NCBI GenBank assembly: GCA_913063265.1
Contig: CAJXZG010000020.1
Coordinates: 1 to 64,000, forward strand
Direction of reading: 5' to 3'
DNA length: 64,000 bases
Origin: an uncultured Prolixibacteraceae bacterium
GTDB lineage: Bacteria > Bacteroidota > Bacteroidia > Bacteroidales > Prolixibacteraceae
Of this stretch, positions 1 to 64,000 are shown piece by piece (the stretch's first letter is position 1; each line of letters begins with the position of its first letter). The notes below the pieces were generated by a model that did no database searches, was not told the DNA's origin, and saw only the letters and a list, made by a program, of their open reading frames with translations. Position numbers and translations under genes: made by a program.

Positions 1-1
1 A

Positions 2-304
2 TGTGAAATAGAAGCTACAGAAAGTAATTGTCACGAATGTACAAACGTAAACGATGAGTGTGGTTGCGATTCTCCGGAGGTTGAGTTTTTCAAACTTGTT
101 AACCAGATTTCAGAAGACGAGATATCTTTTGTTAAAGTTCATCAGGAGAAGATCGCAATTTTTGTAGCCACATTGCTTGTTGTTAGTCATGAAGAACCTT
201 TGAAGGATACCGATGAATTATTTATCGATCCACCTCCAAAACAATCCAGTTCAAAAGACTTTTTAATAAAAGTAAATCAACTTAAAATCCCTATCTCAGC
301 TTAA
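2..304 (+). CDS. C-terminal part of a small Cys-containing protein (HYC_CC_PP-like), cut by window start
   Basis: An open frame enters from the left edge (codons in phase with base 2) and stops with TAA at 302-304, giving 100 residues. Visible features are a cluster of cysteines and one histidine (NCHECTN, then CGC), a hydrophobic stretch IAIFVATLLVV, and a PPP motif (DPPPKQ) near the end. This resembles the small Bacteroidota HYC_CC_PP proteins that often sit just before TonB-dependent receptors. The start, any signal peptide and the HYC motif lie outside the window, so the family call is tentative. It precedes the TonB receptor by 60 bases on the same strand and is probably co-transcribed. 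A role in metal handling is inferred only from the cysteines and the HMA gene two genes on. Confidence 0.6.
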   Translation, partial: CEIEATESNCHECTNVNDECGCDSPEVEFFKLVNQISEDEISFVKVHQEKIAIFVATLLVVSHEEPLKDTDELFIDPPPKQSSSKDFLIKVNQLKIPISA

Positions 305-364
305 GATTTTTTAATGCCTGTGGGCACATTGGTAATAAATTTATTATCTATTTAATCTTAAGAA

Positions 365-2584
365 ATGAGAAAATTAATAATTCTATTTATTATAGTTTTT
401 CCATTTGTTTCACACGCTCAAAACCTAAGGGGAATCGTATATGGGAACGAACAAGATGGAAAGCAACCCCTGCCGGGAGTAAATATTTTCTGGCAGGGTA
501 CCAATTCGGGTACCGCATCTGATGGTGATGGTAATTTCGAAATACGAAAGCAGGAGCATCAACATATGTTGGTATTTAGTTTTGTTGGTTATGAGACCAA
601 AACTTTACACGTCGACAATTTAAATAAACTTGAAGTAATTCTTCAACCAAATTTAGAAATAGAAGAAGTATCAGTTGTAAGAAAAAACAGGGGCACCTAT
701 CTTTCAGCAATGGAAACCATTCAAACTGAAAGAATCGGTGGAGCTGAATTACATAAAGCAGCATGTTGTAATCTGGCAGAAAGTTTTGAGACCAATCCTT
801 CGGTAGATTTAAGTTACAGCGATGCAATAACCGGAGCCAAGCAAATAAAATTGCTGGGATTGGATGGAACCTACTCTTTGCTTCAGGTTGAAAATATGCC
901 AAATTTACGGGGTTTGGCTACTACATTCGGACTTACGTACATACCTGGGCCATGGATGGAATCAATTCAGGTTTCAAAAGGTGCAGCTTCTGTATTAAAT
1001 GGCTACGATGCAATTGCCGGACAAATTAATGCCGAATTAAAGAAGCCGGATTCAAACGAGAAACTTTTTTTAAATGTCTTTGGCAATGCAGATAGCCGAT
1101 TGGAATTTAACGGGAATACGAATATAAGGTTAAAGGGAGATACTTTGACTACAGGGATCCTGGTCCATGGCCACGATTTATCTGCAAAGAACGATCACAA
1201 CAATGATGGTTTTCTGGACGAACCATTATCGCAAATGTTCCAGGTTGGAAATCGTTGGAAATTCAATAATCATCAGGGATATATGGCGCAAGCAGGAATA
1301 AATCTTTTATGGGAAGATCGCCTGGGAGGACAAGTTGATGCATCTCGCAATATGACTCCTTCTGTTGATAATCCTTATGGAGTCAGCATTAAAAATAATC
1401 GTTTTGATGCCTTTTTTAAAACAGGTTATGTTTTTCCAAATGGCAGAACAGCTGTTGCGTGGTTGTCAAATTTCTCTCAACATGAAACTGATTCATACTA
1501 TGGACTTACAGATTATGTTGCTGATGAAACGCGGTTTTACGGAAGTGCAGTTTTAACACGTGATTTGGATATAAGTGGTTGGCATACTTTAAATAGTGGA
1601 TTCAGTTTTATATTTGATGATTTTGATGAAATGCTATATGGTTCGGACATTAGAAGGATAGAAAAAGTACCGGGAATATTTACAGAATACACATATAAAC
1701 CAAATGCCAATTTTACGCTTATGGCTGGTTTAAGAGCAGATTTTCATAATATTTTCGGAAATTTTGTTACTCCAAGAATGCATTTCAGATATCATTTTGC
1801 AAATCATTTTACACTGAGGGGTAGTGCGGGCAAAGGATATCGCACTGCAAATGTAATATCAGAGAATATTTATATGCTGGCCAACTCCAGACCATTAAGT
1901 TGGAAAAGGGATGTAATGCAGGAAGAAGCATGGAATTATGGAATTGCATTTGTTCAGAACTACATGCTGCTGGGAAGAGATTTAACATTAAATGCAGAAT
2001 ATTTCAGAACTGATTTTCAATCACAATTAATTGTGGATAGGGAAACTTCTTCTGAATATATATTGTTGAGTCCTTTGGATGGAAAATCATATGCAACAAG
2101 TCTGCAGTTTGATTTGCGGTGGCAACCTGTTGAAAGACTGGATATGTTGCTGGCATACCGGATAAATGATATCAAACAAACCATTGGTGGTGAATTGAAA
2201 GAGAAGCCTTTGACCAATAAATACAAGGGTTTAATTAATTTGAATTATACCACTAATTTAAAAAAGTGGATGTTTGATTATACTGTACAGTTTAACGGAG
2301 GGGGCAGAATTCCAAGATATCCGGGAGATATGCCATTAGGGCAATCTGATAATAATTTTACTTCATTTGAGCCATATACAATTATGAATGCGCAAATAAC
2401 CAAATATTTCAGGTATTGGAGTATTTATGTAGGGGTTGAAAATCTTGCAAATTTTAAACAGGAGAATCCGATTGAAGGAGCAGATAATCCTTTTGGCCCG
2501 CAATTCAGTGCCACAAATGTGTGGGGGCCTGTAATGGGAAGAAAAATATATCTGGGCTTACGTTTTAATCTGAATTATGAATAA
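365..2584 (+). CDS. TonB-dependent outer-membrane receptor, probably metal-related
   Basis: 739 residues. A signal peptide covers about residues 1-18 (ends SHA before Q). A carboxypeptidase-regulatory-like beta-sandwich follows (about 20-95), then the plug domain (about 115-225, containing the motif AACCNLAESFETNPSVD), then a 22-strand-type barrel ending in GLRFNLNYE with a terminal aromatic/acidic strand. Such receptors bind a substrate at the cell surface and import it with TonB/ExbBD energy. The substrate is not visible. The next gene is a secreted HMA protein overlapping its end, so a copper or other heavy-metal substrate is the best inference. Length is normal for the family and no frameshift is seen. 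The start ATG at 365 gives a proper signal peptide. Confidence 0.9.
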   Translation: MRKLIILFIIVFPFVSHAQNLRGIVYGNEQDGKQPLPGVNIFWQGTNSGTASDGDGNFEIRKQEHQHMLVFSFVGYETKTLHVDNLNKLEVILQPNLEIEEVSVVRKNRGTYLSAMETIQTERIGGAELHKAACCNLAESFETNPSVDLSYSDAITGAKQIKLLGLDGTYSLLQVENMPNLRGLATTFGLTYIPGPWMESIQVSKGAASVLNGYDAIAGQINAELKKPDSNEKLFLNVFGNADSRLEFNGNTNIRLKGDTLTTGILVHGHDLSAKNDHNNDGFLDEPLSQMFQVGNRWKFNNHQGYMAQAGINLLWEDRLGGQVDASRNMTPSVDNPYGVSIKNNRFDAFFKTGYVFPNGRTAVAWLSNFSQHETDSYYGLTDYVADETRFYGSAVLTRDLDISGWHTLNSGFSFIFDDFDEMLYGSDIRRIEKVPGIFTEYTYKPNANFTLMAGLRADFHNIFGNFVTPRMHFRYHFANHFTLRGSAGKGYRTANVISENIYMLANSRPLSWKRDVMQEEAWNYGIAFVQNYMLLGRDLTLNAEYFRTDFQSQLIVDRETSSEYILLSPLDGKSYATSLQFDLRWQPVERLDMLLAYRINDIKQTIGGELKEKPLTNKYKGLINLNYTTNLKKWMFDYTVQFNGGGRIPRYPGDMPLGQSDNNFTSFEPYTIMNAQITKYFRYWSIYVGVENLANFKQENPIEGADNPFGPQFSATNVWGPVMGRKIYLGLRFNLNYE

Positions 2585-2621
2585 TAAATCTATAAAAGAG
2601 TTTAAATTAAAATTGAATATC

Positions 2622-2996
2622 ATGAGAAAAATAGTTGTTTCGATGCTGGCAATAATAATGTTAGCTTTAATTAACCCTGTTCTGGCACAGAAAAAAGAAA
2701 ACAAAGTTGTTTGTTTTAAAAGCGATATGGATTGTGCCAATTGTGAAAAAACAGTTGGAGAATATCTGAAATTTGAAAAAGGGGTGAAAGATTTAAAGGT
2801 GGATCATGCTTCGAATACCATTCGGGTAGAATATAAGGATGGTAAAAATACCGATGAAAAATTGGCAAAAGCTATCGAAAAAAAAGGTTACAAAGCTGAA
2901 AAAATAACACCTGAACAATATAAAGTAATTGTTGAAAAGACCAAGGCCGAAGGGCATCATCATGAAGTTGAGGTTCATAGGGAAAGAAAAGATTAA
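2622..2996 (+). CDS. Secreted heavy-metal-associated (HMA) domain protein
   Basis: I choose ATG 2622 (124 residues) rather than an upstream in-frame ATG at 2577 that overlaps the receptor stop, because 2622 starts a clean signal peptide (MRKIVVSMLAIIMLAL ... VLAQ). The mature part is one HMA fold with the metal motif MDCANC, followed by the usual KGYKAE strand, and ends in a His-rich tail (EGHHHEVEVH). HMA domains bind Cu(I) or other soft metals through the two cysteines. The signal peptide places it in the periplasm or at the outer membrane, next to the TonB receptor, so it may pass metal to or from that receptor. The same type of protein recurs at 40285-40656. Specificity cannot be read from sequence. 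Confidence 0.88.
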   Translation: MRKIVVSMLAIIMLALINPVLAQKKENKVVCFKSDMDCANCEKTVGEYLKFEKGVKDLKVDHASNTIRVEYKDGKNTDEKLAKAIEKKGYKAEKITPEQYKVIVEKTKAEGHHHEVEVHRERKD

Positions 2997-3023
2997 AGAA
3001 AAAATTCTGTTAACTTTAATAAA

Positions 3024-3060
3024 GGTTGTTGCAGTTTAACTGTAGCAGCCTTTTTGTTTT
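3024..3060 (+). terminator. Rho-independent terminator after the receptor/HMA operon
   Basis: An 11-base-pair stem with G-U pairs (GGTTGTTGCAG against CTGTAGCAGCC), a five-base loop, then a T-rich run. It lies 27 bases after the HMA stop. Confidence 0.8.
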
Positions 3061-3128
3061 TTACGTTAATGATTTCTTATTAATAAGTTCTTTACACAGG
3101 ATTTTACATTATTCTTACGGACTTAGCC

Positions 3129-3136
3129 TAGCTTTG
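3129..3136 (+). promoter_or_regulatory. Bacteroidota-type -7 box before the MFS gene
   Basis: TAGCTTTG fits the TAnnTTTG consensus and ends 13 bases before the MFS start. The -33 region has only a weak TTTA at about 3103, so this is a moderate call. Confidence 0.45.
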
Positions 3137-3149
3137 CAAAAAGCACCCT

Positions 3150-4487
3150 ATGAAAATCAAACAGCAGTTAAATAACTTTCCTTTCCGTCCACAAAAGATT
3201 CCCTTTTTTTACGGCTGGATAATTTTGTTTGCATCAACTATTGGAGTTTTGGTCAGTGCGCCCGGGCAAACCATGGGGATTTCAACGTTCACCGATTTTT
3301 TACTTGAGAATATTCATATTGACAGAAATCAGTTAAGTTTTGCTTATATGATTGGTACAATTGCAAGTTCTTTTTTACTCACTTATGCCGGAAAAATGTA
3401 CGACAAATATGGAGCACGGTGGGTTGCCATAGCTATTTCTGTTGTTATGGCAGTTGTATTATTGCTGTTGAGTCAGTCAGACAGGATAATTCATTTGGTT
3501 ATACCTGAAAATTCATCTGCGTTATATACTCCATTTGCAATTGCAGTTCTTTTATTGCTGTTTTTCGCCCTGAGGTTTTCCGGACAAGGAGTATTGACAA
3601 TGGTTTCGCGCAATATGCTAATGAAATGGTTTATTGTAAGAAGAGGATTGGTTAATGGTATATCATCTGTTTTTGTTGCTTTTGGATTTTCCCTGGCACC
3701 ACTAACCTTCGACATGTTTATTCAGGATACTTCATGGCGTTGGGCATGGATTATAATGGCAATAGGAATAGGATTGTTTTTTACTGTTTTTGTTTTTGTT
3801 TTTTATCGCGATAATCCGGAAGATTTGGGAATGAATCCGGATGGTGAGAAGCATGGAAATAAAGAAAAAAATGTAATTGTAAAACCTTTTAAACAGTTTA
3901 CCTTAAAAGAAGCACAAAAATCTCTGACATTTTGGTTGTTTGCTATACCTCTTGGGATTTATGCTTTATATATAACCGGTTTTACCTTTCATTTAATTTC
4001 TTTTTTTGAACAAGCAGGAATGAGTCGGGAAAAAGCTCTCGCAATATTTATTCCTGTTTCTGTAATATCTGTTATAGTTTCTTTGACAGGAGGTTATATA
4101 AGCGATAAAATAAAATTGAAATACCTTTTAATAATTATTCTTGCCGGTCAACTTGTAGCACTTTTTTGTCTGGCATTTTTGAATGAAGGAATGTTTTATT
4201 ACGGATACATTGCTGGAAACGGAATTGTAAGTGGTTTATACAATGTTTTAATGGCAGTTACATGGCCTCGCTATTATGGTAGAGAAAACCTGGGAAAGAT
4301 CACAGGTTTTGTTATGGCAATTATTGTTTTTTCCAGTGCTCTCGGGCCAACCTTATTTAGTCTTTCAGCGACCAAATTAGGAAGTTATAGTTTTGCAATT
4401 TTCGGTTTGTTGGGTATTGTTGCAATTCTGTTTTTATTTAGTTTCAAGGCAAATAACCCGCAAAGAAAGTTTGATAATTCTCAATAA
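3150..4487 (+). CDS. MFS transporter, oxalate/formate antiporter-like group
   Basis: 445 residues with about 12 hydrophobic segments, a central cytoplasmic loop (near 220-250, rich in K/N/E) and the MFS signature between segments 2 and 3 (GKMYDKYGARW). The N-terminal PFFYGWIILFAS and overall shape resemble the OFA family of the major facilitator superfamily, which moves monocarboxylates or other small organic anions. No substrate can be assigned. It is a single gene behind its own -7 box, with a terminator upstream, and is followed 44 bases later by a separately promoted lipoprotein gene. Confidence 0.85.
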   Translation: MKIKQQLNNFPFRPQKIPFFYGWIILFASTIGVLVSAPGQTMGISTFTDFLLENIHIDRNQLSFAYMIGTIASSFLLTYAGKMYDKYGARWVAIAISVVMAVVLLLLSQSDRIIHLVIPENSSALYTPFAIAVLLLLFFALRFSGQGVLTMVSRNMLMKWFIVRRGLVNGISSVFVAFGFSLAPLTFDMFIQDTSWRWAWIIMAIGIGLFFTVFVFVFYRDNPEDLGMNPDGEKHGNKEKNVIVKPFKQFTLKEAQKSLTFWLFAIPLGIYALYITGFTFHLISFFEQAGMSREKALAIFIPVSVISVIVSLTGGYISDKIKLKYLLIIILAGQLVALFCLAFLNEGMFYYGYIAGNGIVSGLYNVLMAVTWPRYYGRENLGKITGFVMAIIVFSSALGPTLFSLSATKLGSYSFAIFGLLGIVAILFLFSFKANNPQRKFDNSQ

Positions 4488-4502
4488 ATTTCGCTAGTTT
4501 TG
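4470..4502 (+). promoter_or_regulatory. Promoter of the DUF1080 lipoprotein gene
   Basis: TTTG at 4470-4473 and TAGTTTTG at 4495-4502 are separated by 21 bases, matching the Bacteroidota -33/-7 pattern. The -33 box lies inside the last codons of the MFS gene, so the lipoprotein can be transcribed on its own. Confidence 0.6.
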
Positions 4503-4531
4503 GTTCATTAAAATTTACCAACTAGATTATC

Positions 4532-5998
4532 ATGAAACAGATTTCAACAATCCTATTATTAACAATTCTTACATTCTTATTTTCATGCCAGCCTAAAACC
4601 GTAAATACCGAATGGCAAACACTTTTTAACGGTGAAAATCTGGATGGATGGAAGAAAGCCGGCGAAAACCCTGAAAGTATTATAGTAGAAGATGGTATGA
4701 TAAAATGCGCAGGAGAAAGGTGTCATCTGTATTATAAGGAAGATTTTAAGAACTTTGAGTTTGAAGCAGAAGTTAAAACACTTGAAAAATCCAATTCAGG
4801 GATATTTATTCATACAAAATATCAGAATGAAGGCTGGCCTGCAAACGGACATGAGATTCAGGTAAATAATACCTACAGGGGCAGTGTCAAATATCCTGAA
4901 AGAAGAAAAACAGGTAGTATTTACAATGTTCGAAATATATATTATCCTCTGGCACAGGATAATGAGTGGTTTAAAATTCGTATTAAAGTAGTTGAAAACT
5001 TTGTTGAAGTTTTTGTTAATGATATAAAAGTGAACGAATATGCAGAACCAGAAAATCCCTGGAGATGGGAAGGGGGTGAAAAAGCATTACTTAAAGAAGG
5101 AACTTTTGCTTTGCAGGCTCACGATCCGGGGAGTACTGTGTATTTTAAGAATATAAGGGCAAGGCATTTACCTGTTTCAGAACCTGTACAACCATTTGAT
5201 GAGAACTGGGATAGAACAGTTACCAAATTAATGCGTTCGGGTTTTCCCTTTATAGATTTTCATGTTCATTTAAAAGGAACTTTAACCATTGACAGCATTT
5301 TACAAAGCTCACAAAAACTAGGTATTAATTACGGTGTTGCGCCAAATTGCGGATTACATTTTCCTGTTACAAACGATTCTTCATTGTACGCATATATGAA
5401 CCGTGTAAAAGGAAGTCCAACCTTTAAAGGAATGCAAGCCGAAGGAAGAGAATGGATTACCTTGTTTTCACCTGAAGCAATTGCAAAATTCGATTATGTA
5501 TTTACAGATGCAATGACCTATACCGACAATAAGGGGCGAAGAACAAGAATATGGATTCCTGAAGAGGTTTGGGTAGATGATCATCAGGAATACATGGAAA
5601 TGTTGGTTGGAAAAATAGAAGCTATATTTTCGCAGGAACCTGTTGATATTTATGTAAATCCAACAGTTTTACCCGCTGTTTTAATGGATCATTACGATTC
5701 ATTATGGACAAAAAAAAGAATGGAACGGGTTGTTAAAGTATTAGCAGAAAATAACATTGCGCTTGAAATTAATGCCAGGTATAAATTGCCAAAAGCAGAA
5801 ATGATAAAAATGGCAAAAGAGGCTGGAGTTAAATTTACTTTTGGAACAAATAATACCGGAAATGATTTAGGACGTTTAGAATATTGTATTAAAATGATTG
5901 AACAATGCAATCTTACACCGGCAGATATGTTCGAAATTAAACCGGACAGCTTAAAACCTGTGAATGTAAAAGGATTACCTGCAAAAATTACCGGTTAA
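4532..5998 (+). CDS. Lipoprotein: DUF1080 (3-keto-disaccharide hydrolase-like) domain fused to a metallohydrolase-like domain
   Basis: 488 residues. A lipoprotein signal ends with the lipobox LFSC (Cys19). Residues about 28-210 form a DUF1080 / 3-keto-disaccharide hydrolase domain, a concanavalin-like sandwich (start EWQTLFNGENLDGWKKAG; later GIFIHTKYQNEGWPANGHEIQV). From about 230 a second domain begins with IDFHVHLKG, a DxHxH-type motif of the amidohydrolase/PHP metal-dependent hydrolases, and ends with FTFGTNNTGNDLG, which resembles the last metal-binding loop of PHP proteins with Asn in place of the usual Asp. The protein probably sits on the periplasmic or outer face and acts on a sugar derivative. 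Substrate and activity are not known. The reading frame is continuous, so this is one fusion rather than two genes. Confidence 0.75.
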   Translation: MKQISTILLLTILTFLFSCQPKTVNTEWQTLFNGENLDGWKKAGENPESIIVEDGMIKCAGERCHLYYKEDFKNFEFEAEVKTLEKSNSGIFIHTKYQNEGWPANGHEIQVNNTYRGSVKYPERRKTGSIYNVRNIYYPLAQDNEWFKIRIKVVENFVEVFVNDIKVNEYAEPENPWRWEGGEKALLKEGTFALQAHDPGSTVYFKNIRARHLPVSEPVQPFDENWDRTVTKLMRSGFPFIDFHVHLKGTLTIDSILQSSQKLGINYGVAPNCGLHFPVTNDSSLYAYMNRVKGSPTFKGMQAEGREWITLFSPEAIAKFDYVFTDAMTYTDNKGRRTRIWIPEEVWVDDHQEYMEMLVGKIEAIFSQEPVDIYVNPTVLPAVLMDHYDSLWTKKRMERVVKVLAENNIALEINARYKLPKAEMIKMAKEAGVKFTFGTNNTGNDLGRLEYCIKMIEQCNLTPADMFEIKPDSLKPVNVKGLPAKITG

Positions 5999-6008
5999 TC
6001 AAACTATT

Positions 6009-6058
6009 CTAAATACATGCACCGGAAAACTGTAAGGTTTTCCGGTGCATGTATTTAG
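6009..6058. terminator. Bidirectional terminator hairpin
   Basis: A perfect 22-base-pair inverted repeat with a 6-base loop (TGTAAG) lies in the 72-base gap between two convergent genes. The stem has a GC core (GCACCGG) and AT ends, so it can act on either strand. Confidence 0.85.
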
Positions 6059-6070
6059 TGTTATACGCAA

Positions 6071-6775
6071 TTATTTTTTTAAATCAATCAAATTACGCTG
6101 AATGGAGAGAAATTCGATTAGATCCAGTAATTCATCATCAGTGTAAGCCGCTCTGTTTAAAATAGCATCAAATAATTCATGCGAAGGATCTTCTTTGAAC
6201 AATGCTTTTCTAAAAGCCATTCTCTCTTTGTCAACTTTATTTATAAACTTTAATGCACCGTCATGATCAAGATGGTTATTATGCATTATGGTATCAATTC
6301 GATATTCAATTGGTGCGACCAAACGCAGGTGTAAAGCATGTTTGATTTCTTGCGCTATTATATGACCGGCACGACCTACAATAATACAATAACCATCGGT
6401 TGCAATCTGTAAAATTACCCGGCTCATGGTTTTACTAATGGTTTGATTGCTTTTGTAGTTTTTATCGTAAAAAGCCTTTAAAATATCATCCATTGCAAAT
6501 TTTTCAGACTTATACATGTTTTTTCGAACCTTTTCAGGTTCCATTTGCAATTCTTTGGCACTATGATGAAACACTTCTTTACTAATTACTCTCCATTGTT
6601 TTTCAGGATTTCTTGTATTTAGTCTCAGTGCGATAAGATTAGCCAGTTTAACTCCGTTTGTACCCACTTCCCTTGAAATAGTAATTAATGGCCCCGCAAC
6701 TGAAGTTTCGCTTTTTCTCCTGACTTCAGTTTCGGTCATTCGTTTGTTTAGATAATTTAGTAGTAGATTGCTCAT
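6071..6775 (-). CDS. Cytidylate kinase-like family protein
   Basis: 234 residues. The N-terminal stretch GPLITISREVGTNGVKLA is the degenerate phosphate-binding loop of the cytidylate-kinase-like family (PF13189), which is related to but separate from Cmk. Further family features are YCIIVGRAGH near the middle and an Arg-rich lid region (DKERMAFRKALF). These proteins are expected to be cytoplasmic nucleotide-binding phosphotransferases, but the substrate is not established. The gene is transcribed alone, facing the DUF1080 gene across a shared terminator and divergent from pepP. Length is normal. Confidence 0.8.
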   Translation of the reverse strand: MSNLLLNYLNKRMTETEVRRKSETSVAGPLITISREVGTNGVKLANLIALRLNTRNPEKQWRVISKEVFHHSAKELQMEPEKVRKNMYKSEKFAMDDILKAFYDKNYKSNQTISKTMSRVILQIATDGYCIIVGRAGHIIAQEIKHALHLRLVAPIEYRIDTIMHNNHLDHDGALKFINKVDKERMAFRKALFKEDPSHELFDAILNRAAYTDDELLDLIEFLSIQRNLIDLKK

Positions 6776-6933
6776 GATAGTTCTTTTTAACTATTTACGA
6801 TGAATTGCCCGGCATGGTTTTGTTTTACAAAACATATATATTCTGGAAACATATGACTCTTTTCAGGAAATTGGAAAAAGAATAGCATTATATTAGCAGA
6901 TTAATAAATAATTTACGAACAGAAAAGTATAAC

Positions 6934-8322
6934 ATGTTTGATAAAAGTACGTATTCAAATCGACGCAGATTATTGAAAATCAAAGGATTAAATGGAGTTG
7001 GATTGATTCTTGGAAATAATGATTCTCCAATGAATTATACTGACAATGTATATCATTTCAGACAAGATAGCTCTTTTTTGTACTTCTTTGGACTTGATTT
7101 TCAAGGATTGGCCGGAATAGTTGATTTTGACAGCGGAGAAGATTATTTGTTTGGCGATGATGTTGATATTGCAAGTATTATTTGGATGGGACCACAGGTG
7201 CCTTTAAAAGAAAATGCAGCAAAAGTTGGAGTAGTTAACACAGCACCGTTTGCAAAACTTTTCGATTTTATTTCCGAAGCTAAAAACAAAGGGCGTAAAA
7301 TTCATTATTTACCTCCATACAAAGGAGAAAATAAAATATTACTTCATAGTTTAACAGGAGATTCAATTCAAGAAATTGAAGAAGGTTCATCTCTGGAATT
7401 GATAAAAGCAGTTATTGATTTACGTTCGATAAAAGATTCAGCAGAAATTTCTGAGATTGAAAAGGCCTGTGCAACAGGGTATGAAATGCATGTAACCGCA
7501 ATGAAAATGGCACAACCAGGAGTATGGGAACAAAAAATTGCAGGTACAATTGAAGGAATTGCATTGGCAGGGGGAGGAATGACTTCATTCCCAATAATTT
7601 TATCTCAAAACGGAGAAACGCTGCATAATCATGATCACTCTAAAATATTACAGGAAGGGAAATTGATGTTAACTGATGCAGGCGCAGAATCTTTACTCCA
7701 TTATGCTTCCGATTTTACAAGAACAGTTCCGGTGGGAGGTAAATTTACACAAAAACAACGCGAAATTTATGAGATTGTTCTTGCTGCTAATAATCAGGCT
7801 ACTGCGTTAACAAAACCTGGTGCTACTTATTTATCTGTGCATCTGGCAGCTGCCGAGGTTATCGCTTCAGGACTAAAAGATCTGGGACTGATGAAAGGCG
7901 ATGTAAAAGAAGCAGTTAAAAACGGTGCTCATGCTATGTTTTTTCCTCACGGATTGGGGCATATGATGGGACTCGATGTACATGATATGGAAGATTTAGG
8001 ACAAATTTATGTTGGCTACGACGATGAAACCCGACCTGTGGATCAGTTTGGAACTGCATATTTAAGATTAGGCAGAAAACTTGAACCGGGTTTTGTTATT
8101 ACTAACGAACCGGGAATATATTTTATTCCCGCCCTGATTGATAAATGGAAAAACGAAAAGATAAATGCCGACTTTATTAACTTCGATAAAGTGGATGAAT
8201 ATCGTAATTTCGGAGGAATTCGACTTGAAGATGACATCCTGGTAACTGAAAAGGGAAGCGAAATCATTGGAGACAGGGTACCAATAAATCCAGATGAAAT
8301 TGAAGATATCGTAAGAGGATAA
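6934..8322 (+). CDS. pepP: Xaa-Pro aminopeptidase (M24, aminopeptidase P)
   Basis: 462 residues. An N-terminal creatinase-like domain (about 1-170) is followed by a pita-bread metalloprotease domain. All five metal ligands are visible: Asp in DAGAES, Asp in SDFTRT, His in FFPHGLGHMMG, Glu in NEPGIYF and Glu in GIRLEDDILV. The enzyme removes an N-terminal residue that precedes proline, acting in the cytoplasm in peptide turnover. It is monocistronic, divergent from the cytidylate-kinase-like gene, and converges on the degenerate phosphatase. Confidence 0.95.
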   Translation: MFDKSTYSNRRRLLKIKGLNGVGLILGNNDSPMNYTDNVYHFRQDSSFLYFFGLDFQGLAGIVDFDSGEDYLFGDDVDIASIIWMGPQVPLKENAAKVGVVNTAPFAKLFDFISEAKNKGRKIHYLPPYKGENKILLHSLTGDSIQEIEEGSSLELIKAVIDLRSIKDSAEISEIEKACATGYEMHVTAMKMAQPGVWEQKIAGTIEGIALAGGGMTSFPIILSQNGETLHNHDHSKILQEGKLMLTDAGAESLLHYASDFTRTVPVGGKFTQKQREIYEIVLAANNQATALTKPGATYLSVHLAAAEVIASGLKDLGLMKGDVKEAVKNGAHAMFFPHGLGHMMGLDVHDMEDLGQIYVGYDDETRPVDQFGTAYLRLGRKLEPGFVITNEPGIYFIPALIDKWKNEKINADFINFDKVDEYRNFGGIRLEDDILVTEKGSEIIGDRVPINPDEIEDIVRG

Positions 8323-8328
8323 CATACA

Positions 8329-8363
8329 GAAAAGGAAAGAAGTTTTAATCTTTTTTCCTTTTC
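8329..8363. terminator. Inverted repeat between convergent genes, probable terminator
   Basis: A perfect 10-base-pair inverted repeat, GAAAAGGAAA against TTTCCTTTTC, with a 15-base loop. It starts 7 bases after the pepP stop, and its right arm overlaps the last codons of the phosphatase-like gene. It is AT-rich, so strength is uncertain. Confidence 0.45.
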
Positions 8364-8781
8364 AGAATTCTATTGTAAAAATAATCCAGTTCAGCATAAA
8401 TCTCATCTCTTATTTCCTGGCATTTTTCTTTTAATTCATCCCTGTTTTTAAAATGTGTATAAGGATTTTTAAAACCCAAATGCATTTTACGTTTGTAATG
8501 AATTGATTTTGGAACTTGAAGGTTTTCATTCGTTCCATCACCTACAGTTATTAAAAAATCAAATTCAATACCCTCAAATTCAGAGAAATGCATAGGTTCC
8601 GAAGGTAGAAGTTTAATGCCAATCTCATCAAGCACTTCGATTGCCACAGGACTTATATGGTCAGCTGGATTTAATCCTGCAGAATATATTTCCAAATTAT
8701 TACCAAGCTGTTTTAAAATGGCTTCCGCCATCTGACTTCTGCATGAATTCTGATTACTTAAAAAGAAAATCTTTATCCCAT
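8345..8781 (-). pseudogene. Degenerate low-molecular-weight tyrosine phosphatase / arsenate-reductase-like gene
   Basis: An intact frame from ATG 8731 would give only 128 residues starting MAEAILKQLG, which cuts off the active-site loop. Reading upstream in the same frame gives KIFFLSNQNSCRSQ, the normal N-terminal strand and P-loop of LMW-PTP/ArsC, but this frame has no ATG, GTG or TTG before its stop. An ATG at 8781-8779 is one base out of phase. The expected nucleophile (first residue of CX5R) is Ser (AGT, 8758-8756). The later ArsC region TVCD reads TVGD, the second redox Cys is absent, and the general-acid DP motif reads NP. It is either a decayed gene or a diverged non-catalytic relative. 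It converges on pepP. Confidence 0.7.
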
Positions 8782-8953
8782 CGTTTTTAGGTTTTAGCAG
8801 TTGATTTTTCGAAAAGCAAGTTAATTAAATTGAGATTATCAGAAAAACTTCAAAAACTGTTATACAGCCTGAAAATGAAAATATTACAAGTGTTGTTCAA
8901 CATATATATAACGTAGTTTATAAAATTAATATAACTGGCGAAATGTAAAAGAT

Positions 8954-8961
8954 TATATTTG
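8954..8961 (+). promoter_or_regulatory. Candidate -7 box before the dehalogenase-like gene
   Basis: TATATTTG matches TAnnTTTG and lies 22 bases before the ATG. No convincing TTTG is present at the -33 spacing. The surrounding 8782-8983 gap shows no other feature. Confidence 0.4.
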
Positions 8962-8983
8962 TTTTCCTGAATTAGATCAAATT

Positions 8984-10363
8984 ATGAGCAGAGCGATAGA
9001 TTTTATCTTTCAATTTCAACTAATTGCAATTATTGCGGGTTTGCTCTTTTTTATTTTTTATTCATTTTTTGAGAAAGAAAAAAAGGCTGCACAAAAAGCT
9101 CTAATCCCTTTTTTGATTATAATTTCAGTATTTGTTTTTCATTACTTTTATGACATCCCACTTTTATTTCAGGTTATTTCTTCCGGGCTATTGACAATCA
9201 TTTTCGTATTATTAATTATACCTTTTGGAAATAATGAAGTGAAATTTGAAATTCCGGAAAATAAATTTGACGAAAGAGATATTATGTTCTCTCGCATGGA
9301 ATTAAAAGAGAATACTGAAAAGTTTAATCAGTATTACAAAATGAATCCGGAAAACAAGGAAAAAGACGATAAGTTTAGAAAGGAGCCTGGTTTATTAAGT
9401 CAGAAATCAAAATTATATAATCCATTTCTCTTTAATGCAGCAGCAGCAAGTTTTTCAACAGTTGATTTATTGCAGCCACTGGTTGAAACAAAAAATCACC
9501 TGAAAAATACTAATGATTTGCATGCATCTGAAATTACGGATTTTATCAAACATTGGGCTTTAAAACTTGGAGCTGCTGACATTGGTTTTACCATATTAAA
9601 ACCACATCATTTATATTCTTATATCGGAAGAGGAAAGGATTATGGAAAAGAACTTCAATTGAACCATAAATATGCCATTGCTTTTACGGTAGAAATGAGT
9701 CATGATTCAATGCAACATGCTCCACAGGGAACAATTATTACAGAATCTTCTCAACAGTATTTAAATGCCGGAACAATTGCTGTCCAGATTGCAGAATTTA
9801 TTCGAAATACAGGATTTGATGCCCGAGCACATATAGATGCGAATTATAGGGTAATTTGTCCTGCTGTGGCAATGGATGCCGGACTGGGAACAATTGGCAG
9901 AATGGGATTATTAATGACGCCTAAGCAAGGGCCCCGGGTACGAATTGGAGTGGTTACAACAAACCTGGAAGTACCAATTAATAAAAGGCCCATCGATTCA
10001 TCAATGATACATTTTTGTGAGATTTGTAAAAAATGTGCTGTAAACTGTCCTTCAGGTTCTATTTCTTTTGATACGTCAAAAAATGAGAAAAAATATAAAA
10101 GATGGCTTATAGATCATGAATCTTGTTTTACATACTGGACCAAGGTTGGAACTGATTGTGGCCGGTGTATTGCAGTTTGTCCATATGCTCACAATAATAA
10201 TTTACTTCATAATCTGGTACGACATTTCCTGAAGATTAATCCATTTAACAGATGGATTGCATTAAAACTTGATAACTTTTTTTATAACATTAAACCACCT
10301 TTAGTTCCATTAAAAAATTGGATGAAACCAAATTCCGGCGAAAGAATTAAAGAATTTATGTAA
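8984..10363 (+). CDS. Membrane-anchored reductive-dehalogenase-like Fe-S protein
   Basis: 459 residues. Three hydrophobic helices (about 8-27, 38-54, 57-80) lie at the N-terminus with no Tat motif. A soluble domain then carries RdhA-family features: FDERDIMFSRMELKENTEKF followed by YYKMNPENKEKDD, the core AGLGTIGRMGLLMTPKQGPR, and two Fe-S motifs, Cys345/348/351/355 (CxxCxxCxxxCP) and Cys381/392/395/399. RdhA enzymes bind a corrinoid and two 4Fe-4S clusters and remove halogens. QueG is the nearest alternative family, but it lacks membrane helices. Putative dehalogenases with N-terminal helices have been reported from genome surveys. Without the anchor helices it would have no route to the membrane. 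No rdhB or corrinoid gene is adjacent. Substrate is unknown. Confidence 0.75.
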   Translation: MSRAIDFIFQFQLIAIIAGLLFFIFYSFFEKEKKAAQKALIPFLIIISVFVFHYFYDIPLLFQVISSGLLTIIFVLLIIPFGNNEVKFEIPENKFDERDIMFSRMELKENTEKFNQYYKMNPENKEKDDKFRKEPGLLSQKSKLYNPFLFNAAAASFSTVDLLQPLVETKNHLKNTNDLHASEITDFIKHWALKLGAADIGFTILKPHHLYSYIGRGKDYGKELQLNHKYAIAFTVEMSHDSMQHAPQGTIITESSQQYLNAGTIAVQIAEFIRNTGFDARAHIDANYRVICPAVAMDAGLGTIGRMGLLMTPKQGPRVRIGVVTTNLEVPINKRPIDSSMIHFCEICKKCAVNCPSGSISFDTSKNEKKYKRWLIDHESCFTYWTKVGTDCGRCIAVCPYAHNNNLLHNLVRHFLKINPFNRWIALKLDNFFYNIKPPLVPLKNWMKPNSGERIKEFM

Positions 10364-10447
10364 AATAATTGACAAAATTATTACTTCAAAAGTATTCTGA
10401 AATTATAATCAATATTGAATAGAAAGCCACATTTACCCTTAAAAAAC

Positions 10448-10478
10448 TTTGAGTATTAGGGCTTAATATCTATTTTCG
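10448..10478 (+). promoter_or_regulatory. Promoter of the DUF349 gene
   Basis: TTTG at 10448-10451, 19 bases, then TATTTTCG at 10471-10478 (one mismatch to TAnnTTTG). The start codon is 53 bases downstream. Confidence 0.55.
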
Positions 10479-10531
10479 TAGCGAAATGTACATGCACACC
10501 GTTAGTTAAATGGTATTAAATCTTATTTAAA

Positions 10532-12838
10532 ATGAAATCCGAAGATCTCAAAAACTCGAATGAGTTGGAAAAAACTGAAAAATCTGAAATTAAAAAATCA
10601 GAAAAATCTGTAGAAAATAAAGAAACTGAAACTTCTAAATCAACAGAAAAAGTTGTTAAAGAAAAAGCTGAACCTGCTAAAGAACAAGAACAGGTAATCG
10701 AAGAAAGTTCTGAGCAACCAAAAAAAGAAGTTGAGAAAAAAGTGGAAGATAATTCTGTTGCAGCTGAGGAAAAAACAGAGGTAGAAAAAGCGGAAACGGA
10801 AAAACCTTTGAATCAAAAGGAGGAAAAGGCTGTCAAAAAAACAGAAGAACAAAAAGAAGAACCTCAGGACGAAAGTGTAAAACCTAATAAAAAGACTGAC
10901 AAAAAAGATCCGGAAGAAACTACAGAAAAAGAGAAATCGGAAGAATTATCAAATAAAAAGATTGACACAGAAAAAGAAATAGTAGCAACGGAAAAAAAGG
11001 AAGAATCAAAGACAGAAACAGAAAAAAAGGAAGAAAAGGAGGCAAAGGCAAAAGAAGAAAATAAAGAGGAACCGGTGAAGGAGGAGCCTGAAGCTGTGAT
11101 AGAAGAGAAAAAAGAAGTAGTTGATTATTCGAAATACAATCAGGTTGAATTGGTTAACGCAATGCGAGATTTAATCGATGAAGCTGAAGACAATGATATA
11201 AAAGCTGAAATAGACATAATAAAATCTGTTTTTTACAAGAAAAAGAATGAAGATCTCGAAAAAGTAAAAGCAGAGTTTATAAAAAATGGAGGTAAGGAAG
11301 AAGAATTTGTACCGGAAGAGAATCTTTATGAAAAAGATATTAAAGATTTGCTGAAAAAATATGGTCAGATTCGTAAGGAACAGCACAAACAACTTGATTC
11401 TGAAAAAGAAGAAAATCTAAAGAAAAAGTTTGAGATTATAGAAAAGATTAAGGGGCTGATTAATAATGAAGAATCTATAAATAAGACTTTTAACGAATTC
11501 AGGGATTTACAGCGTGAATGGCGTGAAATTGGTTTGGTTCCTCAGTCAAAAATGAAGAATTTATGGGATACCTATCATTTTCATGTCGAGAACTTTTATG
11601 ATTACATAAAAATAAACCGCGAGCTGCGTGACCTCGATCTCAAAAAGAACATGGAAGCCAAAATCGCTCTTTGCGAAAGTGCTGAGGAGTTAATGGTTGA
11701 ACCTTCTGTAATAAAGGCATTCAATACACTTCAAAAGTATCATGAGCAATGGCGTGAAATCGGTCCGGTACCCAGAGAAAACAAAGATGAACTTTGGGAA
11801 AGATTTAAAAAAATTACTTCAATAATCAACAAAAAACACCAGGAGTTTTTTGAATTAAAGAAAGAAGAACAAAAGAAAAACCTGGAAGCCAAAACAGCAC
11901 TTTGCGAAAAAGTTGAGGAAATTTGTAATTCACAAATTGAAGGATATAAAGATTGGGATAGTAAATCGAAGGAGCTTGTTGAACTACAGAAAGTTTGGAG
12001 AACCATTGGTTTTGCTCCCAAAAAGGAGAACAACAAAATTTATGAACGTTTCAGAACAGCATGCGATACATTTTTTAACCGCAAACGCGAGTTCTATTCA
12101 AAAAATAAAGAGATTCAGCAAAATAATCTCCAGCAAAAAATCGATTTATGTTTGCAGGCTGAGGAATTAAAGGACAGCACCGACTGGAAAAAAACAACAC
12201 AGGATTTTATAAATATTCAAAAGAAATGGAAAGAAATCGGGCCTGTGCCAAGAAAACATTCCGATTCGGTATGGAAACGTTTTAGAGGAGCCTGTGATTA
12301 TTTTTTTGAGAAAAAATCTGAACATTTCTCAGGTGTCGATTCTGCACAATTGGATAACCTTAAACTCAAGGAGGATTTAATTGCTGAATTGCAAAACTTT
12401 AAATCGTCTGATGATGTAAATGAAAATCTGAAATTATTAAAAGATATTCAACGAAGATGGTCTGAAATCGGACATGTTCCCTATAAAAAGAAAGACACTA
12501 TTCAACAAAAATTCAGAGAAGAAATTGATAAACTTTTTGATCAGTTGAATATTGATGAAGATAAACGCAATATGTTGAAATTTAAAACTAAAATGTCAAC
12601 ATTCTCTGAATCATCACGTGGTCAAAACAAAATGAGACTCGAGCGCGATAAGTATATGAATAAGCTAAAACAGCTTGAAAATGATTTGGTACTTCTTGAT
12701 AATAATATTGGTTTCTTTGCAAAAAGTAAAAATGCAGAAGCTTTAATTAAAGATGTAAATAAGAAGATTGAAGCTACAAGAAAAAGAATCGAATCTTTGA
12801 AGGAAAAAATCAGAGTTATCGACGAAATGGACGATTAA
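10532..12838 (+). CDS. DUF349 repeat protein with long charged N-terminal region
   Basis: 768 residues. The first about 200 residues are low complexity, nearly all Lys, Glu, Ser, Thr and Val, and likely disordered. From about 205 the protein is helical and contains about five DUF349 units, each recognised by a W..IG.VP signature (REIGLVPQSK, REIGPVPREN, RTIGFAPKKE, KEIGPVPRKH, SEIGHVPYKK). A coiled coil fills the last 100 residues. DUF349 proteins are widespread in Bacteroidota and cytoplasmic. Their biochemical role is not settled. The gene is monocistronic, with its own promoter and a strong terminator. Confidence 0.88.
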   Translation: MKSEDLKNSNELEKTEKSEIKKSEKSVENKETETSKSTEKVVKEKAEPAKEQEQVIEESSEQPKKEVEKKVEDNSVAAEEKTEVEKAETEKPLNQKEEKAVKKTEEQKEEPQDESVKPNKKTDKKDPEETTEKEKSEELSNKKIDTEKEIVATEKKEESKTETEKKEEKEAKAKEENKEEPVKEEPEAVIEEKKEVVDYSKYNQVELVNAMRDLIDEAEDNDIKAEIDIIKSVFYKKKNEDLEKVKAEFIKNGGKEEEFVPEENLYEKDIKDLLKKYGQIRKEQHKQLDSEKEENLKKKFEIIEKIKGLINNEESINKTFNEFRDLQREWREIGLVPQSKMKNLWDTYHFHVENFYDYIKINRELRDLDLKKNMEAKIALCESAEELMVEPSVIKAFNTLQKYHEQWREIGPVPRENKDELWERFKKITSIINKKHQEFFELKKEEQKKNLEAKTALCEKVEEICNSQIEGYKDWDSKSKELVELQKVWRTIGFAPKKENNKIYERFRTACDTFFNRKREFYSKNKEIQQNNLQQKIDLCLQAEELKDSTDWKKTTQDFINIQKKWKEIGPVPRKHSDSVWKRFRGACDYFFEKKSEHFSGVDSAQLDNLKLKEDLIAELQNFKSSDDVNENLKLLKDIQRRWSEIGHVPYKKKDTIQQKFREEIDKLFDQLNIDEDKRNMLKFKTKMSTFSESSRGQNKMRLERDKYMNKLKQLENDLVLLDNNIGFFAKSKNAEALIKDVNKKIEATRKRIESLKEKIRVIDEMDD

Positions 12839-12866
12839 TAAGATAGTTTAATCGTAACGATATATA

Positions 12867-12900
12867 AATGAGGCATTTTGTAGATTCAGAATGCCTCATT
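12867..12900. terminator. Terminator of the DUF349 gene, overlapping the end of the S24 regulator gene
   Basis: A perfect 11-base-pair stem (AATGAGGCATT against AATGCCTCATT) with a 12-base loop, followed by TTTTTT on the plus strand. Its right arm and loop also encode the last codons (NEAF, stop at 12886) of the convergent regulator. Confidence 0.8.
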
Positions 12901-13611
12901 TTTTATGTCGATTTCAAAACTGTTCCATGTTTCAAACTGCCATATTTCCAATACCTGAGAAAGAGAAATTTCGTAAGGTTCATAACTGCGATTGGAAGAA
13001 ACGAGTAAAAGTTTTTTGTCTTCCAGTTGACTGTAAACCAGTTTAAAAACAATGCCGTCGTTTTTGGTAACGATTATGTATGCTTTCCCGTTTTTGATGT
13101 GTTCCCAGTTTTCGAGGTACGAACAAGTAACCCATGATTTTTCGGGAATTGGCAACATTGAATCTCCCTGAATCTGGAAAGAACGGTAGGTTCTATTTTC
13201 CGGGAGAAAAGGTAGTTTAAACCTTGGTAAAGAGGAAATGAATTCCAAATCGCCGTAACTACTGGTATAACCGGCCTGTGCTTTTACCGGTACCATTTCA
13301 ATGTTTTCTTTGCCATTTTCATCGACAGTAATGGTAAGTAAACGCAGCTTATTGCCTGTAATATCCACATCAAAACCTTTCTCGATTTGTGATAGCTGAA
13401 ACTCAGAAAGTACTTCGAGTTTGTATTTTATCATGGCATCGAGCGAAACATTAAAATAATCCGATATTTTTATCAAGGTCCGAAATGGAGGTTGAACATT
13501 TCTTTCGTAACCCGAAAGGGTAGTACGTGTGATTTCTAATTCGGCAGCTAAATCGGTTTGCGATTTTTTTCGCCTCTGTCGTAGAAATTTTAAATTTTTA
13601 GAAAAATACAT
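12886..13611 (-). CDS. XRE-type repressor with S24 (LexA-like) autoprotease domain
   Basis: 241 residues. A helix-turn-helix of the XRE/Cro type covers about 1-62 (LAAELEITRTTLSGYERN), followed by a linker and an S24 peptidase domain. The LexA/UmuD elements are all present: a scissile Ala113-Gly114 (VKAQAGY), a Ser nucleophile at 151 (QGDSM) and a Lys base at 190 (GIVFKLV). Ser-to-Lys spacing is 39 (37 in LexA). Such repressors cleave themselves when RecA is activated by DNA damage, releasing target genes. It lies about 900 bases before dinB-dnaE on the opposite strand, so it is the natural candidate regulator of this damage-tolerance island. Direct control is inferred. Confidence 0.85.
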   Translation of the reverse strand: MYFSKNLKFLRQRRKKSQTDLAAELEITRTTLSGYERNVQPPFRTLIKISDYFNVSLDAMIKYKLEVLSEFQLSQIEKGFDVDITGNKLRLLTITVDENGKENIEMVPVKAQAGYTSSYGDLEFISSLPRFKLPFLPENRTYRSFQIQGDSMLPIPEKSWVTCSYLENWEHIKNGKAYIIVTKNDGIVFKLVYSQLEDKKLLLVSSNRSYEPYEISLSQVLEIWQFETWNSFEIDIKNEAF

Positions 13612-13662
13612 AATTGTAAAGTTTTATGTTATGCTTTGCAAACTGTGTGATTTTTTAATTTT

Positions 13663-13685
13663 ACACCGAGGCTTTAGCCCGGTGT
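13663..13685. repeat. REP-like hairpin
   Basis: Outer arms ACACCG and CGGTGT, a one-base bulge, and inner arms GGC and GCC closing a TTTA loop. It lies in the gap between the S24 regulator start and the transposase stop. Confidence 0.6.
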
Positions 13686-13710
13686 TTAAGTAAATTATCT
13701 TAAGTTCCAG

Positions 13711-13724
13711 GCTTTAGCCATTAA
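13711..13724. repeat. Left copy of 14-base inverted repeat flanking the transposase
   Basis: GCTTTAGCCATTAA. The reverse complement is found at 14158-14171, just outside the other end of the transposase gene, and a same-orientation copy at 14339. Confidence 0.65.
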
Positions 13725-14148
13725 AAACCTGAAAATGATATTTTGAAATGAACTCATTGTATTCTTCTTCCCAGGTTCTCTTTTTATGATGATCCTCTTG
13801 CTTTTCAATATAGTTTTTTACCGAAATAACCTGAGAATCACTAATACTTACTGCAAAGTATTCCTTTTGCCAATATAATTTTAATTGGCTCAAATTATTT
13901 TTATTAAACCAGTATGATGATTCTCCTTTAATCAATTGCATTACATTCTCAATTGATTGATTGTTTTTAAGACGAAATAGACAATGTACATGATTATTAT
14001 GACCACTTACTATTTCCATTAATATATCTTTCTTTATTGCATTTTTATGGATATGATTAAATAATTCTTGTCTTATATTTTGATTTAGTAGTGGCTTTCG
14101 GTTTTTTACCGTCCAAACTGCATGAATCCAAATTTTAACGTATGACAT
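13714..14148 (-). CDS. Solo IS200/IS605-type Y1 transposase (REP-associated type)
   Basis: 144 residues, the normal size of TnpA-like Y1 transposases. The HUH motif is His53-Val-His55 (SGHNNHVHCLF), and the catalytic Tyr is probably Tyr113 in KNYIEKQ. Both are present, so the protein may be active. No TnpB/IscB gene accompanies it. The palindromic repeats on both sides favour a REP-associated transposase (RAYT) over a complete IS200 element. It cuts and joins single-stranded DNA next to hairpins. It sits between the S24 regulator and dinB and breaks what may once have been a divergent regulator-polymerase unit. Confidence 0.88.
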   Translation of the reverse strand: MSYVKIWIHAVWTVKNRKPLLNQNIRQELFNHIHKNAIKKDILMEIVSGHNNHVHCLFRLKNNQSIENVMQLIKGESSYWFNKNNLSQLKLYWQKEYFAVSISDSQVISVKNYIEKQEDHHKKRTWEEEYNEFISKYHFQVFNG

Positions 14149-14157
14149 ATTTTCTTA

Positions 14158-14171
14158 TTAATGGCTAAAGC
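14158..14171. repeat. Right copy of 14-base inverted repeat flanking the transposase
   Basis: TTAATGGCTAAAGC, the exact reverse complement of 13711-13724. It begins 10 bases upstream of the transposase start codon. Confidence 0.65.
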
Positions 14172-14200
14172 CTTGTTTGGTAATGTAATTTATAATGTCA

Positions 14201-14220
14201 CACCGCCCTGAAGGACGGAG
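14201..14220. repeat. REP-like unit, copy 1
   Basis: CACCGCCCTGAAGGACGGAG, which can fold (CCG-CC-T against A-GG-CGG). A copy with one difference lies at 14388-14407. Confidence 0.6.
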
Positions 14221-14291
14221 CAAAAAAATCCAATTAAAATAAATTCTTATTATATATTGCTTCTTTTTTTGTATTTATCTCTACTTCTTTC

Positions 14292-14317
14292 TTCCACCAT
14301 GCTAAAGCATGGTGGAA
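14292..14317. repeat. Perfect 11-base-pair hairpin in the REP cluster
   Basis: TTCCACCATGC, loop TAAA, GCATGGTGGAA. The loop and inner bases echo the GCTAAAGC core of the flanking repeats. Confidence 0.6.
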
Positions 14318-14338
14318 AACTAATAGTAAAATCCACCG

Positions 14339-14354
14339 GCTTTAGCCATTAAAA
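14339..14354. repeat. Third copy of the GCTTTAGCCATTAA repeat
   Basis: GCTTTAGCCATTAAAA, same orientation as the copy at 13711 and identical over 16 bases including the AA that follows there. Confidence 0.6.
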
Positions 14355-14387
14355 GCCAGGGTCTGAATTGTTTTATAGTTATAGTAT

Positions 14388-14407
14388 CACCGGCCTGAAG
14401 GACGGAG
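14388..14407. repeat. REP-like unit, copy 2
   Basis: CACCGGCCTGAAGGACGGAG, 19 of 20 bases identical to 14201-14220. Confidence 0.6.
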
Positions 14408-14484
14408 TGAGAAATCATCTAAAACTCTATATCTTCCAACTTCCGACATCGATCATCCAACTTTTTTCTTTCAAATATAAAACA

Positions 14485-14530
14485 AAATGACTATATTATC
14501 AACATATAATTGACGACATAATAGTCATTT
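14485..14530. promoter_or_regulatory. Long inverted repeat in front of dinB, candidate operator
   Basis: Perfect 10-base arms AAATGACTAT (14485-14494) and ATAGTCATTT (14521-14530) are separated by 26 bases. Inside lies a smaller dyad, TCAA and TTGA separated by 7 bases. The right arm ends one base before the dinB ATG, so a bound repressor would block transcription or initiation. The S24 repressor nearby is a plausible binder, but I did not find the same sequence before umuD. Confidence 0.5.
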
Positions 14531-14531
14531 A

Positions 14532-15746
14532 ATGAAAAGACATATTGTACATCTTGATTTGGATACTTTTTTTGTTTCGTGCGAAAGACTGTTAGACAGA
14601 AGGTTAAATCAACTTCCGGTGCTGATTGGTGGTACGGGAGACAGGGGAGTGGTAGCATCATGCAGTTACGAAACCCGGCAATATGGTGTCCACTCGGGTA
14701 TGCCAATGAAAATGGCCAGGATTTTATGTCCCGATGCAATAGTAATACGCGGTAATAGTGGAGTTTATTCCAAATTTTCAGATATGGTTACCGATATTAT
14801 AAAAGAGCGATCACCACTTTTTGAAAAATCTTCCATTGATGAATTTTATGTTGATGTAACCGGTATGGATCGTTTCTTTGGAACTTACCAATGGGCAAAA
14901 GAGTTACGGGAAAAGATTATCAGAGAAACCATGTTGCCGATTTCCTTTGGACTTTCAATAAACAAAACGGTTTCGAAAGTCGGTACTTCAGAAGCTAAAC
15001 CCAATAATTTTATCAATATTCCGGATGGACATGAAAAAGGTTTTCTTGCACCACTTTCAGTAAAAAAAATACCTATGGTAGGCAATCAGACTTATCGTTT
15101 GTTGAGGAGTATGGGAGTTGAAAAAGTAAAAACAGTACAGGAAATGCCTGTAGAATTAATGGAGAGTGTATTAGGGAAAAATGGTATTTCACTCTGGAAA
15201 AAGGCACAGGGAGTTGATAATACACCCGTTATAGGCTGGAGTGAAAGAAAATCAATTTCGATGGAACGGACTTTTGAAAAAGACTCGACAGATATTCACA
15301 AATTAAAAAGCATTTTAATTTCGATGGCAGAAAACCTGGCTTTTCAGCTTCGTAGCGGAAATAAACTAACAGCTTGTATTTCTATAAAAATAAGGTACTC
15401 CGATTTTCAAACTTACAGTAAACAAAGGATGGTTCCTTATACATCGCTTGATCACACATTAATTAAAACCACATTGGAACTATTCGATAGTCTTTATCAG
15501 CGAAGAGTATTAATTCGACTTGTAGGAGTTAGGTTTAGTCATTTGGTGGGAGGAAGTTATCAGATGCGACTTTTTGAAGATTCTGAAAAACTGATAAAAC
15601 TATATCAGTCGATGGATTTGATAAAAAACAGGTTTGGACAAAAGGCAGTTAAACGTGCTGTAACTATGGGAGTAAAAAGTATTGGTGGAATGCCTAATCC
15701 TTTTAACGGACAACCACCGGTTATACCGGCACACAGAAGAGGGTAG
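14532..15746 (+). CDS. dinB: Y-family DNA polymerase (DNA polymerase IV type)
   Basis: 404 residues. The catalytic acids sit where E. coli Pol IV has them: Asp9/Asp11 in HLDLDTFFVSCE, and Asp103-Glu104 in SSIDEFYVD. The little-finger domain is present, and a clamp-binding motif QMRLF lies near the C-terminus. It copies damaged DNA with low fidelity. It is followed 95 bases later by a DnaE-type polymerase on the same strand. In ImuB-DnaE2 cassettes the Y-family partner is catalytically dead, but here the active site is intact, so dinB is the better name. A long inverted repeat precedes the start. Confidence 0.92.
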   Translation: MKRHIVHLDLDTFFVSCERLLDRRLNQLPVLIGGTGDRGVVASCSYETRQYGVHSGMPMKMARILCPDAIVIRGNSGVYSKFSDMVTDIIKERSPLFEKSSIDEFYVDVTGMDRFFGTYQWAKELREKIIRETMLPISFGLSINKTVSKVGTSEAKPNNFINIPDGHEKGFLAPLSVKKIPMVGNQTYRLLRSMGVEKVKTVQEMPVELMESVLGKNGISLWKKAQGVDNTPVIGWSERKSISMERTFEKDSTDIHKLKSILISMAENLAFQLRSGNKLTACISIKIRYSDFQTYSKQRMVPYTSLDHTLIKTTLELFDSLYQRRVLIRLVGVRFSHLVGGSYQMRLFEDSEKLIKLYQSMDLIKNRFGQKAVKRAVTMGVKSIGGMPNPFNGQPPVIPAHRRG

Positions 15747-15803
15747 ATGAGTAGAAAGGAAAAAGTTAAAAGGCAAAAGGAAAAAGAAATAGAAGAGTTA
15801 TAG
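15747..15803 (+). CDS. Possible 18-codon Lys/Glu-rich mini-ORF between dinB and dnaE
   Basis: ATG follows the dinB stop codon directly (TAGATG) and the frame encodes MSRKEKVKRQKEKEIEEL before a TAG. It could be translated by reinitiation and couple dinB to dnaE, or be chance in A-rich spacer. There is no other support. Confidence 0.2.
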   Translation: MSRKEKVKRQKEKEIEEL

Positions 15804-15841
15804 AAGTTTACAATTGTATAATTAAGTATTAGAATATAGAA

Positions 15842-18787
15842 ATGTTGTTGAATTGTCATACTTGGTTTAGCTTAAAATATGGCACAATTTCGCCGGAAAA
15901 TCTACTGGAAGTATTGTCAAACAGGGGATTTACAAATGTAGCATTAACTGATATTAATAATACTTCAGCAGCAATAGATTTTGTTCGCCTGGCAGAACAA
16001 TACAATATTAATCCGGTTTTGGGGATAGATTTCAGAAATGGAATAGAACAAAAATATATCGGACTGGCTAAAAACCTTGAAGGTTTTCGTGCGCTAAACG
16101 AGCACTTAACCAAATGGCAAGAAAATAAAAATTGTTTTGAAGATTCAGCTCCTGAAATTCGTGATACTTTTATTATTTATCCATTTAAGAAGAAAAAGTT
16201 CTGTAAGCTAAAAGAAAATGAGTTTGTAGGCATAAAATCAACAGAACTGGTAAAACTACCATTTTCCGATTGGAAAAATAATTTAGATAAACTGGTTGTT
16301 CTTCAGCCTTTTACATTTCGTCATAAACGTGACTATAATATTCACCGATTATTGCGTGCCATGGAAAACAATATTTTACTAAGTCGGCTTCCATTATCAG
16401 AGCAGGCATCCATATCTGAATCTATAATAACGAAACAGGAATTGGAAGAAGCGTTTAAAGGTTACCCGGAAATAGTTCATAATACAAAAAAAATACTTGC
16501 TGAATGTTTGGTTGAGTTTGAATATCGCACCAATAAAAACAAAAAATGTTTTTCAGGTTCTCATGCGGAAGATATTAAACTTTTAAGAAAGGAGTGTAAA
16601 AAGGGATTAAAATATCGTTTTGGAAAGCCATCAAAAGAGGTTATAGAAAGGATGGAGAAAGAGCTGAATATGATAAATGAAATGGGATTCAGTTCTTATT
16701 TTTTGATTAATTGGGATATTATCAGTTATGCACGCAATAAAGGATATCCTTATGTTGGACGTGGTAGTGGAGCAAATAGTATGGTAGCCTATTTGTTACA
16801 AATAACTAATGTCGATCCGATTGAACTGGACCTTTATTTCGAGCGGTTTATAAATCCATTCAGATCGAATCCCCCTGATTTTGATATTGATTTTTCGTGG
16901 ACTGACAGAGATGATATTACCAATTACATTTTTAATAAATACAGTTGGGAGAATACTGCGCTTTTAGGTTCGTATATAACATTTGAGCGAAAATCTGCAT
17001 TACGTGAAATTGGAAAAGTTTTTGGATTGCCGGCCGATGAAATAACACGATTACAGAAAAATCCAATTTTACATGAAAATGACCAGTATGGAAAACTTGT
17101 TCTGCAATATGGAAAATTAATTACAGGTATGCCAAGCCATTTGAGTATTCATGCCAGTGGTATACTGATTTCTGAGAAACCAATAAGCTATTACTCTGCA
17201 ACTCATATTTTGCCCAAAGGATTTCCAACTACTCATTTCGATATGCATGTTGCCGAAGATATAGGTTTGTATAAATTCGACATCCTCAGTCAGCGTGGTT
17301 TGGGAAAAATAAAGGATGCTTTGGAGATTATAAAAACTAACCGAAACAAAAAAATAGATATTAATAATATCAACTTATTTAAGGATGATCCCCGTGTAAA
17401 AGGATTGTTAAAAAAGGGGAAGGCAATTGCCTGTTTTTATGTAGAATCTCCTGCAATGCGAATGTTACTCACTAAATTAAAAGCTGAAGATTATAAACGT
17501 TTGGTTGCAGCCAGTTCTATTATTCGTCCGGGAGTGGCTAAAAGCGGAATGATGCGGGAATATATACTTCGTTTTCAGGATAAAAATCGACGGGAAAAAG
17601 CTAAAAAAGAATTACCTGAACTTTATGGAATTCTGGAAGAGACTTTTGGTGTAATGGTTTACCAGGAAGATGTTATAAAAGTGGCGCATTATTTTGCCGG
17701 ACTTACTTTAAGTGAAGCAGATATATTAAGACGGGGAATGTCATGGAAATTCAGGGAGAGAAATGATTTTCAGGTTGTAAGAGATAAATTTTTCAGCAAT
17801 TGCAGAACTAAGGGATATTCTGAAAACACCATTTCTGAAATATGGAAACAAATTGAAAGTTTTGCCAATTATGCTTTCTCAAAAGGGCATTCGGCAAGTT
17901 ATGCAGTCGAAAGTTTTCAGGCACTGTACTTAAAAGCATATTACCCCAGAGAATATATGGTAGCCACGCTAAATAACGGCGGTGGTTTTTATTCGCCTGA
18001 ACTTTATTTTCATGAAGCAAAACTGCATGGAGCAAAAACCGAGTTACCCTGCATAAACAGGAGTCAATGGCTAAACTCAATTCAAAAAGAAACAATTTTT
18101 ATAGGTTTTTATATATTGCGAGAACTGGAACACAATGTCGCTGAAAATATATTAAATGAGCGTACTATAAATGGGGCTTATAAAAGTTTAAAGGATTTTG
18201 TAAAACGTGTTCAAATATCGCTTGAGCAGCTAATAATCCTGGTTCGTTCGGGTGCTTTCAGGTTTACGGGGAAGAATAAAAAAGAATTGCTTTGGGATGC
18301 TCATTATTTGTTAGGGCATGCAAAAAAAACTGTGCCAGAAAAAACACTCTTCGAAACTCAAACACGGGAGTATAATTTACCTGAATTATGGAAACATGAT
18401 TTGGAAGACACCTTTGATGAGATAGAATTACTTGGTTTTCCGATTCGTTCGCCATTTGGAATGCTTGAATCGTCAGTACCTTCGCAGTTGAAAGCTTCGC
18501 AGTTGCCGAAAATTGTTGGCAAAAACGTTGAAATTGTAGGTTATCTTGTACATCGTAAACCAACCAGAACAAGCAACGGTAAAATAATGTATTTTGGCAC
18601 ATGGCTTGATTTGGCAGGGGATTGGTTGGATACCGTTCATTTTCCAGATTCAGGAAACCGCAATCCTTTTAACGGACCAGGGTGTTACCTGATTCGCGGT
18701 AAAGTTGTTGAAGAATATGGCTTTTACAGTATTGAAACTCAATGGATGAATCGATTAAAGTATAAGAACCTCGAGGATTTGAATTAA
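15842..18787 (+). CDS. DNA polymerase III alpha subunit, error-prone (DnaE2-like)
   Basis: 981 residues, shorter than the replicative DnaE (about 1150-1250) and close to DnaE2. An N-terminal PHP domain begins NCHTWFSLKYG, where the second PHP histidine is replaced by aromatic residues, suggesting a non-active PHP. The palm carries PDFDIDFSW (around residues 345-351) and YKFDILSQRGLGK. Helix-hairpin-helix and OB-fold regions follow, the latter in the last 120 residues (VGYLVHRKPTRTSNGKIMYF). In other bacteria DnaE2 works with ImuA/ImuB in damage-induced mutagenesis. Here it follows an active dinB and no imuA is present. Start ATG 15842 gives the expected N-terminus. Confidence 0.88.
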   Translation: MLLNCHTWFSLKYGTISPENLLEVLSNRGFTNVALTDINNTSAAIDFVRLAEQYNINPVLGIDFRNGIEQKYIGLAKNLEGFRALNEHLTKWQENKNCFEDSAPEIRDTFIIYPFKKKKFCKLKENEFVGIKSTELVKLPFSDWKNNLDKLVVLQPFTFRHKRDYNIHRLLRAMENNILLSRLPLSEQASISESIITKQELEEAFKGYPEIVHNTKKILAECLVEFEYRTNKNKKCFSGSHAEDIKLLRKECKKGLKYRFGKPSKEVIERMEKELNMINEMGFSSYFLINWDIISYARNKGYPYVGRGSGANSMVAYLLQITNVDPIELDLYFERFINPFRSNPPDFDIDFSWTDRDDITNYIFNKYSWENTALLGSYITFERKSALREIGKVFGLPADEITRLQKNPILHENDQYGKLVLQYGKLITGMPSHLSIHASGILISEKPISYYSATHILPKGFPTTHFDMHVAEDIGLYKFDILSQRGLGKIKDALEIIKTNRNKKIDINNINLFKDDPRVKGLLKKGKAIACFYVESPAMRMLLTKLKAEDYKRLVAASSIIRPGVAKSGMMREYILRFQDKNRREKAKKELPELYGILEETFGVMVYQEDVIKVAHYFAGLTLSEADILRRGMSWKFRERNDFQVVRDKFFSNCRTKGYSENTISEIWKQIESFANYAFSKGHSASYAVESFQALYLKAYYPREYMVATLNNGGGFYSPELYFHEAKLHGAKTELPCINRSQWLNSIQKETIFIGFYILRELEHNVAENILNERTINGAYKSLKDFVKRVQISLEQLIILVRSGAFRFTGKNKKELLWDAHYLLGHAKKTVPEKTLFETQTREYNLPELWKHDLEDTFDEIELLGFPIRSPFGMLESSVPSQLKASQLPKIVGKNVEIVGYLVHRKPTRTSNGKIMYFGTWLDLAGDWLDTVHFPDSGNRNPFNGPGCYLIRGKVVEEYGFYSIETQWMNRLKYKNLEDLN

Positions 18788-18908
18788 AACTCGCATTTAT
18801 TACCAATTTGATTACAATAATTTCTAATTTATTCTAATTTTATTTTACGATTTTATTAACATTATACTTTCGTTTTTACTGTTATTTGTAGGTTATAGCG
18901 TTTTTTAT

Positions 18909-18938
18909 ATTGTTAATAACTTTTTTTGATTACATTTG
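18909..18938 (+). promoter_or_regulatory. Promoter of the unknown 141-residue gene
   Basis: ATTG at 18909-18912, 18 bases, then TACATTTG at 18931-18938, a full TAnnTTTG match. The start codon is 33 bases downstream. Confidence 0.55.
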
Positions 18939-18971
18939 CATTTGTTGTAGTAATCATTTAAAGCAGGGCCC

Positions 18972-19397
18972 ATGATGGAAACTTTTGCCAGGTTAATCCA
19001 CAAAACAAAGATTACATATTTGCCAACGAACTTTCCTGTTCATTATTACGGATTACCGGATGGTAAGGTCTATATTATTTATGCCCGTTTTTATGAAATA
19101 AAATTTCAGCGCTCCGGCCTTGAGTTTGTTTTGGCAGAACATCAGGAATTTTCTTACAATTACACCGAAGGTAAATTAAAGTTGAATGGGAAAACCGACA
19201 GCAGATATCCGGTATATCCTGAAATGGTTGACAAACCAAATCCCAAAATTAAAATTAAAAAGGTAACCAGGGATTTTAAATCTTTTGCAGAAGCCATTGC
19301 GCAGCTGGATAAAAAGGCAAAAACCCAGTTAGATACAGCACCTGAGAACATTGAAATTGTTCCGGATAAAGACAAAGATCAACTTTCAATTGCTTGA
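18972..19397 (+). CDS. Unknown protein inside the translesion island
   Basis: 141 residues. I do not recognise the family. An alternative start is the second Met one codon later. It has no signal peptide or membrane helix. The N-terminal 90 residues look like a small alpha/beta fold rich in Tyr and Phe (HYYGLPDGKVYIIYARFYEI). The C-terminal 50 are Lys- and Asp-rich and may be flexible. It has its own promoter, follows dnaE by 184 bases, and ends 10 bases from the SRAP gene on the other strand. Position suggests a role in damage tolerance, perhaps as a partner of the polymerases, but nothing in the sequence proves it. Confidence 0.65.
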   Translation: MMETFARLIHKTKITYLPTNFPVHYYGLPDGKVYIIYARFYEIKFQRSGLEFVLAEHQEFSYNYTEGKLKLNGKTDSRYPVYPEMVDKPNPKIKIKKVTRDFKSFAEAIAQLDKKAKTQLDTAPENIEIVPDKDKDQLSIA

Positions 19398-19407
19398 TGA
19401 AATAACA

Positions 19408-20217
19408 TTAAAAAAGGGTAGGAGTTCCTCCTCTCAAATCCACACTTTTTTCAAAATATTCAGGATACTTTTCTAATAAACTGCTTAACTCCTGGTAATG
19501 GTAATAAACTGTTACACCCGGATCATCTTCATATTGTAGTCGTGGATTAATCTTCTTTATCGGCGTAGCAATTAATTTGTCAGCATCAAATGGTTCAAAA
19601 TAGCTTTTTATCTCATCTTCATTGAGGTTTTTATCAAGCCATTTCATTGCTTTTCCTGGATCTATTATCAAAGGCATCCTCTTTTTTTTGTTATGAACAA
19701 GTTCCATCAATTCGTTGGCAGGAGTTGTAATTATAGCATAATTATGAATTATTTCACCTGTATTTCTATCCGTAAATTTCTCCCAAATACCTCCAAAAAC
19801 AAACATTCCGCCATCTTTTAGTGCTACGTAAAACGGGTATTTTTCGGAATTGGATTTCCCTGGATTTTTATGCCTCCATTCAAAAAAGCCACTACATAAA
19901 ACAAGACATCTTTGTTTTTGTATGGCTTTACCAAATAACCGACTTTCAAAAAGATTTTCTGCTTTGGCATTTAAAGTATTGTATTGATTTAAAAATGCAG
20001 CTGCCTTTTCAAGATTTGGAGTATTTGCCGATACAAATCCCCAACGAAACATTTGGATATTTTCAGGATTATCGTCGCTGATAACCGGCATCAAAGGAAA
20101 ATCAAAACCTTTTACAAACTGTTTGTCATCAAAAAGGCTCAGTTGTTCTTCGGTAATGATTCCGTTTTCGATTAAAGCTTTTGGATTGGTTTTAACAACC
20201 GCGTAATAGAAACACAT
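19408..20217 (-). CDS. SRAP domain protein (HMCES/YedK type abasic-site crosslinker)
   Basis: I take ATG 20217 (269 residues), not the upstream in-frame ATG at 20241, because it gives Met-Cys-Phe. After Met removal Cys2 becomes the N-terminal nucleophile that forms a thiazolidine link with abasic sites in single-stranded DNA. Other family motifs are CSGFFEWRH (catalytic Glu), YAIITTPAN, and KKRMPLIIDP, preceded by His in LVHNKKK. It protects abasic sites at replication forks. It is third in a umuD-umuC-SRAP row with a 39-base gap, so it is probably co-induced with Pol V. Confidence 0.9.
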   Translation of the reverse strand: MCFYYAVVKTNPKALIENGIITEEQLSLFDDKQFVKGFDFPLMPVISDDNPENIQMFRWGFVSANTPNLEKAAAFLNQYNTLNAKAENLFESRLFGKAIQKQRCLVLCSGFFEWRHKNPGKSNSEKYPFYVALKDGGMFVFGGIWEKFTDRNTGEIIHNYAIITTPANELMELVHNKKKRMPLIIDPGKAMKWLDKNLNEDEIKSYFEPFDADKLIATPIKKINPRLQYEDDPGVTVYYHYQELSSLLEKYPEYFEKSVDLRGGTPTLF

Positions 20218-20256
20218 AATTTTTTGAATTACAAATAACAAAATCCAAATTACAAA

Positions 20257-21507
20257 TTAAATTCTCACCTCAATAATTTCATTCCAGTTTGTAGTGTATC
20301 GTTGTGAAAGCTTTTCCTGTCTGAGCTTCCATTTTTTTCCATCCCCCTGAACAGCAAGTTTTATTTTATCTCTTCCAAATTCATAGTTTAACTTATCTAC
20401 AGCATTTCGCAAATTTCTGAATTTTTCGCGGTTGCTTTTGTCAAAAAGATTGGCTTGCACCTGCTTTTCGCTCTGAAGCCCATCGACAATTACACCTGCT
20501 TTTTTGTAGTTGTAACTTGAGCTGTAAATCTGATTTAAGCAATACAAAGCGTGTTTTACCAGTTCAATATTTTCATTGCTTGCAACCGGTAAGGAAATGG
20601 TTTTACTTTTGTTGATTTGAACTTCATTTTGATTAAAAGGATCGGTATGAATAAAAACTGTAAGCAGATTTGCTACAGAATGTTGCATGCGCAGTTTTTC
20701 CGCGCATCTAACTGCATAAGTTGATACTGCTTCTTCCAATAATTCTATTTTCGATGTCTTTTTTCCAAACGCCCTTGTGGTTGCGATTGCTTTTTTTGAA
20801 GGAACTGTCAATTCAAGAAGGATACAGGATTCGCCAAGTAACTCACGTTTTATTCGCATTCCCATTACCTTCATTTTAGCACGAAGCCAGTTATCATCCA
20901 GCAGGGTAAAATCGTAGGCAGTGCTAATCTTATTCCGTTCTAAAAGTTTAAAATATTGTCCACCAATACCCCAAATTTTATTTACAGGAGTATTTCTGAT
21001 TACTGAATCACGGTGTTGGTCATTTCTGATAATAAAAATACCACCACTTAATTTTGCTGCTTTATTTGCAATTTTGGCCAAAGTTTTTGTTGGGCCAATT
21101 CCAACCGAAATTGGAATACCCGTATTCCTTCTTACTGTATTTTTGATATTATTGGCCAATGTATTCAGGTCTCCGGAAAAACCGGATAAATTCAGAAATG
21201 CTTCATCGATGCTGTAAATTTCTATTTCGGGTACAAATTGGGTGAGAGTCTCGGTTACTCTTGCAGACATATCGCCATACAATGTATAATTCGAGGAAAA
21301 AACATATACATGATTTTCTTTCAAAAACCGGGTTTTGAGAAATGCGGGTTCTGCCATTTTTAAACCAAGCCTTTTTGCTTCGTCTGAGCGTGAAATAATA
21401 CAACCATCGTTGTTTGACAGCACAACCACCGGTTTTCCTTCAAGATGTGGATTAAATACACGCTCGCAGGAAACATAGAAATTATTACAATCGACTAAGG
21501 CAAACAT
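20257..21507 (-). CDS. umuC: DNA polymerase V catalytic subunit
   Basis: 416 residues. The Y-family core shows FALVDCNNFYVSCERVFNP at the start and SIDEAFLNL for the second catalytic pair. The C-terminus contains the UmuC-specific domain and a clamp motif QANLF. UmuC inserts nucleotides opposite lesions together with processed UmuD and RecA. It follows umuD by 65 bases and precedes SRAP by 39, all on the minus strand. Length is normal (E. coli 422). Confidence 0.95.
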   Translation of the reverse strand: MFALVDCNNFYVSCERVFNPHLEGKPVVVLSNNDGCIISRSDEAKRLGLKMAEPAFLKTRFLKENHVYVFSSNYTLYGDMSARVTETLTQFVPEIEIYSIDEAFLNLSGFSGDLNTLANNIKNTVRRNTGIPISVGIGPTKTLAKIANKAAKLSGGIFIIRNDQHRDSVIRNTPVNKIWGIGGQYFKLLERNKISTAYDFTLLDDNWLRAKMKVMGMRIKRELLGESCILLELTVPSKKAIATTRAFGKKTSKIELLEEAVSTYAVRCAEKLRMQHSVANLLTVFIHTDPFNQNEVQINKSKTISLPVASNENIELVKHALYCLNQIYSSSYNYKKAGVIVDGLQSEKQVQANLFDKSNREKFRNLRNAVDKLNYEFGRDKIKLAVQGDGKKWKLRQEKLSQRYTTNWNEIIEVRI

Positions 21508-21572
21508 GTCTGAAAAGATTAAAGTTGGAATCCCGAAGGCTGAATTATCAAGATTAAAACCACATTCATGTT

Positions 21573-22016
21573 CTAATGTTTTTTTATAGAGTAAGTTACC
21601 ACTCCCCAGATGGTTACGTCATATTTAGCTTGAATCTCAATAGGGGGGTAGTTGGGATTTTCTGGCTTCAGAAAGAACTTACCTCTTTGTTTCTCAAGTC
21701 GTTTTACCGTAAATTCTCCATCAACTAAACATACCACAATCGAACCTTCAGATGGCATTTTAGATCTGTCAATTATTAATAAATCCCCATCTGAAATTCC
21801 CGCCAGTGTCATTGAATCACCGCGTACGCGTGCATAAAAAGTAGCGCTTTCGTTGCTTATCAGTTCTTTATTTAAATCTAACCTGGCTTCTGAATAGTCA
21901 TCAGCGGGAGACGGGAATCCAGCTGAAACCGTTGCTTCAACCAGTGGCAATTCAGAATAAGTTTCTACCCTTGGTTGAAATAAGTCCAATTTGACTATAT
22001 TTTCGTCAGATCTCAT
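21573..22016 (-). CDS. umuD: UmuD-like S24 autoprotease, Pol V accessory subunit
   Basis: 147 residues with no DNA-binding domain, as in UmuD. The cleavage site is Ala32-Gly33 (TVSAGFPSP). The catalytic pair is Ser68 (RGDSMT) and Lys105 (FTVKRL), spaced 37 as in E. coli UmuD. RecA-stimulated self-cleavage gives UmuD', which activates UmuC. It is the first gene of the umuD-umuC-SRAP operon. The upstream gap holds a small dyad ATTTGC-TG-GCAAAT at about 22032-22045, a possible operator. Confidence 0.93.
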   Translation of the reverse strand: MRSDENIVKLDLFQPRVETYSELPLVEATVSAGFPSPADDYSEARLDLNKELISNESATFYARVRGDSMTLAGISDGDLLIIDRSKMPSEGSIVVCLVDGEFTVKRLEKQRGKFFLKPENPNYPPIEIQAKYDVTIWGVVTYSIKKH

Positions 22017-22602
22017 TCTATCAATATATTAAAATTTGCTGGCAAATGACATCAAAAAGTATAAATGATTTAATTATAAAGAAGAAATGAATTCAATAAG
22101 TTTTTCAATAGATTTCTTATTTGTAAATAATTATGTTAACTAATAAAATGAAATTAAATAGTAGTATATATTGTTCGAAACAAAACAACCTTAATAGATT
22201 TTTAAGTCTCTGAGATTCGTACATTTCAATTTTAATTGATAGATATTCCAAAAAACATATTCTCAGTGCGTGGGATTTGTGCTTTATATTTACCTGAGCG
22301 GCAGTAAGCGAAGGCAAGCGAGGCACGAGCGCCCGTCCAAATGGCATCATCCGGGCGGACAGACATAATATTAAATTATAGGGCGAACACATCAAAAGAA
22401 ATTCTGAATACACTTTTACATAAAATCTTTGCCGTTATCGGACTTGCAGCCACGATAACTGATTTTATGCAAACCAGCATAGCTGGACGTAATATTCCTG
22501 AAACTCTAAAAAAACAATTAAATACGTTTGTCCTATAATATATATTATGTTAAATATTATAATTATTAAAAAGGAGAGACGAAGCTCCCCTTTAAATATT
22601 AT
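22017..22602. other. 586-base gene-poor gap with GC-rich hairpin island
   Basis: Most of this gap is AT-rich and shows no convincing gene. Bases 22294-22360 stand out, at roughly two thirds GC by count. They contain near-tandem copies AAGCGAAGGC and AAGCGAGGC (22306-22324) and a perfect 6-base-pair stem CGCCCG (22330-22335) with CGGGCG (22352-22357). The TCC just after the first arm could also pair with GGA after the second, making a small pseudoknot. A 65-codon frame starts at 22341 inside this structure (to 22538), but its composition gives no support for a gene. The minus-strand 98-codon frame at 22117-22413 is also unsupported. Confidence 0.5.
22564..22593 (-). terminator. Terminator of the TPR gene
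   Basis: On the minus strand, AAAGGGGAG pairs with CTCTCCTTT (one G-U) around loop CTTCGT, followed by a T run. It starts 10 bases after the TPR stop codon. Confidence 0.8.
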
Positions 22603-23784
22603 TTATTTTAAACTTTCCAATTGTTCTAAAACTGCATTGTATTTATCCATTTCCTGTAGACGATAATATAAGTTTTTTAACGATTCTAGTACCATTTTAT
22701 CATTGGCTTCGAGTTCGTTACATTTTTCCATATATGGCAGTGCCTGTGCAAACCATTCATCAGCTTTTGCCATTTCTGCTTCGTAACGATCGTTTTCGTT
22801 TGCAGGAACATCTTTTGCAACTTCACTTTGTGCTACACCTTTATTATAATACAAGGCTCCAAGATTATAATATGCATTAAAATATTCCGGATCTACCTCC
22901 ATCGTTTTTTTATATGTTTCAATGGCTTCGTCTTCTTTACCTAATTTTTCATATAATGCTCCTTGTGCAAAGTAATATCTTGGATTGCTGCCATCCTGAG
23001 CAATTGCTTTTTCCAGGTTAGCCAAAGCCTCGTCTGTTCTGTCCAAATCCATATAAATCTGAATTAAACTTTCAAGTACAGCGTTATCCTCCGGATATTT
23101 TTCATAACCCTCCTGCAGTGCTTCCAATGCAGCAGTGGTGTCTTTCATAATTTGATGAGAAGCACTGATTAAGTTATAGGTTCTGGCTCCGTTATAACCA
23201 TATTTAGCGGCTTCAGTGTAATATTTTACTGCTTTTTCATACTGCTCACCATTATATGCTGCCAGTCCTGCATTAAATATAATAACAGTATCTATGGCAT
23301 CAGGATTATCTGCTTTTACAATATCAATGCTATTAATTTCAAGGATTTGTTCGAAAGAAGACAAGGCTTTGTCGTAATCTTCAACCTGAAAAGCATTAAT
23401 AGCCTGATTTGTCAAATCGTTAGTTAAAAGTGTAAGTTTAATTTTAACCGTTTTTGAGTTGTTTCCTTTGGTATCCAGTTCCAATGCTTTTTTGTAAGAT
23501 TCCAAAGCAACTGTTAACGGATCATCGGCAAGACTTTTAATATTTTCGTCAGTGGACTGTCCGATTGCCTGATAAATCTCTCCTCTCACTTCCCATGTTT
23601 TTGCCCATGGAATTGATTTTGCTGATTTTGGATTGGACGGATCAACTGTTAATTCAATAGTTTCAAAAGCCTCTTTTATTTTTCCTGCTTCCTTTAAGCT
23701 TTGTGCCGTGGTTACTTTACCTTTTTGTGCAACAGCAGCTGAAGTTACTATTGCTAAGGCAAGAAGAATAATTGTTCTTTTCAT
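22603..23784 (-). CDS. Exported tetratricopeptide-repeat protein
   Basis: 393 residues. A signal peptide covers about 1-19 (MKRTIILLALAIVTSAAVAQ). The rest is a helical solenoid with TPR motifs, clearest at ALSSFEQILEIN, KAVKYYTEAAKYG, EALANLEKAIAQDGSNPRYYF and EAIETYKKTMEVDPEYFNAY. It is probably periplasmic and a protein-interaction scaffold. Partner unknown. It follows gyrA on the same strand, but a promoter in the 81-base gap suggests independent transcription. Confidence 0.88.
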   Translation of the reverse strand: MKRTIILLALAIVTSAAVAQKGKVTTAQSLKEAGKIKEAFETIELTVDPSNPKSAKSIPWAKTWEVRGEIYQAIGQSTDENIKSLADDPLTVALESYKKALELDTKGNNSKTVKIKLTLLTNDLTNQAINAFQVEDYDKALSSFEQILEINSIDIVKADNPDAIDTVIIFNAGLAAYNGEQYEKAVKYYTEAAKYGYNGARTYNLISASHQIMKDTTAALEALQEGYEKYPEDNAVLESLIQIYMDLDRTDEALANLEKAIAQDGSNPRYYFAQGALYEKLGKEDEAIETYKKTMEVDPEYFNAYYNLGALYYNKGVAQSEVAKDVPANENDRYEAEMAKADEWFAQALPYMEKCNELEANDKMVLESLKNLYYRLQEMDKYNAVLEQLESLK

Positions 23785-23811
23785 TTCAAAATGGTTTTTT
23801 AATTTTTGCTA

Positions 23812-23841
23812 CAAAAATATGTTTATAAATTTTATTTCAAA
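23812..23841 (-). promoter_or_regulatory. Promoter of the TPR gene
   Basis: On the minus strand, TTTG (23841-23838), 18 bases, then TATTTTTG (23819-23812), 28 bases before the ATG. Confidence 0.6.
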
Positions 23842-23865
23842 AAATGATGAATACTAATAAGTTAC

Positions 23866-26388
23866 TTATTCTTTATTTTCTTCATTTTGTTCATTTGTGT
23901 TTTCATTTTCAGAAGATTCATTCTCATTCCCTTCATCTTCTTCTTCACCGGTTTCTATACTTACCCTTGCAACCGAAGCAATACTGTCTTCTTCTTTTAA
24001 GTTAATTACTCTAACTCCCTGTGTTGCTCTTCCTAATACCGAAATTGATTCAACATGAAGCCGGATTGTAATTCCGTTTTGTGTTATTATCATTAAGTCA
24101 TTTTCGTTTGATACACTTTTAATTGCAATCAGTTTACCGGTTTTTTCAGTTACATTAATGGTTTTAACACCTTTTCCTCCCCTATTGGTAATTCTGTAGT
24201 CTTCAATTTTAGAGCGTTTACCATAACCGTTCTCAGAGATTACCAGTATGTCCTCATTTTCATCCTGAACACAAACCATGCCAATCACCTCGTCATCCTT
24301 ACCTCCCAGCGTTATTCCACGTACTCCGGAGGCTGTTCTTCCAATCGCTCTGACAATTTCCTCGTTAAAGCGAATAGCTTTGCCTGATTTGACCGCAAGC
24401 ATAACTTCGCTCTTGCCATTGGTTAGTCTTGCTTCCAACAGTTGGTCGCCATCTTTAATGGTAATGGCATTAACACCGTTTTGACGCGGACGAGAATAAG
24501 CTTCCAGCGAAGTTTTCTTAATTATACCTTTTTTAGTGGCAAGAATTATGTAATTGTTGTTAATAAATTCTGTGTCAGAAAGTGTTTTAACTTTTATAAA
24601 TGCAAGTACCTTATCATCCGGTTCAATATTCAGAATATTTTGAATTGCTCTACCTTTAGATGACCTTGTTCCCTCAGGAATCTCATACACTTTTAGCCAG
24701 TAACATTTCCCTTTTTCCGTAAACAGAAGAACTGTGTTATGCATCGATGCTATAAAAATATGCTCAAGAAAATCCTCATCACGTGTGGTGCTACCCTTCG
24801 ATCCTACTCCTCCTCTTCCCTGGGTGCGGAATTCTGTTAAAGGTGTTCTTTTAATGTAGCCAAGATGAGAAATTGTAATAACCATATCTTCATCAGCATA
24901 AAAATCTTCAGGATTGAATTCCTCTGCATTAGGTACTACCTCAGATTTTCTTTCGTCACCAAATTTATCTCTTATTTCAACCAGCTCTTCTTTTATAATA
25001 TCCATTCTTAAAGAAATGTCAGAAAGAATCTTTTTGAAATGCTCGATTTGAGCCATAATTTCCTCGTACTCTTTCCGCAACTTATCCTGCTCCAGGCCGG
25101 TAAGTTGTCTTAATCGCATTTCAACGATTGCACGAGCCTGAACATCGCTTAATTCAAATCGTTCCATCAACTTGGCACGAGCTTCATCCGGAGTAGATGA
25201 GCCACGGATTATAGCAATTACTTCATCAATATTATCACTGGCAATAATTAATCCTTCAAGAATATGGGCACGTTTTTCAGCCTGTTCCAGTTCATATTGA
25301 GTCCGTCGGGTTACTACATCATGACGGTGTTCAACAAAGTATTTAATTAAATCTTTAAGATTAAGAATTTTCGGACGGCCATGAACAAGTGCAATGTTAT
25401 TTACGCTAAACGATGTTTGCAGCGTAGTATATTTATACAGTTTATTTAAAACTACATTGCTCATTGCATCGCGTTTCAAATCGTAAACCACTCTCATCCC
25501 TTCTCTGTCCGACTCATCATTTACATTTGAAATTCCCTCTATTTTCTTTTCATTAACCAGATCTGCCGTTTTTTGAATCATTTCTGCCCGGTTAACCAGG
25601 TAAGGAATTTCGGTAACTACAATTTTTTCCCGGTTACCGTCATTTTCGATATGGGCTTTTCCACGAAGCACAATTCTTCCCCGGCCTGTTTCATAAGCAT
25701 CTTTAACGCCCTGATAACCATAAATAATACCTCCTAATGGAAAATCAGGTGCAACAATGATTTTAATAAGTTCCTCTATTTCAATATCATTGTCATCGAT
25801 ATAAGCAATAATTGCATTAATGGTATCTGTTAAGTTATGCGGTGGCATATTTGTAGCCATACCTACAGCAATACCCGATGTTCCGTTAATTAACAATTGT
25901 GGAATTCGGGTTGGTAATACCGTAGGTTCCGATAAAGATTCATCAAAGTTGGGTTGAAAATCAACAGTGTTTTTATCCAGGTCGGCCAGAGTTAATTCGG
26001 CAATTTTTGCCATTCTTGCTTCTGTATAACGCATAGCTGCCGGACTGTCACCATCAACCGATCCAAAGTTCCCCTGACCATCGATCATTGGATAACGAAG
26101 TGACCAGTATTGGGCCATTCTAACCATTGCAAAATATACTGATGAATCTCCATGTGGGTGATATTTACCCAGTACTTCACCTACAATTCTTGCTGATTTT
26201 TTATAAGGTCGGTTTGAAAACATGCCTAATTCGTTCATTCCATATAAAACCCGGCGATGAACAGGCTTAAATCCGTCTCGTACATCAGGCAATGCACGAG
26301 ATACTATAACCGACATAGAATAATCGATATATGCAGATTTCATCTGCTCTTCAATATTTATTCTTATAATCTTCTCGTCTTCAATCAT
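23866..26388 (-). CDS. gyrA: DNA gyrase subunit A
   Basis: 840 residues. The breakage-reunion domain contains the catalytic Tyr121 in [10 protein letters not shown] (E. coli Tyr122) and the [10 protein letters not shown] segment. Position 82 is Ser as in E. coli Ser83, while the place of E. coli Asp87 is Phe86. Six beta-pinwheel blades follow (about 510-810; GyrA box [10 protein letters not shown]). An acidic Glu/Asn-rich tail ends the protein. It cuts and reseals DNA to add negative supercoils, with GyrB encoded elsewhere. It is divergent from clpC. Confidence 0.97.
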
Positions 26389-26434
26389 TTACGTCTGCTT
26401 TTAAAAGATTTTTTTTTATAATAAAAAAGACCCA

Positions 26435-26442
26435 CAAAAATA
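26435..26442 (-). promoter_or_regulatory. Candidate -7 box for gyrA
   Basis: TATTTTTG on the minus strand, 46 bases before the gyrA start, in the 274-base divergent gap. The -33 side is weak. Confidence 0.4.
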
Positions 26443-26584
26443 ATAAAATCATTGGTGAAAAAGCTATTTTTTTGGGTGATTTAACACGGGGGTAACGATA
26501 AGATATTAACATTTAAACTGTCAATAATTCAGTACGGGATTTTAATTTTTGATAACTTATCAGTTTATGCCATGCCATAACAGC

Positions 26585-26592
26585 TATTTTTG
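26585..26592 (+). promoter_or_regulatory. Candidate -7 box for clpC
   Basis: TATTTTTG, 70 bases before the chosen clpC ATG. No CIRCE or other heat-shock operator is evident in the gap. Confidence 0.35.
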
Positions 26593-26662
26593 CCTAATTT
26601 AGTATTTTGAATTGAAAGGAACAGTTTTTGCATAACCGAGTAAAAATTATTTGATAAAAAAT

Positions 26663-29194
26663 ATGGATTCACAGTTTTCACCAAGAATAAAAGATATTAT
26701 AGGATATAGCAGGGAGGAAGCGGTAAGGCTTGGAAATGACTATATTGGACAGGAGCACTTGTTTCTTGGAATTCTAAGAGATGGCGAAGGTATTGCAACA
26801 GATATACTCGAAAATCTTGGTATTGAATTGGCAGAAATAAAAGAGCTTATTGAGAAAAAGATACGTACTGACAGGAATATTGATCAGAAAGCTGACATTG
26901 TGATGTTAAAATCAGCAGAAAAAACTTTAAAGCTTGTATACCTGGAAGCACGATCGTTCAAAAGTCTTACTGTAAATAGTGGTCATTTATTGCTTGCGAT
27001 TTTAAAAGACAGCGATAGTATAGTTACTCAACTTTTAGTGGAGTTTGGGGTTAATTATTATATGGTAAGAAATCAAATACAAGAATACAAAGAAGACGTT
27101 GAAGCTAAATCGGATTTTCCGGAAAGTGAAGATGATGAAAATGCAGATGAATTTTCAAAAGGTCCGATGAGACAGCAGCCTGGTCAGAAAAAAGGTGCAT
27201 CATCAAAATCGGATACACCTGTGCTTGACAATTTTGGAATAGATATTACCAAACTGGCAGAAGAAAACAGTCTCGATCCGATTGTGGGCAGAGAAAGAGA
27301 AATTGAAAGACTGGCTCAAATACTAAGCCGACGTAAAAAAAATAATCCAATTTTAATTGGGGAACCCGGAGTTGGTAAATCAGCAATTGCTGAAGGATTG
27401 GCTATCAGAATAGTTAATAAAACGGTTTCAAGAATTCTTTTTGATAAGCGGGTTGTAAGCCTTGATGTAGCATCAATTGTTGCCGGGACTAAATATCGTG
27501 GCCAGTTCGAAGAAAGAATGAAGGCTATATTAAACGAGTTAGCCAAGGTTAATAATGTTGTTTTGTTTATTGACGAAATTCATACGATTGTTGGTGCGGG
27601 AGGTGCAACAGGATCGCTTGATGCTGCGAATATGTTAAAACCTGCCTTGGCAAGAGGCGATATTCAGTGTATCGGTGCAACTACCCTTGATGAATACAGG
27701 CAACATATTGAAAAAGACGGGGCTCTTGAACGCAGATTCCAAAAGATTATGGTTGACCCGACTTCAATTGATGAGACCATTGAAATTCTTCACAACATTA
27801 AAGGACGTTATGAGGATCATCACAATGTTACATACACAGATGAAGCAATTGAAGGTTGTGTAAAACTAACAGCAAGGTACATTACCGACAGATATTTGCC
27901 GGATAAGGCAATTGATGCATTGGATGAAGTTGGTTCACGTGTTCACATTTCAAATATCAATGTTCCTGAGAGTATAATAAAGTTAGAGGAAAAAATAGAA
28001 AATATTAAAGACGAAAAGATTGCTGCAGTTAAAAGCCAGAATTTTGAACTGGCAGCCAATCACAGAGATAAAGAAAAGAATCTGTTGAATTTACTGGAGC
28101 AGGAAAAAGAAAACTGGGAAAAAGAACTGATAAATCACAGAGAAACTGTTGATGAATTAAAAGTAGCCGAGGTGGTTGCCATGATGTCAGGTGTTCCTGT
28201 TCAAAGAATTGCGCAGGCAGAAGGTAAACGTTTGATGAACATGGCGGCTGACTTAAAGAATAACGTAATTGGCCAGAATGAAGCGATTGGAAAAATTGTG
28301 AAAGCAATACAAAGAAACAGAGCCGGCTTAAAGGATCCGAATCGCCCAATCGGTTCGTTTATTTTCCTTGGTCCTACCGGTGTTGGAAAAACACAACTTG
28401 CAAAAGTGCTTGCCACTTATTTATTCGACAGTGTAGATTCTTTAATCAGAATTGACATGAGCGAATACATGGAAAAATTCTCAGTTTCAAGAATTGTAGG
28501 AGCTCCTCCGGGATATGTAGGTTATGAAGAAGGTGGACAACTTACCGAGAAAGTAAGGAGAAAACCATATTCCGTTGTTCTTTTGGATGAAATTGAAAAA
28601 GCACATCCCGATGTTTTCCACTTGTTGTTACAATTGCTCGATGAAGGCAGGTTAACGGATAGTTTAGGGCGTAATATTGATTTCAGAAATACAATTATTA
28701 TTATGACATCAAATATTGGCTCTCGTCAGTTAAAAGACTTCGGGCAGGGAGTAGGATTCAATATGAATAAAACGCCTGAAGGTGAAAATGAACACGCAAA
28801 ATATGTAATTCAAAAAGCTTTGAAAAAGGCATTTGCTCCTGAATTTCTGAATCGTATTGATGATGTGGTTATGTTTAACCAGTTGGGCAAAAAAGACATT
28901 CACAAAATAATTGATATCGAGATTAAGGATTTATACAAGCGTGTTGAGTCACTTAATTATAAATTGAAGATTTCTCCTGCTGCCAAAGATTTTATTGCCG
29001 AAAAAGGTTACGATCCGCAGTTTGGTGCAAGACCGCTGAAAAGAGCAATTCAGAAATATCTTGAGGATGAAATGGCTGAAATTATTATCAAAGCATCAAT
29101 TTCAGAGGGAGATACAATTTCAGTTGGATTCGATAAAAAGAATGAAAAATTACAAATGAGAATTTTGACAACAAATAAGAAAGAAGCAAATTAA
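26663..29194 (+). CDS. clpC: AAA+ unfoldase ClpC
   Basis: I use ATG 26663 (843 residues) instead of the TTG four codons earlier. The N-terminal Clp repeat domain starts at FSPRIKDIIGYSREEA. AAA module 1 has Walker A GEPGVGKS. A UVR-like middle segment follows (FELAANHRDKE), and AAA module 2 has Walker A GPTGVGKT. A GVGF loop after module 2's Walker B region is of the type that docks on ClpP. It unfolds proteins for ClpP degradation in the cytoplasm. It stands alone, divergent from gyrA, with a strong terminator. Confidence 0.95.
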   Translation: MDSQFSPRIKDIIGYSREEAVRLGNDYIGQEHLFLGILRDGEGIATDILENLGIELAEIKELIEKKIRTDRNIDQKADIVMLKSAEKTLKLVYLEARSFKSLTVNSGHLLLAILKDSDSIVTQLLVEFGVNYYMVRNQIQEYKEDVEAKSDFPESEDDENADEFSKGPMRQQPGQKKGASSKSDTPVLDNFGIDITKLAEENSLDPIVGREREIERLAQILSRRKKNNPILIGEPGVGKSAIAEGLAIRIVNKTVSRILFDKRVVSLDVASIVAGTKYRGQFEERMKAILNELAKVNNVVLFIDEIHTIVGAGGATGSLDAANMLKPALARGDIQCIGATTLDEYRQHIEKDGALERRFQKIMVDPTSIDETIEILHNIKGRYEDHHNVTYTDEAIEGCVKLTARYITDRYLPDKAIDALDEVGSRVHISNINVPESIIKLEEKIENIKDEKIAAVKSQNFELAANHRDKEKNLLNLLEQEKENWEKELINHRETVDELKVAEVVAMMSGVPVQRIAQAEGKRLMNMAADLKNNVIGQNEAIGKIVKAIQRNRAGLKDPNRPIGSFIFLGPTGVGKTQLAKVLATYLFDSVDSLIRIDMSEYMEKFSVSRIVGAPPGYVGYEEGGQLTEKVRRKPYSVVLLDEIEKAHPDVFHLLLQLLDEGRLTDSLGRNIDFRNTIIIMTSNIGSRQLKDFGQGVGFNMNKTPEGENEHAKYVIQKALKKAFAPEFLNRIDDVVMFNQLGKKDIHKIIDIEIKDLYKRVESLNYKLKISPAAKDFIAEKGYDPQFGARPLKRAIQKYLEDEMAEIIIKASISEGDTISVGFDKKNEKLQMRILTTNKKEAN

Positions 29195-29211
29195 AAAAAA
29201 TGATATCCGAA

Positions 29212-29240
29212 AAGGCTTGATTAATAATTAATCAGGCCTT
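29212..29240. terminator. Bidirectional terminator between clpC and the SpoIIE-type phosphatase gene
   Basis: A 13-base-pair stem with one G-U pair (AAGGCTTGATTAA against TTAATCAGGCCTT), loop TAA, then a T run on the plus strand. It overlaps the stop codon of the minus-strand gene at 29228. Confidence 0.8.
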
Positions 29241-31156
29241 TTTTTATGTTTGAATTTTAATACCATTATAGTTATATCATCGGTTTGTGACATTTCACCT
29301 TTAAACTTAGAGATTCTTTTTTCAATTTTTTCTGCAAGTTTTTTGGGTTCAAGGTTTAATGATTTTTGCAACAACCTGTTAAATTTGTTAATTCCAAAAT
29401 ACCTCTTCTTTTCATTTAACTGTTCAGTAACTCCATCTGAAAATAATACGATAGAACTCCCCTCTTTTAAGGTAATGGAAGATTGACCAAATTTTCGGTT
29501 TGGATATAATCCCAAAGGCATACCATGTGTCTTGGATAAATCGTTTAACTCACCATCAGGACTTACTATAATAGTCGGTGTATGTGCAGCATTACAGTAT
29601 GTAAGTACTCCTGTTTTTAAATTAAGGATTCCGCAAAACAACGTTAAAAAAAACTGGTGTTGATTTACAGAGTACAAGCGGTGATTTGTTGCCCGAACAA
29701 TTTTTGATGGATCCCTTAAGCGCGAATTTCCTTTTAACAAAGTCTGGGCTACACTCATAAAGAATGCGGCAGATACTCCTTTACCTGATACGTCTCCAAT
29801 AGTGATAAAAAGATTCTCTGAATCAAGAAAAATAAAATCATACAAGTCGCCACTCACAATTTGGGCCGGTTTAAATAATGCAAACAAATCAATATCATTT
29901 CTTTTTTCAAACTCTGAAAAATCCGTATTAATAAGACTCATTTGAACATTTGAAGCCTCTTCTAAATCCTGTTTTCTTTTGCTATCCTTCTTCTCAACTT
30001 CTTCTTTCTCAACTTTAAACTTATTGTACCAGTTTTGTAAATAATCCAAACTTTCTGAAACAAGCTTCACCTCATCATTTGTGTCAGAAATATGACCTGT
30101 TCGGCTGCTAAATTTTTTCAATTCAGTAGTTACCGAACTAAGCGGTTTTATAAGGTTTCCGGAAATATAGGTAACAATAAAGAAAATAATAAGAATACCC
30201 AGTACCGCGAAAAACAACATTCTTAAAATCATTACATATAAAGGGACGAATAATTCATCGAAAGGAATTATAAATGTCAAAGTCCATCCTGTTTCTTCTA
30301 TCGGAGTAAAATATACCCAGCTTTTTTTATTGTCTACATAATCAGGATAAACCACACTTGTGCCTGACAATCCCCTATTTAACATGTTGTATATAAGAAG
30401 GCTGTCAAACTTTCCTTCTGCTTCAGGTAAGGAGTATAGATTTTTATTTAAAATATACTCCTTATTTGGATGTATAAGATATCTTCCATCCCTGTCGATT
30501 ATAGCAATATATTCAGCATCGTTAAATTCTTCAAATTCAATAGTATTAACAAAGTCGGTTAATTCCAGTAACGACAATTCCGAGATAACCGAACCAACTA
30601 TAATTAACTCATCGTTTTTATCTTTAATTGTTATTGGAGAATAATATGAAATTATATGATTGTTATTTCTTGGGCAGGTAAAACTTTTGGTCCAACCGGC
30701 AACACCTGTGGCTATCTTTTCATCAAAAACTTTTCTTTCTACATTGCAAAGCACAAAACTTCTGTTTCCTTTTCTGAAATCGATAGAGTCCTTATCGTTA
30801 AATGCGTAATAATTACGATAATTAATCCCTGAAATGGTTGAATCTATGTTAACGATAATAGCATTGAAAAAGGGATATCTATTCATTATATTCTCAAGAA
30901 ACAGCTTTACGTCATCATTTTGGGCATAGTACAGTAATTGCTCTGAAATATTTGAGGTAACTTCCCTGGTGGCAACCAACTGCTTTTCTCCTTTCATCAA
31001 GACCTCAGATGCTAAAACAGTGGCTTTATTTTCAATATTATTTTTTAAAACTCCAAGATTAAAGAAAAATGTGATTACAATAAATGTCAGAAAGACACCA
31101 ATTACGGCAAGCGAAATGTAGATGCTTAAGCGATAGCCAATTGATTTATTTAACAT
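29228..31156 (-). CDS. Membrane sensor protein phosphatase (Cache-HAMP-SpoIIE)
   Basis: 642 residues. A transmembrane helix lies at about 10-32. An extracytoplasmic sensor of the Cache type follows (about 35-300; IDRDGRYLIHPNKEYI is typical), then a second membrane helix (about 305-335), a HAMP-like linker and a coiled coil rich in Lys/Glu. A SpoIIE/PP2C phosphatase domain fills 415-640, with metal-binding motifs GDVSGKGVSAAFFM, LFSDGVTEQ and QTDDITIMVL. It should dephosphorylate a Ser/Thr-phosphoprotein, usually an anti-sigma antagonist, in response to an external ligand. No partner kinase or antagonist lies next to it, so its pathway is unknown. Confidence 0.9.
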   Translation of the reverse strand: MLNKSIGYRLSIYISLAVIGVFLTFIVITFFFNLGVLKNNIENKATVLASEVLMKGEKQLVATREVTSNISEQLLYYAQNDDVKLFLENIMNRYPFFNAIIVNIDSTISGINYRNYYAFNDKDSIDFRKGNRSFVLCNVERKVFDEKIATGVAGWTKSFTCPRNNNHIISYYSPITIKDKNDELIIVGSVISELSLLELTDFVNTIEFEEFNDAEYIAIIDRDGRYLIHPNKEYILNKNLYSLPEAEGKFDSLLIYNMLNRGLSGTSVVYPDYVDNKKSWVYFTPIEETGWTLTFIIPFDELFVPLYVMILRMLFFAVLGILIIFFIVTYISGNLIKPLSSVTTELKKFSSRTGHISDTNDEVKLVSESLDYLQNWYNKFKVEKEEVEKKDSKRKQDLEEASNVQMSLINTDFSEFEKRNDIDLFALFKPAQIVSGDLYDFIFLDSENLFITIGDVSGKGVSAAFFMSVAQTLLKGNSRLRDPSKIVRATNHRLYSVNQHQFFLTLFCGILNLKTGVLTYCNAAHTPTIIVSPDGELNDLSKTHGMPLGLYPNRKFGQSSITLKEGSSIVLFSDGVTEQLNEKKRYFGINKFNRLLQKSLNLEPKKLAEKIEKRISKFKGEMSQTDDITIMVLKFKHKKRPD

Positions 31157-31199
31157 ATATTGAAGTCCCGTTTAGATTATTACAATGTAAGGAATATTT

Positions 31200-32084
31200 C
31201 TAATACAAAGCAACTCTGTTTTTCAACAGTTTTAGCCAACTTCGGGTTCCTTTATGTTGACAAGAGAACGATGCTATTTCTGAAGCTTTAGTTAATGCTG
31301 TCCTGAAGTCGTTTTCTTGTAAATAAAAATAACAAAATGCACCGTGTAAAAAATCTCCGGCACCAAGTGTATCAATTACATTTATTTTCGAAACCGGAAT
31401 TTCACCTGAAGACTCTGTTGAATAGAAAAGTATACTTTTTTCACCTCTTGAAATTGCAATATTTTTTATCTCTCTTTTTCTTAGGTAATCTACAACATCT
31501 TTAGAATTGTTACAGTTTGGAGGAATAAAGTCATTAGAACATATTATTACATCTGTATAATTTAACAAAGTATCAAATTGAGGTTTCCAACTTCCCCCAT
31601 CCATTATGACCGGAATATTTTTTGATTTTGCAATTTTGGCGCATTCAATACTACACTTTGGATAAAAACTATCGAGTAATAAAATTTCCGGATTGGTGTT
31701 TTCAAACAATTCTTTAGCCGTTAATTCTGGGCTAATATTATTAGGGTTATGTGTAAAAATATTTCTCTCACCCGAATTTACACTTGTTACAACTGAAGCT
31801 ATAACGGGGTCTAACACCTGTTTACCTGCAAGATCGAAATGTGAAACTTCTGTATTTTTAAAATCATTTTGACAGAAAGAATTAAAGGGACTCTCCCCTA
31901 TTGATGACGCAAGAAACGCCCCCTGATTTAAAACTGAAAATACTGCTGCAGCATTGGTTGCCGGTCCTCCAATTAATATTTCAGGAGGATTGGTTTTTAC
32001 CTTTTTGTTCGATTCTGGAAAAGAATCAACAAAGTATTGGATATCAATCGTTGTAAGTCCTACAAATAGTCCACGATATTGCAT
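31200..32084 (-). CDS. PfkB-family sugar or nucleoside kinase
   Basis: 294 residues. The ribokinase-fold signatures are present: GGPATNAAAVF near the N-terminus and DTLGAGDFLHGAF with the catalytic Asp near residue 240. It phosphorylates a sugar, nucleoside or similar alcohol with ATP in the cytoplasm. The substrate cannot be deduced. It follows fabG on the same strand but is separated from it by a terminator, and it lies 43 bases before the SpoIIE-type gene, which could be read from the same transcript. Confidence 0.85.
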   Translation of the reverse strand: MQYRGLFVGLTTIDIQYFVDSFPESNKKVKTNPPEILIGGPATNAAAVFSVLNQGAFLASSIGESPFNSFCQNDFKNTEVSHFDLAGKQVLDPVIASVVTSVNSGERNIFTHNPNNISPELTAKELFENTNPEILLLDSFYPKCSIECAKIAKSKNIPVIMDGGSWKPQFDTLLNYTDVIICSNDFIPPNCNNSKDVVDYLRKREIKNIAISRGEKSILFYSTESSGEIPVSKINVIDTLGAGDFLHGAFCYFYLQENDFRTALTKASEIASFSCQHKGTRSWLKLLKNRVALY

Positions 32085-32115
32085 AAAAAAAGCTGCCTAA
32101 AATTATCAGGCAGCT
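32085..32115 (-). terminator. Terminator of fabG
   Basis: An 8-base-pair stem (AGCTGCCT against AGGCAGCT) with a 9-base loop, followed on the minus strand by six T. It abuts the start of the PfkB gene. Confidence 0.8.
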
Positions 32116-32187
32116 AAAATATGATTTTTAAAATCAAAATCAGTTTAAAAATGTAAACTGTCAATAAAAACAGTTACTACAATACCG

Positions 32188-32934
32188 TTAAGTATTCATT
32201 GCACCACAAACAGTGATGGTTTGGCCGCTAACATATGAAGATAAATCTGAAGCCAGGAATGTGGCAACACCTGCAACTTCTTCCGGAGTACCACCACGCT
32301 TTAATGGAATAGAAGCTTCCCATGCTTTACGTGCATCTTCAGGAATTTTACCGGTCATTTCAGTAATAATAAATCCCGGAGCAATTGCATTGGAGCGGAT
32401 TCCACGGGAACCTAATTCACGGGCAACCGATTTTGTAAATCCAATTATACCTGCTTTTGAAGCAGAGTAATTTGCTTGTCCTGCATTTCCGCTAACACCA
32501 ACCACCGAACTTAAATTGATAATAGAACCTGCACGTTGTTTAAGCATGGTTCTTTGTGCCGCTTTGGTAAAATTAAATACCGATTTTAAGTTTACATTGA
32601 TAACTGCATCCCACTGGTCTTCAGTCATTCGCATTAACAAAGTATCTTTTGTAATTCCTGCATTATTAACCAAAACATCAATACGGCCAAATTCTTTTAC
32701 TATTTCACCAACTACTTTATCGGTATCTTCAAAATTACTTGCATCAGAAGCATATCCTTTGGCTTTTATTCCCAAAGCATTTAATTCATCTTCTGTTGCT
32801 TTCATATTTTCATCAGCAAATAAATCGGTAAAAGCAACATTACAACCTTCCTGTGCAAATTTCAAAGCAATTGCTTTACCAATTCCTCGTGATGCTCCGG
32901 TAACAATTGCCGTTTTTCCTTCTAAAAGTTTCAT
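32188..32934 (-). CDS. fabG: 3-oxoacyl-ACP reductase
   Basis: 248 residues, the usual FabG length. NADPH-binding motif TGASRGIG lies at the N-terminus, NNAG in the middle, and the catalytic Ser plus YSASK (Tyr-x-x-x-Lys) at about 140-160. It reduces beta-ketoacyl-ACP in each fatty-acid elongation cycle. Other short-chain dehydrogenases share the fold, but the match to FabG throughout (AGITKDTLLMRM) is strong. It has its own promoter and terminator. Confidence 0.95.
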   Translation of the reverse strand: MKLLEGKTAIVTGASRGIGKAIALKFAQEGCNVAFTDLFADENMKATEDELNALGIKAKGYASDASNFEDTDKVVGEIVKEFGRIDVLVNNAGITKDTLLMRMTEDQWDAVINVNLKSVFNFTKAAQRTMLKQRAGSIINLSSVVGVSGNAGQANYSASKAGIIGFTKSVARELGSRGIRSNAIAPGFIITEMTGKIPEDARKAWEASIPLKRGGTPEEVAGVATFLASDLSSYVSGQTITVCGAMNT

Positions 32935-32969
32935 ATCTTTTTATTTTATGTATTTCTAAAATTGTTGCG

Positions 32970-33002
32970 CAAATATAACTGATATTGGGAGTGAAATACA
33001 AC
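32970..33002 (-). promoter_or_regulatory. Promoter of fabG
   Basis: On the minus strand, GTTG (33002-32999), 21 bases, then TATATTTG (32977-32970), 35 bases before the ATG. Confidence 0.5.
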
Positions 33003-33091
33003 TTTAATTCCCAATTTTATGTTTTTTAAGAATAGATATTTGGAATACATTTAAAGTTTAAACAAAGAGTTGGATTGTTCAAAAATATTTC

Positions 33092-33123
33092 TTTCGCAGA
33101 ATTAGAACTAAAAACTATTTTTG
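33092..33123 (+). promoter_or_regulatory. Promoter of the glycosyltransferase-like pair and mnmE
   Basis: TTTC (33092-33095), 20 bases, TATTTTTG (33116-33123), 27 bases before the ATG. Confidence 0.5.
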
Positions 33124-33150
33124 CAAAAATTGTATAGAGAATTCAAATAA

Positions 33151-33981
33151 ATGAACGATAAAAAACTTAAAGTCTGTATTTTTCTCCACTACAGCGGGAA
33201 AGTTGAGATTCCATACTACGTGAAATTATACGTAACCGAACTCTCGCGTCATTTTGATTTGGTATATTTTTTATCAAATAATAAAAGCCTTAAAAACGAG
33301 AATTCTCCATTCGATTCAAAAGTAAAATTTAAATATTATGAAAATCGAGGGTATGATTTTGGAATGTTTTACAGGTTTATAATTGGGGAAGACCTTGAAA
33401 AATATGAGCAATTAGCAATTGTAAACGACAGTAATTTTCTGGTAAAAAAACTTGATTCAGTTTTTAAATGGGCACAAAAAACAGATGCAGATTTTTGGGG
33501 TTTGGTAGATTCTATTGAAAATCCTCATTTTTCAACACATAAAAACAATTATCATATTCAGAGCCACTTTATAGTATTGAATAAAAAAGCAATCGATTTG
33601 TTTCCTAATTTCTTAAAAACCTTAAATGCTGATGAAATTTTAAAAGAAACGGATTTAAAAAAGCTGAGACACAATGTAATTAATCATTGGGAAATTGGGC
33701 TAAGTCAATATTTTATCAAACATAATTTGAAAATAGCTTCGTTTATAAATAGCCAAAGTATGATAAAAAAATACCGGCCAAAAAAAGTAAATGTTACATT
33801 TTCATTGTTTCATGAATTAATTGTATTTGAGAATTATCCCGTTTTGAAAAGAAAAATAGCGACAACAAAGTGGAAGTGGTATAAATTTAAAATGAAAAGA
33901 TGGAGAGAAACCTTGTTAAATTATGGAGAGAAAAAATGGGATATGGAAAAAATATGTCAAATGGAAAACATTAAGCTTTAA
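33151..33981 (+). CDS. Rhamnan-synthesis-F-like (RgpF) putative glycosyltransferase
   Basis: 276 residues. The sequence follows the RgpF/PF05045 pattern: a first strand CIFLHYSGKVEIPYY, the family motif ENRGYDFGMFYRF, and IVNDSNFLV with an acidic NDS in place of a DxD. These proteins act in cell-surface polysaccharide synthesis on the cytoplasmic side. A basic C-terminal tail (KWKWYKFKMKRW) may touch the membrane. The next gene is another predicted sugar transferase, suggesting they modify the same glycan. Sugar and acceptor are unknown. Confidence 0.75.
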   Translation: MNDKKLKVCIFLHYSGKVEIPYYVKLYVTELSRHFDLVYFLSNNKSLKNENSPFDSKVKFKYYENRGYDFGMFYRFIIGEDLEKYEQLAIVNDSNFLVKKLDSVFKWAQKTDADFWGLVDSIENPHFSTHKNNYHIQSHFIVLNKKAIDLFPNFLKTLNADEILKETDLKKLRHNVINHWEIGLSQYFIKHNLKIASFINSQSMIKKYRPKKVNVTFSLFHELIVFENYPVLKRKIATTKWKWYKFKMKRWRETLLNYGEKKWDMEKICQMENIKL

Positions 33982-34025
33982 CTTTGTCTCTTATTATTTT
34001 TTGATTTCAGTTTGAGATATTTAAA

Positions 34026-34838
34026 ATGACAAGATCAGATCAAATAAAAATATACGTATTTCATTATAAACCCGAACAGATTTTACTTACCAATCCGGAG
34101 TATGTTCATATTTGGGCAGGTAAAAATGGTGCTGAAAACATCGATGGATTTGTTGGAGATGACACAGACGATAATATTTCTTCAAAAAATAAATACTACA
34201 GCGAACTTACCGGTTTATACTGGATTTGGAAAAATACTAAATCAGATATCGTTGGTAGTTGTCATTATCGTCGATATTATACGGCAAAGCTAAATGTACT
34301 GGAATATAAATTAAAAAGGTTATTGTACTACCCTACCGGACTCTGGCGCAAACGTTACGGACTTATCTATACCAGTAATCTTAATTTTTGGAAATCGAAA
34401 TTTATTTCGAAAGATGAAGTGGCTGAATTGCTAAAAACATACGATGCAATATTGCCAACCCGTAGAAAGTTCAAATACACCGTTAAAGAGCATTACAGAA
34501 GATACCACGATTTAAAAGACCTTGAAATTCTGGAAAAGATATTAAAACGCGATTACCCCGAATATCTTCCGTCTTTTGAAAATGTATTGGCCGACAACCG
34601 GCTGTTTGCCAATAATATGTTTATACTGAAATGGGATCGCTTTGATGAATTGATGACCTGGCTGTTTGATATCCTGTTTAAATTTGAGAAAGAAATAAAT
34701 TTAACAGATTATAAAGATTACCAGGAAAGGATTTTTGGTTTTTTATCTGAAAGACTGATTACTTTGTGGGTTCATCATAAAAAACTAAATTACAAAGAAT
34801 TAGATTTGGTATATTTTAAAAAAATGATTCAAAGATAA
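34026..34838 (+). CDS. DUF4422 putative glycosyltransferase
   Basis: 270 residues. It starts with the typical IKIYVFHYKP strand and contains SELTGLYWIWKNTKSDIVG and CHYRRYY, hallmark DUF4422 segments, also found in capsule and LPS clusters. A later ADNRLFANNMFIL fits the family. It probably transfers a sugar to a surface glycan precursor. It is 44 bases after the RgpF-like gene, and its stop codon abuts the mnmE ATG (TAAATG), so the three genes are likely one transcript. Confidence 0.8.
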   Translation: MTRSDQIKIYVFHYKPEQILLTNPEYVHIWAGKNGAENIDGFVGDDTDDNISSKNKYYSELTGLYWIWKNTKSDIVGSCHYRRYYTAKLNVLEYKLKRLLYYPTGLWRKRYGLIYTSNLNFWKSKFISKDEVAELLKTYDAILPTRRKFKYTVKEHYRRYHDLKDLEILEKILKRDYPEYLPSFENVLADNRLFANNMFILKWDRFDELMTWLFDILFKFEKEINLTDYKDYQERIFGFLSERLITLWVHHKKLNYKELDLVYFKKMIQR

Positions 34839-36236
34839 ATGTTAGATCAATCTACCATATGTGCCATTTCAACTTCCCCCGGAATTGGGGCGATTGCAGT
34901 TATCAGGCTATCCGGTGCAAATGCCATTTCAATTTCCGACAAGATTTTTAAAAGTCCAAAAAAAGAAAAACGATTGGCAGAACAAGCGGCAAATACTATT
35001 CATTTTGGGAGAATAGAATTTAATAATGTGGTAATTGATGAAGTTGTGGTAAGCCTTTTTAGAAATCCACACTCTTTTACCGGTGAAGATATTGTTGAAA
35101 TATCGTGCCATGGTTCAACCTACATTCAACAAAAGATTCTTGAAGTTTTGGTTGAAAACGGTGCCCGACTGGCTTTACCCGGAGAATTTACCCAACGTGC
35201 ATTTTTAAATGGCAAAATGGATTTAAGTCAGGCAGAAGCTGTTGCCGATGTAATTTCCTCGTCGAATGCTGCGGCTCATAAACTGGCAATCAATCAAATG
35301 CGTGGTGGTTTTTCAAAAGAAATTAGTGATTTGCGCCAGCAACTGCTTCATTTTACTGCTATGGTTGAATTGGAACTCGATTTTGCTGAAGAAGAAGTTG
35401 AGTTTGCCGACCGGACTGAATTGCGAAATTTAACAGAACGTATTGAAAATCTTCTGCGAAAACTAAAGGATTCTTTTCAATTGGGTAATGCCATTAAAAA
35501 TGGTATTCCGGTGGCTATTGTAGGCGAAACCAATGTGGGAAAATCAACCCTCTTAAATGCACTTTTAAACGAAGATAAAGCCATTGTTTCTGATATTCAC
35601 GGAACAACCCGCGATGTAATTGAAGATGTGGTAAATATTCATGGCACTGCCTTCCGTTTTTTTGATACCGCCGGAATTAGGGATACAGAAGACCATATCG
35701 AAAATTTGGGCATAGAACGCAGTTACAGCAAATTAGAGCAGGCCACTGTTGTTTTGTTGGTTGTTGATACGCATAACCCCTTCCCGCTTGTTTTAAGCCG
35801 AATAAACAATATTCGCGAAAGAATATCTGATAATCAAACCCTTATAATTGTAGCCAATAAGATTGATTCGGGTTTACCGGATACGGTTCAGAATTTGGAA
35901 ACTCTGGATCTGAAGGATAACGAAAAGATGGTTTTTATAGCCGCAAAACAAAAAGAAAATATCGATGAACTAATCGATTATATGATTCATTCCATAAACA
36001 TAGAAGTTGCTGACCAGCAGGATGTAATTGTTACCAATGCCCGTCATTATGAGATTTTAAAAAATGCCCACGAATCAATTGTTCGGGTGTTAAACGGCCT
36101 TGATTCGGGAATCACCGGAGATTTTCTTGCCCAGGATATCCGCGAATGCCTCCACTACCTGGCCGAGATTACCGGGGAAGTCGGAACCGAAGAAGTGCTG
36201 GGGCATATCTTTAAGAATTTTTGTATCGGAAAGTAG
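34839..36236 (+). CDS. mnmE: tRNA modification GTPase MnmE
   Basis: 465 residues. An N-terminal tetrahydrofolate-binding domain comes first (ICAISTSPGIGAIAVIRLSG). A helical domain is interrupted by a G domain with G1 GETNVGKS, G2/G3 GTTRD and DTAGIRDTED, and G4 NKID. The C-terminal CIGK keeps the catalytic Cys. With MnmG it builds the cmnm5 group on wobble U34 of certain tRNAs. It immediately follows DUF4422 and should be translationally coupled. A terminator follows. Confidence 0.97.
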   Translation: MLDQSTICAISTSPGIGAIAVIRLSGANAISISDKIFKSPKKEKRLAEQAANTIHFGRIEFNNVVIDEVVVSLFRNPHSFTGEDIVEISCHGSTYIQQKILEVLVENGARLALPGEFTQRAFLNGKMDLSQAEAVADVISSSNAAAHKLAINQMRGGFSKEISDLRQQLLHFTAMVELELDFAEEEVEFADRTELRNLTERIENLLRKLKDSFQLGNAIKNGIPVAIVGETNVGKSTLLNALLNEDKAIVSDIHGTTRDVIEDVVNIHGTAFRFFDTAGIRDTEDHIENLGIERSYSKLEQATVVLLVVDTHNPFPLVLSRINNIRERISDNQTLIIVANKIDSGLPDTVQNLETLDLKDNEKMVFIAAKQKENIDELIDYMIHSINIEVADQQDVIVTNARHYEILKNAHESIVRVLNGLDSGITGDFLAQDIRECLHYLAEITGEVGTEEVLGHIFKNFCIGK

Positions 36237-36309
36237 TATTGTTTAAAACAAAGACAAATTTGATAAAAGTAACCGAAATCAACCTGTGAAAATTGTTTGT
36301 ATAAATAAG

Positions 36310-36343
36310 AAATGGGGTTTACTATACGAAGTCAACCCCATTT
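36310..36343. terminator. Terminator between mnmE and the T9SS cargo gene
   Basis: A perfect 10-base-pair stem (AAATGGGGTT against AACCCCATTT) with a 14-base loop, followed by T on the plus strand, in a convergent gap. Confidence 0.75.
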
Positions 36344-36365
36344 TTATCTCCACCAATTATAAAAC

Positions 36366-39300
36366 TTACCTTTTGTTGTAAATTACTTTTCCTACTGAAA
36401 CATTTTCATCTAAAGTTAATCTATAGATATATACTCCTGAAATAATTTCTGTGGGTGCATATTCAATGCGGTTAAATACTCCACCCTCAACTCTTTGTTC
36501 CATTAATCTCTCCACTAACTGGCCACTCAGATTATAAATTTCTAATATTACATAGGCATCATTAGCAGCTACAAACTCAAAATTCAATTTTGTGCTGAAG
36601 GGATTCGGGTAAACTCTTAAATCGGTGAGGTCTAATTTAGAAGTATTATTTTTTGTGAGTAATTCTTTATTTATCTCTCCTGATTTTATATCGTCGACAA
36701 TTGGGGTATATATACAATATAGCGAATATTTGTAATTAGCAAAACTGGCAGCTCCAAATGTTCCTGGCATTCCTGCTGTCCATGTGTCCGTAGACTGCGC
36801 TCTGGCTGGTGTACCTGCAGTGTATCTGACACCCGGATTGTTTTCGAATACAAACGACAACCATACTGTTTGACCATTGATTACAGTAACAGGATTTATT
36901 AAATCAATTGTTTGCCATATTTCTGATGAATTGACAGGTGTTAATGCAGTAACTCCAAGCCTTGATGATGGCGAACCAGATGCATCCGAATATACTCCCA
37001 ACAATACATCGCCTGATCCTCCATTGTGATAAACCGATAGGCTTTCTATTACTCCGGCTTCAGTAAATGTTACTGGTATGGCTCTGCGGTTGGCTTTAGT
37101 GCTTGTTGAACTGTAAACATCTAAATTACCTAAAGTTGAGGGCTGTGGCCCGGGTTCTTCCGGAGTATATGTACAGTAAAGCGAATATTTATAATTAGCA
37201 AAACTTGCAGCCCCAAATGTACCTGGCATTCCTGCTGACCATGTATCATCGGACTGTGCCCTGGCTGGTGTTCCCGCAGTATACCTGACTCCCGGGTTGT
37301 TTTCAAACACATACGACAACCATACAGTTTGACCATTTATTACATTAACGGGACTTATTAACGATATTGTCTGCCAACCGGCTGATGAATTGACAACTGT
37401 TGTTGTTGTTGCCCCAAGCAGAGACTGAGGTGCACCTGAATTGTCATAATATACTCCCATTAATATATTTCCTGTTCCTCCATTGTGATAAATCGAAAGG
37501 CTTTCTATAGCTCCTGCTTCTGTAAACGTTACTGGTATAGCCCTGCGGTTGGCTTTAGTGCTTGTTGAACTGTAAACTGTTGTATTGCCGAGCGTATTGC
37601 CGTCAACTGGCCCCGGAGAATAACAACAATATATTGAATAGATGTAATCTGCTGTTGAGGAAGTTCCAAAACTTGCAGGCATTCCACCTGACCATGTTGC
37701 AGTGGATGCTGCCCTTCCGGGAGTACCTGCAGTATAGCGGATGCCGGGATTGTTTTCAAATACCCATGCCAGCCAAAGGGTTTGACCTGAAGCCACATTT
37801 GCCGGACTTGTTAAATCCACCTTCTGCCATCCTTCAGAGCCACTAACAGGGGTTGAAGCGCTAACTCCAAGTCTTGTCCCTGGTAAAGCAGATGCATCAG
37901 AATACACCCCAAGAACCATATTTCCACTACCTCCATTATGGTATATGGCAATACTTTCAATAGAACCTGACTCACTTGCTGTAACCGGTACAGCCCTTCG
38001 GGTTGCACTTGTGGAAGTACTGCTGAATACGTCAGTATAACCCCAGGTATCATCACATAAAACAGGTGGTGGTGCAACACTAACTGTTACCTCCCAGTCT
38101 TGAACAGTTGTTCCATCCTGTGCAGTAACTGTATAGATTACCGGGTTTGAAAAATCATTTACCGTTGTACCGCTAACCTGTGTTACTCCCCCAACTTTTG
38201 CTGATGCGCCGGTAGAAAGTGTAAAATTGGAAACAAGGTTAGTTACATCTGTTCCATTCTCCACTTCTATATTTATGGTATATGCAGTTGTGTTAATGCT
38301 TGCATTTCCTGTTTGCGGAGGTAAGCCAAAAGTGTAGGTTAAGAAATCTGTTTTATTGGATTGAACAGTATAACCTATAATATTAACATTATCTATATAC
38401 CAACCACTACTCACATTGTTATAACCCAGCCATTCTTCAGAATGAAAATAAAATGCAATTTGAACTGTTGAATCAGTATATGAAGAAAGTGAAATATAAA
38501 ATGGAGTCCAAATTCCACTACTCGTATTACTAAATTGTGTAGAAATTGGAACCCAATCTCCATTATTAACTCTGATTTGTACTACCCCATAATCCGAATC
38601 TGAGAAACTGAACCAATGCCAAAATTGAACTGCTGGATTTTCTGATGCTGGAGGTACTACAAATGGCGGGCTTGCCAGTCTGCTATCTGACGGCTCCTGG
38701 TAGTTGCCCTCTAAGTTGGTCCCAACACAATTTTGCCCACTATGGGCATCGCTTGGTCCAAATGTTGGAATTCCGACTTCCCAGCTTCCCTCATCAACCG
38801 ACCAATCTCCAAATCCTGATTCGAAATCCTCCGGGCTATTTAGTACATATGGTCCTGTAACCAATGATACATCATCTATGTACCAACCACTACTTACATT
38901 ATTATAACCCAGCCATTCTTCAGAATGAAAATAAAATGCAATTTGAACTGTTGAACCAGCATAAGCTGATATGTCAACTGATCCATAGGACCAGGCATCA
39001 CTGCCATAATTATTCATTATTATTGATATGGATTCCCACTCACCACCACTTGTCTTTATTTGAACTTCGCCATAATCAGATTCCGCAAAGCTCATCCAAT
39101 ACCAAAAACGAAATCGTGGATTTTCTGATGCTGCAGGAACAACAAACGAAGTATATCTAATCAATCTTGTTGTTACTGGTTCAGAATAATTGCCAGCCAA
39201 AACCGTAGCTGCACAATTGTCACCAGCGTGGGCAGCATTTGGGCCACTTGTGGGTGTGCCAACTTCCCATGTACCATTATCAACATACCAATTATTATAC

Positions 39301-39401
39301 CAGTCGCCTTCAAAATCTTCACTCCAAAGTGTGGTTTGCCCTTGTGCTAAAAAAAGGGAAAACAGGACAAATAAAATTGTCAGGTAAACATTTTTTTTCA
39401 T
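36366..39401 (-). CDS. Large secreted T9SS cargo protein with MAM-like and triplicated domains
   Basis: I take ATG 39401 (1011 residues), because the 36 residues before it in frame are not signal-like while MKKNVYLTILFVLFSLFLAQ is. Domains in order are two MAM/lectin-like beta-sandwiches (about 24-185 and 190-345, both ending near NNVSSGWYIDDV/NV), a DUF5018-like/Ig-like unit (about 355-445), three closely similar modules of about 140 residues (about 450-885; SSTSTKANRRAIPVTFTEAG), and a type A sorting domain (about 935-1011; DLRVYPNPFS at its start, basic end YNKR). It should be exported by Sec, moved by T9SS and anchored or released at the surface. Function is unknown. Adhesion or glycan binding is plausible. 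Confidence 0.85.
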   Translation of the reverse strand: MKKNVYLTILFVLFSLFLAQGQTTLWSEDFEGDWYNNWYVDNGTWEVGTPTSGPNAAHAGDNCAATVLAGNYSEPVTTRLIRYTSFVVPAASENPRFRFWYWMSFAESDYGEVQIKTSGGEWESISIIMNNYGSDAWSYGSVDISAYAGSTVQIAFYFHSEEWLGYNNVSSGWYIDDVSLVTGPYVLNSPEDFESGFGDWSVDEGSWEVGIPTFGPSDAHSGQNCVGTNLEGNYQEPSDSRLASPPFVVPPASENPAVQFWHWFSFSDSDYGVVQIRVNNGDWVPISTQFSNTSSGIWTPFYISLSSYTDSTVQIAFYFHSEEWLGYNNVSSGWYIDNVNIIGYTVQSNKTDFLTYTFGLPPQTGNASINTTAYTINIEVENGTDVTNLVSNFTLSTGASAKVGGVTQVSGTTVNDFSNPVIYTVTAQDGTTVQDWEVTVSVAPPPVLCDDTWGYTDVFSSTSTSATRRAVPVTASESGSIESIAIYHNGGSGNMVLGVYSDASALPGTRLGVSASTPVSGSEGWQKVDLTSPANVASGQTLWLAWVFENNPGIRYTAGTPGRAASTATWSGGMPASFGTSSTADYIYSIYCCYSPGPVDGNTLGNTTVYSSTSTKANRRAIPVTFTEAGAIESLSIYHNGGTGNILMGVYYDNSGAPQSLLGATTTTVVNSSAGWQTISLISPVNVINGQTVWLSYVFENNPGVRYTAGTPARAQSDDTWSAGMPGTFGAASFANYKYSLYCTYTPEEPGPQPSTLGNLDVYSSTSTKANRRAIPVTFTEAGVIESLSVYHNGGSGDVLLGVYSDASGSPSSRLGVTALTPVNSSEIWQTIDLINPVTVINGQTVWLSFVFENNPGVRYTAGTPARAQSTDTWTAGMPGTFGAASFANYKYSLYCIYTPIVDDIKSGEINKELLTKNNTSKLDLTDLRVYPNPFSTKLNFEFVAANDAYVILEIYNLSGQLVERLMEQRVEGGVFNRIEYAPTEIISGVYIYRLTLDENVSVGKVIYNKR
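36703..38045 (-). repeat. Three in-gene tandem modules of about 430 bases
   Basis: Approximate units are 37612-38045, 37155-37592 and 36703-37130. The last two are the closest pair, sharing long identical stretches in DNA as well as protein, so one is probably a recent duplication. Confidence 0.65.
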
Positions 39402-39814
39402 GATTTTTGGTTTTAATTTATCGTTTAAAATCGCTTTATACCTAATTACGTTCCTGGTGTCACGACTTTTATCACACTTAATCATGAAAGGGTTTGTTGT
39501 AAGTAACAATGATAGGGAGCTAAAAGAGAAGAATTTAGTTTAGTTTGAAAAATACAAATAAACAGCGTTTTTTTAATTTAATATTCTCTAAAGAATATCA
39601 TGTTTTCATCAAAATTGCTGAGTTACCTACAAGTTAAAGAATACAGAAAAGAAAAACAAGCAGAATCTTTCTAAATTATCATGACAAGCACCTAAGATGT
39701 AGCGATTTAAGTGTTTTTTTATATGTTTATATTAGGTAACAAAATACTTTCATTTACCGAGGTATCGTATTTATTAAATTTATTGTCAATATTAAACCAG
39801 ATAAATTCCTTTCC
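39402..39814. other. 413-base gap upstream of the T9SS cargo gene
   Basis: No gene is seen. A small dyad ATATTCT-CTAA-AGAATAT lies at 39581-39598. The gap must hold the divergent promoters for the cargo gene and the HsmA-like gene, but no clear TAnnTTTG box stands out. Confidence 0.4.
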
Positions 39815-40192
39815 ATGTTTTTGTTTTCAACAATCACCATAACTCTCGCCCTTTTATTTTATTCGATTGGCGTATGGTCTGAACGTTGTTCACGCGAACT
39901 AAAAAAGTGGCACCTTTTTGCATTCTGGTTCGGTTTTGTTTTTGATGTTACCGGAACCTTAGCCATGCACTTTATTTCTGAAAATCCGTTTGACCTTACA
40001 GACTTTCATACATTAACCGGACAAATTGCCTTATGGCTAATGCTGGCACATGCAATATGGGCAACAAATGTTATTGTGAGGAACAAACAAAATCTAAAGA
40101 AAAAATTTCACCGATATAGTTTGCTTGTGTGGTTCATTTGGTTGATTCCTTATGTTGGAGGTATGATTATGGGAATGACATCAAGCCATTAA
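39815..40192 (+). CDS. HsmA/TIGR03987 family four-helix membrane protein
   Basis: 125 residues with four hydrophobic helices and the family pattern IGVWSERCSRELKKWHL, FDVTGTLAMHF, DFHTLTGQIALWLMLAHAIWA and the final GGMIMGM. The conserved His and Asp residues within helices are typical. The role of this family is not established. It stands alone and ends at a strong bidirectional terminator shared with the metal operon. Confidence 0.8.
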   Translation: MFLFSTITITLALLFYSIGVWSERCSRELKKWHLFAFWFGFVFDVTGTLAMHFISENPFDLTDFHTLTGQIALWLMLAHAIWATNVIVRNKQNLKKKFHRYSLLVWFIWLIPYVGGMIMGMTSSH

Positions 40193-40217
40193 AAATCAGA
40201 ACAGTTATGTTAATTGG

Positions 40218-40258
40218 AAAAATGCGGTTACAATATTAAATATTGTAACCGCATTTTT
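40218..40258. terminator. Bidirectional terminator
   Basis: An 18-base-pair perfect stem (AAAAATGCGGTTACAATA and its complement) with loop TTAAA, flanked by A on the left and T on the right. It serves both convergent transcripts. Confidence 0.9.
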
Positions 40259-40284
40259 TGAAAACTTTTAATTTTTAAAACACA

Positions 40285-40656
40285 TTAATGTTTATGCCCG
40301 GCATGAGAATCATGTTTTTCCCCGGAACGATCATAATGGCAGCAATCGGGAAGTTTATTGTAAACTTCATCTTTGGCTTTGTATTTCCCGGTATCATGTC
40401 CGGCTTTGGCAACAGCTTTCTGCACTTTTTCCATATCAGTCTTTGAATTATCAAAAGTTACCTCCAGCTGTTTTGTTTTTTTATCCCACTCTGCTGTGGA
40501 AACGCCTTCAACCGAAAGGGCTGCTTTTTCGATTCGTTTTTCACACATTCCACAATTTCCCTTTACTTCTACTTTTTTGTTTACGCTTTCAGCGAAAACC
40601 ATTACTGTTCCTATAAAAAACAGTGTTAGTAAACTTAAAATTTTTGTTTTCATCAT
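40285..40656 (-). CDS. Exported HMA-domain protein
   Basis: 123 residues (or 122 from the adjacent Met). A signal peptide covers about 1-22 (ILSLLTLFFIGTVMVFA). An HMA fold follows with the motif GNCGMC and VEGVSTAEWDKKTKQLEV. A Cys-His tail (CCHYDRSGEKHDSHAGHKH) could bind a second metal. It is a periplasmic metal chaperone or buffer, last gene in a five-gene minus-strand operon for Cu/Zn handling. It is similar in design to the protein at 2622-2996. Confidence 0.88.
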   Translation of the reverse strand: MMKTKILSLLTLFFIGTVMVFAESVNKKVEVKGNCGMCEKRIEKAALSVEGVSTAEWDKKTKQLEVTFDNSKTDMEKVQKAVAKAGHDTGKYKAKDEVYNKLPDCCHYDRSGEKHDSHAGHKH

Positions 40657-40691
40657 TATATAATTTTTTTTTAATAGAAGTATTACAAAAT

Positions 40692-41090
40692 TTACTCCTT
40701 GTCAAAACTGTCAACCACTATAGCTCCCATTGAAGCCGGAAATGCAATTATAATTATTCTTTTTATTGCAATCAAAGGATCTGAAAAAAGTGGCAATTTA
40801 TTTAAAGCAAACAATACAATTATTACAACTATTAATGTAACTCCATAATCTATCAAAACACGTTTGATGTATGTTGCCATACGATTTTTTACTTTTCCCT
40901 GGAAAATACCTTTCCATGCATATAAGCCAATAAAAATTAATGTAAGTAATACTATTATTCCAAGGTTTAAAAAGGGTATTGTTTTACTTAAGTTCCATGC
41001 TTCCTCTGTAAAAGCAATAGGTACTGATAAAACCGTTGACCCGATAATTACCTGACTTAGATCTTCAAAATCAATTTTCCTGAAATCCAT
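40692..41090 (-). CDS. DUF2391 integral membrane protein
   Basis: 132 residues with four hydrophobic segments. The segments VLSVPIAFTEEAWNLS and AFPASMGAIVVDSF match the DUF2391/TIGR02587 family, whose role is unknown. It lies between the cation transporter (55 bases upstream) and the HMA protein (35 bases downstream) and appears to belong to the metal operon, although DUF2391 genes are not restricted to such operons. Confidence 0.75.
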   Translation of the reverse strand: MDFRKIDFEDLSQVIIGSTVLSVPIAFTEEAWNLSKTIPFLNLGIIVLLTLIFIGLYAWKGIFQGKVKNRMATYIKRVLIDYGVTLIVVIIVLFALNKLPLFSDPLIAIKRIIIIAFPASMGAIVVDSFDKE

Positions 41091-41145
41091 TTTAGAAAAT
41101 TATTTACAATTCAAAAAAGTAAAACATTCTCTGATTATTCCAATT

Positions 41146-41967
41146 CTAATTGCCTAACTTTAAAATCCTAATTGCTCCTCGAATTACAATCAAAAAAACA
41201 ATCGATCCAACAATTAAATCCGGGAATTTAGAATTTGTGAGTAATACCAATATTCCTGCCAGAATAACACCTGCATTGATAATAACATCATTCGAAGTAA
41301 AAATCATACTTGCTTTCATGTGGGCTTCGTTGCTTTTGGATTTCTGAAGCAGGTATAGACATATGGCGTTTGCAATTAATGCCAAAACTGATACTGCAAT
41401 CATGATACGAAAATCGGGCATTGCTTCAACACCGATAAATCTTCGAACCACTTCAATAATTCCCAGTATTGCCAAAGTCAGTTGAAAGTAACCGCTTAAT
41501 CTGGCAACTTTCTTTTTTCGCGAAACAGCTGAACCAACAGCCCATAGGCTTAAACCATAAACAAAAGAATCTGCTAACATATCCAGGGAATCGGCAACCA
41601 AACCCATTGATTTGGAAATTAACCCTGTTGTCATTTCAATAATAAAAAATCCAAAGTTTATGAGTAAAACTGACCACAGGAGTTTTGATTGTACACTTGT
41701 ACTTTCTCTTACAAGCTCACTTTCTTCAATACTTTCTGTTTTGTATAATTTTGCCCCTAAATCCAGAGATTCCAACCTTTTTAGAATTTCTGAGTCTTTG
41801 TCGGTATGAAAAACTGCGAGATTACGTTTAGCAATATCAAATTCGAGTTTTTGTATAACATTCAAACCTTCCAGTTTCATCCGAATCATGTTTTCTTCGG
41901 AAGGGCAGTCCATTTTTGTTATATGAAATTCAGTCTTTAACACTTTTGGGTTTTTATACTCAAACAT
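41146..41967 (-). CDS. CDF-like cation efflux protein with degenerate HMA-like N-domain
   Basis: 273 residues. Residues about 10-80 resemble an HMA fold, but the motif reads MDCPSEE with only one cysteine. The membrane part has about six helices. DSLDMLADSFVYGLSLWAV carries the paired Asp motif of cation diffusion facilitators, and NDVIINAGVILAG the second conserved Asp/Asn region. It likely exports Zn, Co or a similar divalent ion. It is third in the metal operon, after the permease. Confidence 0.85.
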   Translation of the reverse strand: MFEYKNPKVLKTEFHITKMDCPSEENMIRMKLEGLNVIQKLEFDIAKRNLAVFHTDKDSEILKRLESLDLGAKLYKTESIEESELVRESTSVQSKLLWSVLLINFGFFIIEMTTGLISKSMGLVADSLDMLADSFVYGLSLWAVGSAVSRKKKVARLSGYFQLTLAILGIIEVVRRFIGVEAMPDFRIMIAVSVLALIANAICLYLLQKSKSNEAHMKASMIFTSNDVIINAGVILAGILVLLTNSKFPDLIVGSIVFLIVIRGAIRILKLGN

Positions 41968-42032
41968 AACTTAAATCATATTGTTTTAGGACGAAATCTA
42001 ATTTCGATTTAAGCCGAACTTTTGTAGTTTAT

Positions 42033-43289
42033 TTACCGGCAACTATATCCCAATGAATCAATGGTTTGTTTTGCTTTTTCAATTTCGATATTATCACCTT
42101 CCAGTGTAACCGTCTTGTCTGCCAGGTTTACCTGAGCACTTTTTACAAAGGGTAATTTTGCCAGATTGTTTTCTACATTGGCTTTACAATGATTACAAGT
42201 CATACCCTCTACTTTAATTGTTTTTGTTTCCATCGTGTTATTTATTTGTTGTTTTAAATTATTTTTTGACTCAAAGTATTTTTGGATGTATCCGTTAATA
42301 ATCAAAAGTAAAAGCAGAATTCCTGAAGCCAATTGCAACCAGTTTAAATGGTGCTCATGGAAGTGGCCCATATGATTTTGAGTGATTTGTGTAAACCATT
42401 CAAGCGGGAGTACATAATCGATAAGTAAACCAAAAGAAAGTGCACTGATAATAATGGTTCCAAGGTATGCAAACAAGCTTCGTCTGCCCAGCACTTTCCA
42501 AATCATTGTGATTGTTGCTGCGTTGGTTGCTGGTCCGGCCATTAACAAAACAAATGCTGCTCCGGGACTGATTCCCTTTAAAATTAAAATTGCAGCCAGG
42601 GGAATAGAACCCGTTGCACAAATATACAAGGGAATTGAAACCACAAGTATCAGCAACATTTGTAACAAAGGAGAGAGGTTTAAAATTTCAAAAAAATCAT
42701 TGGGAACCAATGCTGAAATAAAAGCTGCCAATACAAGTCCAATTACCAGCCATTTTGAAATATCCTGGATAAATTCAACAAACCCATAGCGAAAGATATC
42801 TTTTATTTTTTCAATTAAAGTTTTGTGTTTTTCTGTTGTCGTTGAGAATTGCTGTTCTTCATTTTCTCTTTTTGTAATTTGTGCAGTTACCAAACCTCCG
42901 CTTATACCTGTAATTAATGCAGCGACAGGGCGAATAACAGCAAAAGGCAAACCCATTAAAGAAAATGTTGCCAGTATTGAGTCAACACCGGTTTGAGGAG
43001 TGGAAATCATAAAAGACACAGTTCCTCCTTTTGAAGCCCCGTTTTTATAAAATGCCGTACCGGTGGGAATAACTCCACAGGAACACAGAGGTAAAGGGAT
43101 TCCGAATATCGATGCCAATACGGACGAACGCATTGATTTACCGTTGAAATACTTTTCAATACGCTGTTTTGGGATAAAAGCATAAAGTAAACCTGCAAAA
43201 AAGAATCCCAATAAAAGGTAGGGAGCCATTTCTCCAAGAATATTTACTAAGTCGATTAAAAACGTGTAAATGAAATTTCTTACTTCCAT
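42033..43289 (-). CDS. SO_0444-family Cu/Zn efflux permease with C-terminal HMA domain
   Basis: 418 residues. About eight membrane helices form a PF03773 permease with the signature PLPLCSCGVIPTG and the repeat-like PLYICATGSIPLAAILI. A His-containing loop (HMGHFHEHHLNW) lies near 320. The last 68 residues are a complete HMA domain with MTCNHC. This permease family is linked to copper or zinc efflux. The fused HMA domain would collect metal for the channel. It is 72 bases downstream of the AraC-type regulator and probably controlled by it. Confidence 0.9.
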   Translation of the reverse strand: MEVRNFIYTFLIDLVNILGEMAPYLLLGFFFAGLLYAFIPKQRIEKYFNGKSMRSSVLASIFGIPLPLCSCGVIPTGTAFYKNGASKGGTVSFMISTPQTGVDSILATFSLMGLPFAVIRPVAALITGISGGLVTAQITKRENEEQQFSTTTEKHKTLIEKIKDIFRYGFVEFIQDISKWLVIGLVLAAFISALVPNDFFEILNLSPLLQMLLILVVSIPLYICATGSIPLAAILILKGISPGAAFVLLMAGPATNAATITMIWKVLGRRSLFAYLGTIIISALSFGLLIDYVLPLEWFTQITQNHMGHFHEHHLNWLQLASGILLLLLIINGYIQKYFESKNNLKQQINNTMETKTIKVEGMTCNHCKANVENNLAKLPFVKSAQVNLADKTVTLEGDNIEIEKAKQTIDSLGYSCR

Positions 43290-43361
43290 ATTTGCAAAGT
43301 AAATAAGAAAGTGTGTCTATGTTATTACACGATTTTGGAAAAGAATTATGAAATTTTTAGA

Positions 43362-43931
43362 TCATAGCTCATCCAGAAATTTTCTTTTATTTCCTCCTAT
43401 TTTTTTAAAATGAGACGGCGTTAGACCGGTAACTTTCTTAAACTGGTTGGAGAGATGCTGAACACTGCTGTAGCCAAGTTGATATGATATTTCATTAAGT
43501 GTTAGCTCATCATAGACAAGCAATTCTTTCACTTTTTCAATCTTTTGATTGATAATATATTTTTCAATGGTAATGCCTTCAACTGAAGAAAAAAGATTGC
43601 TTAAATAGGAATAGTCATATCCCAGTTTCCCGGCGATATAATCTGAACTGTTTAGCTTTTCAAAACCGGAATCTGAATGATGGATTTTTTCAATTATTAG
43701 TGTTTTAATATTGCCTATAATTTTGCTTTTTTTATCATCTATCAGTTCAAATCCGTTTTCTTCAAGTACTTTTTTTATCTGACCTGTTTTTTGAATGTCT
43801 AAAGCCGTTGAAGTAATTACTTTCCCAAGTTCTATATGCTCTATCTCAATATTCAACTTCGTCAACTCCTCTCCCACTACTTTAATACAGCGAGGACAAA
43901 CCATATTTTTGATATATAAAACTGATTTCAT
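43362..43931 (-). CDS. AraC-type regulator with N-terminal metal-binding HMA-like domain
   Basis: I choose ATG 43931 (189 residues), 13 codons inside a longer frame, so that the HMA-like strand starts at the N-terminus. Residues 1-70 form a ferredoxin-like HMA domain with MVCPRC. Residues about 85-185 are an AraC DNA-binding domain with two HTH motifs (IAGKLGYDYSYLSNLFSS and LNEISYQLGYSSVQHLSNQF). The architecture suggests direct sensing of Cu or another thiophilic metal and activation of the downstream efflux operon. Family members of this layout are seen in Bacteroidota, but I know of no fixed name. Metal identity is inferred. Confidence 0.85.
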   Translation of the reverse strand: MKSVLYIKNMVCPRCIKVVGEELTKLNIEIEHIELGKVITSTALDIQKTGQIKKVLEENGFELIDDKKSKIIGNIKTLIIEKIHHSDSGFEKLNSSDYIAGKLGYDYSYLSNLFSSVEGITIEKYIINQKIEKVKELLVYDELTLNEISYQLGYSSVQHLSNQFKKVTGLTPSHFKKIGGNKRKFLDEL

Positions 43932-44184
43932 TTGAAACAAAAATATAAAATCATTCTTTTTAAAATGCAATCTTTTTTTTGCGAACAGTGCGTAAAATTT
44001 AATTTACTATCGTTAGTTATATGTTTCTTAAGAAGTAATTTGAATTGAAAGCAATGAACTCCTGTAACTAATGTAAAATTAATTCGTATTTAAAGGTCTT
44101 AAAATTACTATTTTGTAAAAAAATGGGTATCTTATATGTGGAAATACTATTATTTCACTCAAACAAGCAAAAAACATTAAAAAC

Positions 44185-45897
44185 ATGGTTACTATTTCAA
44201 TAGAAATTAACGGGAATGTCTTATCAGAAAATTTCAAGGTAGAATCAATAGAAGTTAAAAAGGAAATCAACAATGTTCCCTGGGCGAAAGTGGTTATCAA
44301 TAACGAGATTCAGGAGCCTTTGTCTTTTGAACTTAATGATCAGGAATTATTAGTGCCGGGAAATGAAGTAGAAATTAAAGCAGGTTATAACCAAAGAAAT
44401 GCAACAATTTTTAAGGGAATTATTATAAAGCATAGTGTTAATTTGTCGTCTGATGGTTTACCAAAATTAATACTGGAATGTTATGATAAAGCCATTAAGA
44501 TGACTGTTGGCAGAAAAAGTAAAGTTTTTACGGAAATGAATGACAGTGATGTAATTGGTGAAATTGTAAATCAGTATGACCTCAGTTTAAATCTGCAATT
44601 AACATCAACGTTTGCATTACATAATAAACTTGTACAGTATAATTGTACCGATTGGGATTTTGTTCTTGCAAGAGCAGATACCAACGGAATGCTCTGTATA
44701 CCAAATGATGGAGATTTTATTGTTCAAAATCCTCAATTAGAGGAACGACCTGTTGTCAAACTGGTTTACGGAAGTAATATTCTTAATTTTGATGCGGAAA
44801 TAGATGCCAGACATCAGATTTCAAAAGTCATATCCAAATCCTGGAATTATTCTAACCAGGAAATAGAAACCAGGGAAGGACATGATCCATATGTTTCTCT
44901 TAACAGCAAACTAAAAAGTTCTGAATTAGCTGATGTCATCGGTCTTGAAAGCTATGTACTTGAACATGGCGGAAAATTAAACACCGAAGAACTTCAGGCG
45001 TGGAGCGATTCCTTAATATTAAAAAGACAATTAGCTAAAGCGCGTGGGACGATAAGAATTACCGGAGCCCGTAATATAAATCCGGGAAATATAGTTTTGG
45101 TTAAAGGACTTGGAAGCTTTTTCAGTGGTAATGCATTTGTAAGCGGCGTGCATCATTTTATTGCAGATGGTGACTGGCAAATGGATATTAAGATTGGAGC
45201 AGATCCTCAGTGGTTTACTGAAAAAAAAGAAATTTCAGAAAGGCCGGCAAGCGGACTGGTAGCAGCTTTTCGGGGATTACAGGTTGGAATTGTCGATAAA
45301 ATTGAAGCCGATCCTGATGGAGAGGAAAGAGTATGCATTCAACTACCGGTAATTGAAAATTCAGATGACGGTATATGGGCCAGAGTAGCAACGCTTGATG
45401 CAGGAAACGACAGAGGTGTATTTTTTCGTCCGGAAATTGGGGACGAAGTTATTGTCGGTTTTGTTAATGATGATCCCAGAGATCCGGTAATCCTTGGAAT
45501 GATGAACAGCAGTGCTAAACCTGCTCCACTTGTTGCCCAAAACGATAATCCCCAAAAAGGTTTTGTTACACGCAGTAAACTGAAACTGATTTTTGACGAT
45601 GAAGAAAAGAAAGTCCTGATAGAAACACCTGCCGGAAAAAAGGTTGTTTTAAGTGAAGATCAGGATGATATTACCTTGTCAGATGAGCATCAGAATAAAT
45701 TTGTAATGGATAAAAACGGAATTTTGATAGAAAGCCAGAAAAATATAACCATTTCGGCAAACCACGATATTTTTATAGAAGGTGCAAATACTGAAATGAA
45801 TGCACAATTATCGGCAAAGATTTCAGGGAGTTCAGAAGCTAAATTGGAAACAGGGGGAATGGCTTCAGTTATTGGTTCCTTGGTAAAAATTAATTAG
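44185..45897 (+). CDS. vgrG: VgrG-like spike protein
   Basis: 570 residues. An N-terminal gp27-like hub is followed by a gp5-type OB fold (about 365-445; GIVDKIEADPDGEERVCIQLP, then RPEIGDEVIVGFVNDDPRDPV) and a C-terminal beta-helix tip (about 470-570; repeated short DITLSDEHQNKFVMDKNG strands). It forms the spike of a contractile injection machine, in this phylum most often T6SS subtype iii. No toxin extension follows the spike. PAAR is encoded 8 bases later. No sheath, tube or baseplate gene is nearby, so this is an orphan spike pair. Confidence 0.9.
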   Translation: MVTISIEINGNVLSENFKVESIEVKKEINNVPWAKVVINNEIQEPLSFELNDQELLVPGNEVEIKAGYNQRNATIFKGIIIKHSVNLSSDGLPKLILECYDKAIKMTVGRKSKVFTEMNDSDVIGEIVNQYDLSLNLQLTSTFALHNKLVQYNCTDWDFVLARADTNGMLCIPNDGDFIVQNPQLEERPVVKLVYGSNILNFDAEIDARHQISKVISKSWNYSNQEIETREGHDPYVSLNSKLKSSELADVIGLESYVLEHGGKLNTEELQAWSDSLILKRQLAKARGTIRITGARNINPGNIVLVKGLGSFFSGNAFVSGVHHFIADGDWQMDIKIGADPQWFTEKKEISERPASGLVAAFRGLQVGIVDKIEADPDGEERVCIQLPVIENSDDGIWARVATLDAGNDRGVFFRPEIGDEVIVGFVNDDPRDPVILGMMNSSAKPAPLVAQNDNPQKGFVTRSKLKLIFDDEEKKVLIETPAGKKVVLSEDQDDITLSDEHQNKFVMDKNGILIESQKNITISANHDIFIEGANTEMNAQLSAKISGSSEAKLETGGMASVIGSLVKIN

Positions 45898-45905
45898 TTT
45901 TTATT

Positions 45906-46199
45906 ATGTCATTAGCAGCAAGAGTAAATGATATGCATACTTGTCCAATTGTAGAAGGATTGGGCATACCACATGTTGGAGGAATAATACTTCCTCCGGG
46001 ATGTCCGACCGTATTAATTGGTGGAATGCCTGCCGCAGTACTTGGAGATAATTGTATATGCAATGGTGCTTCAGATACAATTGTACAAGGCTCAGGAACA
46101 GTGCTTATTGGAGGAAGACCGGCAGCAAGAGTTGGCGATTTAACGGAACATGGTGGGATCATTGTTCAGGGTTGTCCTACGGTGATGATTGGAGGTTAG
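45906..46199 (+). CDS. PAAR domain spike-tip protein
   Basis: 97 residues with three repeats of the PAAR type: GGMPAAVLGD, GGRPAARVGD and a final CPTVMIGG. The His and Cys residues expected to hold the tip metal are present (DMHTCP and EHGG). It caps VgrG and can carry effectors. It has no C-terminal toxin. It is coupled to vgrG by an 8-base gap. Confidence 0.92.
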   Translation: MSLAARVNDMHTCPIVEGLGIPHVGGIILPPGCPTVLIGGMPAAVLGDNCICNGASDTIVQGSGTVLIGGRPAARVGDLTEHGGIIVQGCPTVMIGG

Positions 46200-46313
46200 T
46201 GGTCGAATTACAGTTTTTGTAAAAAGTCAGAAAAACATGGATTGATTTATAGACCATTGATGTCAAAAAAAGGTTTTGTATTGAAATTGATTTATGAATT
46301 GATAATTACTGAA

Positions 46314-46667
46314 TTATTTTTGATTAAGATAAATCAAACAAATAACTGAAAGCAACAATAAAATGCCAAAAACTGCGGTTACAATGGTTTCACCCTTTTC
46401 AAAATAATATCCGGCGGCATTCAAAACTGAATAAACAACCATTGCATGGGCGGCAATTAAAATAATTGACTTTCTTCGTTTAATGTAATTAACTCCACCG
46501 GCAATACACAAAAATGCCATAATCACTTCAGAGACCAAATGAAATATCATTTCTTTTAATCCTTCCGATACAAAGTCATTCATTAACAAAAATACCCACA
46601 TTGCCAGCACTGTACTGCCAAGAAAAATGGAATACCACGCAATTTTATTTATTGTTCTTTCTTTCAT
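46314..46667 (-). CDS. Small four-helix membrane protein, unknown
   Basis: 117 residues with four hydrophobic segments (about 8-29, 39-58, 68-88, 95-115). The family is not recognised. It lies 7 bases after the serine hydrolase lipoprotein gene on the same strand and is likely co-transcribed. It converges on the VgrG-PAAR pair. I considered an immunity-protein role, but the opposite strand and the link to the hydrolase argue against it. Confidence 0.65.
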   Translation of the reverse strand: MKERTINKIAWYSIFLGSTVLAMWVFLLMNDFVSEGLKEMIFHLVSEVIMAFLCIAGGVNYIKRRKSIILIAAHAMVVYSVLNAAGYYFEKGETIVTAVFGILLLLSVICLIYLNQK

Positions 46668-46674
46668 TTTTTGG

Positions 46675-48099
46675 TCAGTTTTTTATCTTCTGATTTGAAT
46701 CCAGCAAATAAAGATATTTACGAATTCCATCTGTAATTGCCCATGAATCATACTCATAATTGTGGCCCGTGGTTACAATCACAACATCAATATTTGGAAT
46801 TATAAATATAAACTGACTCCCCCACCCGTTTGCCCAAATTACAGGATAGTTTTTTCCATTTGATTCAAGATTTAAATTCCACCACTGATAACTGTAATTA
46901 TCACCGGGAATATGACTTTTTGTTTTTTCCGATGTAGATTCCAAAATCCATTCTTTTGAAATAATTTGTTGATGATTAAATTTTCCATCATTTAAAACCA
47001 TGTTTCCAATTTTTATCATATCTCCTGGCTGTAAACTCAAAGAACCTGACATTAAGGGGAAATCGTTGTTATCATCTCCATCCCATGAATAGTTCAATAT
47101 ATTTAAAGGTTCAAAAAGATATATATTGGCAAACTCATCAGGATTTATTCCTGTCTTTCTTTTTAAAACTTCTCCAAGAATTTCTGTATTACCTCCATCG
47201 TATTGAAATTGAGTTCCGGGTCTGGTAATTATTTCACGGTTCAGTGCAAATTGAAACCGATTGCCGGTTTGACTCATTTTTTCTTCCTGAACATCAAACC
47301 CGGATGTCATCGTTAAAAGGTGAGAAATCGTAATTTCCCGGTAATTCTCATTTTTAAGGTGAGGGATTTCATCAAAAATCTCATAAATCTTTTGTTCGAC
47401 ATGATCCATAAAACCTTTGTCCAGTGCTATTCCAATCAAAAGTGAGGTAATACTTTTTGTGCATGATTCAATCTGATGGAGTTCATTTTGCATATATCCG
47501 TAAAAATACTCCTCACCAATGAGTTGATTATTTTTCAAAATCAGAAACGAATTTATTCTACCATAATCACCCCTGATAATTTCGGGCAAAAGTTTCAAAA
47601 GGAAAGCAGAATCATTTTTTGAATTGGGAATTGAAGGAATCAAACCATCTTCCAAATCCTTAGGTTTTGAATAAGAGTATTGGTAATTGGGTTGGTCGCA
47701 ATCGGGTTTTGCATGAATAAGATAATTCTTAATCCATTCATTTTTTACCAGTCGAACAGAATCAAATGGTTCACCAGGGCAGGCAAATCCTCCTTCAATT
47801 CTGTTCTTGTTAGCTAAAACTCCGGAATATGTACAATTCCAGTCTGGAACATAAAACGTAATTCTGTTTTGTGAAATAATAAGACTTTCGATTTCGAACT
47901 TTGATTGATAAAAATTATTCTCAGCCCAGAATCCTTTTGCATTAACAGTGTCTTCTGAATTGTCGATTTGAACATAAAACTTTTTATCCGGATTCTCAGG
48001 ATGTGGCCCTTCCCAAAATCCTGTTAAAGAATTATCATGCTTAATAAATGAACAAGCTGTGAATAGAATTAATGATAAAGCTATAGCTGATTTTAACAT
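46675..48099 (-). CDS. Serine beta-lactamase-like hydrolase lipoprotein
   Basis: 474 residues. A lipoprotein signal ends FTAC (Cys16). Residues about 25-115 form a small beta domain. The rest is a class C beta-lactamase/DD-peptidase fold with SCTK (Ser-x-x-Lys), the second motif FQYDGGN and a third-motif-like VTTGHNY near the end. It hydrolyses an ester or amide, perhaps an esterase or peptidase. True beta-lactamase activity is unlikely to be its main role. It is probably tethered in the periplasm or outer membrane. Confidence 0.85.
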   Translation of the reverse strand: MLKSAIALSLILFTACSFIKHDNSLTGFWEGPHPENPDKKFYVQIDNSEDTVNAKGFWAENNFYQSKFEIESLIISQNRITFYVPDWNCTYSGVLANKNRIEGGFACPGEPFDSVRLVKNEWIKNYLIHAKPDCDQPNYQYSYSKPKDLEDGLIPSIPNSKNDSAFLLKLLPEIIRGDYGRINSFLILKNNQLIGEEYFYGYMQNELHQIESCTKSITSLLIGIALDKGFMDHVEQKIYEIFDEIPHLKNENYREITISHLLTMTSGFDVQEEKMSQTGNRFQFALNREIITRPGTQFQYDGGNTEILGEVLKRKTGINPDEFANIYLFEPLNILNYSWDGDDNNDFPLMSGSLSLQPGDMIKIGNMVLNDGKFNHQQIISKEWILESTSEKTKSHIPGDNYSYQWWNLNLESNGKNYPVIWANGWGSQFIFIIPNIDVVIVTTGHNYEYDSWAITDGIRKYLYLLDSNQKIKN

Positions 48100-48253
48100 A
48101 TTTTTTACTTCAAGTTAGCGTATAAATAATAATGAAGAACATATATTCGATAAACGGTATATAAAACGGCCTGAACGACAAAAAGCAAATTATGTATTTC
48201 TTATTGTTATCTTAGTTTGATATTTATAAAATATCTAATCAACTGTTTTAACG

Positions 48254-48748
48254 ATGGAAGAAAATCCTTTTCATGATCCTAAAGAACACAAAGAACTTCC
48301 GATATTTAAAAAAGCCGAAGAAATTTTTGAGGTGGTTAAACAAATTTCTGATTTGATTCCAGAAGATAGTTCCAACCGCAACCTGCTGTTTGTTAAAGGC
48401 GAAATGCTGGGCAATGCCTCAACCATACTTGCTAAAATTGCAGGTGCCGAAGGAGGCGATTTATACGATTTGAGAATGGAAAATGCCGCTATTATCAGAA
48501 AGGCTGCACGCGATTTAATGGTGACAAAACACTCTTTAAAAATGTTCGGTTTTAAAGAAGTTGAATATTTTGAAATGGTACGCGATCTGATTGAGGAATT
48601 TCGTTTACTTTTTATCGACTGGGTTGCCGGTTTTGATAAATGGAACTATATAATCGACCGATGGGGATTATTTAATCCACCGGGTGTTGGGCCACATGAC
48701 AAAGACCCCGATGACGACATTCCTTTCAATCCTGAGGATTTCGAATAA
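48254..48748 (+). CDS. Unknown helical protein
   Basis: 164 residues with no signal peptide. The sequence is mostly alpha-helical, like a four-helix bundle (helices near 18-40, 45-68, 75-100, 105-130), and ends with an acidic proline-containing tail (HDKDPDDDIPFNPEDFE). I do not recognise the family with certainty. It lies 35 bases before the agmatine deiminase gene on the same strand and may share its transcript. Confidence 0.7.
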   Translation: MEENPFHDPKEHKELPIFKKAEEIFEVVKQISDLIPEDSSNRNLLFVKGEMLGNASTILAKIAGAEGGDLYDLRMENAAIIRKAARDLMVTKHSLKMFGFKEVEYFEMVRDLIEEFRLLFIDWVAGFDKWNYIIDRWGLFNPPGVGPHDKDPDDDIPFNPEDFE

Positions 48749-48783
48749 TTGGTGTATAATTGCAAACTTTTATTTGAAAGCTG

Positions 48784-49821
48784 ATGAATCGAAAAAAATA
48801 TCTGCCGGCCGAATGGGAAAAACAATCGTTTTTGCAGCTTACCTTTCCACATGCCAATAGCGACTGGAAAGAAATGTTGGATGAAGTTTCAGCATGTTTT
48901 GTTGAGATTATACAATCTGCTTCTGAGTTTCAGGATGTACTGGTGGTTTGCGATGATATTCAAAGAGTGAGTTCTTTTTTTAAATCACGTAAAAATATAT
49001 TTTTTGTTCAGGAAGAATCTAATGATACCTGGGCACGTGATCATGGCGGAATTACGGTGATAGAAAATGGGATTCCGGTTGTTTATGATTATGTTTTTAA
49101 TGGCTGGGGGAAAAAGTTTGAAGCCGGATTGGATAACAAAATAACAAAAAAACTTTTTGAGAAAGGTGTTTTTAAAAACTGTAGAATAAAATCATTCGAT
49201 TTTGTGTTGGAAGGTGGATCAATCGAAAGTGATGGTAAGGGAACAATTCTTACAAGTTCTAAATGTCTGCTTTCAAAAAACAGAAATGAACCTCTTTCAA
49301 AAACAGAAATTGAACTTGTTTTAAAAGAAAACTTTGGAGCCAATCAAATTCTGTGGCTTAATCATGGTTTTCTAACTGGCGATGATACCGATTCCCATAT
49401 TGATACCCTTGCAAGATTTTGCAATGAAAAAACTATTGTTTATACCGGATGCAATAGTCCTGAAGATGAGCATTTTGAAGAGCTTCAGAAAATGAAAAAG
49501 GAGTTGGGAAAATTTAAAAATTACAAAGGAGACCAATACAAGCTGGTAGAATTACCCTTGCCGGATGCCTGTTTTGACAAAGACGGCAACCGTCTTCCTG
49601 CTACTTATGCTAACTTTACAATTGTAAACAATGCTGTACTGGTACCTGTTTACGGGGTTTCTCAGGATTTGAATGCTTTAACAATTTTACAAAGTTGTTT
49701 CCCCGATAGAAAAATAATTGCAGTAAATTGCAGGGTGCTGATTGAACAGCATGGTTCGTTACATTGTGTTACCATGCAATATCCCGAGGCGGTAAAACTG
49801 AACAAAGAAATTTTAAGTTAA
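48784..49821 (+). CDS. aguA: Agmatine deiminase
   Basis: 345 residues, normal length. Guanidino-group hydrolase motifs are present: WARDHGGI, LEGGSIESDGKG, HGFLTGDDTDSHID and the catalytic Cys in GSLHCVTMQYP near the C-terminus. It converts agmatine to N-carbamoylputrescine and ammonia. The next gene, one base after the stop, encodes the following enzyme, so the assignment over peptidyl-arginine deiminase is secure. Confidence 0.95.
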   Translation: MNRKKYLPAEWEKQSFLQLTFPHANSDWKEMLDEVSACFVEIIQSASEFQDVLVVCDDIQRVSSFFKSRKNIFFVQEESNDTWARDHGGITVIENGIPVVYDYVFNGWGKKFEAGLDNKITKKLFEKGVFKNCRIKSFDFVLEGGSIESDGKGTILTSSKCLLSKNRNEPLSKTEIELVLKENFGANQILWLNHGFLTGDDTDSHIDTLARFCNEKTIVYTGCNSPEDEHFEELQKMKKELGKFKNYKGDQYKLVELPLPDACFDKDGNRLPATYANFTIVNNAVLVPVYGVSQDLNALTILQSCFPDRKIIAVNCRVLIEQHGSLHCVTMQYPEAVKLNKEILS

Positions 49822-49822
49822 A

Positions 49823-50707
49823 ATGAAGAATTTAAAAGTTGGATTAATACAAATGTCGTGTACTTCCAATGTACAAAGCAACATACAAAAAACTAAAGGT
49901 GAAATCGAAATTTGTGCTTCTAATGGAGCAAATTTTGTTGTACTTCAGGAGCTGCATAACAGTCTTTACTTTTGTCAAACGGAAGACACAGATATATTTG
50001 ACCTTGCTGAATCCATTCCCGGCCCCTCAACTGAAATCTACTCTAAAATTGCAAAAGAAAACAACCTGGTATTGGTAACTTCTCTTTTCGAAAAACGAGC
50101 TCCGGGTTTATACCACAACACTGCCGTAGTTTTTGAGAAAGATGGCTCGATTGCAGGAAAATACCGTAAAATGCATATTCCGGATGATCCGGCTTATTAC
50201 GAAAAATTCTATTTTACTCCGGGAGATCTCGGATTTGAACCTATCCAAACTTCAGTTGGTAAACTCGGTGTTTTGGTTTGCTGGGATCAATGGTATCCCG
50301 AAGCAGCCCGTTTAATGGCTTTGGGCGGAGCAGAAATATTAATATATCCTACCGCTATTGGCTGGGAAAGCTCTGACGATGTTGATGAAAAAGAACGTCA
50401 GCTGGAAGCCTGGATGATTTCGCAAAGAGGGCATGCCGTGGCTAATGGATTGCCGATTATCAGCGTTAATCGTACAGGATTTGAATCCGATCCCTCCGGT
50501 GCAACCAATGGTATTACTTTCTGGGGAAATTCATTTGTTGCCGGCCCACAGGGTGAGATTATAAAGCTTTTACCTGCGAATAAAGAAAAAAGCGAAGTGG
50601 TTTCAATAAATCTAAAACGATCGGAAGACGTAAGAAGAATCTGGCCCTTTTTACGCGACAGAAGGATTGATGCCTATGATGAAATTCTTAAACGTTTCAG
50701 AGATTAG
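49823..50707 (+). CDS. aguB: N-carbamoylputrescine amidase
   Basis: 294 residues, nitrilase superfamily. The catalytic triad is visible: Glu in LQELHNSLYF, Lys in GKYRKMHIP and Cys in GVLVCWDQWYPE. It splits N-carbamoylputrescine to putrescine, CO2 and ammonia. Together with aguA it provides the arginine-agmatine route to putrescine. An arginine decarboxylase must lie elsewhere. It ends 3 bases from a convergent acyl-CoA dehydrogenase gene, with no visible terminator. Confidence 0.95.
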   Translation: MKNLKVGLIQMSCTSNVQSNIQKTKGEIEICASNGANFVVLQELHNSLYFCQTEDTDIFDLAESIPGPSTEIYSKIAKENNLVLVTSLFEKRAPGLYHNTAVVFEKDGSIAGKYRKMHIPDDPAYYEKFYFTPGDLGFEPIQTSVGKLGVLVCWDQWYPEAARLMALGGAEILIYPTAIGWESSDDVDEKERQLEAWMISQRGHAVANGLPIISVNRTGFESDPSGATNGITFWGNSFVAGPQGEIIKLLPANKEKSEVVSINLKRSEDVRRIWPFLRDRRIDAYDEILKRFRD

Positions 50708-50710
50708 CTT

Positions 50711-52252
50711 TTAGGCAAAATTCAACCATGAACTGTTTTCCCTGTAATCCTCTATAACTTCACTTTTATTTTGAAATGAAAATCCTGCCAGCAATTTGCT
50801 GATATCGCGCTGAAGCATTGAAATACTGTTGTCGATTAAATCTTTTCTAAATCCTTTGTTTGCAGTTTCCAATACCTGGTTCATCGAAATAATTCGTCCT
50901 ACAATTTGTCCCAATTCAACCAGCTTTCTTTGTGGCATCTGAAAATTGAGATTAAAACTTGTGATTTCCTTTAGATAATCTGATGCTTTTTCTGTCAGAT
51001 CATAATTCTTTAAAAAACGATACAGGTTGTTTTCTTTGGCACGTTTCATAAGCTTGATTATGCCCTCAGAAATTTGAGCATACAAAATATCATTCGAACC
51101 TTCAAAAATCTGGAAAGGCCTGCTGTCGGCTGTCCCTCGTCCTCCAATATGATTAATCCTGTATGCTTTTGCTCCCACCAGTTGTACCAGCGATTGCGCC
51201 GCTTCCTGCATTAAATCAGTTACAACACTTTTTACTGCATTGGCTTCAATTCCGTACGGTACCAAATCCACTTCTATGCCGGCCTTTTCGCTGCTATTAA
51301 TACACATCGCAGAACAAACCGTATAGGATGCCTGAAGTTTTGATAAACGCTGTTGTACCTGGTCGTAAGAAAACAGGCTTTTGCCACCAACCAGTCTTTG
51401 TTTACAATGCGAAATTGCCTCGTCGAGCATTCGTTGAATAAAACCCATTCCCATTCCTGGAAATTGCATTCGGCTGCGGTGCAATAAATCCAGCATCATT
51501 TTAACTCCTGTTGAATGAGGTTTCAGTTTATGAGTCGTTGGTATTTTAACATCAATATTATTTCTTCCGTAAGGAATCATGTACAATCCGAGATTCTCAT
51601 AAAACTCTTCAACATCTATTTGTTGTTCGGGCTGATTTACATCGCAAATAAAAAAGTCGATATCACGCTGTAAGTTTCCCGCACCAGTCTGTTGGCGAGC
51701 AGTTAATAACCAGAACTCTGCCCAGCCTGTTAATCCGGCCCAGTGTTTTTTCCCTTTTAAATGTGCATAATCTTCGTTTTCGGTATAAGAGGTTTGCATA
51801 TTTAATGCGTCACTTCCATAATCGGGCTCTGTAATCATTAAACCGCCCATGGTTTTTTCTTCAAGAAAACGTTTAAAAACAGTTTGTTTTGCTTCTTCTA
51901 AACCATACTTTCCAACTGGTTGTAAAAATAAAGCCGAATTAATTCCAAACGTTAGCGAAAGCGCCAGGGACTCATACGAGGCAGCAGCTAATAAACCAAT
52001 GTTTTCCTTCATTATTCCGCCACGTCCGCCGTATTCTTTTGGAATACCTACTGATAGTGGATTTACAGACATAATTTCGCGAAGTGCAAAAGGCGGTAAG
52101 CCCCTTTTTAAACTGAATTGATTGATATCTGCTCTTTCATGAAAAACAAGTTTCATTTTTGCTTTTAACTTTTCAATAAAAGCCTCGAAAGAGCTTGTTT
52201 GAGAAGAATCGTTTTTTACTTCTTTTAAAATCTCAGGTTCTGAATAATTCAT
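50711..52252 (-). CDS. Acyl-CoA dehydrogenase family flavoprotein
   Basis: 513 residues, longer than typical (about 380). It has the central FAD-binding core (MITEPDYGSDALNMQTSY; LKGKKHWAGLTGWAEFWLLTA), the helical C-domain and RGTADSRPFQIFEGSNDILY with a conserved Glu-Gly-x-Asn. A C-terminal extension of about 110 residues is helical. It oxidises an acyl-CoA or related thioester. The substrate is unknown, and no etf or beta-oxidation partner is adjacent. Confidence 0.85.
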   Translation of the reverse strand: MNYSEPEILKEVKNDSSQTSSFEAFIEKLKAKMKLVFHERADINQFSLKRGLPPFALREIMSVNPLSVGIPKEYGGRGGIMKENIGLLAAASYESLALSLTFGINSALFLQPVGKYGLEEAKQTVFKRFLEEKTMGGLMITEPDYGSDALNMQTSYTENEDYAHLKGKKHWAGLTGWAEFWLLTARQQTGAGNLQRDIDFFICDVNQPEQQIDVEEFYENLGLYMIPYGRNNIDVKIPTTHKLKPHSTGVKMMLDLLHRSRMQFPGMGMGFIQRMLDEAISHCKQRLVGGKSLFSYDQVQQRLSKLQASYTVCSAMCINSSEKAGIEVDLVPYGIEANAVKSVVTDLMQEAAQSLVQLVGAKAYRINHIGGRGTADSRPFQIFEGSNDILYAQISEGIIKLMKRAKENNLYRFLKNYDLTEKASDYLKEITSFNLNFQMPQRKLVELGQIVGRIISMNQVLETANKGFRKDLIDNSISMLQRDISKLLAGFSFQNKSEVIEDYRENSSWLNFA

Positions 52253-52512
52253 AAATACTTTTTTCTAATAAACGGTTTTTGGCAAATATTAAGCTACAAC
52301 ACATTCAAAGCAATTATGTTTTTAATATAAATTGAGAAAAGTATAAACTATTCATTAATATGATTTTGCATCGCGATTAAAACCTTATTTAGAAAAAATA
52401 GCTTGTTAAATTCTGTTGTTATTTGACGTTTTATTTCAAGTTTCATTTTGGATTTCAAATTCATTCCTTCTAATTTATAAACCAGAATTACTATATTCCC
52501 GAAAAAAATAAA

Positions 52513-53280
52513 ATGAAGATAATTTCGTGGAATGTAAATGGTATAAGGGCAGTTGCCAAGAAGAATTTTTTTGCTGATTTAAAAAATATGAATCCTGATA
52601 TTTTGTGTCTTCAGGAAACCAAAGCACAGGATGACCAGGTTGCTGAGACATTGGAATCGGTAAAAGATTACCATATTTATTCAAATTCTGCAATAAAAAA
52701 GGGATATTCGGGCACAGCCATTTTAAGCAAAACAAAACCCATTGGTGTAACAAAGGATATGGGAATTGAGATTCACGATACAGAAGGCCGTATTTTGTGT
52801 CTGGAGTATGAAAAGTTTTTTCTGATTACCGTATATGTTCCTAATTCGGGAAGTGCACTAAAACGTCTGGATTACAGACAAGATTGGGATTTGGCATTTC
52901 TTAAATACCTGAAAAACCTTGAAAAAACAAAGCCTGTTGTAGTTTGCGGCGATTTTAATGTGGCTCATAAAGCTATCGATTTAACGCATCCAAAACCTAA
53001 TTATAACAAATCGGCAGGTTATATGCAGGAAGAAATAGATGGAATGGATCGTTTTGTAGAAAACGGACTGGTAGATACTTTCCGGCATTTTTATCCCGAT
53101 AAAACAGAAATTTATTCGTGGTGGAGTTACCGTGCGGGAGCCAGGGCCAAAAATGTGGGCTGGAGAATCGATTATTTTTTGGTGAGCAAATCCTTTATGT
53201 CATCAGTAAAAGATGCATTTATAATGAACGAGATCATGGGGTCGGATCATTGCCCGGTTGGAATACAACTAACGGAATAA
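52513..53280 (+). CDS. xth: Exodeoxyribonuclease III
   Basis: 255 residues. All AP-endonuclease family motifs are present: KIISWNVNGIRA, LCLQETKAQ (metal Glu), GDFNVAHKAIDL and GSDHCPVGI (catalytic Asp-His). It cuts at abasic sites and degrades one strand of duplex DNA in base-excision repair. It lies alone behind a 260-base divergent gap without a clear promoter box. Confidence 0.95.
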   Translation: MKIISWNVNGIRAVAKKNFFADLKNMNPDILCLQETKAQDDQVAETLESVKDYHIYSNSAIKKGYSGTAILSKTKPIGVTKDMGIEIHDTEGRILCLEYEKFFLITVYVPNSGSALKRLDYRQDWDLAFLKYLKNLEKTKPVVVCGDFNVAHKAIDLTHPKPNYNKSAGYMQEEIDGMDRFVENGLVDTFRHFYPDKTEIYSWWSYRAGARAKNVGWRIDYFLVSKSFMSSVKDAFIMNEIMGSDHCPVGIQLTE

Positions 53281-53288
53281 AAAAAATA

Positions 53289-53319
53289 AACCGCTCTGCT
53301 TAATAAAAGCGTAGCGGTT
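53289..53319 (-). terminator. Terminator of the thioredoxin gene
   Basis: A 13-base arm AACCGCTCTGCTT against AAGCGTAGCGGTT (two mismatches), loop of 5, followed on the minus strand by a T-rich run. It may also stop xth transcripts. Confidence 0.65.
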
Positions 53320-53343
53320 GAAATATGTAAAATTGGGTATTTA

Positions 53344-53766
53344 TTAACCCGCTATCGAGGTTCTTACCTGCTTTAGAATCGCACGTTTGGTTTTTACTCC
53401 AACAATACGCCCCACTTCTACTCCATTTTTAAATATAACCATAGTGGGAATATTACGAACCTTAAATTTTTTTGCCAAATCCTGATTATGATCTACGTTG
53501 ACTTTACCAATTACTATGTCAGTTTCATTTTCAGCAATTTCATTTAATGTAGGAGCAATTATTTTACACGGATTACACCACGGAGCCCAAAAATCCACCA
53601 GCAATACATCCTTTTTTAAGGCCAGTTTCATATTCTTTTTGGTAATGGTAACTATTTTCTTGCTGTTTTTTACCGGTTCCGCATTTTTCATTCTGTAGTA
53701 ATTTACAGTTATTAAAACCAGTAAAACCACTACTATTGCTGCAATAACTATTAAGGTTGTCGACAT
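53344..53766 (-). CDS. Membrane-anchored thioredoxin
   Basis: I choose ATG 53766 (140 residues), since it places a transmembrane helix at residues 3-24 (TTLIVIAAIVVVLLVLITV), which a 20-residue upstream extension would not improve. The thioredoxin fold has the active site WCNPC in VDFWAPWCNPCKI, with Asn in place of the usual Gly, and the cis-Pro in RNIPTMVIF. Orientation of the helix decides whether it acts in the periplasm or the cytoplasm. It would exchange dithiols with a membrane partner. No ccm or dsb gene is adjacent. Confidence 0.88.
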   Translation of the reverse strand: MSTTLIVIAAIVVVLLVLITVNYYRMKNAEPVKNSKKIVTITKKNMKLALKKDVLLVDFWAPWCNPCKIIAPTLNEIAENETDIVIGKVNVDHNQDLAKKFKVRNIPTMVIFKNGVEVGRIVGVKTKRAILKQVRTSIAG

Positions 53767-53979
53767 ATCATTCAATTTTATAAGCTGCAAATTTAAAATC
53801 CACTTTGAAATGTCTGAATTTTTCATTCAGATATATGTAAATATTTAGATATTTTTAATAATGTAGTAATGTAGGATTATTTCAGGATTCGTATTGTTCC
53901 AATCATCACACATGCGATTATACCATAATCTTCCTGATTTTTCTATATTTTTGGGCGTTTAACTTTCAATTAAACATTA

Positions 53980-54396
53980 ATGAAACTTACTGAAGAACAT
54001 AAGAAATTGATTGAAAAAGAGTTCGTTTTTACTGCATCAAGAAGCAGTGGCCCGGGTGGTCAAAATGTAAACAAAGTAAATACAAGAATTGAGTTGAGTT
54101 TTAATGTTGAGGACTCAAAATACTTTTCAGATATTGAAAAAAACAGGATGCTAATAAAACTGAAAAACAAAATCAATAGTGAAGGAACTTTGTTACTTAC
54201 GGCACAAAATGCACGTTCCCAGCTGGAAAACAAAAGGATTGTTATTGAAAAGTTTTATGAATTGATTGAAAGAGCTTTATCAGTAAATAGAAAAAGGATT
54301 AAAACATTGCCTACAAAGGCTTCCAGACTTAAAAGACTTGAATCCAAAAAAATCCAGGCATTAAAAAAACAATCCCGAAAACCACCTCAACTATAA
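53980..54396 (+). CDS. arfB: Peptidyl-tRNA hydrolase ArfB
   Basis: 138 residues. The GGQ loop is in SSGPGGQNVNKVNTRIEL, and a Lys/Arg-rich C-terminal tail (KKIQALKKQSRKPPQL) can enter the empty mRNA channel. ArfB rescues ribosomes stalled on truncated mRNA by hydrolysing the peptidyl-tRNA. Length is as in E. coli YaeJ. Confidence 0.93.
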   Translation: MKLTEEHKKLIEKEFVFTASRSSGPGGQNVNKVNTRIELSFNVEDSKYFSDIEKNRMLIKLKNKINSEGTLLLTAQNARSQLENKRIVIEKFYELIERALSVNRKRIKTLPTKASRLKRLESKKIQALKKQSRKPPQL

Positions 54397-54462
54397 AACC
54401 GTTCAATTTTCCGATTCGCGATAAAATTGTTTCTTTGCACTCAAAATAGAGCAAAACATTTG

Positions 54463-54984
54463 ATGATTCAGTTTCTTAGAAATATTCGTGACCGGTTTAT
54501 TCGTTTGATAGATTGGTTTTATTTCCCTTTTTTACATTTTTTACCACGCGAGATTTACCGTTATGCTGTAACCGGTGGATTAAATACGCTGTTTGATTTG
54601 TTGCTTTATTTCCTGATATATCGTTTTGTCCTTGACAAACAAATTGTAGACCTTGGTTTTGTTGCAATCAGTCCGCACATTGCAGCCTTTTTAATCGTAT
54701 TTCCGATTACCTTCCTTTCTGGATTTTTGTTGGCAAAATATGTAACATTTAATGCTTCTGAACTAAGAGGAAGAATTCAGCTTTTCAGGTACGGACTTAC
54801 AGTTTCGGGTGCTATATTTTTAAACTATTTCTTTCTAAAACTATTTGTTGAATATTTTGGTTGGTATGCAACATTTTCAAAGGGAATTACAACGGTTATT
54901 GTTGTTATATACAGCTATATTGCACAACGCTATTTTTCCTTTAAAACTGCAGGACTGGAAATTTCGGGTAAATCTGCCGAATAG
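54463..54984 (+). CDS. GtrA family membrane protein
   Basis: I prefer ATG 54463 (173 residues) over a TTG 12 codons earlier. There are four hydrophobic helices. The GtrA signature IYRYAVTGGLNTLFDLLLYF comes first and the helix pattern YIAQRYFSFK last. GtrA proteins move lipid-linked sugars across the inner membrane in surface polysaccharide modification. No glycosyltransferase lies next to it here. Confidence 0.88.
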   Translation: MIQFLRNIRDRFIRLIDWFYFPFLHFLPREIYRYAVTGGLNTLFDLLLYFLIYRFVLDKQIVDLGFVAISPHIAAFLIVFPITFLSGFLLAKYVTFNASELRGRIQLFRYGLTVSGAIFLNYFFLKLFVEYFGWYATFSKGITTVIVVIYSYIAQRYFSFKTAGLEISGKSAE

Positions 54985-55072
54985 CTTAAACAGTCTCTTA
55001 ATATTTCAATTATAAAAGTTAAAGAAAAGAATTGCTGTAATCAATTTTGGTTATCTTTATACTTTTAGAGAA

Positions 55073-55894
55073 ATGAACGAACTCCGGCAAAAATATTACC
55101 CTACAATCTTACAGGCAATTCATCTGTTAATACTGTATATTTTTATTCAATCAGTTGTTGACTTTCCCCTTGCATTAATTGATTATTATAAGGACACTGA
55201 ATACCTGTATCATCCGATAAAAAAAATAGTATTGGGAGTTGGTTCCACCTTGTTTATTTTAATCTACGGTTACAGAAAATCAAAAGCGCCGCTTTTTAAT
55301 GTTTTCCCGATAAAACTGTTTAATCCTTTAATTATTATACCTGTAATAACTTTTCTTTGGTCGGCACATAATTTACTTGAAATTCCAAATGCCTTGCTCG
55401 ATAAATATATCCCCGCACCACCCTGGTTTTGGGAAATGTTTAACCGTATTTTTGAAGGAGATTATGGCTGGTGGGGTGCTTTTATGAAAGTTGCGGTGGT
55501 AGCACCAATTGTTGAAGAATTAATTTTCAGAGGGTTGATATTACAGGGATTCAGAAGAAATTACAATGCGTTTATTTCTGTTGTAATGTCAGCACTTTTA
55601 TTTGCTTTATTTCATCTAAATCCATGGCAATTTCCGGCGACATTTGTATTGGGCCTTTTACTTGGATGGATTATGTTGAGGACTAATAATATAATTCTTG
55701 CAATTTTGGGACATTCCATAAATAATTTCCTTGTATTATTGTCGATTACCTTTTGGCAGGAAATCAGGTCGCATGCTTTTTATTTAATGGAAAAAGAAAA
55801 TATTTATTACACAAGTGCTTTAATTGCTTCATTATCATTAATTCTAATCTTTTTATTTAGCATAAAATGGTTTAAAAAGAAAAATCATAGTTGA
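55073..55894 (+). CDS. CPBP family intramembrane metalloprotease
   Basis: 273 residues with about seven membrane helices. The motifs are EELIFRG (Glu-Glu-x-x-x-Arg), FALFHLNPWQ and the last His in ILGHSINN. This family (ABI/CAAX protease-like) cleaves membrane or prenyl-like substrates. The target is unknown. It is followed one base later by a DUF456 gene. Confidence 0.9.
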   Translation: MNELRQKYYPTILQAIHLLILYIFIQSVVDFPLALIDYYKDTEYLYHPIKKIVLGVGSTLFILIYGYRKSKAPLFNVFPIKLFNPLIIIPVITFLWSAHNLLEIPNALLDKYIPAPPWFWEMFNRIFEGDYGWWGAFMKVAVVAPIVEELIFRGLILQGFRRNYNAFISVVMSALLFALFHLNPWQFPATFVLGLLLGWIMLRTNNIILAILGHSINNFLVLLSITFWQEIRSHAFYLMEKENIYYTSALIASLSLILIFLFSIKWFKKKNHS

Positions 55895-55895
55895 T

Positions 55896-56384
55896 ATGGT
55901 CATGGATTATATTCTTATTGGGTTAGGCGTTATTTTTACCGTTGTTGGTATTCTTGGTTGTTTATTACCATTTATTCCAGGCCCGCCGTTAAATTATATC
56001 GGTTTACTTTTACTGCATTTTACTTCTAAATATCAGTTCGAAAATAAATTTATAATCATCTGGGCGCTAATTACAGCCGTTGTTTATGGTATAGATATGG
56101 TTATTCCTGTCTGGGGAACTAAAAAATTTGGTGGCAGCAAACGCGGCGTTTGGGGAAGTATGATTGGCCTGGTTGCAGGATTCTTCTTTTTTCCTCCATT
56201 TGGAATTATCATTGGGCCTTTTGCCGGAGCCGTCATTGGAGAGTTAAGTTCAGGTAAAAATTCTTCTGAGGCCTTTAAATCAGGTTTTGGATCTTTTATT
56301 GGTTTTCTTACCGGAACTATATTAAAACTTATCGTTTCAGGCATGATGACCTGGTATTTCTTTAAGGAATTGTTAATCAACTGA
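55896..56384 (+). CDS. DUF456 membrane protein
   Basis: 162 residues. There are four to five hydrophobic, Gly-rich helices, with family segments LGCLLPFIPGPPLNYIGLL and GPFAGAVIGELSSGK. A second in-frame ATG two codons in is an equally good start. Its role is unknown. It starts one base after the CPBP protease stop codon and should be translated with it. Confidence 0.88.
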   Translation: MVMDYILIGLGVIFTVVGILGCLLPFIPGPPLNYIGLLLLHFTSKYQFENKFIIIWALITAVVYGIDMVIPVWGTKKFGGSKRGVWGSMIGLVAGFFFFPPFGIIIGPFAGAVIGELSSGKNSSEAFKSGFGSFIGFLTGTILKLIVSGMMTWYFFKELLIN

Positions 56385-56461
56385 CAGAATCTTTTTAGTG
56401 GATCCTAAAATGATTTGAAATAAAATACGTTTATAATCAAAAATTCGTAAAACTTAAGATT

Positions 56462-58855
56462 TTGGCAAGCAGAGTTGTTGAATGGGATTTAAATGAAAAA
56501 TCCAAACCATCAAAAAAAACCAAAAGAAAACCTGTAAAAAGGAAGAAAAAGAGTTCTAAAAAGAAAAAGAACAATTTCAATTTTTGGCAATTTTCATTAA
56601 AGGCAGCTGCCATATTGTTTTTAATGGCCTGTTTGTTTTTTATTCTTGTTTTTATAGGGGCATTGGGGCCTGTTCCGTCAAAAGAACAGTTAAAGGCAAT
56701 AAAAAATCCTGTAGCTTCCGAAGTACTTTCAGGTGATGGAAGGGTTTTGGGACGTTATTACATTGAAAACAGAAGCTATGCCAAGTTTGATGAGATTTCA
56801 CCAAATGTAATCAATGCATTAATTGCTACCGAGGATGCGCGTTTTTACGAACATCGCGGAATAGATGAAATTGCCTTACTTCGGGTATTTGTTAAATCAA
56901 TTTTGTTATTCGACAGGAGTTCCGGAGGTGGAAGTACTTTAAGTCAGCAATTGGCAAAAAATCTTTATCCAAGAGTAAAACTTGGTCCGCTTTCAATGCC
57001 GGTAAATAAACTTCGTGAATCGATTATAGCATATCGAATGGAACGCGTTTATGACAAAAATGATATCTTGACTTTGTATCTGAATACAGTTCCTTTCTCG
57101 GAAAATATATTTGGAATTGATGTTGCGGCTGAACGTTTCTTTTCAAAATCACCTGCCCGGCTCGATGTGCATGAAGCTGCAGTGCTTGTGGGGCTTTTAA
57201 AGGCAAATAATTATTACAATCCCCACAGAAATCCGGAAAGAGCGAGAGACAGAAGAAATACTGTAATCGAATTAATGAAAAAAAACGGTTATATAACAGC
57301 TGAACAGGCAGCTGTTTACAAAGAAAAACCTTTGGTTCTAAAATACAGTCCGATTACTTATAACATAGGCCCTGCACCATATTTTGTTGAAAAAATAAAA
57401 CCACGATTGTTGGAATGGTGTTCTGAAAATCAAAAACCAAACGGCGAGAATTATAACCTTTACACCGATGGTTTAATAATTACAACCACACTTGAATATA
57501 ATCTTCAGTATTATGCCCAGCAAAGTGTTAAGGATAAAATGAAAAGTCTGCAAAAGGTTTTTGACACACACTGGAAAAACCGGGATATTTTTAAAGAAAA
57601 TCCCGATATTGTAAAAAGCGCTTTAAATAAAAGCGATATAAAAGGTAAAAATCTGGATGAAAAAATACGCACTTCATTGTTTACATGGGACGGTGTGCGT
57701 GACACAATTATTTCAAGACAGGATTCTATTAAACATTATCTTAAGTTTCTCAATGCCGGATTTATTGCCATAGAACCACACACCGGTGCATTAAAAGCAT
57801 GGGTAGGTGGAATAGACTTTCGGTTTTATAAATTCGACCATGTAACCGCTCCGCGTCAAACGGGATCAGTTTACAAACCCTTAGTATACCTCTCAGCTTT
57901 GGAAAATGGGATTGCACCAGACAAATATTATCCGAATGTTCATAAAACTTATACCGAATATAATGACTGGGCACCCAGAAATTCGCATGATGAATATGGT
58001 GGATATTACACAATGAAGGGATCTTTGTCAAAATCACTAAACACAGTTTCTGTTGAAGTAATTCTGGATGCCGGTGTAAAAAATACAATCAATTTATCCG
58101 AAGACTTTGGAATTTCATCAAATCTTCCCGAATACCCTTCTTTAGCTTTGGGAGTTGCTTCTGTTTCTTTACAGGAAATGATTGAAGCTTATGCAGGAAT
58201 TGTAAATGATGGCAGACCGGTTAAAACAAATTACCTGGTTCAAATTTCTGACAGAGAAGGAAATATTCTGGAAAAGTTTGATTCAGAAGTTTCTATGGAT
58301 TATGTTGCCTCACCGGAAAACTGCAGGGCAGTAATAAAAATGATGGAAGAAGTGGTTCAAACCGGAACCGGGAAAGGTATCAGGACACGATATGGGATTG
58401 AATCTGAATTTGCAGGAAAAACAGGAACGACACAAGATAATTCAGATGGTTGGTTTGTGGGTATCTCTCCAAGTTTAGTAACAGGTTGCTGGGTTGGTGC
58501 TGATGATCCACGCATTCATTTCAGGACTACAACTTATGGGCAGGGTGCATATATGGCACTACCTGTTGTCGGAAGTTTCTTTTACAGGGTAAAAAGAGAC
58601 GCCAAAGTTTCTCACTATCTTGATGGAAGTTTCTCCTCCCCTTCCCCTGAAATGTATGCCATGCTTAACGTTCCTGACTTTGCGGAAGTAATGGATATTA
58701 AGGAGAAGGAGTTTGATATGGCTTCAATTTTCAAAAGAAAAACGCCGGAGCAAAAACTTGAAGAAGTTGACCAAAAAACTGTTGCACAGAAAAAAGAGAA
58801 AAAAGAAAGACCACTTTGGACCAAAATCAAAGGGATTTTCAAAAAGAAAAAATAA
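56462..58855 (+). CDS. Class A penicillin-binding protein (PBP1A-type)
   Basis: 797 residues. The start is TTG at 56462: the frame upstream has no ATG before its stop at 56411. A cytoplasmic, very basic segment (about 14-36) precedes one membrane helix (about 45-68). The glycosyltransferase domain contains EDARFYEHRGID and SGGGSTLSQQLAKNL. The transpeptidase has SVYK (Ser-x-x-Lys), SLN and KTGT. A charged Lys/Glu tail ends the protein. It polymerises and crosslinks peptidoglycan in the periplasm. It is alone behind a 77-base gap. Confidence 0.95.
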   Translation: MASRVVEWDLNEKSKPSKKTKRKPVKRKKKSSKKKKNNFNFWQFSLKAAAILFLMACLFFILVFIGALGPVPSKEQLKAIKNPVASEVLSGDGRVLGRYYIENRSYAKFDEISPNVINALIATEDARFYEHRGIDEIALLRVFVKSILLFDRSSGGGSTLSQQLAKNLYPRVKLGPLSMPVNKLRESIIAYRMERVYDKNDILTLYLNTVPFSENIFGIDVAAERFFSKSPARLDVHEAAVLVGLLKANNYYNPHRNPERARDRRNTVIELMKKNGYITAEQAAVYKEKPLVLKYSPITYNIGPAPYFVEKIKPRLLEWCSENQKPNGENYNLYTDGLIITTTLEYNLQYYAQQSVKDKMKSLQKVFDTHWKNRDIFKENPDIVKSALNKSDIKGKNLDEKIRTSLFTWDGVRDTIISRQDSIKHYLKFLNAGFIAIEPHTGALKAWVGGIDFRFYKFDHVTAPRQTGSVYKPLVYLSALENGIAPDKYYPNVHKTYTEYNDWAPRNSHDEYGGYYTMKGSLSKSLNTVSVEVILDAGVKNTINLSEDFGISSNLPEYPSLALGVASVSLQEMIEAYAGIVNDGRPVKTNYLVQISDREGNILEKFDSEVSMDYVASPENCRAVIKMMEEVVQTGTGKGIRTRYGIESEFAGKTGTTQDNSDGWFVGISPSLVTGCWVGADDPRIHFRTTTYGQGAYMALPVVGSFFYRVKRDAKVSHYLDGSFSSPSPEMYAMLNVPDFAEVMDIKEKEFDMASIFKRKTPEQKLEEVDQKTVAQKKEKKERPLWTKIKGIFKKKK

Positions 58856-58907
58856 GCCTGATTTTCAACCAGATAACGCAAAGTAAAATTTAGTCCTTAC
58901 AATTCGG

Positions 58908-59561
58908 TTATTCCTCAACCTTAAAAACATTATAATTTTTGTCGACTATAATGTCTGCATTTGGTTTTAAAGCCAACATACTTTGGTGTTCCATTTCTAA
59001 AACCTGAAAACGGAATTCGTCGTTTACTTCTTTTCCCCGGCTACCTCTTTTTGTTTTTGTTTCGTGGTAGGTTAAATCAATATAAACTCTAAGGTCGACA
59101 TCTTTGATTTTAATGGCGTATAATCCGTCAACCACCAGGATATCTATGTCAGAGAAATTAGTAATCAACTTATCAATCTGTTTAGAAACAATATCCACAC
59201 AAGGCATTAAAGCTTCCCTGCCTTCTTTAAATTCCTTGATATTCCGGTTTAATAATTTCCAGTCGTATTCTTTGTAACCAACTTTTTTAACCCCATTCTT
59301 TTTTCGCCATTCAGTTCTTTCATTAGGAGTAACTTTATAATAGTTATCTGTATGAAGGATTTTAACACGCATTCCTTCTTTTTTTAGCAATAAGGCCAGC
59401 GAATGCGACAATTCTGACTTTCCTGCACCGGACTCGCCGGAAATGGCAACGATAAACCTGTAGTTACTCTTTTTTTTGCTTCTTGCATCTAAAAGATAAT
59501 CATAGATAGATTTTGCAGCTTCTTTGTGCAAATCGCTTATTAATAGTACATCCCCTAACAT
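58908..59561 (-). CDS. Uridine kinase / phosphoribulokinase-like protein
   Basis: 217 residues. Walker A is GESGAGKSELSHSL, then HTDNYYKVTPNERTEWRKK, a typical substrate-binding Asp, and DILVVDGLYAI. It resembles Udk, but the substrate region is unusual (KKVGYKEYDWKLL), so the true substrate may be a sugar or other nucleoside. It starts 15 bases after the stop of the GH65 phosphorylase gene on the same strand, so a role in the disaccharide locus is possible. Converges on the PBP gene with no clear terminator. Confidence 0.8.
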   Translation of the reverse strand: MLGDVLLISDLHKEAAKSIYDYLLDARSKKKSNYRFIVAISGESGAGKSELSHSLALLLKKEGMRVKILHTDNYYKVTPNERTEWRKKNGVKKVGYKEYDWKLLNRNIKEFKEGREALMPCVDIVSKQIDKLITNFSDIDILVVDGLYAIKIKDVDLRVYIDLTYHETKTKRGSRGKEVNDEFRFQVLEMEHQSMLALKPNADIIVDKNYNVFKVEE

Positions 59562-59576
59562 TCAGAACAACATTAA

Positions 59577-61988
59577 TTAGTAAAATAAAATCTGCAAATT
59601 ATTAGTCGGCAAAAATATTTTTTTATTCATAAAAACAATGCCAATCTCCTTAGAAATTTTGGATTTTGCTTCAATTTTTATTTGTGTTTGCAAAACTTCA
59701 ATTTCATAAATAATTTCTTTAAACGAAAAACTAAATTTTAGAGCGTTCCATTCTTTGGGAAGAGAAGGATGGATATGAAGAATTTCTTTTTTTAAGTTGA
59801 TTCCAGCAAAAGATGTAATGGCCATTAAAACTGTTCCTCCCATTACTCCTGCATGAATTCCTTCAGCTGTAGTACCTCCCTGTATATCATTAAAATCACT
59901 TTGAAGGGCTTCGAAATATAATTTATTGCCTTCCTCTTTGTTTCCATACATATTTGCCAGATATGCGTGTACTACCCTGCTTAATGTTGAACCATGCGAA
60001 GTTCTGGCCAGGTAATAATTGTAATTTCTTTTTAAATAGTCTTCAGGTAATTCTTTTGAAGTTTTTGAGAGAATTTGAGTAACATCTTTTTCATCGATAT
60101 TATAAAATGTCATTAAGGTATCTGCCTGTTTTGCCAGTTTAAAATCATCAGGCGATTTTCCTTCTGCTTTTAAAATCCGGTCGAGACGATAAATGTTTTT
60201 ATATTTTTTTCGATACGCATCCCAGTCGAGTTCTTTCAAACCAAAGTATCCATCAAACTGCTCAATAATTCCATCTTCAGAAACAGGAATATTCATATTT
60301 TCTGCAATCTCTTTCCAGTTCTTCTTTTCGGTAGAATTTAAATTGATTTTTGAGGAAATTGTTTTGGCAGAATTATCTGGCAGCGCATTGAAAATTTCAG
60401 CAGATCTTATAAAAAGCCAGGCAACCATAATATTGGTATAGGCATTGTCTTTTAATCCGCCACCTTTGCTGTTTTCGTGTTGCTCATGAAATTCATCTGG
60501 TCCCATTACTTTCGAAATACTGTACTTTCCGCTTACATCATCTTTTTCTGATTTGCTAGCCCAAAAACGGCAAATATCAAAAAATAATTCAGCACCATAT
60601 TCTTCCATAAACTTAACATCGCTAGTGGTTTGAAAATAGTACCAAACATTGTATGCAATGGCTATTGAAATATGTCGTTGTAAGGAGCTGTAGTCATCGC
60701 CCCATTTGCCCGATACCGGATTCAGGTGAATAATTTGTGTTTCTTCTCTTCCATCGCTGCCACTTTGCCACGGAAACATTGCGCCCTTGTAATTGTGTTG
60801 TTTTGCATATTCACGGGCTTTATCCAAGCGTTTGTAGCGGTATTTTAAAATTGATTTTGCTACTTCCGGGAAAAATAAATTATATACCGGCATAATATAC
60901 AGCTCATCCCAGAAAATATGTCCGCGGTATGCTTCTCCGTGTAATCCACGGGCAGCAATTCCCGCATCAATACTTACATTGTTTGGCGATGCAGAAACCA
61001 TTAAATGAAACAGATGAAGGCGAATTAGCATCTGAGATTTTGTATCGCCGGAAATTTTAATGTCTATTTTCTTCCAGATTTTTTCCCAGGCCTTTTTACT
61101 TTCCTCAAACAACGAGTCAAAGGATATTGCCTGATTTAAACTTGTAATACAACTTTCCAGCGGATTTGTAACATCATCGCTTTTCGACGTATAAACCGCG
61201 ACAATTTTTTCAAGGGTAAATTCATCACCTTCTTTCAGGTTGATTTTAAATCCTGTACTTATTTTACCTTGTGATGATTGAGATTGAAGAATATTTTCTT
61301 GTTCCGATTTGTTTAGCCATAATTTGTGTTTTACGGCTTCAGCAATTTCTATATCAGATTGTGTTGTTTTTACTTTTAACCATCCCCCCGTTTCGTTGGA
61401 TTCCTGCTTTAATGTTTTAAGATGGTTTTGATTTAAATCGCGGTAACGAGCAACTCCGTCGTTTATAATGTTACCATCCAGCTCAGACTTAACTTCTATT
61501 TTTTCAGAATAATTTAATGCCTGAATTTGATATTGAATAGCCAAAAAATGCGGATTCTGCATATCAGCTATTCGCCGGCTTGTAATTTTGGTTTCCCTTT
61601 TTTGGGCATCCCGAACAATCAATATTTTTGTAAGCAGACCGGTTGAAAATTCAAGTTTTCTGTTTATCGAAACTGTTTCCCAGGAATTTACATCAAACCA
61701 TTCATCATCTGCGATTTTAAAATTTATGTAAAGCCAGTTTGGGATATTAACTAAATCTTCATTTTCAATGTCTTTATCTGCCACCTTCGACACCAACCTG
61801 TTATATAATCCTGCCAGATAAGTTCCGGGGTAATTTGTGTCAGAGGCTTTGCATTCCTCCATTGCTCCCCTTGTTCCGAGGTAACCATTTCCAACAGTTA
61901 AAAGCGATTCTCTTGATTTTTCTTTTTCCGGATCATAATCATTGTACTCGAGCATCCAGAGATTAAAATCGTCAGGTTTTTGTGACAT
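59577..61988 (-). CDS. Glycoside hydrolase family 65 disaccharide phosphorylase
   Basis: 803 residues, the usual GH65 length. An N-terminal beta-sandwich opens with NLWMLEYNDYDPEKE and GNGYLGTRGAMEE. A six-hairpin barrel has the substrate loop RGLHGEAYRGHIFWDELYI, and the catalytic acid is Glu in VMGPDEFHEQ. GH65 enzymes split trehalose, maltose or kojibiose with phosphate to glucose and beta-glucose-1-phosphate. The beta-phosphoglucomutase gene precedes it by 13 bases, which fits. The neighbouring otsA suggests trehalose or trehalose-6-phosphate as substrate, but this cannot be told from sequence. Confidence 0.92.
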   Translation of the reverse strand: MSQKPDDFNLWMLEYNDYDPEKEKSRESLLTVGNGYLGTRGAMEECKASDTNYPGTYLAGLYNRLVSKVADKDIENEDLVNIPNWLYINFKIADDEWFDVNSWETVSINRKLEFSTGLLTKILIVRDAQKRETKITSRRIADMQNPHFLAIQYQIQALNYSEKIEVKSELDGNIINDGVARYRDLNQNHLKTLKQESNETGGWLKVKTTQSDIEIAEAVKHKLWLNKSEQENILQSQSSQGKISTGFKINLKEGDEFTLEKIVAVYTSKSDDVTNPLESCITSLNQAISFDSLFEESKKAWEKIWKKIDIKISGDTKSQMLIRLHLFHLMVSASPNNVSIDAGIAARGLHGEAYRGHIFWDELYIMPVYNLFFPEVAKSILKYRYKRLDKAREYAKQHNYKGAMFPWQSGSDGREETQIIHLNPVSGKWGDDYSSLQRHISIAIAYNVWYYFQTTSDVKFMEEYGAELFFDICRFWASKSEKDDVSGKYSISKVMGPDEFHEQHENSKGGGLKDNAYTNIMVAWLFIRSAEIFNALPDNSAKTISSKINLNSTEKKNWKEIAENMNIPVSEDGIIEQFDGYFGLKELDWDAYRKKYKNIYRLDRILKAEGKSPDDFKLAKQADTLMTFYNIDEKDVTQILSKTSKELPEDYLKRNYNYYLARTSHGSTLSRVVHAYLANMYGNKEEGNKLYFEALQSDFNDIQGGTTAEGIHAGVMGGTVLMAITSFAGINLKKEILHIHPSLPKEWNALKFSFSFKEIIYEIEVLQTQIKIEAKSKISKEIGIVFMNKKIFLPTNNLQILFY

Positions 61989-62001
61989 AAAATATGGGTG
62001 T

Positions 62002-62775
62002 TTATTTATTAAAATCGATAAAAATTTTATTTAATCCTTCCAATCCACCTATTTCTTCCAAATCTTCAACCACAATATCTGCCCCGGCTTCTTGTAATTC
62101 TTTGGTGTTGTTTTCTCTTGCAATACCTATGGTTAATCCAAATTTTCCTTTTACTCCTGCTTGTACGCCAGAAACAGCATCTTCAACAACAATCGATTTT
62201 TTATAAGTTTTCTTTACAATATCACAGGCTGTAGTAAAAATATCCGGTTCGGGTTTGCCTTGTAAGCCCATTTCTGCTGAAACGACTCCATCAACCCTTG
62301 CATCAAAAACATCGAGCAAATTAACTCTCTCCAAAACAGGTTTGCAGTTTTTACTCGAAGATGCAACCCCAAGTTTAATTCCGGCTTCTTTTAATTCATT
62401 AATAAGTGATACAGTTGACGGGTATACTTCGGCACCTTCCTTTTCTAAAACAAGGTTAAAAGCATTATTTTTTTGATTTCCAAGCCCACACACGGTTTCC
62501 ATTTCCGGCCCATCAGAAGGATCTCCAAAAGGAATATTTATTCCTCTTGATTCTAAAAAGGAAGCAACTCCTTTATATCTTGGTTTTCCATCTACGTATG
62601 GGAGGTAGTCGCCTTCGTGGGTAAACTCAACAAATTTTTCGCCGTGTTCTTTTTCACGTTTCAATAAATATTCGTCAAACATTTTTTTCCATGCCGCAGC
62701 ATGAGTAAGAGCTGTTTTGGTTATTACACCATCCATATCAAAAATTACGGCATCGAAAGATAGGTTATTGTTCAT
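62002..62775 (-). CDS. pgmB: Beta-phosphoglucomutase family HAD protein
   Basis: 257 residues. HAD motif I is IFDMDGVIT (nucleophile and general acid Asp), motif II GVASSSKN, and motif III/IV KPEPDIF with VVEDAVSGVQA. A large cap domain (about 20-110) carries a long loop (THEGDYLPYVDGKPRYKG) found in the group paired with GH65 enzymes. It turns beta-glucose-1-phosphate into glucose-6-phosphate. First gene of the pgmB-GH65-udk-like operon. A phosphatase role is a less likely alternative. Confidence 0.9.
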   Translation of the reverse strand: MNNNLSFDAVIFDMDGVITKTALTHAAAWKKMFDEYLLKREKEHGEKFVEFTHEGDYLPYVDGKPRYKGVASFLESRGINIPFGDPSDGPEMETVCGLGNQKNNAFNLVLEKEGAEVYPSTVSLINELKEAGIKLGVASSSKNCKPVLERVNLLDVFDARVDGVVSAEMGLQGKPEPDIFTTACDIVKKTYKKSIVVEDAVSGVQAGVKGKFGLTIGIARENNTKELQEAGADIVVEDLEEIGGLEGLNKIFIDFNK

Positions 62776-62931
62776 TTTTAAAGTTTTTATTTTTTATAAC
62801 AAATTTCAGTTATATCTGTTTATAATATTTAACAACACAGCCAATAAGTTTGAAGAATACTAAATAAAAGCTAAATTTCCTAAATAATCGAACAATCAAT
62901 TTTTATCCGGGCCGCAAATTAAATATTACTA

Positions 62932-64000
62932 ATGAAACGAATTTTTATGATAGCAAATCGCTTGCCCATGCAAGTGGTTGATAATAATGGAGAAAAAGAA
63001 TTAATACAATTAACGGATGGTTTTGATTCGGGCTTAAAAAAATTTTATCAATCATACGATATAAAATGGATTGGCAGAGCAGGTATCAATATCGATGAAA
63101 TTAGCGAAAAGGAAAAACAAGAAATCGACCAGAAATACAGGTCTGACAACTGCATTCCGATTTATATGGATCAGCAGCTTCGGCACAATTATATCGAAGG
63201 ATTTTGCGAGAACACTTTGTGGCCGATATTTAATTATTTTACTCAAATAACCCAATACAAGCCCAAATTTTGGAAGGCATACGAAACAGTTAACCAGATT
63301 TATGCAGATACCATTTTAAAATACATTGACAGCGATGATATTGTATGGATTCATGATTATCATTTAATGTTACTTCCAACATTAATCCGCGAAAAGCTTC
63401 CGGATATTTCAATAGGATATTTTCAACACATTCCGTTTCCTTCGTTTGAAGTGTTTAGGTTGTTGCCATGGAGAATTGAACTTTTAAAAGGAATACTTGA
63501 TGCAGACCTTGTTGGATTTCATACCTACGATTACCAGAGACACTTTATGAGTTGTGTTAGAAGGTTGCTGGGACACGAATCCTTTTTTAATAGAATTCGA
63601 TTAAATGAAAGGATTGTAAAAGTTGATGCTTTCCCAAAAGGAATTGATTATAAATATTTTTCAAAGGTTGAGAATGAGGATACCCATATTGATGAAGAAA
63701 ACAGCTCAACTATCAAACAGGATTTGTCTGAATTCAAAACAAAAGGGAAGAATAGAAAAATAATTCTTTCAATCGACAGGTTGGATTATACAAAGGGAAT
63801 ACCGGAAAGAATAAAAAGCTATGAGTTATTCTTAAAGATGCACCCTGAATACAAGGAAAAAATTAGTCTGTTTTTATTTGTTCGTCCTTCTCGCGAATCC
63901 TTAATTGAATATCAGGATCTAAAAAATCAGTTAGATGGATTGGTAGGCAGAATTAACGGAAAATACGGGACGTTTGGCTGGATGCCAATTTGGTATTTTT
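62932..64000 (+). CDS. otsA: Trehalose-6-phosphate synthase, truncated by the window end
   Basis: 356 codons are present from ATG 62932, with no stop before the window end. GT20 motifs are present: FMIANRLPMQV, WIHDYHLMLLP, GYFQHIPFPSFEVFR, GFHTYDYQRHF and the catalytic SIDRLDYTKGIPER. The enzyme joins UDP-glucose and glucose-6-phosphate to trehalose-6-phosphate. Whether a trehalose-6-phosphate phosphatase domain is fused, as is common in Bacteroidota, lies outside the window. It is divergent from pgmB-GH65 across 156 bases, linking synthesis and breakdown of a disaccharide. Confidence 0.93.
   Translation, partial: MKRIFMIANRLPMQVVDNNGEKELIQLTDGFDSGLKKFYQSYDIKWIGRAGINIDEISEKEKQEIDQKYRSDNCIPIYMDQQLRHNYIEGFCENTLWPIFNYFTQITQYKPKFWKAYETVNQIYADTILKYIDSDDIVWIHDYHLMLLPTLIREKLPDISIGYFQHIPFPSFEVFRLLPWRIELLKGILDADLVGFHTYDYQRHFMSCVRRLLGHESFFNRIRLNERIVKVDAFPKGIDYKYFSKVENEDTHIDEENSSTIKQDLSEFKTKGKNRKIILSIDRLDYTKGIPERIKSYELFLKMHPEYKEKISLFLFVRPSRESLIEYQDLKNQLDGLVGRINGKYGTFGWMPIWYF

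Follow-up and report, generated by a model that had tools for sequence, protein, structure and literature searches.

The 9-kb cluster of DNA-damage-tolerance genes in the window (the whole 64,000-nt stretch of Prolixibacteraceae DNA that was analysed) is, judged by its sequence, two things: a core, in which the gene for an XRE-S24 repressor is divergent from dinB2-dnaE2, and a umuDC-SRAP block. We propose, with a probability of about three in four, that the core acts as a self-contained SOS divergon, that the umuDC-SRAP block of the window has been drawn into the same regulon, and that SOS control is split with a paralogous repressor. Very probably, the phage-like repressor switches on the two error-prone polymerases of the core after DNA damage. 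The core system is of a known kind, namely the non-canonical LexA of Bacteroidetes together with an ImuA-less PolY plus DnaE2B pair (PMC8565304, PMC6511836, PMC12926913). What looks new is the shape of the binding site, its limited range of targets, and the second, sister repressor with a site of its own.

Results

A conserved core and a sporadic umuDC-SRAP block

The ORF and domain scan confirmed the gene list and the gene families given in a preliminary description of the cluster (Table 1), and the unusual concentration of translesion functions claimed there is real. One gene had been missing from that list: between repressor and dinB there is also a gene for an IS200-like Y1 transposase, and Y1 genes occupy the same spot in the loci L047, L050, L057, and L063. 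The whole 9-kb set is not one conserved unit: umuD is sporadic and was found in 2 of the 37 genomes of the genus, that is, in the genome of the window and in G020. The core, with XRE-S24 divergent from dinB2-dnaE2, is linked in 23 of the 27 loci fetched from the genus, dinB2 is adjacent in 25 of them (the other two are contig ends), and in several relatives the core adjoins the same upstream ORF (10532-12838) or gyrA. Across the phylum, the best 80 named loci kept from the collection scan, many of them on short contigs, include dinB2 in 65 cases, XRE-S24 in 31, SRAP in 10, and umuD in one; many of the genomes compared are fragmented. Of 61 genomes, 31 had a match to the family of the 141-aa protein, and every one of these belongs to the genus of the window. 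As part of a conserved module this protein was rejected, since among the fetched loci only that of G017 has one beside dnaE2.

Table 1. Features of the cluster, with positions counted from the first nucleotide of the window.
Feature	Position	Strand	Remarks
XRE-S24 repressor, non-canonical LexA type, 241 aa	12886..13611	-	HTH_3 and Peptidase_S24 domains
GGCTTTAGCC-type short repeats	13670, 13710, 14163, 14338		around or near the transposase gene
IS200-like Y1 transposase gene	13714..14148	-	same orientation as repressor; separates repressor gene from its presumed promoter
TAnnTTTG element (TATATTTG)	14472..14479	-	candidate -7 box of leftward promoter to repressor
Candidate operator site 1, TGACTATATTATCAACA	14488..14504		right half decayed in the window
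Candidate operator site 2, TGACGACATAATAGTCA	14511..14527		23 bp from site 1, centre to centre; end 4 bp short of dinB2 ATG
dinB2, Y-family polymerase, Bacteroidetes PolY2 type	14532..15746	+	catalytic motifs conserved
DnaE2B-type C-family polymerase, 981 aa	15842..18787	+	by domain scan, motifs, and tree
Unknown 141-aa protein	18972..19397	+	genus-specific paralogue family
SRAP (SOS response associated peptidase)	19408-20241	-	Met-Cys start at 20217 (19408..20217)
umuC, Pol V catalytic subunit type	20257..21507	-	DUF4113 tail with RecA-NT-like motif
umuD, S24	21573..22016	-	Ala-Gly pair in SAGFPSP
Candidate umuD operator, TGACGAAAATATAGTCA, read on - strand	21992..22008		overlaps codons 3-9 of umuD ORF as called

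The dinB2 product carries a clamp-type motif, QMRLF, and a C-terminal RecA-NT-like motif. The DnaE polymerase retains the PDFDIDF and KFD motifs, and its PHP metal site is degenerate. Its earlier designation as DnaE2-like holds in the wide sense but not in that of the ImuC type: it scores 454 bits on the ImuC-type model, the cut-off of which is 939 (the ImuC of a relative scores 1351), and it belongs to a separate tree group. In this tree, 20 rows lie on one side of a branch with SH-aLRT support of 100, outside the ImuC (DnaE2A) group and DnaE1; like all our trees it is a quick one with SH-aLRT support only, its long branch L273 was flagged, and the published DnaE2B set is not among its rows. 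No imuA was recognized among the eight cluster proteins scanned.

The repressor and its candidate operators

Both domains of the repressor exceed their cut-offs, the CI-type, penta-helical HTH_3 (PF01381) with 54.1 bits (cut-off 23) and the S24 domain with 30.8 bits (cut-off 23.3). Its cleavage and catalytic residues, described before as intact, are indeed so: the Ala-Gly pair A113-G114 and Ser151/Lys190 are invariant in 11 aligned rows. The top matches in a PDB profile search were HTH proteins aligned over the N-terminal part. In a tree that leaves the published reference proteins outside, the repressor is apart from the Dyadobacter regulators, whose promoters carry GGA-N5-TCC sites, nor does it group clearly with L177/L182, whose sites are CTAA-N5-TTAG. 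In one relative (L041, genome G027) the repressor is on another contig, and in G017 the HTH region of the island repressor reads in two frames, so that this copy may be broken.

The predicted operators are 17-bp palindromes of the TGACTA-N5-TAGTCA type. In 26 of 28 dinB2 upstream regions (25 from the genus and three from the order), the top two sites have their centres exactly 23 bp from each other, compared to 3% of letter shuffles. The fixed spacing is not phylum-wide, with 5 of 24 intergenic regions showing it. The tandem pattern, with at most one mismatch, matched once each in 23 of the 37 genus genomes, and 22 of these matches are at dinB2; it misses the window's own genome, and a reversed control pattern matches 6 of the 37. 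Judged by the promoter consensus, the TAnnTTTG element is a candidate -7 box. In the window, the 110 bp directly before the repressor gene contain no site of the operator type; the predicted operators stay at dinB2, beyond the transposase gene as seen from the repressor.

One palindrome pattern, chosen without knowledge of the umuD site, has seven perfect matches in the 5.49-Mb genome, two in the island and five outside it, all five inside ORFs, one of which is RecQ-like. The strict form of the motif matches this genome only twice, at dinB2 and at umuD, although this pattern was drawn up with the umuD site already in view. Across 12 genomes the strict pattern has 29 matches, 13 of them elsewhere, and in five of the 12 genomes the single match is at dinB2. 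The one-mismatch pattern was uninformative genome-wide, with 108 places, below the 243 of the reversed control. Because one operator type is present at both dinB2 and umuD, the XRE-S24 protein probably governs the set of genes in the window. The joint regulation proposed earlier thus gains ground, but its umuDC part comes from one genome, since G020 has no such operator at umuD.

Reach of the regulon and the paralogous repressor

A role as substitute for LexA had also been suggested. It agrees with the lack of matches to the canonical LexA domain (PF01726) in the window's genome (G000, 94% complete), but it was overstated, as recA has no site and a second paralogue appears to serve another, repair-type operon. 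Two relaxed patterns gave no site in 30 recA upstream regions (20 from the genus and 10 from the order, all oriented) apart from one loose match, L110, and recA was therefore rejected as a target. Because none of these 30 regions carries the motif, the repressor does not appear to be a global LexA. Its regulon seems small; weak sites elsewhere in the genome are conceivable. One unlinked tandem site each was found in G017 and G001. In G017, two such palindromes 24 bp apart end 2 bp before the ATG of an SRAP-family gene on another contig, a case for a second target that is weakened because the island repressor of that genome may be broken.

A second XRE-S24 paralogue, beside a radical-SAM/DUF4130 operon and with a TGATAA-N5-TTATCA-type site, was found in 19 of 19 relatives (20 places were fetched, and the palindrome scan covered matches beginning with TGA, NGAT, or TGG). 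Eighteen of the 19 allowed a test for a further site, and all 18 have one, weaker than the first, 23 or 24 bp away. The window's genome also has this paralogue with its different operator. Beside further TGATAA-N5-TTATCA matches in this genome (C24, C109, C126, and C132), no repair gene was recognized by eye. At least two repressor matches are present in 23 of the 37 genus genomes, and fewer than two in 14, including G016, G017, and G020.

Discussion

In the proposed mechanism, XRE-S24 dimers would occupy the two tandem palindromes, which lie between the presumed leftward promoter of the repressor gene and the start of dinB2, and repress both. After damage, single-stranded DNA would load RecA, and the RecA filament would provoke self-cleavage of the repressor at Ala113-Gly114, upon which dinB2-dnaE2 would be expressed. 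Bound to RecA through its RecA-NT-like tail and to the clamp through QMRLF, the active Y-family polymerase may then insert opposite the lesion, and the DnaE2B polymerase may extend. The umuD-umuC-SRAP block would join this regulon because it has the same operator type at the umuD start. As the paralogous repressor with its own operator would serve the radical-SAM/DUF4130 operon, SOS control appears to be split in the window's genome, and probably also in those genomes of the genus that have two or more repressor matches. There is precedent in other regulators of the XRE-S24 family, which recognize sites of the dyad-N5-dyad form; mitomycin C induces both the regulator of E. anophelis and the error-prone polymerase gene opposite it (PMC8565304).

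A broader form of the split, in which many genomes of the genus divide SOS between two paralogous CI-like repressors, each with its own kind of tandem operator and in charge mainly of the operon divergent from it, and in which the polymerase branch recruits stray damage genes once an operator has emerged close to or at their start codons, is in our estimate an even bet; slightly better odds were lowered because 14 genomes have fewer than two repressor matches and the G017 copy looks broken. In such a division, TGAC[TG]A-N5-T[AC]GTCA would belong to the mutagenic polymerases and TGATAA-N5-TTATCA to the radical-SAM/DUF4130 repair operon. Stray genes would be umuDC-SRAP here, the SRAP-like gene in G017, and perhaps a dCTP-deaminase-like gene in G001. 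The usual picture of a LexA-type response has a single repressor in charge of a single regulon. If the polymerases and the radical-SAM operon indeed answer to two sister repressors whose operators are separable, a cell could adjust error-prone synthesis independently of repair.

The umuDC-SRAP block might instead be an unrelated neighbour under separate control, with only the divergon SOS-controlled by XRE-S24 and with a palindrome at umuD that is coincidental coding sequence. The site overlaps codons 3-9 and could therefore be chance coding; umuD is sporadic; and in G020 umuDC is beside a canonical LexA, with no XRE-type site. Nevertheless, the perfect palindromes are few in the genome and those outside the island are all inside ORFs, by our estimate the probability of finding one of the remaining six within 300 bp of candidate starts in this cluster is some 3 in 10,000, and the window's genome has no LexA-domain match, which makes this explanation unlikely. 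Canonical LexA did not turn up in a published survey of complete Bacteroidetes genomes. Neither the region before the canonical LexA of L236 nor that separating LexA from umuD in G020 showed a recognizable shared palindrome. Sporadic umuDC is perhaps wired in two ways, by the operator type of the local repressor in one genome versus beside canonical LexA in another.

It is rather improbable that XRE-S24 is a global non-canonical LexA that controls a full SOS regulon of which the island is just the visible part. Large regulons have been reported for relatives (PMC8565304), the strict patterns would miss weaker sites, and G017 and G001 have their unlinked sites; against this stand the recA regions, the five genomes with a single strict match, and the paralogue with another operator. 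The CI-type HTH, the IS200-like gene and short repeats inside the cluster, and related cassettes on Emticicia and Chryseobacterium plasmids would fit a remnant of a prophage or mobile element, with the repressor as phage immunity repressor and the cluster riding on the element. Yet the flanking ORFs, judged by eye, are unlike phage genes, and the core is conserved across the genus in the same surroundings in several relatives, so that we regard such an origin as far-fetched.

Compared with known systems, the divergon under its own repressor is closest to the XRE-S24 proteins that act as LexA in Bacteroidetes (PMC8565304). It shares with them the CI-type HTH and the S24 domain with Ala-Gly and Ser-Lys, a dyad-N5-dyad palindrome in the shared promoter, a gene divergent from an error-prone polymerase, and a genome without canonical LexA. 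It differs in the half-site, TGACTA/TGACGA rather than CTAA or GGA, and in the transposase gene between sites and repressor gene; across the genus, two sites 23 bp apart and few strict sites per genome, none at recA, are further differences. That study describes the regulators as absent in Bacteroidales and does not mention Marinilabiliales, Prolixibacter, Draconibacterium, or Marinifilum. The polymerases resemble the putative DnaE2B-PolY-RecA mutasome (PMC12926913; Cellulophaga algicola, PMC6511836) in the active Y-family polymerase, the RecA-NT-like tail, the linked DnaE2 outside the ImuC group, and the missing imuA; the operator, the umuDC link, and paralogous repressors are not treated in the parts of these accounts available to us. 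With the ImuA-ImuB-DnaE2 mutasome, defined by imuA, an inactive imuB, and an ImuC-type DnaE2, the core shares the pairing of a Y-family protein with a DnaE-type polymerase, but here imuA is missing, the Y-family partner keeps its catalytic motifs, and the DnaE is of another group. In four sister genomes (G011, G018, G031, and G032) an XRE-S24 relative is near an ImuC-type dnaE, and imuA and imuB were read in G011. The operators of lambda CI are likewise 17-bp tandem sites with centres 23-24 bp apart, bound by a CI-type HTH, whereas the presumed targets here are bacterial damage genes. Since tandem sites with this spacing of 23-24 bp occur alongside a CI-type HTH, a phage-like binding mode can be tested directly.

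Conservation of the gene cluster

The window corresponds to contig C20; the genome to which it belongs measures 5.49 Mb and is 94% complete. ORF and domain searches found an open reading frame for every gene of the damage-tolerance set in the preliminary description, which had, however, omitted an IS200-like Y1 transposase gene between the repressor gene and dinB2. That description treated the 9-kb cluster as one unit to be sought in relatives. Among 37 genus genomes, including that of the window, within a wider set of 61, the linkage of the core was conserved, with XRE-S24 divergent beside dinB2 in 23 of the 27 fetched genus loci, whereas umuD was present in only two (the window's genome and G020; 13 of all 61 genomes). 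The cluster consists of two parts, the core and the umuDC-SRAP block, and is not a single island.

Coordinates of features in the window and in the fetched loci (L)
Feature	Sequence	Position	Strand
XRE-S24 repressor gene	window	12886-13611	-
Y1 transposase gene	window	13714-14148	-
Region between operators and repressor gene	window	13660-14420	
TATATTTG box	window	14472-14479	leftward
dinB2	window	14532-15746	+
dnaE2	window	15842-18787	+
umuD-umuC-SRAP block	window	19408-22016	-
umuD candidate site	window	21992-22008	
Canonical lexA of G020	L038	3524-4153	
Canonical lexA	L236	3917-4567	
Repressor HTH region of G017	L037	12200-12420	
SRAP-family gene of G017	L281	7480-8325	
Tandem operator and ORF of G001	L293	1500-1992	
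Site and small ORF of G007	L356	2429-2924	

This dnaE is adjoined by dinB2 in 25 of the 27 genus loci carrying it; the other two, L043 and L060, are contig ends. Two loci have dinB2 and no adjoining XRE-S24 gene: L015 begins inside dinB2, and the repressor of the genome of L041 (G027) was found on a different contig. In both the window and G020, dnaE2 is followed by SRAP, umuC and umuD on the opposite strand. A 141-aa gene between dnaE2 and SRAP is present in the window, not in G020; relatives of its product occur, often in several copies each, in 31 of the 61 genomes, every one of the window's genus. Among the best 80 named phylum loci with this dnaE, for which short contigs depress the counts, dinB2 was present in 65, an XRE-S24 relative in 31, SRAP in 10, and umuD and a canonical LexA in one each. 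Plasmids of Emticicia (SRAP, XRE-type regulator divergent from dinB-dnaE), Chryseobacterium ('LexA family regulator' divergent from dinB-dnaE) and Adhaeribacter (SRAP-dinB-dnaE) also bear the core.

L047, L050, L057 and L063 likewise have a Y1 transposase gene that separates the SOS operators from the repressor gene; in all five loci it is oriented like the repressor gene, with which it may be co-transcribed. In the window, GGCTTTAGCC-type short repeats lie around it.

Proteins of the core

The Ala-Gly pair, Ser151 and Lys190 of XRE-S24 are invariant across 11 aligned rows. DinB2 retains the Y-family catalytic motifs, carries a clamp-type QMRLF motif, and can be aligned in its tail to the N-terminal residues of RecA of the same genome (MDKIEKSYGKGSIMR versus MDLIKNRFGQKAVKR); UmuC has a similar RecA-N-terminus-like tail. 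The window DnaE retains PDFDIDF and KFD, and its PHP site departs from replicative DnaE at HxH and the next Asp. A quick tree built from 31 DnaE proteins has a branch with SH-aLRT 100 that separates 20 proteins of the window type from 4 ImuC and 6 DnaE1 proteins; a few of the 20 (L061, L066, L218) have no dinB2 within the fetched stretch. Scores against the NCBIfam ImuC-type model agree with this grouping (window DnaE, 454 bits, cut-off 939; ImuC of G011, 1351).

In the DnaE tree, the window groups with Marinifilaceae and G009 with L236, whereas the repressors of the window and G009 cluster together, a disagreement that may reflect separate histories of the repressor and polymerase genes. Four sister genomes (L071-L074, from G018, G011, G031 and G032) have an ImuC-type dnaE in place of the window type, near another XRE-S24 relative (40-42% identical); G011 is the only one of the four for which imuA and imuB were read. 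On a Desulfosarcina plasmid from another phylum (L273), lexA, DUF72, Y-family and DnaE genes are consecutive, and this DnaE adjoins the window-type group on a long branch.

Operators of the dinB2-dnaE2 divergon

Two palindromes (consensus TGAYKAWWWWWTMRTCA) are common to the dinB2 upstream regions. Among 28 such regions, 25 from the genus (window included) and 3 from the order, the best two sites were exactly 23 bp apart in 26, a spacing that letter shuffles gave in 3%. The exceptions are L049, where the second site was severed by the assumed start and a tandem-pattern search recovered the pair in its genome (G030), and L062. The pair ends a few bases before the dinB2 ATG in the genus; the pairs of L064 and L065, where the half-site is TGATTA, are 34 and 49 bases away from it. 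The window retains an intact site 2, but half of its site 1 has decayed (TGACTATATTATCAACA). The TATATTTG box is consistent with a leftward promoter element for the repressor gene, which lies beyond the transposase gene as seen from there. Palindromes 23 bp apart occur in only 5 of 24 intergenic regions of named loci (L166, L169, L177, L182, L202; half-sites TGACTA, TGATTA, TGCTAA, TGTTTA), so that the spacing belongs to the genus and some relatives and is not phylum-wide. A single site of the ACTAC-N5-GTAG type is frequent in Flavobacteriaceae, and GGA-N5-TCC sites at a spacing of 19 bp occur in Dyadobacter (L206).

A first palindrome pattern, based on the dinB2 sites at a stage when the umuD site had not yet been recognized, matched the window's genome perfectly seven times: once at dinB2, once at the umuD start and five times inside ORFs (one RecQ-like). 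A stricter pattern, written after the umuD site was known, matched 29 times in 12 genomes (13 dinB2 operators, one umuD, two at a SRAP-family gene of G017, and 13 elsewhere, mostly within reading frames) and in the window's genome only at dinB2 and umuD. Its reversed control was commoner there (3 matches per strand); hence, the stricter pattern is simply rare. The tandem pattern (23-bp spacing, at most one mismatch) was found in 23 of the 37 genus genomes, once in each, 22 times at dinB2 and once in G001; the reversed control matched in 6 genomes. The window's genome is missing from these matches because its site 1 has decayed. The G001 match, at a contig end, precedes an ORF whose resemblance to dCTP deaminase scores below threshold. 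The site was absent from all 30 recA upstream regions searched (20 from the genus).

A second repressor with its own operator

The window's genome encodes a second XRE-S24 protein on contig C16, 47% identical to the island repressor and likewise carrying Ala-Gly, Ser and Lys motifs. Its gene diverges from those encoding a radical-SAM protein (TIGR03916, 667 bits) and a protein of TIGR03915/DUF4130. Two or more repressor matches were found in 23 of the 37 genus genomes, one in 10 and none in 4; the one-match genomes include G016, G017 and G020, whose dnaE2 is close to that of the window. At 19 of 20 fetched paralogue places the repressor gene lies beside the radical-SAM gene; the other, L336, is of the ImuA-linked type. 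All 19 common promoters contain a TGATAA-N5-TTATCA-type palindrome (6/6 pairs in 17, 5/6 in 2), and all 18 testable ones a second site matching 10 of 12 letters, 24 bp away in 16, including the window's genome, and 23 bp in 2. The exact palindrome occurs at 29 sites in 12 genomes, at the paralogue promoter in 11 of these, and is thus less exclusive than the dinB2-type operator. In G007, one such site runs up to the ATG of a small ORF, family unassigned, which may be an additional target of this repressor.

Joint or separate control of umuDC

Joint regulation of the cluster, as the preliminary description proposed, appears well supported by sequence within the window: the candidate site TGACGAAAATATAGTCA overlaps codons 3-9 of the umuD ORF, of which the called start is 22016 and the true start is there or further in. 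We estimate a probability of roughly three in four that an XRE-S24-controlled dinB2-dnaE2 SOS divergon drew in umuDC in the window's genome. The alternative, that the divergon and umuDC-SRAP are unrelated neighbours controlled separately, is improbable but deserves weight; the umuD site, shared with dinB2 under the first pattern, speaks against it, and G020 fits it. There, no operator site was found in the homologous umuD region, and a canonical LexA (PF01726, above its cut-off, plus S24; TIGR00498 162 bits, cut-off 111) is encoded between umuD and a CBASS-like operon. A related LexA (PF01726 plus S24) lies directly upstream of dinB2-dnaE2 in L236, so that these loci may have swapped regulators.

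The SRAP-family gene of G017, on another contig, is preceded by two sites 24 bp apart, the nearer of which stops 2 bp short of the ATG. The island repressor of this genome has its HTH region in two frames, either because the gene is broken or because of a misassembly, and the two sites are therefore candidate operators. The called start of this SRAP-family gene is Met-Phe, not Met-Cys, and a tyrosine-recombinase-like gene is nearby. Because the G017 repressor looks broken and the paralogue is unevenly distributed, our estimate for the divergon that drew in umuDC fell slightly (from 0.78 to 0.76), that for separate control rose slightly, and the idea that SOS in many genus genomes is split between two paralogous repressors with their own operators went from just above even odds to an even chance.

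Comparison with known systems

The locus is a genuine SOS polymerase divergon. Its operator is a new variant, a umuDC block is attached to it, and a sister repressor is encoded elsewhere. The core is of a known kind: the Bacteroidetes pair of PolY and DnaE2(B) appears in the accessible parts of PMC6511836 and PMC12926913, an SRAP-like link of some UmuC-like polymerases in those of the latter, and the shortness of Bacteroidetes DnaE2 in those of PMC3919608. As far as we searched outside subscription papers and supplements, the operator variant with its tandem spacing and narrow reach, the two-repressor arrangement of the genus and the umuDC attachment are undescribed; nothing further was found on SOS or LexA in Prolixibacteraceae, Bacteroidales or Marinilabiliales, the order of Prolixibacteraceae according to NCBI. 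The main text of PMC8565304 contains no word beginning 'cooperativ' and no phrase 'helical turn'; its accessible parts state that the order Bacteroidales lacks the non-canonical LexA-type regulators, and do not name Marinilabiliales, Prolixibacter, Draconibacterium or Marinifilum. Those parts also report no canonical LexA in complete Bacteroidetes genomes, whereas G020 and L236 represent two Bacteroidota genomes that encode one.
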